DNA of 36,151 bases from Candidatus Synechococcus spongiarum LMB bulk15M (GTDB lineage Bacteria > Cyanobacteriota > Cyanobacteriia > PCC-6307 > Cyanobiaceae): assembly GCA_002018045.1 (NCBI GenBank), contig MWLD01000066.1:1-36151 (forward strand). The letters are read 5' to 3'. This document shows positions 1 through 36,151 of this stretch, piece after piece; position 1 is the stretch's first letter; each line of letters starts with the position of its first letter. The notes under the pieces were generated by a model. It worked only from the letters and a program-made list of their open reading frames with translations. It searched no databases and was not told the origin of the DNA. Made by a program: the position numbers and the translations under genes.

Positions 1-182
1 CCGCAACGCCTGTGTCTCAGCTCGTTAGCCAAATCAAGGGTGTCACCAGTCGAGTGCTCAGGAAGGAATTCGGATTTCAAGGGGAGCGCCTTTGGAGTCC
101 CAGTTACTTTGCCTCCAGCGCTGGAGGGGCGAGTATTGAGACCGTAAGGGAGTACATTAAGAGCCAGGACGAACCTGATTAG
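1..182 (+). mobile_element. tnpA: IS200/IS605-family TnpA transposase, C-terminal fragment
   Basis: The frame beginning at base 3 is open from the window edge and stops at TAG 180-182. It ends in the C-terminal signature of Y1 (HUH) single-strand transposases: a KGVTSRVLRKEF stretch, then LWSPSYFASSAGG, then a helix with REYIKSQ. By comparison with H. pylori IS608 TnpA, whose Tyr127 sits in QYIENQ, the Tyr of REYIKSQ should be the catalytic tyrosine. The upstream HUH motif lies outside the window, so completeness cannot be judged. No tnpB is visible. Only about 75 bases separate the stop from purF, so the right end of the element must lie close to the purF start. Confidence 0.82.
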
Positions 183-239
183 AGGACGGGCTGCGCACGG
201 CTATGTTGGTCCCTATCCCCCTCCCCTAAAGGACGGAGC

Positions 240-260
240 ACCTCCCTCCATTTAGGTGGT
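240..260. repeat. Possible IS right-end hairpin
   Basis: CACCT and AGGTG are complementary 5-bp arms around a short pyrimidine-rich loop between tnpA and purF. IS200/IS605 ends carry imperfect subterminal hairpins rather than terminal inverted repeats, so this could be the right end. The stem is short and the call is weak. Confidence 0.2.
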
Positions 261-1779
261 TTCACCGCTGCGAACCCTGCCCAACCTCTTCCCCACTGTT
301 GTGGACGCCAGTCCGGATGCCGGCCCGAGGGTTGATCCCACCGATGACCACCCACAGGAAGCCTGTGGCGTCTACGGGGTGCTGGCGCCAGACCTGGATG
401 TGGCCAATCTCACCTACTTCGGCCTCTACGCCCTGCAGCACCGGGGACAGGAATCGGCAGGGATTGCGGTGTTTCAAGGGGAGCAGGTGCGCCTCCATAA
501 GGAGATGGGCCTGGTGAGTCAGGTGTTCGACCACGGCATCCTGGCCCGACTTCCAGGGAGTCTGGCCATTGGCCATACCCGCTACTCCACCACTGGAAGC
601 AGTCAGGTTTGCAATGCCCAACCGGTGGTGCTGATGACGCGGTTGGGACCCATGGCCATGGCCCACAACGGCAATCTGGTGAACACCACGGCGCTGAGCC
701 GGGCCATGGTCGAACGGGGCATGGAGTCTGTCTCCAGCACGGATTCCGAGCTCATTGCCTTGTTGATCCAGGAGGCCGTTAATAGTGGCGCAGACTGGTG
801 TGAAGCCTTGATCAGGGCAGCCTCCTGCTGCCGTGGCGCCTACAGCCTCAGTATTGGAACCCCGGCGGGCCTGTTCGCCTTGCGGGATCCCCATGGCATC
901 CGTCCGCTGGTGTTTGGCCGCCTTGCGGACATGGAGCAGGAGCAGGACGGTTGGATTGTCAGCAGTGAAACCTGTGGACTCGACATTGTTGGGGCCAGGT
1001 TCCACGACGCCGTGGCTCCGGGTGAACTGATCTGGTTTCGTCCTGGAGCCACGGAACCGGACCGCCGCCGCTGGTGTAAGGCCACACCTCGGCTCTGTGT
1101 CTTCGAGATGATCTACTTCGCACGGCCGGACAGCAACTTTTTCGACGAATCCCTCTACAGCTACCGGCGACGGCTGGGGAAGCTGCTGGCCGAGGAGTCA
1201 CCAGTGGAAGCGGACCTGGTGATTGGTGTGCCGGATTCCGGTATTCCTGCGGCTATCGGCTTTTCCGATAGCAGTGGCGTGCCTTATGCCGAAGGTCTGG
1301 TGAAAAATCGCTATGTGGGCCGCACCTTTATCCAACCCGGTCAGGGTGTCCGGGAAGCGGGCATCCGCCTCAAGCTCAATCCCCTACCGGATGTGCTGGC
1401 CAATCGGCGCATTGTGGTGGTGGACGACTCCATTGTGCGGGGGAGCACCAGCCGCAAAATCGTGAAGGCGTTACGGGAAGCCGGGGCCTGCCAGGTGCAT
1501 ATGCGCATCAGCTCCCCACCCGTAACCCACCCCTGTTACTACGGCATTGACACCGACACCCAGGACCAGTTGGTGGCCGCCAGTCTTTCCCTGGAAGAAA
1601 TCCGTCAGCACCTGGGGGTTGATTCCCTGGCCTACCTGAGTCGGGAGGGAATGTTGCGGGCCACCCGTCAACAGGAGCATCCGTTTTGTACCGCCTGTTT
1701 TGACGGCCAGTACCCCATCCCCCTGGATGAGGAGACGGGCGCCAGCAAGCTGATGCTGGAGTCCATGGAATCGGACTGA
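256..1779 (+). CDS. purF: Amidophosphoribosyltransferase
   Basis: Catalyses the first committed step of purine synthesis, converting PRPP plus glutamine to 5-phosphoribosylamine in the cytoplasm. The N-terminal Ntn glutaminase domain begins at CGVYGV; Cys37 is the expected nucleophile after removal of a 36-residue leader. The C-terminal phosphoribosyltransferase domain has the PRPP loop VVVDDSIVRGST (about residues 386-397). Cysteines in RLCVFEMIYFARP, THPCYYG and FCTACFDGQYP match the [4Fe-4S] ligand pattern of Bacillus-type PurF. The start is GTG 256: an in-frame TAG lies immediately before it, so no longer product is possible; GTG 301 is an alternative. An IS200-like fragment sits directly upstream, where marine Synechococcus and Prochlorococcus usually have purL, so purF may have lost its usual operon partner. 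At 507 residues it is about normal for the family. Confidence 0.97.
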   Translation: MVSPLRTLPNLFPTVVDASPDAGPRVDPTDDHPQEACGVYGVLAPDLDVANLTYFGLYALQHRGQESAGIAVFQGEQVRLHKEMGLVSQVFDHGILARLPGSLAIGHTRYSTTGSSQVCNAQPVVLMTRLGPMAMAHNGNLVNTTALSRAMVERGMESVSSTDSELIALLIQEAVNSGADWCEALIRAASCCRGAYSLSIGTPAGLFALRDPHGIRPLVFGRLADMEQEQDGWIVSSETCGLDIVGARFHDAVAPGELIWFRPGATEPDRRRWCKATPRLCVFEMIYFARPDSNFFDESLYSYRRRLGKLLAEESPVEADLVIGVPDSGIPAAIGFSDSSGVPYAEGLVKNRYVGRTFIQPGQGVREAGIRLKLNPLPDVLANRRIVVVDDSIVRGSTSRKIVKALREAGACQVHMRISSPPVTHPCYYGIDTDTQDQLVAASLSLEEIRQHLGVDSLAYLSREGMLRATRQQEHPFCTACFDGQYPIPLDEETGASKLMLESMESD

Positions 1780-1802
1780 AGGCTCAAGGTGAAAGACCGG
1801 AT

Positions 1803-2582
1803 TTAACCGGAGGAGTTGGAGGGTGTTGCCTCCAGGGGACCGTTGTCGGCATCGTCTGATGACGAATCATGGGACGATGGATCGGGCGAGGCAGTGTTGG
1901 CGGTGCTGACTCCTTTCTCCTTCTCTTCCCGCTGACGTTGGCGGCGCCGTTGCTCTGCCGCAACAGCCTCTTCCATTGCTTCCAGGCCCTGGGCCATCTT
2001 CTCCAGATTGGTGCGGTAAAGGTCCACGTCCTTGCCAAAGCGCTCCTGGGCCAAGCCCACGTCCGCCGCCAACTGCTTAGCCGCCCTGGCTGCGGCAGTG
2101 GCGTCGTCGGGATCAATGCCCACCGCCACCTCAACCAGGGTCATGAGGCCAACAGCTTGCAGGCGATTGTAATGAAAGCCGGGCTGCTGCACCCGTTCCA
2201 GAAACTGGCGAACCGCCACCGGGGTCTGCTGATTGCTGCTGGACCACTGACGCACCCCATGCCGCATCTGGCCGGCCACGGATTCCCGCGCCTGGGCCAC
2301 TTCAGCGCGAATGGCTTCGGCGTCCAGCCCCAACGCGGAACAAATGGCCTGGAAGATCTCCTCCTTCCGGGTTTCCGGGCGATACCCCTGCATGAAGCTG
2401 TCGAACGTCTGGCACAAGCCTGTGGCAAAGACGGCGTCTTGATGAAAGCGTTTCTGGAAGAGCAGAAGATTGAGTTCCACCAGGAGTTCATCAACCACCT
2501 GGCGATAGGCGGGGGCGATCACCCTGTCACAGCAGGCGTGGAAAGATCGCTTGGTGTCCGAGATGGTGGGGCGCTCGCTCAC
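1803..2582 (-). CDS. thf1: Thylakoid formation / PSII biogenesis protein Thf1 (Psb29)
   Basis: The 259-residue product has the Thf1/Psb29 signature near the N-terminus (TISDTKRSF, VVDELLVELNLL, then FDSFMQGYRPE at about residues 61-71). The family is conserved in oxygenic phototrophs. In Synechocystis it interacts with FtsH and supports accumulation of the FtsH2/FtsH3 complex and PSII repair. The C-terminal third is a charged predicted coiled coil (about residues 170-220, rich in Glu, Arg and Gln) followed by a Ser/Asp-rich tail. An FtsH2-like gene lies two genes upstream on the same strand, which fits this partnership. The stop faces that of purF with about 20 bases between them. Confidence 0.93.
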   Translation of the reverse strand: MSERPTISDTKRSFHACCDRVIAPAYRQVVDELLVELNLLLFQKRFHQDAVFATGLCQTFDSFMQGYRPETRKEEIFQAICSALGLDAEAIRAEVAQARESVAGQMRHGVRQWSSSNQQTPVAVRQFLERVQQPGFHYNRLQAVGLMTLVEVAVGIDPDDATAAARAAKQLAADVGLAQERFGKDVDLYRTNLEKMAQGLEAMEEAVAAEQRRRQRQREEKEKGVSTANTASPDPSSHDSSSDDADNGPLEATPSNSSG

Positions 2583-2686
2583 CCTGGTTCAGCTTGTTAA
2601 GCACCGACCCTAGCGCCGCTGCGGGCTCTTTAGGGTTCCCGCGTTCCACTGTTCAAGACTCTGGCGCGAGGGCATTGTGTCCGGGC

Positions 2687-2959
2687 TCAACCCAACAGGT
2701 CACGCTTGCTGCGCTTGAGTTCTTTCCAGAGGTCATGGATGCAGCCGAAGGCTTGCTCCTGGTTGATCTTGCCGCTGCCCTGCAGGGCCACCAGCAGCAG
2801 CACCTTATCGGCAAAGGCTTCCAGGTTCTGATGAAAAACCAAACGCTTGGGCGTCCAGTCCAGACCCTGATAGGAACTGAAGGCCTCCAGCGGGTTGGTG
2901 GGACCGGAATACCCTTGGCGATCAAGGGGTTGTCCTGGTCCGCAGGAACGGTCTGCCAT
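2687..2959 (-). CDS. Small conserved cyanobacterial protein, DUF7219-like
   Basis: A 90-residue soluble protein without a signal peptide or membrane segment. The pattern YQGLDWTPKRLVFHQNLEAF, then ADKV, GKINQEQAF and DLWKELKRSKRDLL resembles the small cyanobacterial DUF7219 family (typically TPENLVFNANLQEFA ... LWKQLKRSKK). No biochemical function is known to me. I chose ATG 2959, which removes a non-conserved 45-residue extension that would overlap the end of ftsH. It lies between ftsH (stop 3015) and thf1 (start 2582) on the same strand and may be co-transcribed with them. Confidence 0.7.
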   Translation of the reverse strand: MADRSCGPGQPLDRQGYSGPTNPLEAFSSYQGLDWTPKRLVFHQNLEAFADKVLLLVALQGSGKINQEQAFGCIHDLWKELKRSKRDLLG

Positions 2960-3014
2960 ATCAAATACCCGGAACGACGCTCGATTGTCTATCCACTGTG
3001 GCGCAGAGCGACTC

Positions 3015-4925
3015 CTAGCTGGCCAACAGGGGGGTAAAACGCCCTTTCTCCGGCAAGGTGGCGTACTCGGCCACGATACTGGTGAACTCTTCACCGCTGA
3101 GGGTTTCCCGCTCGATCAGGACCTCCACCACCCTGTCCATGCACTCGCGATGCCGATCGAGCAGGGCAACCGTGTCGTCGTAAAGCTGGCGAACCAACTT
3201 GAACACCTGTTCATCCACGTTGCGGGCACTGGCGTTGGACATTTCACTGCGGATCATCAAGTCTCGGCCCAGGAACACCTCCCGATCCTGACCGGTCAAG
3301 GCAATGGGACCGATCTCACTCATGCCGAACCGGGTCACCATTTGCCGGGCAATGGAGGACACCTGTTGAAAATCACCCCCTGCTCCCGTGGTGATCTCTG
3401 CCTGACCAAAGACAATCTGCTCTGCGGCTCGTCCCCCCAAAGCGCCCATAATGCGGGCCTTGAGTTGGGCGCGGGAGACCAGCTCCTGCTCCTCGTCAGG
3501 GGAAAACCAGGTAAGACCTTGTGCCTGACCACGAGGAATGAGGGTGACTTTCTGCACGGGGTCGTGGGCCGGGAGCAGGCTACCGACCAGTGCGTGACCC
3601 ACTTCGTGATAGGCGATCAGCCTTTTGCTGCGACCGTCGGTGAGGGGCTGTCGTTCCATGCCGGCAACAACCCGATCCACGGCATCGTCCACCTCTGTCA
3701 AACTGATGACCGACTTGCGGCGCCGGGCGGTAAGGATGGCGGCTTCGTTGAGCAGATTGGCCAGATCCGCGCCGGTGAATCCCGGCGTCCGCCGAGCGAT
3801 GGATGCAAGGGAGAGATCCTCCGCCAGCTTCTTGTTGCGGGCATGAACCTGCAGGATCGCCAACCGCCCCTTGATATCCGGAGCTTCCACCGTCACCTGG
3901 CGGTCAAAACGACCCGGACGCAGAAGAGCTGAATCCAGCACATCGGGGCGATTGGTGGCAGCCAGCACAATGATGCCGGAATTGCCCTCGAAACCGTCCA
4001 TCTCCGTGAGGATCTGGTTGAGGGTTTGCTCCCGTTCGTCATTGCCGCCCCCCATGCCGGCGCCGCGTTGACGGCCAACAGCGTCAATCTCGTCAATGAA
4101 GATCAAGCAGGGGGAGTTGTCTTTGGCTTTCTTGAAGAGGTCCCGCACCCGGCTTGCTCCTACACCCACGAACATCTCCACGAACTCGGAGCCGGAGAGG
4201 GAAAAAAACGGCACCTCGGCTTCCCCGGCAATGGCCTTGGCCAACAGGGTTTTGCCGGTGCCCGGTGGACCCACCAGCAGGGCGCCTTTGGGAATACGGG
4301 CTCCCACTGCGGTGAAGCGCTCCGGTGTTTTCAGAAAGGTGACGATTTCCTTGAGGTCCTGCTTGGCCTCTTCCACACCGGCGACATCGTCGAAGGTGAC
4401 GCCGGTTTCCGCCTCCATCATGAAGCGGGCCTTGGACTTGCTGAATTGCATGGCCTGCCCCGGTCCACCGGGGAGGCCGCTGGAGCGCCGGGCCAGGAAA
4501 ATCAGGGAACCGATGAGCAAGAGGGGCAACAGCAGATTCCCGAGCACTCCCCACACCGGCGAGGACGGCCGTTGTGGATGAACGTCAAAGCTGATGTGTT
4601 TCTCCTTCAGTTGATCCAGCAGATTCGGCGCGAGGCCCGGTAGCTCCACCCGGAGACGCTGTACGTGATCAAAATCGGGGTCCGTGGTTTCCACGATGGC
4701 CGTACGGCCACCGTTAAACATGTCCACCGCATTCACCCGGTCCTCTTGCAGGCTTTTCAGGAAGCGGCCGTAGGTCATGCGCCCATTGGCCACGTTGCGG
4801 GACTCCACAGGGGAATCCACTACTACGTCCATGGCGCCTTTGTTGCTGGCGGCCTGCCAGAGCAGCCCCAGACCGACCACCACGGGAATCAACCAAAGGG
4901 CGATGATCCGCCACCGCTTGTTCAT
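3015..4925 (-). CDS. ftsH: ATP-dependent zinc metalloprotease FtsH, FtsH2-like
   Basis: A membrane-anchored AAA+ protease of 636 residues. It has TM1 at about 7-26, a lumenal/periplasmic domain, TM2 at about 125-145, the AAA module with Walker A GPPGTGKT (219-226) and Walker [11 protein letters not shown], an SRH region with [20 protein letters not shown], and the zinc-protease motif HEVGH. The segments RMTYGRFL and [12 protein letters not shown] match what I recall of Synechocystis FtsH2 (slr0228), the thylakoid protease that degrades photodamaged D1. Nearby thf1 supports a PSII-repair role. The start is ATG 4925 (MNKRWR); the frame extends upstream, but the extra 25 residues lack family character. 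A short inverted repeat lies just upstream of the start. Confidence 0.95.
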
Positions 4926-4939
4926 GGCTGCATCAGAGA

Positions 4940-4956
4940 GTTTACACAACGTAAAC
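4940..4956. promoter_or_regulatory. Inverted repeat upstream of ftsH
   Basis: GTTTAC and GTAAAC form perfect 6-bp arms separated by 5 bases, ending 14 bases before the ftsH ATG. This could be an operator or a small hairpin in the mRNA leader close to the ribosome-binding region. I do not recognise a known regulator consensus. Confidence 0.35.
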
Positions 4957-5018
4957 GGCTGGTCACCGTGACTGCGGTGGCGCCCGTGAATTGGCAACAC
5001 TTCTATCTTGATAATCGT

Positions 5019-5036
5019 CCATGGCGATCGCCATGG
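5019..5036. repeat. 18-bp perfect palindrome with HIP1 core
   Basis: CCATGGCGATCGCCATGG is fully self-complementary. Its centre, GCGATCGC (5024-5031), is the cyanobacterial HIP1 octamer. It lies between ftsH and the permease gene. I noticed no other HIP1 octamer in the window. Confidence 0.6.
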
Positions 5037-5051
5037 CGTCCGGTAGTTGTC

Positions 5052-6281
5052 CTATAGACGACGCAACGCCACAATGGGATCAAGCCGGGCAGCGCGGCGG
5101 GCCGGAACCACACCGAAGAAGACCCCGATTCCTCCGGAAAGGCCCACGGTCAACAAGACTGTTCCGGGTCCTACGAAGGCGGGCAAGGGGGTAAAGGCTG
5201 CCGCCAAGGCAACAGCGCTCAGGCCAAGACCGCTGCCGATGATTCCCCCCATGCTGGCCAACACGGCGGCTTCAATCAGGAACTGGAGCAGCACGTCCTG
5301 GCGACGGGCGCCCAGTGCCTTGCGTAAACCCACCTCCGCGGTCCGCTCGCTCACGGCCACCAGCATGATGTTCATGATGCCCACACCCCCCACCAGCAGG
5401 GAAATGCCACCAATGGATCCCAGCAGAACGGTGAGTCCCCCGGTGATCGTGGTGACGATAGCTGTAGCCTCCTTCTGGGTGCGCACAATGAAGTCGTCTT
5501 CCCCGGAATTGGGAATTTTGTGACGCTGACGCAGGAGATTGGCGATTTGGAAGCTGGCGGCGTTAATTGTGTCGTCATCCCTGGCTTCCACGCTGATGAC
5601 GGTCAAGGAGATGCCATAGGTGGGGTCTCGACCCGTGATGCGATTCACCATGGTGGTCAGAGGGATATAAGCCACTTCGTCCTGGTTTTCCCCAAAGAAC
5701 GACCCTTTTTCTTCCATCACGCCAATCACCGTAAATCTGTTGTTGCCAATGCGGATGCGTTGGCCCAGAAGGTTGATGTTGGGAGAAAGGTTGGTTGCCA
5801 GTGCAGATCCGAGCACAACAACCGACCGATTGCCCTCCAGATCAGCATGGGTCATGAAGTGTCCTTGCTCCACATCAAACTGGCGCACCGCTAGAAACTC
5901 GGGCGTGATGCCATAGACGGGGACGTTGACGCTACGCCCACCCGCCTGGATGATCCGGGTGGCGGAAATCTGGGGCGCCACGCGCCGCACGCTGGGCACC
6001 TGGCTGGCAATGGCTTCTGCGTCCTCCAGCACCAACGTGCGCGGCCTGGCGGTGCCTCCTCGCCGTTGACGGTCATTTCCCGGCACCACAAACAGCACGT
6101 TGGTTCCGAGACTTTCCAACTGCTCACTGGCCAGCTTCTGGGTTCCCTGGCCGATGCCCACCAGGGTAATCACGGAGGCATTGCCAATGACGATGCCCAG
6201 GACGGTCAGCAAGCTACGGAGGCGACTGGCCCGTAGAGCGCTCCAGGCCATGGACCAGGTTTCTTGCCAGGGAAGAGCCAT
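5052..6281 (-). CDS. ABC transporter permease, MacB/FtsX type
   Basis: A 409-residue inner-membrane protein with the MacB topology. It has an N-terminal TM helix (about 16-40, around LRSLLTVLGIVIG), a periplasmic MacB_PCD domain (about 45-240), and three C-terminal TM helices of the FtsX domain (about 285-395) ending PARRAARLDPIVALRRL, a typical family terminus. Such permeases transmit ATP hydrolysis mechanically to a periplasmic partner (for example an HlyD/MacA-like adaptor) rather than importing solutes. Neither an ATPase nor an adaptor gene is adjacent, so the complex must be completed from elsewhere. The substrate is unknown. The start at ATG 6281 fits the family N-terminus. Confidence 0.88.
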   Translation of the reverse strand: MALPWQETWSMAWSALRASRLRSLLTVLGIVIGNASVITLVGIGQGTQKLASEQLESLGTNVLFVVPGNDRQRRGGTARPRTLVLEDAEAIASQVPSVRRVAPQISATRIIQAGGRSVNVPVYGITPEFLAVRQFDVEQGHFMTHADLEGNRSVVVLGSALATNLSPNINLLGQRIRIGNNRFTVIGVMEEKGSFFGENQDEVAYIPLTTMVNRITGRDPTYGISLTVISVEARDDDTINAASFQIANLLRQRHKIPNSGEDDFIVRTQKEATAIVTTITGGLTVLLGSIGGISLLVGGVGIMNIMLVAVSERTAEVGLRKALGARRQDVLLQFLIEAAVLASMGGIIGSGLGLSAVALAAAFTPLPAFVGPGTVLLTVGLSGGIGVFFGVVPARRAARLDPIVALRRL

Positions 6282-6471
6282 GGCGCAATGTTAGGGCAGT
6301 CCCAGGGCAAACGGAAGATCAAGCCCATGACCGACGACGCCCCTCGTCTTTAGTTACGGCAACGTGTTCGGGCATGATCCACGTCTGGCTTTCCATGCCG
6401 AGGCTTTCAGGTTGTCAGGATTCATGCACGCGGGCCGTCGTGCCGGGTCAGGTGTGGGGCCACAGGAGGGA

Positions 6472-7494
6472 TCAGCAGTTGTGGTAGGCCCGGTACCAGG
6501 TCACAAAGTGCTTCAGCCCGTCCTGAAGCCTGGTGCCGGGTTGAAAGCCAACGGCTTGTTGCAGAGCAGAGACGTCGGCATGGGTCCGATGCACGTCCCC
6601 GGCTTGCATGGGCATGAACTCTACACAGGCCTTTCGTCCTGAGACCTCCTCCAGAAGCCGGATGAACTCCAGCAGGGGGACCGGTGTTCGATTACCGACG
6701 TTGAACACGCGCCATGGGGCGGCGCCGCTAGCCGCCGTGGGCTGCACGTCCATGGGCTGAGGCCGGGGTGGCTTGGGCAACAGGCGCATCAGGCTATCCA
6801 CCACGTCGTCCACATAGGTGAAGTCCCTTCCCATCCGTCCATGGTTAAACACTTGCAACGGCTCCCCCGCCAGGATTTTGCGGGTGAAGGTCCAGTAGGC
6901 CATGTCGGGGCGGCCCCATGGGCCGTAGACCGTGAAGAAGCGCAGGCCGGTGCAAGGCAGGCCAAAAAGGTGGCTGTAGGCGTGGGCCATGAGTTCGTTG
7001 GCCCTTTTCGTGGCGCCGTAGAGGCTCACAGGGTGGTCCACGGGATCCGCCTCGGCGAAGGGCAGCTTGCGGTTGGCGCCGTAGACCGAACTGCTGCTGG
7101 CATAGATCAGGTGGGGCGTCTGCTGATGACGACACCCCTCCAGCACGTGACCAAAGGCCACCAGGTTGCTGTTGACGTAGGCGGCGGGATTGTCCAGGGA
7201 GTAGCGCACTCCGGCTTGGGCCGCCAGATGGACCACGGCGCTGAAGCGAGTCTGCGCAAAGAGTGCCCCACAATCCCCGGCCCGGGCCAGATCCATCTCC
7301 ACAAACCGGAACCGGGGCCAGGGCTGCAGTTGGGCCAGGCGGTCCCGTTTCAGTTGGGGGGAGTAGTAGTCGTTGCAGTTGTCCAGGCCCACCACGGGCA
7401 TGTTGGCCTGCAGCAAGGCGCGGCTCAGGTGAAAGCCGATGAAACCGGCCGCTCCCGTCACCAACACCGGGTCAGGATGACGTGTGTCGTCCAT
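6472..7494 (-). CDS. NAD-dependent sugar epimerase, UDP-glucuronate 4-epimerase-like
   Basis: An extended SDR enzyme of 340 residues. It has a nucleotide-binding loop TGAAGFIG near residues 13-20, a DNCNDYY segment typical of UDP-glucuronate/UDP-galactose epimerases, HLAAQAGVRYS, a catalytic Ser in ASSSSVYG and YGATK as the YxxxK pair. GLRFFTVYGPWGRPDMA and the FTYVDD motif also favour the UDP-GlcA epimerase (capsule/LPS) subgroup. It would supply UDP-galacturonate or a related sugar for surface polysaccharide. The start ATG 7494 lies inside the 3' end of the guanylyltransferase gene (23-base overlap), indicating translational coupling. Confidence 0.88.
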   Translation of the reverse strand: MDDTRHPDPVLVTGAAGFIGFHLSRALLQANMPVVGLDNCNDYYSPQLKRDRLAQLQPWPRFRFVEMDLARAGDCGALFAQTRFSAVVHLAAQAGVRYSLDNPAAYVNSNLVAFGHVLEGCRHQQTPHLIYASSSSVYGANRKLPFAEADPVDHPVSLYGATKRANELMAHAYSHLFGLPCTGLRFFTVYGPWGRPDMAYWTFTRKILAGEPLQVFNHGRMGRDFTYVDDVVDSLMRLLPKPPRPQPMDVQPTAASGAAPWRVFNVGNRTPVPLLEFIRLLEEVSGRKACVEFMPMQAGDVHRTHADVSALQQAVGFQPGTRLQDGLKHFVTWYRAYHNC

Positions 7495-8911
7495 AGTGAT
7501 CCTCGAAACGGACAATGTCGTCTTCCCCCAGGTAAGATCCGCTCTGCACTTCGATAAGCTCCAGGGGAATGCGACCGGGGTTGCTGAGCCGGTGACGGCA
7601 GCCCAGGGGGATGTAGGCACTCTGATTTTCGCTGAGCAGCAGGGTATCCCCATCCCTCTCCACACAGGCTGTGCCCTCCACCACCACCCAGTGTTCAGCA
7701 CGGTGGTGATGCATCTGTAACGACAAGGAGCAACCGGGCTTCACGTGGATTTTCTTCACTTGCCAGCGCTCTCCATCCACCCCCGTGTCGTAGTACCCCC
7801 ATGGTCGATGGGTGCGCTGGTTGGCTTGGGTTTCCCGCGCTCCGGCAGCCTGAAGACGCTCCACCACCTGCTTTACCGACCGGGTCTGATCCCGTCGGGC
7901 TACCAGAACCGCGTCGTTGGTTTCCACCACCACCAGATCTTCAAGGCCCAGGCCCACTACCAGGCGGTGTTCACTACGGAGGTAGGAGTTGCGCACGTCC
8001 TCATGGAGGACACGGCCACACACGGTGTTGCCCTGCTCATCGTGATCCCCTTGCTGCCAGAGGGTGCTCCAGTTGCCCACGTCACTCCAGCCTGCCGTCA
8101 TGGGGGCCACGCTGCCCAAGCGGGTGTGTTCCATCACAGCCACGTCGATGGATATGGCAGGGCAGCGGCGGAATGCCTCCGGCTCCAGGCGGAGGAAGTC
8201 CAGATCCGTGTGGGCCTGCTGGAGGGACAGGCGGACGGCGTGCAGCACATCAGGTGCGCAGCGCTCCAGTTCCTTCGCCATCACACTGGCGCGAAACAGG
8301 AAAATGCCACTATTCCAACAAAAGCTCCCATGGGTCAGAAAGGCCTGGGCCTTCTCACGGCTGGGCTTTTCCACAAAGCGGCGAACGGGATGAAGGCCAA
8401 ACCCATCCGACCGGGGATCAGCTTCGATGTAGCCATAGCCGGTTTCAGGGGCTGTGGGTGTCACGCCAAAGGTCACCAGGCGACCCCCAAGAGCAGCAGG
8501 AATAGCCTGGTTAATGGTGGCACGGAAGGCAGCGGCATCGGCAATGACGTGGTCAGCGGCCAACACCAGCAGCAGGGCATCGTCCTGACCCGCTGCCATG
8601 GCCTGGAGGCTGGCGACGGCCACCGCCGGTGCCGTGTTGCGGCCCACAGGCTCCAGCAGCACGGCGGCGGGCTCCACATTAACGGCCCGCATCTGCTCGG
8701 CGGCAATGAAGCGATGGGCATTGTTGCAGACCAGCAGAGGCGGCTGCAATCCCGCCAGCCCCGCCAACCGCAGAACGGTCTCCTGGAGCATGGTGCGGTT
8801 CCCCACAAGGGACAGAAACTGCTTGGGGTAGGCGGACCGGGACAGGGGCCAGAGGCGGGTGCCAACACCCCCGCAGAGGACCACCGGAATCACCACTGTG
8901 GGTGACGCCAT
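7472..8911 (-). CDS. Mannose-1-phosphate guanylyltransferase / mannose-6-phosphate isomerase (bifunctional)
   Basis: Predicted to make GDP-mannose for cell-surface glycans. The N-terminal nucleotidyltransferase domain starts with VVLCGGVGTRLWPLSR and has YPKQFL, FVEKP (sugar site) and WNSGIFLF. The C-terminal cupin (about residues 365-479) contains HRPWGYYD and the metal-binding MHHHRAEHW, typical of type II phosphomannose isomerase fusions. The length of 479 residues is normal. Its ATG (8909-8911) overlaps the rimM TGA as ATGA, and its end overlaps the epimerase start, so rimM, this gene and the epimerase form a tight operon-like unit. Confidence 0.93.
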   Translation of the reverse strand: MASPTVVIPVVLCGGVGTRLWPLSRSAYPKQFLSLVGNRTMLQETVLRLAGLAGLQPPLLVCNNAHRFIAAEQMRAVNVEPAAVLLEPVGRNTAPAVAVASLQAMAAGQDDALLLVLAADHVIADAAAFRATINQAIPAALGGRLVTFGVTPTAPETGYGYIEADPRSDGFGLHPVRRFVEKPSREKAQAFLTHGSFCWNSGIFLFRASVMAKELERCAPDVLHAVRLSLQQAHTDLDFLRLEPEAFRRCPAISIDVAVMEHTRLGSVAPMTAGWSDVGNWSTLWQQGDHDEQGNTVCGRVLHEDVRNSYLRSEHRLVVGLGLEDLVVVETNDAVLVARRDQTRSVKQVVERLQAAGARETQANQRTHRPWGYYDTGVDGERWQVKKIHVKPGCSLSLQMHHHRAEHWVVVEGTACVERDGDTLLLSENQSAYIPLGCRHRLSNPGRIPLELIEVQSGSYLGEDDIVRFEDHYGRHTSS

Positions 8912-9498
8912 CAGGATTCGGGCTGATGAGGCGAGCCTATGGCATCCGCCGGTGTGGGCTGTGCCGTGATCGGCAGCAGGCCCGTGGGCGGGCACAGAAG
9001 GATCCAACCCTCCGCAACGTGAACCTGGGGAACAATTGCCTCCACAAAGGGAACCAGCACGGATTGCCCCCCATGGCGCAGACGAATCTCCAGTAGGTCG
9101 TTCCCCCCGTGGAGCAGGTCCACCACGGTGCCCAGGGCCGGACCCGCTGGATCCAGGCGCACCTCCAGGCCCTCCAGATCCAGGAGATGAAATTCCCCTG
9201 CCGCCAGGGCTGGACGGGTGCTGCCGTCCGCCAACAACCGGTACCGCACCAGCGCTTCAGCCTGGTTCCGTGTCGCAACGCCCTTGAGCCGAATCCCGTA
9301 GAGTCCCTTGCGGGACAGGCAACGACCCCGCAGCAACTCGACCGCCCGGGGCGGCTCGTCCGCCGTCTGTAACCACCGGGGACCAGGCTTCAGAAAACGC
9401 TCGGCAAAATCACTGGAGGGCAGAACGCGCAGTTCCCCCCTGAGTCCTTGCGCAGCAACCACAAGACCGACCTCAATCAGAGGAGAAGTGACACCCAT
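8911..9498 (-). CDS. rimM: 16S rRNA processing protein RimM
   Basis: A 30S subunit maturation factor that binds ribosomal protein S19. The N-terminal RimM barrel shows IEVGLVVAAQGLRGELRV at about residues 7-24 and the domain continues to about residue 95. The PRC-barrel follows, with EFHLLDLEGLEV, LGTVVDLLHGGNDLLEI and the LVPFVEAIVPQV block typical of the family. The start at ATG 9498 gives 195 residues; upstream codons in the same frame lack conservation. It heads the unit with the sugar-nucleotide genes and diverges from the small gene at 9579. Confidence 0.93.
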   Translation of the reverse strand: MGVTSPLIEVGLVVAAQGLRGELRVLPSSDFAERFLKPGPRWLQTADEPPRAVELLRGRCLSRKGLYGIRLKGVATRNQAEALVRYRLLADGSTRPALAAGEFHLLDLEGLEVRLDPAGPALGTVVDLLHGGNDLLEIRLRHGGQSVLVPFVEAIVPQVHVAEGWILLCPPTGLLPITAQPTPADAIGSPHQPES

Positions 9499-9519
9499 GG
9501 AATTGTCACTCACCAAGGC

Positions 9520-9549
9520 TTGCATGAGACCAGATCTACGCCGTACACT
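9520..9549 (+). promoter_or_regulatory. Putative sigma70-type promoter for the gene at 9579
   Basis: TTGCAT (9520-9525) and TACACT (9544-9549) are 18 bases apart and about 30 bases before the ATG at 9579. This is a reasonable match to the housekeeping consensus, from inspection only. The region also serves as the rimM leader on the other strand. Confidence 0.4.
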
Positions 9550-9578
9550 AGAAGAAAGGCCCTGTCCCAGGGAAAAGA

Positions 9579-9899
9579 ATGGAAAGCGGATCAAGAAAGT
9601 TGCGCCTGCCTTTACTCTTCGGCCTCGCGAGTTTGGGGATTGTGGCCGCCTTGGCGACCGGACCGAGGCTATTGCGTCCCACCCAGGCCAGTGCCTCCGG
9701 TCTTCTCGATGCCGTCAAGAACAACCCTGGCGAGGCTGAGGCGCTGTGCCAGGAATTCAACGCCATCAACGCTACTGGCGACAGCGTCTACTCCGCCACG
9801 GGCCTGGAGCAGGTGTCCTCGGGTCAGGGGCTCACCACCAGCGACGCCGAGATTCTCATCACCTACGTGGTGGGACTGTATTGCCCTGACGTGACCTGA
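9579..9899 (+). CDS. Small exported or membrane-anchored protein, unknown
   Basis: A 106-residue product with a basic N-terminus (MESGSRKLRLP), one hydrophobic segment at about residues 11-27, then a soluble domain with two cysteines (ALCQEF and GLYCPD). The mature part looks like a small helical periplasmic or lumenal domain (LLDAVKNNPGEAEALCQEF and SDAEILITYVVGLYCPDVT). I do not recognise a family; it has the look of the short conserved hypotheticals of marine Synechococcus. An AGGGA-like ribosome site lies before the ATG, and a plausible promoter is upstream. Confidence 0.7.
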   Translation: MESGSRKLRLPLLFGLASLGIVAALATGPRLLRPTQASASGLLDAVKNNPGEAEALCQEFNAINATGDSVYSATGLEQVSSGQGLTTSDAEILITYVVGLYCPDVT

Positions 9900-9944
9900 A
9901 GGATAGTAACCCCGGTGGGATGGCGATAATACTTGAAGCATCCC

Positions 9945-11558
9945 ATGAATGCTGCTGGGGCGCTGCGTGACGTGATCCATGAGCAGCGCCGGATGGTGTT
10001 GCCGGATGGTGTTGCCCTGCAGGCCGGTTGCTGGAAACCCCGACGCGGCGGACCCTGGCCAGCGCTACTCATGCGCCAGCCCTATGGGCGGGCACTGGCC
10101 TCCACCATGGTTTATGCTCACCCCGCCTGGTATGCCGCCCAGGGCTACCTGGTGGTTGTGCAAGACGTGCGGGGCTGTGGTGATTCCGGCGGCAAATTCC
10201 GTCTGTTTGCCAGCGAGGCCAGCGATGGGAGTTGCACCATGGCCTGGCTGCGATCACAGCCGGATTGCAATGGCCGCATTGGCTGCTACGGCTTTTCCTA
10301 CCAGGGCCTCACACAATTGCTCTGGAACGGTCCGGACGTGCCGGATTGCACAGCTCCGGCCATGGCGGGTCCCAGCCTGCAACGTCACTGGTGTCGAGAC
10401 GGCCAGGCGGATTGGTGGATTCTGGGATTGGCCTGGGCACTGCAGTTGGCGGCAGCAACCTGCCAACGGCGAGGGGATGGTGTGACCTATGGCCGAATCC
10501 GCAAGGCCCTTCACAGTCGAGACTTTGTTGAGGAGGGCTGGTGCCTTCTCCAGCAGGTGGACCCCGAGAGTCACCTGTTGCGCTGGTGGTCGGGCGACTG
10601 GGAATCACCCGTGGCGGATGCAGGCCTGGACGCTGTCTTGCGGCGACCCATGCTCCTGATCGGGGGTTGGTACGACCCCTATCTGCGCGGCACCATGGCG
10701 CTCTATGACCAAAGCCTGAAGGCTGGTGGTTGCCCCCGGTTGCTGGTGGGTCCCTGGACCCATGGAAACTGGCACGGTGGTCAACTGGACCAGCGACACC
10801 TGGCCTTCTTTAACCACCACTTGAAGGATGGCCCTCCTGAACAGCCCCAGGACGCTGTTCAGTTGTTTGATATGGGGTATGGCCGCTGGTGGCGCGGTTC
10901 CCGTTGGCCCCAGCAAGCACTGGGGCGGTTTTGGCTGAGGGGTACAGGCCTCAGTGGGGTGGATCCCCACGCCGGCGTGCTGCTGTTGGAATCGGAGAAG
11001 GCCATGGCGGGGGGCCGGGATCAACTGGTGCTGGATCCATGGCGGCCTACCCCGGCGCGCGGTGGGCACCTGGACGTGCAGGCCGGACCAACGGACCGCC
11101 ATGACCTGGATTGCCGCAGCGATGTGCTCACGTTCACCACCACGCCTCTACCTCGTGCCCTCACCCTCGGCGGCACAGTCCGACTGCGGCTGAAGGCCGC
11201 CAGTGAGGGGCAGGGCTTCGATCTCTGCTGTGCCCTGTCCCAGGTGGGGGAGACTGCCGCCCGGCCGCGGGTGGAGCAACTTTCCATGGGAGTGGAGCGC
11301 TGGCTGGGATCCCAGGCTCAAGCTCTCGTCTGGCGGCAGGTTCACTTTCAACCCCTGCTGCGAACGGTGCCGGAGGGGCTGCGGCTGCGCCTGTCCATTG
11401 CCTTGGCGGGCTGGCCCCTGATCGGGATCACTCCGGGGAACGGACGCGCACCCCACGCCGTAGCGGCCCACGAACGGCAAGTTGTGGTGGTGCGGTTTTG
11501 CTGGGAGGGAGCCTGCCTGCGGTTGCCGTTGCAGCAACGGGATCAGGCCGCAGCGTAG
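9945..11558 (+). CDS. CocE/NonD-type hydrolase (X-Pro dipeptidyl-peptidase family S15)
   Basis: A 537-residue serine hydrolase. The catalytic core has [10 protein letters not shown] followed by the nucleophile elbow GFSYQG (Ser near residue 118), the acid in [11 protein letters not shown] and the His in GPWTHGNWH. The C-terminal jelly-roll domain (about residues 350-520) carries [22 protein letters not shown], as in the PepX C-terminal domain of cocaine-esterase-like enzymes. The substrate is unknown; family members cleave esters or acyl-proline peptides. ATG 9945 is preferred over TTG 9933. No signal peptide is seen, so it is probably cytoplasmic. It precedes glgB by about 30 bases on the same strand. 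Confidence 0.88.
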
Positions 11559-11587
11559 GCTCTAGCCAGCACTCTGCATTCTCCCCT

Positions 11588-13918
11588 GTGGTTGAACACC
11601 AAGGGCTTGTTCAAGCGGCCGAGCAGTTGGCCAACTGCCGTCAGCACGACCCCTACGCTACTCTCGGCCCCCAGGCGCTCACCAGCGGTGGCCATGTGGT
11701 GCGCGCCTGGCTTCCGGAGGCGGAGCGTGTGGAGTTGGTGGTTCAAGACCAGGTGCTGCCCATGGAGGCGGTCCACCATCCCTGGTTGTTTGAGCGGGAG
11801 CTACCGACAGATCCCGGCAGTACCTACCAACTGCAGTTGCTGCGGGGTGGCATCAACAGCCGCCAATACGACCCCTACGGCTTTCGCCAGGAGTGGATGG
11901 GTGAGCTGGACCGCCACCTCTTTGCCGAGGGCAACCATCACCACATCTGGACCCGCATGGGCGCCCATCGGGTGGAACAGTCCGGGGTGAGCGGTGTGCA
12001 GTTCTGTCTCTGGGCGCCCAATGCGGCGAGTGTGTCCGTCATTGGCGCCTTCAACGGCTGGGATGGGCGGATGCACCCGGCGCAGAAGCGCACCGGTGGC
12101 ATCTGGGAACTCTTTATCCCCGGCCTTGGGGAAGGGGAACTTTACAAATACGAGATCCACACCCGCCATGGTCATCCCTATGCCAAGGCCGATCCCTACG
12201 GGTTTCACCATGAGGTGCGCCCGGCCACGGCCTCCATCGTGGCGGAGAACCGCTTTGCCTGGGGCGACGAGGCTTGGGTGCGACAGCGGGATCACCGGAA
12301 TCCCCTGGAACAGCCCATTGCCATCTATGAGATGCATCTGGGCAGTTGGCTCCATGCCAACGCGGCAGAGCCCTACGTGGAACCGGACGGCACGGTGCGC
12401 ACACCCGTTCCCGCCAATGACATGAAGCCGGGAACACGGCTGCTCACCTACATGGAACTGGCGGACAAGGTAATCCCCTATGTCAAGGCACGGGGCTTCA
12501 CCCATATTGAACTGATGCCTATCACGGAGCATCCCTTTGAGGGCTCCTGGGGGTATCAGGTGACGGGTTGGTATGCCCCCACAAGTCGTTATGGCAAGCC
12601 CGATGAGTTCCGGGCCTTTGTGGATCGCTGTCATCAAAACGGGATTGGCGTCATTCTGGACTGGGTGCCAGGGCATTTTCCAAAAGACAATCACGGCCTG
12701 GCATACTTTGATGGTGATTTCTTGTATGAACATGCCGATCCACGCATTGGTGAGCATAAAGAATGGGGCACGCTGATTTTTAACTACAGTCGCAATGAGG
12801 TGCGCAATTTCCTTGTATCCAGTGCCCTGTTCTGGATCAGTGAATTCCATATTGACGGAATTCGTGTAGATGCGGTTGCCTCCATGCTTTACCTGGATTA
12901 TCTTCGCCCGGAAGGGGAATGGTTACCCAACAAAAATGGTGGTCGCGAGAATCTGGAGGCAGTGAATTTTCTCCAACAGCTCAATGGAACTCTCTTCCAC
13001 TACTTCCCCGGTGTTCTTTCGATTGCGGAAGAGTCAACAGAGTGGCCAGGTGTTACCCAGCCATCCAGTGACCAGAATCGTGATGCCTTGGGCTTTAACT
13101 TAAAATGGAATATGGGTTGGATGCATGATATGTTGGATTATTTTGCCATGGATACATGGTTCCGACAATTTCATCAAAATTTGATCACTTTTTCCATGAT
13201 GTATTATTATAGTGAAAATTTTGTGTTGGCTCTTTCTCATGATGAGGTTGTGCATGAGAAAAGTCATCTACTGCATAAGATGCCAGGGGATGATTGGCGT
13301 AAGTTTGCCAATACCCGCGCCCTACTCTCCTACATGTGGACCCACCCTGGCAAGAAAACTATTTTTATGGGCATGGAATTTGGTCAACGTGGCGAATGGA
13401 ATGTCTGGGATGATCTGGAATGGGATAAGCTACAATATCCCGAGCATCAGAAACTGATGAAGATGATTGACGACATCAATGTTCTCTATCAATCAGAGCC
13501 GGCCCTCTGGGGCGAAGATTTCAACACTAATGGTTTTCAATGGATTCACTGTGACGATAATCGTAACAGTGTCATCAGCTTCATGCGGAGAGATGAGAAA
13601 AGCCGAAGCTGGCTGGTTATTATCTGTAACTTTACCCCAAATCCCCACAAGAATTATCGAATTGGTGTGCCACTAGAAGGTTGGTATGGAGAAATCTTCA
13701 ACAGCGATGCAGCAATCTATGGAGGCAGTAACCTTGGCAACCTGGGGGGTCGCTTTACCGATCCCTGGCCAATGCACAGCTATGCCCACTCCCTGGATCT
13801 ATGCTTGCCCCCCTTAAGCACCGTGATCTTTCGCCACAACCACCATGGTCCTGACGGTGGAGAAGGAGAAGCGGTGGCGGCTGTGGAGACAACTCCAGGG
13901 ATGGATCAGGAACGATAA
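11588..13918 (+). CDS. glgB: 1,4-alpha-glucan branching enzyme
   Basis: Introduces alpha-1,6 branches into glycogen. Two N-terminal CBM48-like modules are seen (ATLGPQ; then [24 protein letters not shown]) followed by the GH13 catalytic barrel with [30 protein letters not shown], the nucleophile in DGIRVDAV, the acid in [11 protein letters not shown], and ALSHDEVVH. The C-terminal beta domain is present. GTG 11588 is chosen because the frame upstream overlaps the preceding gene and the conserved region starts soon after; the start is uncertain. The gene is a base-composition mosaic: about 70% GC in a sampled line near 12240, only 33-37% in lines between 13080 and 13260, recovering after about 13720. 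The protein motifs are intact throughout. Confidence 0.96.
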
Positions 13919-14038
13919 TGCATGCAAACAGCGTGGGCCTGATCTCCTGATCTTGGGATCTTGTCCTCACCGTTTGCCCTGAACTGCTGTCCCCGAAGTT
14001 CGTTCCAGCCATGTCCCTTGTCTGTCATGCTTGACCCG

Positions 14039-15091
14039 ATGGCCGATTCCCTTCCCCTGCTCCTGCGTGCCGCTCACGGCGAACCCGTTGAGCGCACTCC
14101 CGTCTGGATGATGCGTCAGGCGGGTCGTTACATGAAGACCTATCGGGATCTGAGGGACCGTTATCCCGGCTTTCGGGAGCGCTCTGAAAACCCTGATCTC
14201 TCCTACGAGATCTCCATGCAGCCCTTCAAGGCCTTTCGCCCTGATGGGGTGATCCTGTTTTCAGACATCCTCACGCCCCTGCCGGGGATGGGCATCGAGT
14301 TTGACATTGTTGAGCGTCATGGTCCCCTGATTCATGAGCCCATCCGCAACCAGGATCAGATTGATTCCTTGCGTCCCCTCGAGCCGGCCGCGTCCATGTC
14401 CTTTGTCGGCTACGTATTGACGCGGCTACGTCAGGCGGTGGGTACATCCGCGGCAGTGCTGGGATTTGTAGGTGCCCCGTGGACCTTGGCAGCCTATGCC
14501 GTGGAGGGAAAAAGCAGCAAGACCTACAGTGTAATCAAGGCCATGGCCTTCCGTGAGCCGGCTCTGTTGCACCAGCTCCTGGCACATCTGGCAGACGGGA
14601 TCGCCGCCTATGTGCGCTATCAGATTGATTCGGGCGCCCAAGTAGTGCAGATCTTCGACTCCTGGGCCGGTCAACTGAGCCCCCAGGATTACGATGTCTT
14701 TGCGGGTCCCTATCAGCAGCGCCTCATCCGCCAAGTGAAGCAGACCCACCCGGACACGCCTCTGATTCTCTACATCTCGGGCAGTGCGGGGGTGTTGGAG
14801 CGGATGGGAGCCAGCGGCGTGGACATTGTCAGCCTGGACTGGACCGTGGACATGGCGGACGGCCTGGCCCGACTCCCCGCACACCTGGGAGTCCAGGGCA
14901 ATGTGGATCCCGGTCTTCTGTATGGCAGCCCTGAAATGATTTGTGCCCGTATTGAGGACACACTCCGCAAGGCCCAGGGACGACACCACATTCTCAACCT
15001 GGGCCATGGCATTTTGCCGGGCACTCCCGAGGAGAATGCCCGCCTGTTCTTTGATGCCGGCAAGCGCTTGGGAGCAAAACCGTCTGCTTGA
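14039..15091 (+). CDS. hemE: Uroporphyrinogen decarboxylase
   Basis: Decarboxylates uroporphyrinogen III to coproporphyrinogen III, an early step of heme and chlorophyll synthesis, in the cytoplasm. At 350 residues it shows the family hallmarks: [12 protein letters not shown] near the N-terminus, the substrate loop [52 protein letters not shown] and FNLGHGI-like [15 protein letters not shown] 14039 ([12 protein letters not shown]) matches the usual start; ATG 14027 is a close alternative. It sits between glgB and an epimerase-like gene, all on the plus strand, and overlaps the latter if that gene starts at ATG 15054. Confidence 0.97.
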
Positions 15092-16145
15092 CGCCTCCCT
15101 GCGCGGACTTGATTCCTTGTCTCATCCCAGTCGAATTCTGATCACGGGCGCCAGCGGCTGCATTGGCCAGGCGGTGACGGCATGGCTGCTGGAGCATAGC
15201 AACGCCCGGTTGTTGCTTTGGCTGCGGCAGCCCCGGAAGCTCGCGGCCATTGATCGGCGGCATCCCCGCCTGGAGTTGCTGGTGGGTGATCTGCGCCAAC
15301 CCCAGCGTTTCCGCCAGCAGTTGGCCCACGTGGACCGGGTCGTCCATACTGCCACGGCCTGGGGAGATCCGGACCGTGCCTGGGCAGTCAACGTGCAAGC
15401 TGTGAAGGATCTGCTTGCCTGTCTTGACCACCGGCGTCTTCAGCAAGTGCTCTATTTCTCTACCGCCAGCATTCTGGATCGTGATCTGGAGTTGCTGCCG
15501 GAGGCGGAACAGTGGGGAACAGAGTATATCCGGACCAAAGTCACTTGTCTGCGCCAGTTGATGGCTCATTCCCTCCGGGAAAAGATCGTGGCTATTTTTC
15601 CCACCCTTGTTTTTTCCGGCAGAATCGATGACGGTGGTTCGTGTCCCACCAGCTACCTCACTGCAGGCCTGAGACCATTTCTGCACTGGCTTTGGCTAGC
15701 GCGCTTCTTGCGGTTGGACGCCAGCTACCACTTCATCCATGGGACAGACGTGGCCAGCGTCTGCGGTCATCTGCTCACAACACCCCATCAGCCTGGACCA
15801 CAGCATTGGGGAGGCATCCACCGCCATGTGCTGGGCCAGTGTCCCCTTACCGTCAATCGCACCATGGCCCAACTCTGCCGCTACCGCCATATGGCCTATC
15901 CTCCCGGTGTAGGGCTTCACCACTGGCTTATGCAGGCTTTAGTGTTTTTGTTCCGCATCCAGTTGAGCCCGTGGGACCGCTTTACCCTCCAGCGACGTCA
16001 CTTCGTTCATCACCCCGTCACCCGACCGGAAAGCTTCGGTTTGACATCGCGCTTCCCTGATCTGGAGACAGTGTTGTCCGCAGCTGGTGTCCCTCAGCGA
16101 GGCCGCCTACCGGCTGCGGACCATGGTTTACGGTCCTGTACGTAG
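15054..16145 (+). CDS. NAD(P)-binding epimerase/dehydratase-like protein
   Basis: An atypical extended SDR protein. The Rossmann start [15 protein letters not shown] is clear, followed by [13 protein letters not shown] and [10 protein letters not shown]. The usual YxxxK is represented only by a degenerate EYIRTK, so catalysis is doubtful or divergent. Residues from about 210 on ([19 protein letters not shown] and [14 protein letters not shown]) keep the SDR C-terminal layout. The start is uncertain: ATG 15054 overlaps hemE by 38 bases, while TTG 15117 places the Rossmann strand right at the N-terminus. It lies between hemE and petE, as I recall for a similar gene in marine Synechococcus. The substrate is unknown. 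Confidence 0.8.
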
Positions 16146-16224
16146 GCTCGGTTTAAAGGGAAAACGTCGAAATTCCTGGTTTTTCCCAGCCGCAGGAGAG
16201 GTCCGGAATCGAATCCGAGCCGGT

Positions 16225-16240
16225 TCTCCTTACGGAGAAG
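16225..16240. terminator. Weak hairpin after the epimerase-like gene
   Basis: TTCTCC and GGAGAA flank a 4-base loop about 80 bases past the stop at 16145. There is no T-tract, so it is at best a weak transcription end or a leader hairpin for petE. Confidence 0.2.
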
Positions 16241-16399
16241 ACCTGAACATAGGGTGGACCTGCTCACCGCAGTGAACAAGGCGGATCGGGAACGCATACG
16301 GTTTTGTCAACGGAGCCAATTCGTAACAATCCTCAGTCCCCATGACGCCGTTGGACCTGGTGAACATGTACAATCCCTAGCAGTGAGCGAAGCTACGCC

Positions 16400-16756
16400 A
16401 TGTCTCGTTTTCTGGGAATCTGCCTTGCTGCCGTCCTGAGCCTTGCCGGCCTTTTGGGATGGGGATCCCCAGCCACCGCAGCCACCGTTGAGGTGAAAAT
16501 GGGAACCGATAGCGGCCTTCTGGCCTTTGAGCCCAACACGGTTTCCATCAGTGCCGGCGACACGGTCAGGTTCGTGAACAACAAGCTGGGCCCCCACAAT
16601 GCCGTGGTGGAGGGTCATGACGAACTGAGCCATGCCGACCTTGCCTTTGCTCCTGGAGAGAGTTGGGAGCAAACCTTTGCCGAACCTGGCACCTACAGCT
16701 ACTACTGCGAGCCCCATCGCGGCGCGGGAATGGTAGGAACCATCACCGTTGAGTAA
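16400..16756 (+). CDS. petE: Plastocyanin
   Basis: A lumenal blue copper protein of 118 residues that carries electrons from cytochrome b6f to photosystem I. The signal peptide has a short N-terminus (MSRF), a hydrophobic core at about 5-22 and a likely cleavage near SPATAA at about 27-28. The four type-1 copper ligands are visible: His66 in GPHNAVV, then Cys103, His106 and Met111 in [11 protein letters not shown]. The mature length of about 91 residues is slightly short for plastocyanin but complete. The gene is monocistronic in appearance, with about 250 non-coding bases upstream and 200 downstream. A TACAAT hexamer lies near 16369, about 30 bases before the ATG, without a convincing -35. 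Confidence 0.96.
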
Positions 16757-16958
16757 TACGGACCGGGCCGTTTCCCGGAGAGCCTTCCGGTAGCGAAGCC
16801 TTGACCACTGGACTGTTCCGGAAAGCCCGATCACGGGAGCCAACTTCAAACCATGGTTCACGTTCCGGTTGACCGCAGTGGTTGGTACGGTCTCCCGGCT
16901 GGTGTGGATCCAAGGCGCTTTTTAGGTTGCCGGGTAGACGTTGATCCATGGAGACGCC

Positions 16959-19592
16959 ATGCAGCCCAAACCTGAAACGTTTACCCTCAAGGCATGGGAG
17001 GCCGTTACCTGTGCCCACGCGTTGGCGCGGGCCCGCAAGTCCCTGACCCTGGAGAGCGAACATCTGCTCAAAGCCCTGCTGGACCAGAAAGATCTGGCCG
17101 TGCGGATTCTGGAAACAGCCGGCTTGGATGTGGCTGCTCTGGATAACAGCCTGGAGCAATTCCTTGCCAAACAGCCCAGGCTCAGCGCTCCTCCGGACAC
17201 CGTTTCCCTGAGCTCCAACCTGGACCAATTGTTGGATCGTGCAGAGAAGGAGCGGCAAAACTGGAAAGATCACTTCATTGCCATCGAGCATCTACTGCTG
17301 GCCTTGTGTGAGGACAACCGCTGTGGCAGACCCCTACTGCAAGACCTTGGCGGGCGTCGTCAAACCGTCAAAGACGCCGTTCAGTCCATCCGCGGCAACC
17401 AGCAGGTCACCAGCCAAACCCCGGAGGCCACCTATGAGGCATTGGAGAACTATGGCTGTGACCTGACCGAAGCAGCCCGTCAGGGGAAGCTTGACCCCGT
17501 GATTGGCCGGGATGAAGAGATTCGCCGCACCATCCAGATCCTCTCGCGCCGCACAAAGAACAACCCCGTATTGATCGGTGAGCCCGGTGTCGGTAAGACC
17601 GCCATTGTTGAAGCACTGGCCCAGCGCATTGTCAACGGTGACGTGCCGACGGCGCTGCAGAACCGACGCCTCGTTGCCCTTGACATGGGTGCGCTGATCG
17701 CCGGCGCCAAGTACCGCGGTGAGTTCGAGGAACGCCTCAAGGCAGTGCTGAAGGAGGTCACAGCGGGGAAAGATCGGATTGTGTTGTTCATTGACGAGGT
17801 CCACACCGTGGTGGGGGCCGGAGCTGCCGGCGGGTCCATGGATGCCAGCAACCTGCTCAAGCCCATGCTGGCCCGCGGGGAGTTGCGCTGTATTGGCGCC
17901 ACCACCCTCGACGAACACCGCCGCTACATTGAAAAAGATGCCGCCCTTGAGCGCCGATTCCAGCAGGTTTTGGTATCCCAGCCCACGGTGGAAGACAGCG
18001 TTTCCATTCTGCGCGGCCTCAAGGAGCGCTATGAGGTTCACCACGGCGTGCGTATTGCCGATAACGCCCTTGTGGCCGCAGCGGTGCTCAGCAGTCGCTA
18101 TATCAACGACCGCTTCTTGCCGGATAAAGCCATTGACCTGGTGGACGAAGCTGCCGCCCGCTTGAAAACGGAAATCACCTCCAAGCCCGAGGAGATTGAT
18201 GAAATCGACCGCAAGATCCTGCAGCTGGAAATGGAGAAACTTTCCCTCGCCAAGGAAAACGATCCGGCCAGTCAGGAGCGACTGGCGCGCATCAACCATG
18301 ATCTGGCCAATCTCATGGAGCAGCAGCGCGCTTTCATGGCCCAATGGACACAGGAGAAGAGTGCGTTGGATGATCTTCAGGCCTTGAAGGAACAGATTGA
18401 ACAGGTGCAGGTCAAGCTGGAGCAGGCCAAACGCAGCTACGACCTCAACAGGGCCGCGGAGTTGGAGTATGGCACGCTGGTCCAGTTGCAACACCGTCTG
18501 CAGGAGGGGGAGCAGCGGCTCCAGAAGAACGAGAAAAGACTTCTGCGCCAAACCATCAGTGAAGAGGATGTGGCGGAGGTGGTGAGCAAGTGGACCGGTA
18601 TCCCTGTGAAACGCCTTGCCCAGTCGGAACTCCGCAAGCTACTGGACCTGGAGCAGCGGCTCCATGAGCGGGTGGTGGGTCAACAGGAAGCGGTCAGCAG
18701 CGTAGCCGATGCCATCCAGCGCTCCCGCGCGGGGCTGGCGGACCCACGGCGCCCCATTGCTTCGTTCTTGTTCCTGGGTCCCACCGGCGTGGGCAAGACG
18801 GAACTGTGTAAAGCCCTGGCAGAGCAACTCTTTGACGATGAGTCCGCCACGGTGCGTCTTGATATGTCGGAGTACATGGAGCGCCATGCCGTATCTCGAC
18901 TCATTGGCGCGCCTCCCGGCTATGTGGGCCATGAGGAAGGGGGGCAACTCACGGAGGCCGTGCGCCGCAAGCCCTATGCGGTGATCCTGCTGGACGAGGT
19001 GGAAAAAGCCCATGCCGAGGTGTTCAACGTGCTGCTACAAGTGCTGGATGACGGCCGCATCACGGACAGTAAAGGTCGGACGGTGAACTTCACCAACAGC
19101 GTTGTGATCCTGACCAGCAACATTGCCAGCCAGGCTATTCTGGATCTGGCCGGTGACGACAGTCGCCATGGGGAGATGGAAGCCCGCGTCAAACAAGCCT
19201 TGCAGAATCACTTTCGTCCCGAGTTTCTGAATCGCATTGACGAGACCATCATCTTCCATGCCCTCCGGAAGCAGGAGCTTCGTCGGATCGTGGAACTTCA
19301 AGTGACCCATCTCCAGCAACGGCTCCGGGAGCGTGGCTTGCACTTGACGCTCACATCAGACGCCTATGACTGGTTGGCCACGCTGGGCCATGACCCCGTC
19401 TACGGGGCCAGACCGTTACGGCGCGCTATCCAGAAACATCTGGAGACCCCCATGGCCAAAGCCGTTCTGCGGGGTGATTTCCGGGAGGGGGACACCATCG
19501 TCGTCCAGCCGGAGGAGGGCCTTCCTGGCAGCCCCCAACTGCACCTGAGCAAAGGGGACAAAATCCATGATGTAGCCACAACGGCAAGCTGA
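16959..19592 (+). CDS. clpB: ATP-dependent disaggregase ClpB
   Basis: A hexameric AAA+ chaperone of 877 residues that rescues aggregated proteins with DnaK. It has an N-domain of Clp repeats (about 1-145), NBD1 with Walker A GEPGVGKT and Walker [11 protein letters not shown], a long coiled-coil middle domain (about 400-530) that distinguishes it from ClpC, NBD2 with Walker A GPTGVGKT and [12 protein letters not shown], and a C-terminal domain with [13 protein letters not shown] 16959 has a GGAG ribosome site at 16950-16953; a start at 16941 is possible. It has the standard ClpB architecture and may be the second of the paralogues common in cyanobacteria. It converges on recA. Confidence 0.96.
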
Positions 19593-19597
19593 GCTAC

Positions 19598-19616
19598 GAG
19601 GGGGCCAAGCCCCCTC
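19598..19616. terminator. Bidirectional hairpin between clpB and recA
   Basis: GAGGGGGC and GCCCCCTC form a perfect 8-bp stem around CAA, just 5 bases past the clpB stop and 10 bases past the recA stop on the other strand. There is no clear T-run on either side, but placement between convergent genes supports a shared terminator. Confidence 0.65.
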
Positions 19617-19626
19617 CGGTGTGGAA

Positions 19627-20787
19627 TCACGAGCTGGGCGGTGTGCGGGTGATCGTTGCCGATATGGCCTGGGCATCACCCGTTGCCGGTTGCCCTGGCA
19701 GGTGAGCGGTGTCGTCCTCCGGAGATTTGGCGGTGCTGGCAGCGATGGGGCGCAGGGAATTGGCCATGACTGCTGAACCCTCGCTGAGCTTTTGGCGCAC
19801 AAGGTTGTCGATGGTCTGCCGGAGTGTGTCGTCCTTCTCCAGGCAGCGGACGGTGTTGTCACGCCCCTGACCCAGGTTGTCCCCTGCGTAGCTGTACCAG
19901 CCTCCTTTGCGCGCCACCACACCTGTTTCCTCGGCCAGATCCAACAAGCAGCCCACAGCGTTGATGCCGCGACCAAATTCAATGTCGAATTCGGCAATGC
20001 GAAAGGGTGGAGCCACCTTGTTCTTGGCCACTTTCACCTTGGCGCGGATGCCGTATTCCTTGCCGGAGCGTTTCAGGGTTTGGATACGGCGAATGTCCAG
20101 GCGCACCGAGGCATAGAATTTGAGTGCGTTGCCCCCTGTTGTGGTCTCGGGGTTGCCGTAGACCACGCCGATCTTCAGGCGCAACTGGTTCAGGAAAACG
20201 ACCGTGCAGCCCGACTTGCCAATGTTGCCGGTGATCTTGCGCATGGCCTGGCTCATGAGTCTTGCCTGACTGCCCACCGACACGTCCCCCATTTCTCCCT
20301 CGATTTCGGATCGGGGTGTGAGGGCCGCGACAGAATCCACCACGACCAAGGCAACGGCGCCGGAGCGCACCAGTTGGTCCACGATCTCCAGGGCCATTTC
20401 CCCTGTGTCCGGCTGGGAAATGAGCAGGTTTTCCACGTCCACCCCCAGGGCGGCTGCATAGCCGGGATCCAAAGCGTGCTCTGCATCCACAAAGGCTGCT
20501 ACACCCCCAGCCTGCTGGACTTGGGCAATGGCGTGGAGAGTCAGAGTGGTTTTGCCGGAACTTTCCGGGCCGTAGATTTCCACCACACGGCCTTTGGGGT
20601 AGCCACCTCCCAAGGCCAGATCCAGTGGCAGGGCGCCGGTGGGGAAGGTCTCCACCTTCATCCGGGAGGCATCCCCCAGACGCATGATGGACCCCTTGCC
20701 AAAGCTGCGCTCGATCTGGCTTAACACCAGCCCGAGGGCCTTATCGCGGGACTGGGCATCAGCGGAGGGATTGGAGTGAACAGCCAT
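19627..20787 (-). CDS. recA: Recombinase A
   Basis: Forms the filament for homologous recombination and DNA repair. The 386-residue protein shows Walker A GPESSGKT (73-80), [25 protein letters not shown], Walker [11 protein letters not shown], the DNA-binding loops around EGEMGD and [11 protein letters not shown], and [20 protein letters not shown]. An acidic, low-complexity C-terminal tail follows residue 350. ATG 20787 is chosen because the preceding 49 codons lack family sequence. It ends 34 bases from clpB on the opposite strand. Confidence 0.97.
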
Positions 20788-20882
20788 GGTGGAAGAGATG
20801 GGTCTTGTCGGGATCATTCCCGCTTTTTCCAGGGTTGTCACACCCGGAGGAAGAAGTACGTTTGAACCATAACAGCACAGGT

Positions 20883-21635
20883 TCAGGTGGGCCAGGTATG
20901 GAACGGGGCACAAAAGGTGGCGTGATCCAGCCAACGGGCAGGTGGATGAAGCTGCTGCCGATCAGCATGACGCAAGTAGCCCCAGGCTGCTAAGTAACAA
21001 CCAACGCCTCCGAGTTGGTGATCCGCCGTCACCTGTTCAAGGGTGGGGAGTCGGTCTTCCACAAACCAGACGGGTTGCCGCTGCTCCAGCAGGCGCCGCA
21101 ATACACGGATCTTGGGGCCATCCTCCCGACCGTAGACAGCCGTGGGCTGGAGACCACCCTGCTCTAGCAAGGCGGTCGCGAATTCCTGCCCCTTGGTGGT
21201 GATCACAACCCAGTCCACCCCCCCATGACGACAGCGGCGCAGACGCTCTACCACGCCGGGATAGGGGCGGTGCCGGGCTAGCCATCCCCGGGGATCGCTC
21301 AAGAGACAATCACTGCGGTGGCGCTCCAAAGCATCCTGCAACACCGCCGAGGATTGCCCCAACTTCCTCTGCCACTGCCGTAACGCTGCATGATAATCCT
21401 GGAGAAACGTCTCCTCGGCGGCGCCGTGGGCCAAGGCCCAGGCCACCACCACCATCTCCCAGCCCGTGTGTACCCAGGGACGAATGCGCCGAAACGCCGG
21501 GGGAATCTCCCCGTTGGAGCTAATCCATGGGGCGCCGAAGCCCTGGGCCACATGGAGGCTGCTTGTCCAGTATTCCTCCATGCCGTCCACGAGGACCCCG
21601 TCCAGATCCAGGGCAAGAATGGCGGGACGGCGCAT
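20883..21635 (-). CDS. HAD-superfamily hydrolase
   Basis: A 250-residue protein with HAD motif [10 protein letters not shown] near residues 10-18 (nucleophile Asp10, acid Asp12), motif II VVITTKG (Thr at its centre), a Lys in DGPKIRVL as motif III and motif [12 protein letters not shown]. The cap between motifs I and II is helical (about 20-130), so it is a phosphatase or phosphoglycolate-phosphatase-like enzyme with unknown substrate. It lies just upstream of recA on the same strand. The 95-base gap between the two is compatible with a separate recA promoter. Confidence 0.85.
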
Positions 21636-21664
21636 CGGGAGCCTCTACGGATCACAGTCTACCC

Positions 21665-21730
21665 TCAGGCCAGCACCTCCAGGCGGGAGAGAAAGAAGAG
21701 CACCCAGACGGCAAACAGAATCAGAGCCAT
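21665..21730 (-). CDS. 21-residue hydrophobic peptide ORF
   Basis: ATG 21730 to TGA 21665 encodes one hydrophobic helix (MALILFAVWVLFFLSR, then five residues ending LEVLA). It ends 29 bases before the HAD gene on the same strand. The size and single hydrophobic span resemble small photosynthetic membrane subunits, but I cannot match it to one. It has no clear ribosome site and could be a leader peptide or a chance ORF. An NtcA-like box lies 11 bases before its ATG. Confidence 0.3.
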   Translation of the reverse strand: MALILFAVWVLFFLSRLEVLA

Positions 21731-21740
21731 GGAGAAAGGG

Positions 21741-21754
21741 GTAGGTATTTGTAC
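21741..21754. promoter_or_regulatory. NtcA-like box GTA-N8-TAC
   Basis: GTAGGTATTTGTAC matches the core of the cyanobacterial nitrogen regulator NtcA. It lies between the urtE 3' end and the small ORF/HAD gene. A properly spaced TAN3T -10 element is not evident in either direction. Six fixed bases would occur about nine times per 36 kb by chance in unbiased sequence, so this is only suggestive. Confidence 0.3.
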
Positions 21755-21805
21755 ACAATCTACGAAACTTCACATTGGTTTGGCAAGCCCTGGCCACTTT
21801 TTCCT

Positions 21806-22558
21806 TCACACACTTAAAAAGCGGTTGATCACGCTCTGGGAGAGCCCCGCTGTGGGACCACTGGCCACAATCCCGCCCTTTTGCATGGCGTAGTAGGTGT
21901 GGGCCTGGCGGACAAAGTGGAGGTGTTGCTCCACCAGCAGCACACTGACACCTGTTTGGGCCATGATGCGGCGCACGGCCTTTTCAATATCGGCTACCAC
22001 ATTGGGCTGGATACCTTCGGTGGGCTCGTCGAGGAGCAGCAGTCGTGGTTTGCCCTGAAGTGCGCGGGCCATGGCCAGTTGCTGTTGCTGGCCACCGCTC
22101 AAGTCTCCACCGCGCCGCTCCAACATGGTGTTCAGCACCGGGAACAGGTCGAACACCTGGGGATCCAGACGATCATGGCGGGCCAAACCACCGGGGCGGG
22201 CCTCCAGGCCCAGCCGCAGGTTGTCTCGCACCGTCAGTTGGGGAATGATGTCCCGGCCCTGGGGCACGTAGCCGATCCCCGCCCTGGCCCGCTGGTGCGG
22301 GGGCAGGGCCAGCAGATCCCGTCCTGCCAGATGGATCCGGCCTCGCTGGGGATGGATCAACCCCATCACGGTTTTGAGCAAGGTGGTTTTGCCCACACCG
22401 TTGCGGCCGATGAGGCACACCATCTGCCCCCCATGCACTTGCAGGTCCACATCCCGCAAGATGCGGCTTTCCCCATAGCACGTGGTGAGACCAGAGATCC
22501 GCAGCAGGGGCTCCGGGGTGTTCCGGTTATGGAACTCCGTTGGGGAAGAGACGGTCAT
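21806..22558 (-). CDS. urtE: Urea ABC transporter ATP-binding protein UrtE
   Basis: One of the two ATPases of the high-affinity urea transporter UrtABCDE. The 250-residue protein has Walker A GRNGVGKT, the Q-loop region GYVPQGRDIIPQLTV, ABC signature LSGGQQQQ, Walker B LLLLDEPTEGIQP and the switch His in VLLVEQHLHFVRQA. YYAMQKGGIVASGPT and ELFPVL-like DLFPVL point to UrtE rather than LivF. ATG 22558 is chosen; the first 20 residues are a non-conserved extension. In marine Synechococcus urtE usually follows urtD, but here the upstream neighbour is an unknown gene only 4 bases away, so urtE is isolated from urtABCD in this window. Confidence 0.92.
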   Translation of the reverse strand: MTVSSPTEFHNRNTPEPLLRISGLTTCYGESRILRDVDLQVHGGQMVCLIGRNGVGKTTLLKTVMGLIHPQRGRIHLAGRDLLALPPHQRARAGIGYVPQGRDIIPQLTVRDNLRLGLEARPGGLARHDRLDPQVFDLFPVLNTMLERRGGDLSGGQQQQLAMARALQGKPRLLLLDEPTEGIQPNVVADIEKAVRRIMAQTGVSVLLVEQHLHFVRQAHTYYAMQKGGIVASGPTAGLSQSVINRFLSV

Positions 22559-22562
22559 GACG

Positions 22563-23102
22563 TCAGCTTGGTGGCGGGGCGGCAGCACCTGACGGCTGCT
22601 CCAGCGCCTGAAGCAACAGCAACTCCAAACGCTTCAGCCGTTGCTCCATGCGCTCCAGTCGCATCTGTAGCCGCTGCTCCATGGCGGCCATGGCCCCGCC
22701 ACTGCCAGGCTTGCCGCCATGGGACCCTGAAGGTTGCCCCGGCGGCCACTGTCCTGTTTCTACCGTTTGCTGCACCAGCTTCCAGGTGAACCGTCCGCTG
22801 CCTTTTGGAGGCGCTCCCAGCCGCGCCTCCAGGAAGGCTCGTGCCGGGGCCAAGGTATGGAAACGCTTTTTGAGTTGGTTCAGGTTGCATTCTTCCCTGG
22901 GTAGCAAACCGGCGGCAGCCAGGGCGGCGATGGACGGCCTTACCTTGCGGTCGATCAACGCTGCTGACGGTCTGTGATGCTGCACAGGGTCTGCAACGCG
23001 ATGCAGCGCTGCGTTCTGCTCCCCTATGGTGCGGAAAAGTTGGGCATCGGTGCGGGCCATGCACGCTATCAACTCTTCAAACCGCCTGCTTAAGTCGCTC
23101 AT
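22563..23102 (-). CDS. Hypothetical protein with C-terminal coiled coil
   Basis: A 179-residue protein that I do not recognise. Residues 1-35 are helical, the middle (about 50-125) has mixed helix content with RPSIAALAAAGLLPREE and LKKRFHTLAPARAFLEARLG, then a Gly/Ser/Pro linker, and residues 140-168 form a short Leu/Arg coiled coil (MEQRLKRLELLLLQALEQ). The tail is Ala/Pro-rich. No signal peptide. Its ATG (23100-23102) overlaps the stop of the upstream unknown ORF as ATGA, and its stop is 4 bases from urtE, so it may be translated as part of one unit with urtE. Confidence 0.55.
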   Translation of the reverse strand: MSDLSRRFEELIACMARTDAQLFRTIGEQNAALHRVADPVQHHRPSAALIDRKVRPSIAALAAAGLLPREECNLNQLKKRFHTLAPARAFLEARLGAPPKGSGRFTWKLVQQTVETGQWPPGQPSGSHGGKPGSGGAMAAMEQRLQMRLERMEQRLKRLELLLLQALEQPSGAAAPPPS

Positions 23103-23338
23103 TGTCCTGGCCCGCCGCCACGAAGCAACTGCCGTATTTGTTTCAAAAGTCGGGTGACCTTGAGGATGCCCCGGACACCGCCCTCGCCGCTGGCGTCTTC
23201 CACCTGGCTCGGGAGTTGGTCAACCTCTTGTTGATCCCTTGCGAAGGCTTCCAGCGTCCGGACCGAATCCCGGGAAGCCTCGAACTCTTCGACCCTTTCT
23301 CTGCCAAGAGCAGATTGCCGATTCCGATAGCGGTACAT
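23099..23338 (-). CDS. Hypothetical small charged protein
   Basis: A 79-residue frame from ATG 23338. It is Arg/Glu-rich and predicted helical (RERVEEFEASRDSVRTLEAF), ending in a basic helix (VTRLLKQIRQLLRGG). The frame is open upstream to 23710, with an alternative ATG at 23434, but that part lacks coding character by eye. I do not recognise a family. The strongest support is the ATGA overlap with the next gene, which suggests a translationally coupled pair. Confidence 0.35.
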   Translation of the reverse strand: MYRYRNRQSALGRERVEEFEASRDSVRTLEAFARDQQEVDQLPSQVEDASGEGGVRGILKVTRLLKQIRQLLRGGGPGQ

Positions 23339-23659
23339 CGTGTCCGGCAAGTCTTGACGTTTGTCTCCGAGTGCCCGTGAACGACGTTGCAGTTGTGCCC
23401 GTGAACGGACCGGGAATTCGTGGCTGCAACGCATCGCCTGGTAACGACCCTCAAGCTGCCGGCGGTTCAGGGGAGAGGGATCAGCAGGACAATTGCCGGT
23501 TGGATGCCTGTTGGTGGAGGGCAGGGCTTCGATCACGTTGCGTTCGGCATTTCTCGATGCTAACGCATCAAAAAGGGCTTCTATCCTGAAGGTGCCGCAG
23601 CTATCCCCTTCAACCTGACAGGTTGTTGATCGGGGATGTTGCGGGCGATACGCTGGCTG

Positions 23660-23878
23660 CGCCTGTACGCACCCTATGAAATCACTGCTCTGCGGCGCCT
23701 GACCAGACAAGCGTCAAGACCGGTGAGGACCTTCTCGACAGGCTGTTTCGTGAACGGCGTTCGTGGATCTCTACGCAGTGGTGCGTGGGTGTCTTATCAC
23801 CTCGGAGCGGGACGATTCCATCAAGTCCATGGAGGTCTTCTACGGATTCAAGTGTGAGGGTGAGTTGTTGACGGCCTT
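23660..23878 (+). pseudogene. Remnant of TM0106-family RecB-like nuclease
   Basis: Three short stretches in three plus-strand frames line up as one protein segment: LYAPYEITALRRLTRQ (frame of 23666), then GEDLLDRLFRER (frame of 23722), then FVDLYAVVRGCLITSERD and SIKSMEVFYGF (frame of 23760). The family pattern, as I recall it, is YAPYExxALrrL ... FVDLyavVR ... SIKklEpfY. The frame must shift between each pair, so this is a decayed fragment. Start and end are approximate. Its 3' end overlaps the scpB stop region on the other strand. Confidence 0.6.
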
Positions 23879-24454
23879 GGACTGGCTTGCGGCGGTGGGA
23901 TCCTGGCCTGATGGTCGGGTTGGCGGCATGACGGTATAGGTGCGGTGGAATTTTTCGGTGAGGTTAAGCCAGTAGGAGCGTCCGTCCTGTTCCCGGCGTC
24001 GCGTAATGAAACCCTGGGCCAGGAGTTCCTTGATGTGTTCATAGGCTCCCGAACCACGCACGTCTACCAGCACGGCTTGGCGGATGGGTTGCTTGAGGGC
24101 AATGGTGGCCAGGGTGCGCAGGGTGGCGGCACCCAGATTGAGGGGCACCAGCGTGTGGACCAACTCCGCCAGGTCTGCACGCAGTTGCAAGCTGTACCCG
24201 TCACCGTCCTGGCGGAGTTCCAGGGCGGTCTCCCGGTGGGCGTAGTCCGCCATCAAGATCATCAACGCTGTGGAGGCCTCCGCGGATGAGCAGCCTGCCA
24301 ACTGGGCCAACTCCTTGAGCGTCACGGCGCGGCCCTTCAAATAGAGAACAGCCTCCAGCCGGGCGGGGAGGGACAGCCCTGCAGCAGTTGCCCCTGCACC
24401 GGAACCCTCGGCCTTAGCCGAGGAAGAGTTGATAGGCTTGGTTACCGGTTTCAT
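23840..24454 (-). CDS. scpB: Segregation and condensation protein B
   Basis: The ScpB partner of the SMC-ScpAB condensin. It binds ScpA through tandem winged-helix domains. After a variable N-terminus, SLPARLEAVLYLKGRAVTLKEL opens the first winged helix; the second contains LRTLATIALKQPIRQA and RGSGAYEHIKELLAQGFI, followed by SYWLNLTEKF. ATG 24454 is chosen and overlaps the ilvA end by 41 bases; a later non-ATG start cannot be excluded, since the family region begins about 25 residues in. The last 25 residues are Pro/Ser-rich and lie antisense to a nuclease remnant, so the tail may be secondarily acquired. Confidence 0.9.
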   Translation of the reverse strand: MKPVTKPINSSSAKAEGSGAGATAAGLSLPARLEAVLYLKGRAVTLKELAQLAGCSSAEASTALMILMADYAHRETALELRQDGDGYSLQLRADLAELVHTLVPLNLGAATLRTLATIALKQPIRQAVLVDVRGSGAYEHIKELLAQGFITRRREQDGRSYWLNLTEKFHRTYTVMPPTRPSGQDPTAASQSKAVNNSPSHLNP

Positions 24455-25949
24455 CCCAATAGCGATACCCCAAGGTTTGCAGGAAAGCTTGCCATTCCTG
24501 CCGCTCTGTTTCAGGCACCTGCGCGGCCACCACAATACGTCCATGATCCGAGCCCTGGTTACGGTAGTGGAACATGCTCAGATTCCAGTTGGGTCGCATG
24601 TGGGAGACAAAGTGCATCAGGGCTCCAGGCCGCTCGGGAAATTCAAAGCGATAGAGCAACTCGCCGCTGGCTGCCGGGCAGCGGCCACCGACCATGTGGC
24701 GGATGTGAACTTTCGAGAGTTCGTCGTCGCTGAGGTTAACGGTGGCAAAGTCGCCCTCCTGCAACTTCTGCACCAGTGTATCGGTATCGTCGCGGCCGTT
24801 TACCTCCACACCAATGAAGATGTGGGCCTGCTGTGGGTCAGCCATGCGATAGCTGAACTCCGTCAGGTTATGGTTGCCCAGCACGGCGCAGAACCGCAGC
24901 AAGCTGCCGGGGCGCTCCGGAATGGTAACCGCCAGCAGGGCTTCCCGCTCGGCCCCCAACTCCGCCCGCTCCGCTACAAAACGCAACCGATCAAAGTTCA
25001 TGTTGGCGCCACAGGCCACGGCCACCAACTGCTGATTCCGCCGGCCACGGTTGACCACGTCCTGCTTGAGCCCGGCAATGGCAAGGGCGCCGGAAGGCTC
25101 CAGCACGGAGCGGGTGTCTTCAAAGACGTCCTTGATTGCTGCACAGATGGCGTCCGTGTCCACCAGCACCATGTGGTCCACATACTGGCGGCAGAGACGG
25201 AAGGTTTCCTCCCCCACCTGCCGCACCGCCACGCCATCGGCAAAGATGCCCACCTGGTCAAGGCATACCCGCCGTCCAGCCGCCAGGGAACGGGTCATGC
25301 TGTCCGAATCAACCGGCTCCACGCCAATGATCTCCACATGGGGCCACAGGGCTTTGACGTAGGCGGCAATGCCGCTGATCAATCCCCCTCCCCCCACAGC
25401 CACATAGATGGCCGCTGGCGGCTCCGCCATCTGGCGCAAGATTTCCATGCCGATGGTGCCCTGGCCAGCAATCACCTCCGGATCATCAAAAGCATGAATA
25501 AAGCAAAGCCCCTGCTCCTCCACCAGCTTTTGCGCATGGCTGCACGCATCGTCAAAGGAGTTGCCATGGAGCACCACCTCAGCCCCCAGGCGGCTCACGC
25601 TGCGTACCTTGACAGCAGGGGTGATGCCAGGCATCACAATCACGGCGCGGCAACCACGGCGCTGGGCCGCCAAGGCCACACCTTGGGCATGATTCCCGGC
25701 GCTGGCCGTCACCACGCCCCGATCGAGTTCTTCTGCTGACAGCAGCCGGATGCGATTGTAGGCCCCCCGCAACTTGAAGGAAAACACCGACTGCAAGTCT
25801 TCCCGCTTGAGCCAGACCTGGTTGTCCAGGGCACGGCTCAGGTTTTTGGCCACCTCCAGGGGGCTTTCGATGGCCACGTCGTAAACCTGGGCCCGCAGGA
25901 TACGTTCCAGGTAGCTGTTGTTCTGTGCTGGGGGGTCGGTGGAATCCAT
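24414..25949 (-). CDS. ilvA: Threonine ammonia-lyase, biosynthetic
   Basis: A PLP enzyme that converts threonine to 2-oxobutanoate, the entry step of isoleucine synthesis. The 511-residue protein has the PLP lysine in SFKLRGAYN (Lys59), SAGNHAQG, the phosphate-binding VAVGGGGLISG and two C-terminal ACT-like regulatory domains (about 330-420 and 425-511), the long, isoleucine-regulated form. ATG 25949 fits the family start. The next gene, scpB, begins within its 3' end. Upstream, glgP ends only 23 bases before it on the same strand. Confidence 0.96.
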   Translation of the reverse strand: MDSTDPPAQNNSYLERILRAQVYDVAIESPLEVAKNLSRALDNQVWLKREDLQSVFSFKLRGAYNRIRLLSAEELDRGVVTASAGNHAQGVALAAQRRGCRAVIVMPGITPAVKVRSVSRLGAEVVLHGNSFDDACSHAQKLVEEQGLCFIHAFDDPEVIAGQGTIGMEILRQMAEPPAAIYVAVGGGGLISGIAAYVKALWPHVEIIGVEPVDSDSMTRSLAAGRRVCLDQVGIFADGVAVRQVGEETFRLCRQYVDHMVLVDTDAICAAIKDVFEDTRSVLEPSGALAIAGLKQDVVNRGRRNQQLVAVACGANMNFDRLRFVAERAELGAEREALLAVTIPERPGSLLRFCAVLGNHNLTEFSYRMADPQQAHIFIGVEVNGRDDTDTLVQKLQEGDFATVNLSDDELSKVHIRHMVGGRCPAASGELLYRFEFPERPGALMHFVSHMRPNWNLSMFHYRNQGSDHGRIVVAAQVPETERQEWQAFLQTLGYRYWDETGNQAYQLFLG

Positions 25950-25972
25950 GTCGTCTCGAATCTATTGATTCC

Positions 25973-28504
<2,532 letters not shown>

Positions 28505-28758
28505 CTCGGAGAGGACAGGGAACAGGCAGCACCACCTGCCTCGGAAATTTGATGCTAGCGAGGACAACCCAAGCAGTTGTTAAGCTCTCTTGAAAGCTTT
28601 TGACGTGCTGCGGGTCCCCATCATCATCATCGGACAAGCCGGCCGCAGAGGTCCATGCCCTGGTGCGGACGGATGCCGTTGTCACCCGCTGAGGATGGGT
28701 CTAGAGTCTAGTGTTATTGAGCCATATCAGCCGACCTTCTTCATCCGTGCCCACAACG
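28505..28758. other. Intergenic region between divergent glgP and antiporter genes
   Basis: About 250 non-coding bases must hold both promoters. I see a CAT trinucleotide run near 28618-28631 and an AAAGCTTT palindrome near 28595, but no convincing promoter pair or RNA gene. Confidence 0.5.
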
Positions 28759-30135
28759 ATGCTCATATCCCAGCCCCTGTCCTGGGCACTGCCACTGCAC
28801 CCGCTGGTGGTGAGCGCCCACGACAAGGAGTCGGCCGAAACTCTTCTGGGTGCTGCCGAATTTGTGGTGATTTTTCTGGCGGCCCGTCTTCTTGCGGAGG
28901 TTCTTGTCCGTCTCAGCCTGCCCACGTTGATTGGCGAACTGGTGGCGGGCGTCATCATTGGAGCCTCGGGTCTCCACTTGGTGCTTCCACCGGAAATCCA
29001 GACCAATATCAGCACCAACCTGCTGCATCTGGTGAGTGGTCTTTCTTCGGTCCCCAAGGAGATGGTGGACGAGATCTACGCGGAAACCTCTGTCAAGCTG
29101 GCCAGCTTTTCACAGGTTGGTCTGTATGCTCTCCTGTTTCTCACAGGCCTGGAAAGCGACTTGAAGCAACTGCTCAAGGTGGGGGTTCGGGCCTTGAGCG
29201 TCGCCACCGTCGGTGTGGTTCTGCCGTTTGCAGGAGGGACCCTGGGGCTGATCTATCTCTTTGGCGTTGACGTGATTCCAGCCATCTTTGCCGGTGCAGC
29301 CATGACGGCCACCAGCATCGGCATCACCGCCAAGGTGTTTGGCGAACTCAAGTACTTGAAAACCAGCGAAGGGCAGACGGTGATTGGCGCCGCAGTCCTG
29401 GACGACATTATGGGCATCGTGATCCTGGCGGTGGTGGCCAAGTTGGCGACGGGTGGTTCTCTGGCCGCCGCTCCCATCGTCAAACTGCTGGCGGCGGCGG
29501 TGGTGTTTGTGGCCATCTCCCTTTTCCTGAGCCGCACTGCCGCCCCCTGGTTTGACCGACTGGTGGATGCCCTGGAGGCTCCGGGAGAAAAAATCGTCTG
29601 CGGCTTTATCGTGCTGGCTCTAGGCTGCTTTGTTGCCACAGCCATTGGTCTGGAAGCGGTGCTTGGCGCATTTGCAGCAGGCTTGGTGTTGAGCAATTCC
29701 AAACACGTCCATGAACTCACAGCACTGACCGAGCCCATCGTGGCCCTCTTTGCCACCCTTTTCTTCGTGATGATCGGCACCGGTTTCGATTTTTCAGTGA
29801 TCAATCCCCTGAATCCCGACAACCGGGGTGGCCTCGTGATGGCCGGCTTCCTGCTCGTTGTGGCCATCCTGGGCAAGGTGGCCACAGGCTGGGCTTACTG
29901 GGACAAGGAGAAAACCAACCGCCTGGCCGTGGGTCTGGGCATGATGCCGCGGGGAGAAGTGGGTCTGGTGTTCCTGGCCCTGGGGGGCAGCACCCATGTT
30001 CTCAGTAACAATCTGGAAGCGGCAATTCTCCTGATGGTGATTGGCACCACCTTCCTGGCTCCCCTGCTTCTGCGCCTGGTGCTTCCCGGCACGGGCGGCG
30101 ACGATCCTGAACTGGTGAGCGCTGCTTCGTCCTGA
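28759..30135 (+). CDS. Cation/proton antiporter, CPA2 family (Na+/H+ or K+/H+)
   Basis: A 458-residue integral membrane protein with about 12 hydrophobic segments. LPTLIGELVAGVIIGASGL near the N-terminus, FLTGLESDLKQLL, AAMTATSIGITAKVF and the conserved Asp pair in AVLDDIMGI (ion-binding) are typical of the KefB/NapA branch of CPA2. LGMMPRGEVGLVFLALG near the C-terminus is the second family hallmark. It lacks a RCK/TrkA-N domain. In marine Synechococcus such proteins contribute to Na+ and pH homeostasis; the ion is not settled by sequence. ATG 28759 is chosen; GTG 28711 would add 16 residues. The hydrolase gene starts 33 bases downstream. Confidence 0.92.
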   Translation: MLISQPLSWALPLHPLVVSAHDKESAETLLGAAEFVVIFLAARLLAEVLVRLSLPTLIGELVAGVIIGASGLHLVLPPEIQTNISTNLLHLVSGLSSVPKEMVDEIYAETSVKLASFSQVGLYALLFLTGLESDLKQLLKVGVRALSVATVGVVLPFAGGTLGLIYLFGVDVIPAIFAGAAMTATSIGITAKVFGELKYLKTSEGQTVIGAAVLDDIMGIVILAVVAKLATGGSLAAAPIVKLLAAAVVFVAISLFLSRTAAPWFDRLVDALEAPGEKIVCGFIVLALGCFVATAIGLEAVLGAFAAGLVLSNSKHVHELTALTEPIVALFATLFFVMIGTGFDFSVINPLNPDNRGGLVMAGFLLVVAILGKVATGWAYWDKEKTNRLAVGLGMMPRGEVGLVFLALGGSTHVLSNNLEAAILLMVIGTTFLAPLLLRLVLPGTGGDDPELVSAASS

Positions 30136-30168
30136 GATCCTGCTTCGTCCCCTTTCCCGCTGCACGCC

Positions 30169-31164
30169 ATGACCGTCATTCGTTCAAAGCCTTCAGTGAT
30201 CTTGCCGGAATCCCTGGCGGACGGTGGGGCAACAGCAGGGAACATCAGCGTCACCAGCGACCGTTGCCGGTTTCGGGGGCATTCCATCCACTGCCTGCGG
30301 GCAATTCCTGAGGACCAGGGGGCAATGAGGGCCAGCCAGAGGCGACCGGCCCTTGTGCTCGTTCACGGCTTTGGCGCCAGCACTCGGCATTGGCGCCACA
30401 ACGTTCCCTGCATCGCTCAACAGTACGAGGTCCATGCCTTTGATCTGCTGGGCTTCGGCCGTAGCGCCAAGCCCACGGACCTGGCGCTGGACACCGGCGT
30501 CTGGTGCGATCAACTCCTGGCCTACGTCGGAGAGCGGGTGGAACGACCTGCGGTGTTCGTGGGCAACTCCCTTGGGGGATACGTGGCCCTTCGGGCAGCG
30601 GCGACTCAACCCGACTCCAGTGCTGGCGTGGCTCTGCTCAATCCCATGGGACGGTTTCGCCGTGAGCAACAAGGGATGCAGGAGCCAGGGGTCTTCTCCT
30701 GGGCGACCAACGGCCTGATGGCCATGGGGGGCGCCCTTCTCAAAACACGAGTCTTTCAGAGACTGCTGTTCGAGAATCTGCGGCGACCCGGCAGCATCCG
30801 TCGCCAACTGCGGAAGGTGTATGTGGATCCAACCAACGTGGACGAGGCTCTGGTGGATTCCATTCGACGTCCTGCCCTCGATCCAGGTGCTTTTGCCGTG
30901 TTTTCCAACGTCCTCAACATGCCCGCCCATGCGCCGGTGGACGAGTGGTTTTCCCGATTGCGCGCCCCGCTGCTGTTCTGCTGGGGACGCCATGATCCCT
31001 GGATCAACCCCGTTCCGCGGCTGGCGCTGTTTCGGCAAGCAGCGCCGGACGCCAGGGAAGTGATTCTGGAGGCTGGCCACTGCCCCCACGACGAGCAACC
31101 GGAGCGCTTCAACTCGATCCTTTTGCAATGGTTGGACAGTCTTGAAGACACAGCCAAAGCCTGA
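30169..31164 (+). CDS. Alpha/beta-fold hydrolase
   Basis: A 331-residue protein with the alpha/beta hydrolase fold: LVLVHGFGAS (oxyanion region, about 62-71), AFDLLGFGRSAKP, nucleophile Ser134 in VGNSLGGYVA, acid Asp in CWGRHDPWI and His in LEAGHCPHDEQP. It resembles the cyanobacterial/plastid esterases related to pheophytinase-type enzymes, but the substrate is unknown. The first 30 residues are variable and have no signal peptide. It lies between the antiporter and the Ctp protease in a likely plus-strand operon. Confidence 0.9.
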   Translation: MTVIRSKPSVILPESLADGGATAGNISVTSDRCRFRGHSIHCLRAIPEDQGAMRASQRRPALVLVHGFGASTRHWRHNVPCIAQQYEVHAFDLLGFGRSAKPTDLALDTGVWCDQLLAYVGERVERPAVFVGNSLGGYVALRAAATQPDSSAGVALLNPMGRFRREQQGMQEPGVFSWATNGLMAMGGALLKTRVFQRLLFENLRRPGSIRRQLRKVYVDPTNVDEALVDSIRRPALDPGAFAVFSNVLNMPAHAPVDEWFSRLRAPLLFCWGRHDPWINPVPRLALFRQAAPDAREVILEAGHCPHDEQPERFNSILLQWLDSLEDTAKA

Positions 31165-31239
31165 AACGTCCTCACCAGTGTTCGTGCCGGGGAAGAGCCT
31201 CCTCTCCTATAGGCTGGTTTTCTGTGTGACCATGGCTTG

Positions 31240-32535
31240 ATGGACTCCCGGATCCCCTTATCGCTGAAGCGCGTCCTGGCACTTTCCGGGTGCAGTGCTT
31301 TGCTGGTGCTGAGCAGTGCCCTTCTAGCTGGCCGCAGCGGAGCGGTTCTCATTACGGACAGCCCCAAGGAGGTGGTTGACGAGGCGTGGCAGATCATTTA
31401 CCGCAACTACCTGGACTCCACAGGCGACTATGACAAGGGCAGTTGGCGCCAGTTACGCAAGGAACTTCTCTCGAAGAGCTATAGCACCAGGAACGAGGCC
31501 TACGAGGCCATTCGGGGCATGCTGCTCACGCTGGAAGATCCCTACACCCGCTTCATGGACCCTGACGAGTTCAAGGAGTTGCACATCGATACCTCCGGCG
31601 AGTTGACGGGGGTCGGAATCCAGCTCAGCTTTGACGAGGAGACCGAGCTGTTGACTGTAGTAGCGCCCATCGAGGATGGCCCCGCAGCCACGGTTGGCGT
31701 GCAGACCAACGACCGAATTGTGGGCATTGACGGCAAGGACGCCCGAGGGATGAGATCGGAAGAGGCGGTGAAACTGATCCGTGGACCCATCGGTTCTCGC
31801 GTCACCCTCACCCTTGATCGGGATGGCAAGACCTTCGACGTGGTGATCATCCGGGACCGTATCAGCATCAACCCGGTGGTGAGCCGGATCAATACAACTG
31901 CGGACGGCGCCCAGGTGGGCTACATCCGTCTCAAGCAGTTCAGCGCCAACGCGGCCACGGACATGTCCAAGGTGGTCAAGGACATGGAAGCCCAAGGTGT
32001 GGATGCCTACGTGCTGGATCTGCGTTTCAATCCCGGCGGACTTCTGGAAGCCAGCGTGGACATTAGCGATCAGTGGCTGGACGTGGACGTTCCCATTGTG
32101 AGCATCCAGAGTGGACGCTCCAGGAGGATACGCTTCACGCGAGAGGAACCGCTCACGAGCGATCCCCTGGTGATTCTGGTCAACGAGGTCAGCGCCAGCG
32201 CCAGTGAAATTTTATCCGGCGCCATTCAGGACAACGACCGAGGACAGCTTGTGGGTGAGCAAACCTTCGGGAAGGGGCTGGTGCAATCCGTGCGTGCGCT
32301 TTCGGACGGTTCCGGCATAACAGTGACCATCTCCAAATATCTGACTCCCGACGGTCGGGACATTCACCGGGAAGGGATTGCGCCGGACGTGGAGGCCACG
32401 CTGAGCATGGAAGAACTTCGGGACCTGGGCGTGGATGGCCTGGGCACCAGTAAGGATCGCCAATACCGGGTTGCGGAAGGGGTTGTCCTGAAAGCGCTGG
32501 TTCAGGCTGGCGGGGGAGACGCTCAGGACATCTAA
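31240..32535 (+). CDS. Carboxyl-terminal processing protease (S41A, Ctp family)
   Basis: A lumenal or periplasmic serine protease of 431 residues. A hydrophobic N-terminal segment (about 12-35) should act as a signal or anchor. Then come a Ctp N-domain (EVVDEAWQIIYRNYLD ... DPYTRFMDP), a PDZ domain (about 105-190, GVGIQLSF ... IVGIDGKDARGM) and the S41 core with the Ser in VNEVSASASEIL and the Lys in TFGKGLVQS. Cyanobacteria have CtpA (D1 maturation), CtpB and CtpC; the sequence looks closer to CtpB/CtpC, but I cannot decide. ATG 31240 is preferred over TTG 31237. Its stop overlaps that of the small gene on the other strand. Confidence 0.93.
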   Translation: MDSRIPLSLKRVLALSGCSALLVLSSALLAGRSGAVLITDSPKEVVDEAWQIIYRNYLDSTGDYDKGSWRQLRKELLSKSYSTRNEAYEAIRGMLLTLEDPYTRFMDPDEFKELHIDTSGELTGVGIQLSFDEETELLTVVAPIEDGPAATVGVQTNDRIVGIDGKDARGMRSEEAVKLIRGPIGSRVTLTLDRDGKTFDVVIIRDRISINPVVSRINTTADGAQVGYIRLKQFSANAATDMSKVVKDMEAQGVDAYVLDLRFNPGGLLEASVDISDQWLDVDVPIVSIQSGRSRRIRFTREEPLTSDPLVILVNEVSASASEILSGAIQDNDRGQLVGEQTFGKGLVQSVRALSDGSGITVTISKYLTPDGRDIHREGIAPDVEATLSMEELRDLGVDGLGTSKDRQYRVAEGVVLKALVQAGGGDAQDI

Positions 32536-32699
32536 GGGACGGTCGGCAGACCTCGGATCGTGGCGCCGACAGGTTGCATCAGGCCGCCGCCGGAGGAGTC
32601 GTCATCATCGTCGTTGGGGAAGCCGTCGCTGACGAAAAGCAGCGCCAGGGCCATCGCACCAATCAGTAAGGAGAAGTTGGTGGCAGTGAGATCGTCCAA
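32532..32699 (-). CDS. Small acidic membrane protein, TTG start
   Basis: A 55-residue frame: a hydrophobic helix (SLLIGAMALALLFVSDGF, about residues 11-28), five consecutive Asp, a Ser/Gly stretch and MQPVGATIRGLP at the end. The composition is coherent and reminiscent of short conserved proteins of marine Synechococcus, but I cannot name it. The start is TTG 32699 by position of the conserved-looking part (LDDLTATNF); the first ATG at 32654 would cut into the helix. Its TAG (32532-32534) overlaps the TAA of the protease gene (32533-32535). Confidence 0.5.
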   Translation of the reverse strand: MDDLTATNFSLLIGAMALALLFVSDGFPNDDDDDSSGGGLMQPVGATIRGLPTVP

Positions 32700-33015
32700 G
32701 AGGATCCAGGCAGTTGCCGTAGCGTAACAGGACTTTTCCCTCCGTGGAGAAAATTGGAGCTTACAAAGCTGTTTCCGCCGACTGCCGACTTGCGATGACG
32801 TCACCTGCAAACCGGACAAGAGGTGAAGAAGATTTTGCAGGGTCCAGCAGGCTTGTTCAGGGGGGGAAACGGTGATTGTTGTGGCGCCCGGACGTGTACC
32901 GGAGCCCCCCCGTTGCGGTAAGCTCCACCTCACAGGGGAACCCCCGAACAACACCAGGGCGCCCCGAAACTCGCGCTTTCCGCATGACCCGGCCTGTAGG
33001 AAGAGAGAGGAAAGC
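32700..33015. other. Intergenic region without recognised features
   Basis: I see no coding frame with family character, no tRNA and no clear terminator here. The stretch contains a homopolymer-like run of G near 32860 and of C near 32925. Confidence 0.5.
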
Positions 33016-33045
33016 TTGACAGAGAAAGCAACTCCGGCTTAAGAT
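33016..33045 (+). promoter_or_regulatory. Strong sigma70-type promoter
   Basis: A perfect TTGACA (33016-33021) and TAAGAT (33040-33045) are separated by 18 bases. The expected transcript start is near 33052, giving a leader of about 28 bases to ATG 33080. It drives the repeat-containing gene. Confidence 0.65.
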
Positions 33046-33079
33046 GAGCAAGCCGTTCTGACTTTGCCCAGAAGCACTC

Positions 33080-36000
33080 ATGAAACCCATGAACAAGCCG
33101 GATCCGAAGCTGGTGAAATTGGGAGAGGATCGCCCATGGTTGTTTGGCGTGGATGGAGCGAGGGGAGACACGACAGTTAATGAGAAGAAGTTTCAAAACG
33201 TAGCTTTCGTAACCAGAAAGGAGTATAATTGGTCCAGAGGTCCAGAGGTCCAGAGGTCCAGAGGTCCAGAGGTCCAGAGGTCCAGAGGTCCCAGCACACC
33301 GGGGTGGTGTGTCATGAGGTGCGTCCAACGGGAGGCTGGCGCACCTCGTCTTGCCTCCACGCCTTCAACAGGCTCCCCGTCCAAAGCTGAAGCGGGTTCC
33401 GCTGGTGAGGCTTGTTTCCGCCGCCGCCTGCTGGCGCTGCTGCTGGCCGTTCCCGGCCTGTTCACTGCTGCCCCCGGTCTGGTCGTTGCTCCCACTGCGC
33501 TGCTGCTCGGCGCGCTCGGCCTGTTCGCCGCCGCGCCGGCACAAGCGCAGGTCTGGTCTGCCACGCTGACGGTGGATCAGGATGACACTTATTTCGGCTG
33601 CAGCACCGGGATCACATCCCAAAATGACTGCTCAAGCTCAACCGTCCTCACGGAAGATGAATTCACCTACGGGGGCACCAGCTACACCATAGACACACTC
33701 AATTGGAGCCCTCTTACTAATCGACTTTTCTTAAATATCAACGCCAACAGCCTTAGTGGTCAGGCGACCAGGACCGCCCTTGGTTCTTTGACGCTGACTG
33801 TGGACGTCGCCGCCCTGGCGGTCAGCGACGCCACGGCAAGTGGATTCTCGATCTATTGGTCGTACGACCCGGGCACGGCCGGGGACTGGACCGATGGCCG
33901 GACGGTGTTGCTGAGCCTGACGGCGCTTGCGGCCCCGACGGCCCTGACGGTAACGCCGAGCAACGCTCAGTTGGATCTGAGCTGGACTGCGCCCTCGGGC
34001 TCGCCGACGGGGTACGACGTGCATTACACCTCGGCGTCGAAAACGGGCGGCAGCGCGGTAACGGACGGTGCGGCGGCCTCGGGCAGCGACCCCGCCACCG
34101 CCTGGGTAGCGGTCACCCGCAGCGGCACGACGGCCTCCCAGACGATTTCAAGCCTGAGCAACGGCACGACCTACCGGGTGCGGGTGCGGGCGAAGACCAG
34201 CAGCGACATCGGCACCTGGGTGTTCGGCACGGGCACGCCCGCGCAGCCCCCCGACGCCCCGACGAACCTGGTGGTCACGCCGAGCGACGCATTCCTGGTC
34301 CTGACCTGGATCGCGCCCTCAAGCACGGTGACTGGCTACGACGTGCACTACACCTCGGCGGCCTCGGACTCGGTCGCGAACAGCGCGACGGCCTCGGGCA
34401 GCGACCCCGCCGCCGCCTGGGTCGCGGTCACCCGCAGCGGCACGTTTGCCTTGGAGGAGGTAATAAACCTGACCAACAACAAAGCCTACCGGGTGCGGGT
34501 GCGCGCGAAGAACCACAACGTCAACAGCGCCTGGGTGTTCGGCACGGGCACGCCACTGGTAGCGGTTAGCTGGGCCGCAACGCAAACCATTTCCGAGGGT
34601 CTGCTAACAAGTCAATCGGTGCTCTTCACGGGCCTCCCCGCCGGCGCCAGCGGCAGCCTGACCTATGCGGCCGGCAGCAACAATCCGGCCAGCCTGGCGG
34701 ATGACCTGCAGACCTACAGCACGGCGCTGGCAGCCAGTAACGGGGGACTGGAAATTACCCTGCCCTTGCCCGTCGACGATGCGCTGAACGAGGAACACGA
34801 GACCTTCACCATCACGATCAACCCCGGCACGGGATATTTGTTGGGCGCGCCGGCCACCCGGACCGTCACCATCACCGACAACGACCCGCCGGCGGCCCCG
34901 ACGGGGCTGTCGCTCGCGCCGGGGGATCAGAAGCTGACGGCGTCGTGGAGCAAGCCTGTGGGTCCGGTGGCGGGCTACCAGTTGCGCTACAAGGAAACAG
35001 CGGCGGCCGACCAGGCCGCCACGACGGCGAACGACCCGTCCACGGGCTGGGTGACGAGCACGCCGTCGGGCACGAACACGTCTGCGGAGATCACGGGGTT
35101 GACCAACGGGACGGCCTATCACGTGCAGGTGCGGGCAACGGACGGGCAGGCAGAGACGGGCAACGGCTACGGCTCCTGGTCGGCCTCGCAGACGGGCACC
35201 CCCGTGAGCGTCCCCGACGCGCCCACCAGCCTCAACGTCGCGCCGGGCAACGCACGGCTCTCCCTGTCGTGGACCGCGCCCGCCGGGACGCTGACCGGCT
35301 ACGACGTGCAGTACACCTCGGCGCTGGCGGCAAGCGTCGGGAACAACGCGGCGGCCTCCGGCAGCGACCCCGCCACCGCCTGGGTGGCGGTCACCCGCAG
35401 CGGCACGACGGCCTCCCAGACGATTTCGTCCCTGGTCAACGGCACGACCTACCGGGTGCGGGTGCGGGCGAGGAACAGCAGCGGCAACGGCGCCTGGGTG
35501 TTCGAGACGGGCAGGCCAGTAGCCCCCACGGTGTCGCCCATCACACCCACCCCTACCATCACACCCACACCGACCACTCCCACCACAACGACGACGCCAC
35601 GCCCGCGTGATCTCAGGCCCAGCTTCGGCAGCGCCAGTGTGCCCGCCCAGTCCTACACCGAGGGCACAGCAATCCCGCCACTCGAACTGCCGGAGGCAAC
35701 AGGTGGCGATGGTCGGTTGTTCTATGCGTTGTCACCGGTCCTGCCGGAGGGTCTGACGCTGAACAGGAGCGTCCGCCGTCTAAGCGGCACACCCACCACC
35801 CCGCAGGCTGCAAGGCAATACACCTGGACAGCGACCGACGCCGACGGTGATGCAGCCAGGATCACCTTTACGGTTACGGTAGCGCCGGATCTCAGGCCCA
35901 GCTTCGACAACGTCAGTGTGCCCGACCAGTCCTATACCGAGGGCACGGCAATTACCCCATTCGTCCTGCCGGAGGCAACAGGTGGCAACAACCCGTTGAC

Positions 36001-36151
36001 CTATGCGTTGTCACCATCCCTGCCAAACGGTCTGACGTTGAACCAAGTCACCCGTCGTTTGAGCGGCAGCGCGATCTCGCCCCAGGATACAACCCTCTAC
36101 ACCTGGACAGCGACCGACGCCGATGGTGACGAGGCAACGTTGACCTTTACC
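33080..36151 (+). CDS. Secreted repeat protein with FN3, Calx-beta-like and putative-Ig domains (incomplete, 3' end beyond window)
   Basis: The frame is open from 33062 to the last base; ATG 33080 gives 1024 codons without stop. Numbered from there: residues 1-50 hydrophilic; 51-70 octapeptide repeats from the 8-bp tandem; a basic RRR then a long hydrophobic segment with likely cleavage after AQA (about 156); a VWSATLTV domain (about 158-282); FN3 domains at about 285-385, 392-490, 604-710 and 713-813; a Calx-beta-like domain at 494-602 ending TITDND; a Thr/Pro linker (814-843); and two 93-residue putative-Ig repeats with YTWTATDADGD. ATG 33314, placed 34 codons before the signal peptide, is an equally good start. 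It is probably an adhesin-like surface or secreted protein. Codon use (ACG, GCG and TCG rich in FN3 parts) differs from neighbours, suggesting acquisition. Confidence 0.88.
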   Translation, partial: MKPMNKPDPKLVKLGEDRPWLFGVDGARGDTTVNEKKFQNVAFVTRKEYNWSRGPEVQRSRGPEVQRSRGPSTPGWCVMRCVQREAGAPRLASTPSTGSPSKAEAGSAGEACFRRRLLALLLAVPGLFTAAPGLVVAPTALLLGALGLFAAAPAQAQVWSATLTVDQDDTYFGCSTGITSQNDCSSSTVLTEDEFTYGGTSYTIDTLNWSPLTNRLFLNINANSLSGQATRTALGSLTLTVDVAALAVSDATASGFSIYWSYDPGTAGDWTDGRTVLLSLTALAAPTALTVTPSNAQLDLSWTAPSGSPTGYDVHYTSASKTGGSAVTDGAAASGSDPATAWVAVTRSGTTASQTISSLSNGTTYRVRVRAKTSSDIGTWVFGTGTPAQPPDAPTNLVVTPSDAFLVLTWIAPSSTVTGYDVHYTSAASDSVANSATASGSDPAAAWVAVTRSGTFALEEVINLTNNKAYRVRVRAKNHNVNSAWVFGTGTPLVAVSWAATQTISEGLLTSQSVLFTGLPAGASGSLTYAAGSNNPASLADDLQTYSTALAASNGGLEITLPLPVDDALNEEHETFTITINPGTGYLLGAPATRTVTITDNDPPAAPTGLSLAPGDQKLTASWSKPVGPVAGYQLRYKETAAADQAATTANDPSTGWVTSTPSGTNTSAEITGLTNGTAYHVQVRATDGQAETGNGYGSWSASQTGTPVSVPDAPTSLNVAPGNARLSLSWTAPAGTLTGYDVQYTSALAASVGNNAAASGSDPATAWVAVTRSGTTASQTISSLVNGTTYRVRVRARNSSGNGAWVFETGRPVAPTVSPITPTPTITPTPTTPTTTTTPRPRDLRPSFGSASVPAQSYTEGTAIPPLELPEATGGDGRLFYALSPVLPEGLTLNRSVRRLSGTPTTPQAARQYTWTATDADGDAARITFTVTVAPDLRPSFDNVSVPDQSYTEGTAITPFVLPEATGGNNPLTYALSPSLPNGLTLNQVTRRLSGSAISPQDTTLYTWTATDADGDEATLTFT
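33217..33231 (+). promoter_or_regulatory. Ribosome-binding-like site before TTG 33229
   Basis: AAAGGAG (33217-33223) lies 5 bases before TTG 33229-33231, which leads straight into the octamer repeat. At the present repeat number this TTG frame ends at TGA 33388-33390, so it does not match the main frame. This may be a second, phase-dependent start or a coincidence. Confidence 0.4.
33231..33290 (+). repeat. 8-bp tandem repeat GGTCCAGA, 7.5 copies
   Basis: Seven perfect copies of GGTCCAGA plus GGTC, inside the 5' part of the surface-protein frame. Because 8 and 3 share no factor, all three plus-strand frames read the same circular octapeptide (GPEVQRSR) with no stop. Copy changes that are not multiples of three shift the downstream frame. 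Confidence 0.97.
34052..35520 (+). repeat. DNA-level repeats within the FN3 modules
   Basis: Segments around 34073-34220 and 35353-35500 are nearly identical in nucleotides (encoding SGSDPATAWVAVTRSG then NGTTYRVRVRA), and 34390-34500 is a more diverged third copy. This indicates recent duplication or exchange between domains. Confidence 0.8.
35609..36151 (+). repeat. 279-bp direct repeats (putative-Ig modules)
   Basis: Copy 1 starts at 35609 and copy 2 at 35888, both opening with GATCTCAGGCCCAGCTTCG. The period is 279 bases (93 residues), and the second copy is cut by the window end. More copies may follow. Confidence 0.85.

Follow-up and report, generated by a model that had tools for sequence, protein, structure and literature searches.

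The window analyzed here, a stretch of 36,151 nucleotides that corresponds to contig C51 of source genome G000 (1.50 Mb, 84 contigs, 74% complete), contains close to its end a tandem octamer array that appears to be a phase-variation tract, located in a 5' module common to a family of secreted surface proteins. Judged from the sequence, the copy number of the octamer would set three states, namely, fusion of a short leader with the surface protein, a leader stop overlapping ATG 33314, or read-past. The original prediction of a phase-variation switch stands insofar as a contingency-type repeat precedes a surface protein, at 14 loci of the same genome and in at least four other species; its simple ON/OFF form does not. 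We consider it likely that the repeats cause some form of variation in the expression of these surface proteins. The narrower reading, a slippage-driven contingency tract in which the frame relation between leader and main open reading frame (ORF) is the operative variable, has in our judgment an even chance of being correct.

Results

The octamer array and its copy number

The array occupies positions 33231 to 33291 of the forward strand and consists of GGTCCAGA in tandem, with a period of 8, 7.6 copies, and 100% matches in the tandem repeat scan of the window; the roughly 7.5 copies originally claimed were thus confirmed without a mismatch. Matches to two units with up to 2 mismatches occurred 6 times in the window versus 0.03 expected from shuffles. 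The tandem repeat at the 5' end of the gene is therefore far beyond chance, as in SSR contingency loci. The octamer reads as the same stop-free octapeptide, GPEVQRSR, in all three frames. Elsewhere in the window, a stray GGTCCAGC was noted near 32841, as were a G7 tract (32860 to 32866) and a C7 tract (32905 to 32911), both upstream of the promoter-like site described below.

The true copy number may be larger than that assembled. Among all arrays of the G000 assembly, the maximum length of pure array was 62 nt, and four contigs break off after 54 to 56 nt. In a de Bruijn graph with k = 55, a value for the assembler that we deduced from the array lengths, a pure array of at least 55 nt becomes an 8-node cycle whose shortest passage is 55 to 62 nt. 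The 61 nt in the window are thus probably the assembly minimum and a lower bound on the array. Since 61 nt is only a lower bound, the claim that the gene is ON at the present copy number loses its basis; a simple ON/OFF scheme is also at odds with the conserved ATG 33314 behind the array.

Reading frames through the array

The frame that begins at ATG 33080 is open through the array, the signal peptide, and an FN3/Ig protein up to the end of the window, as had been claimed; because this is also the end of contig C51, the protein is incomplete. The unit length is not a multiple of 3, resulting in three states with a period of 3 in copy number, as is characteristic of contingency loci. When copy changes were simulated, the fused frame was obtained with +0 or +/-3 copies, whereas one additional copy led to the stop TGA 33315 and one copy fewer to TGA 33388, which reproduced exactly the two alternative-frame stops of the original prediction. 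TTG 33229, located 85 nt before ATG 33314, had been proposed as a further start, out of frame at present and in frame with one extra copy. This arithmetic is correct, but TTG 33229 was rejected as a likely start because only C51 and C18, 2 of the 13 paralogs, contain it.

Promoter-like site and hexamer

The promoter claimed upstream is present as a promoter-like TTGACA-N18-TAAGAT at 33016 to 33045 (forward strand), found once in the window versus 0.4 expected, and a similar block precedes most paralogs. The DNA upstream of the leader in C40, C55, C67, and C72 is unrelated or weakly related to that of C51 (53 to 61% identity; shuffle control with a mean of 52% and a maximum of 62%): before the ATG, C40, C67, and C72 are at shuffle level, and C55 is marginally above the mean. 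From the ATG onward, these four copies are 81 to 87% identical to C51. Homology that sets in at the start codon, behind upstream DNA that varies, points to the leader being a coding module.

Directly before the array lies a -10-like hexamer, TATAAT (33224 to 33229, forward strand). The motif TANAA[TG] was found at this place in 13/13 paralogs, across leader frames 0, 1, and 2, and a similar hexamer precedes 10/10 congener arrays examined; the background chance is 0.7% per 9-nt slot. As the hexamer is kept though the leader frame differs, it is conserved as DNA and not as protein. No recognizable -35 element was present at 16 to 19 nt from the hexamer in the window family, and the TTGACA in G009 is 23 nt away. 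G009 also contains poly-C tracts of 13, 14, and 13 bases in C4, C8, and C53, respectively, about 240 to 250 nt before the arrays and upstream of the leader, where its other paralogs have short, interrupted tracts; these may represent a second slippery element in the promoter region.

Coding constraint on the leader

The leader ORF, MKPMNKPDPKLVKLGEDRPWLFGVDGARGDTTVNEKKFQNVAFVTRKEYN, extends from 33080 to 33230 on the forward strand and reads into the array. Its first 35 codons are free of stops in the ATG frame in 13/13 G000 copies, whereas stops were present in 13/13 in the other two frames. The pN/pS ratio of the G000 leaders was 0.59 in frame versus 0.95 and 0.98 in the other frames, a difference that is moderate by itself (bootstrap, 0.37 to 0.92; column shuffle, 8%). 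In G009, the distance from the leader ATG to the array phase was 143, 146, 146, 149, 149, 161, and 161 nt; 7/7 are 2 mod 3, so that all indels are multiples of three, which argues that the leader is translated in G009. Frame f0 is open to the array in 8/8 leaders of G009 and SH4. By these measures, the leader is under coding constraint in G000 and G009. In the last third of the G000 leader, indels break the frame, and a stop is present in the leader of C18; such indels matter little because the octamer gives the same octapeptide in any frame.

The leader has no Pfam match and was rejected as a known domain. An Rfam element was likewise rejected, the only match being a sub-threshold one to a human lncRNA family. 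No copy of the leader DNA turned up in the other 399 family genomes searched (9 congeners and 390 others) or in the further genome contigs searched.

A probable second start behind the array

The array is followed by a spacer (33292 to 33313, forward strand) with a Shine-Dalgarno-like GGGGTGG and a 7-bp hairpin, and then by a second start, ATG 33314, which opens an N-terminal region with the signal peptide (MRCVQREAG...LLALLLAVPGLFTAAPGLVVAPTALLLGALGLFAAAPAQAQ; 33314 to 33550, forward strand). The hairpin was rejected as a conserved element, given that its stability is at shuffle level (z = -0.14) and that it is missing in C18 and C67. Within the spacer, 1-nt indels between paralogs break the frame, whereas after ATG 33314 the frame is kept (the indel in C79 is 6 nt). 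The block from 33314 to 33550 was found at 7 loci of the same genome and in 0/9 congeners, and GTCATGAGG is kept in the 7/7 copies that extend to it. At the equivalent place, G009 and SH4 contain a comparable Shine-Dalgarno-like stretch with an ATG, GTG, or TTG, followed by a related N-terminus (MVGPPP, MVAPPP, or VVTPPP). This conservation makes it very probable that the downstream ORF is translated from a start of its own, ATG 33314. A translation start upstream of the repeat is supported by the coding constraint on the leader, yet a conserved start lies also behind the array. With ATG 33314 conserved and its N-terminus conserved in frame, out-of-frame copy numbers need not be OFF. In C72, none of the codons ATG, GTG, and TTG occurs from the array to the signal peptide, and as assembled this copy is out of frame. 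The ATGA overlap of stop and start was rejected as independent proof of coupling because it is not significant: in the background, 26% of cases show a stop in the +1 frame at position +1 or +4 relative to an ATG or GTG.

The mature protein (33551 to 36151, forward strand; cut by the contig end) contains FN3 and He_PIG Ig-like domains (Pfam fn3, E = 6e-39; He_PIG, E = 6e-14). A signal peptide, recognized by inspection, together with fn3, Calx-beta, LapA, and He_PIG domains is consistent with the surface factors encoded at contingency loci, and a surface location of the encoded proteins is predicted.

Fourteen loci in the same genome

A search of the source genome with the leader DNA retrieved 14 loci and a fragment at a contig end, so that the window does not represent a unique locus. 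Nearly all 14 have an octamer array. Array lengths of 14 to at least 62 nt were measured, and the shortest copies have about one unit. Arrays of GGTCCAGA occur at nine places in the genome, 9/9 directly behind a leader copy. Four unit types were observed, each uniform within its array: GGTCCAGA, TGTCCAGA (C18), GGTCCGGC (C67), and GGCCCGGA (C72). Repeated slippage is expected to leave such a trace, a mutated unit that has spread over an entire array; the homogenized variant units and varying lengths, which are the best indirect evidence, point to ongoing slippage and array turnover.

In most copies where the contig continues, the array is followed by the conserved ATG 33314 and the block with the long signal peptide. 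The mature proteins behind this module differ: FN3 and He_PIG (C51), FN3 (C48), Calx-beta with a LapA match (C55), and Calx-beta and He_PIG (C82). Leader and main frame are fused in C51, C79, and SH4, and offset by +1 in C48, C55, C67, C72, and G009 C4, C8, and C16. C82 has about one unit and a leader stop. In C35 (1960 to 2028), the leader is cut short and the array is joined inside it at a shared CTGGT, as by deletion at a short shared sequence. At the end of its 700-aa frame, C55 has a CCCCCCC tract where the Calx-beta protein loses frame, and a C-terminal He_PIG-like domain (DLRPSFGDITVEDQSYTQGM) is encoded after this tract in another frame.

Arrays in congeners

One genome per species was compared. 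The source organism is a member of the Candidatus Synechococcus spongiarum clade, which consists of sponge symbionts. The CtpA-type S41 protease gene upstream (31237 to 32535) matches, at 79 to 86%, contigs of this species and of related sponge MAGs. No long array is present downstream of ctpB in the congeners, and this site was rejected as a location of their arrays. In G007:C25, which is probably NZ_JENA01000025.1 of strain SH4, a leader (MAEFTLGSEHG...), a heptamer array (GGAAGCA, 16.9 copies), a signal peptide, and FN3 are all in one frame. Seven loci of G009 combine a related leader with an octamer of another sequence; six of them contain CAGGAGCG arrays (26 to 91 nt or more), C64 has a single unit, and one array consists half of CAGGAGCC and half of CAGGAGCG. 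G003 and G008 each have a CAGGAGCG array at one locus, and the G003 leader is unrelated in sequence. The CAGGAGCG arrays of G009 C53 (91 nt) and G003 C68 (150 nt) are cut off by the contig ends, so that their true lengths are longer still. The same layout with other repeats in related species suggests that these symbionts may randomly vary their cell surface, like some animal-associated bacteria.

Discussion

In the model that we propose, the small leader ORF from ATG 33080 would read into the array, and replication slippage in living cells would add or remove octamers. As 8 is not divisible by 3, three arrangements would be possible: the leader could be fused in frame with the secreted protein, end at TGA 33315 in an overlap with the separate ATG 33314 that would suit termination-reinitiation, or run 74 nt past ATG 33314. 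Three levels of expression could result, and cell lineages would differ in how much of each surface protein they make or in its N-terminal form. In this manner, 14 independently varying loci could diversify the surface of the symbiont population, with a potential benefit in the sponge. More tentatively, and with the odds somewhat against it, the cassette of leader ORF, repeat, and second start may form a genus-wide contingency system of sponge-symbiotic cyanobacteria, acting as a three-state switch (fusion, coupled reinitiation, or read-past) on many surface proteins and keeping its position while the unit and leader sequences turn over between species.

Several observations argue against the frame model. 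A conserved start belongs to the main ORF itself, so that the leader frame may matter little; the frame is broken by indels late in the G000 leader and by a stop in that of C18; in a fused protein, the signal peptide would lie at an unusual distance, about 110 residues, from the N-terminus; and the hexamer beside every array suggests that transcription may start inside the array. Given this -10-like hexamer, a 5'-untranslated region (UTR) effect is a serious rival: TATAAT would be the -10 box, transcription would start in the first units, translation of the message would begin at ATG 33314 with the array as its 5' UTR, and expression would be tuned gradually by copy number, as in Haemophilus hmwA. 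The hexamer is kept in all three leader frames and before congener arrays in four unrelated sequence contexts, three species share a conserved GGNGG with an ATG or GTG behind the array, and 7- and 8-nt repeats upstream of hmwA provide a precedent (PMC8262952, PMC2651432, PMC3309571). Such a rheostat leaves the open leader frames and the multiple-of-three indels unexplained, however, and no -35 element is recognizable at the proper distance in the window family, the TTGACA of G009 being 23 nt away; we regard it as rather unlikely.

The shared block of leader, array, and signal peptide could also serve as a recombination anchor that promotes exchange between loci and shuffles promoters and surface domains, copy-number change being a by-product with little effect on expression. 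The mosaics of weakly related promoters and near-identical leaders, the different mature domains behind one block, and the junction inside the C35 leader are consistent with this. Yet recombination needs no tandem array and does not explain unit homogenization at single loci, which makes it improbable. Least probable, and very unlikely in our view, is that slippage merely expands arrays behind a duplicated 5' region with no regulatory role. Degenerate, locked-looking copies such as C82 and G009 C64 would fit such neutrality, whereas neutral drift can hardly account for arrays that recur at one and the same site in at least four species whose leaders and units are unrelated, and where the contig continues the arrays always lie between leader and signal peptide.

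Repeat-driven phase variation is mainly known from animal pathogens and commensals. Frame-switching contingency loci include the Haemophilus lic genes and modA, with tetranucleotides, and Neisseria opa, with CTCTT. The symbiont loci, for which switching is a proposal, resemble these in that a start codon is separated from the functional reading frame by a repeat whose unit length is not divisible by 3; they differ in their 8- and 7-nt units, the leader of about 50 codons, and the second conserved start. Haemophilus influenzae hmw1A and hmw2A have a 7-nt ATCTTTC, or an 8-nt GCATCATC in biogroup aegyptius (PMC8262952, PMC3309571, PMC2651432). There too, a long-unit tandem repeat lies 5' of paralogous large secreted adhesins, and its length differs from paralog to paralog and from strain to strain (PMC8262952, PMC3309571, PMC2651432), paralogs being what was compared in the symbiont. 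However, the hmw repeats function as a rheostat from within the promoter or the 5' UTR, whereas the array of the symbiont is entered by a leader ORF that appears to be translated, and 14 loci with different mature proteins use one module.

In cyanobacteria, long-unit tandem repeats are represented by the heptameric STRR repeats GGGGA(C/T)T of Nostoc and Anabaena, which are mostly non-coding/intergenic, G-quadruplex-type, and dispersed (PMC4692102), unlike the symbiont arrays at one fixed position in surface-protein genes. FN3-rich proteins of sponge cyanobionts are described, as "eukaryotic-like," for Ca. Synechococcus feldmannii, where all FN3 genes of one genome had SNPs; no repeat switch was seen in that article, the main text of which contains neither "tandem repeat" nor "phase" (PMC6506613). 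In the open-access literature, we found no paper on repeat-driven phase variation in Ca. S. spongiarum, and none of the cyanobacterial papers found clearly describes such a locus.

If the proposed model is correct, a widespread sponge symbiont would have 14 switchable surface proteins of the FN3 type. Such loci would explain why short-read assemblies break at them, and they would provide a concrete mechanism by which the symbiont diversifies its surface towards sponge cells or phages.
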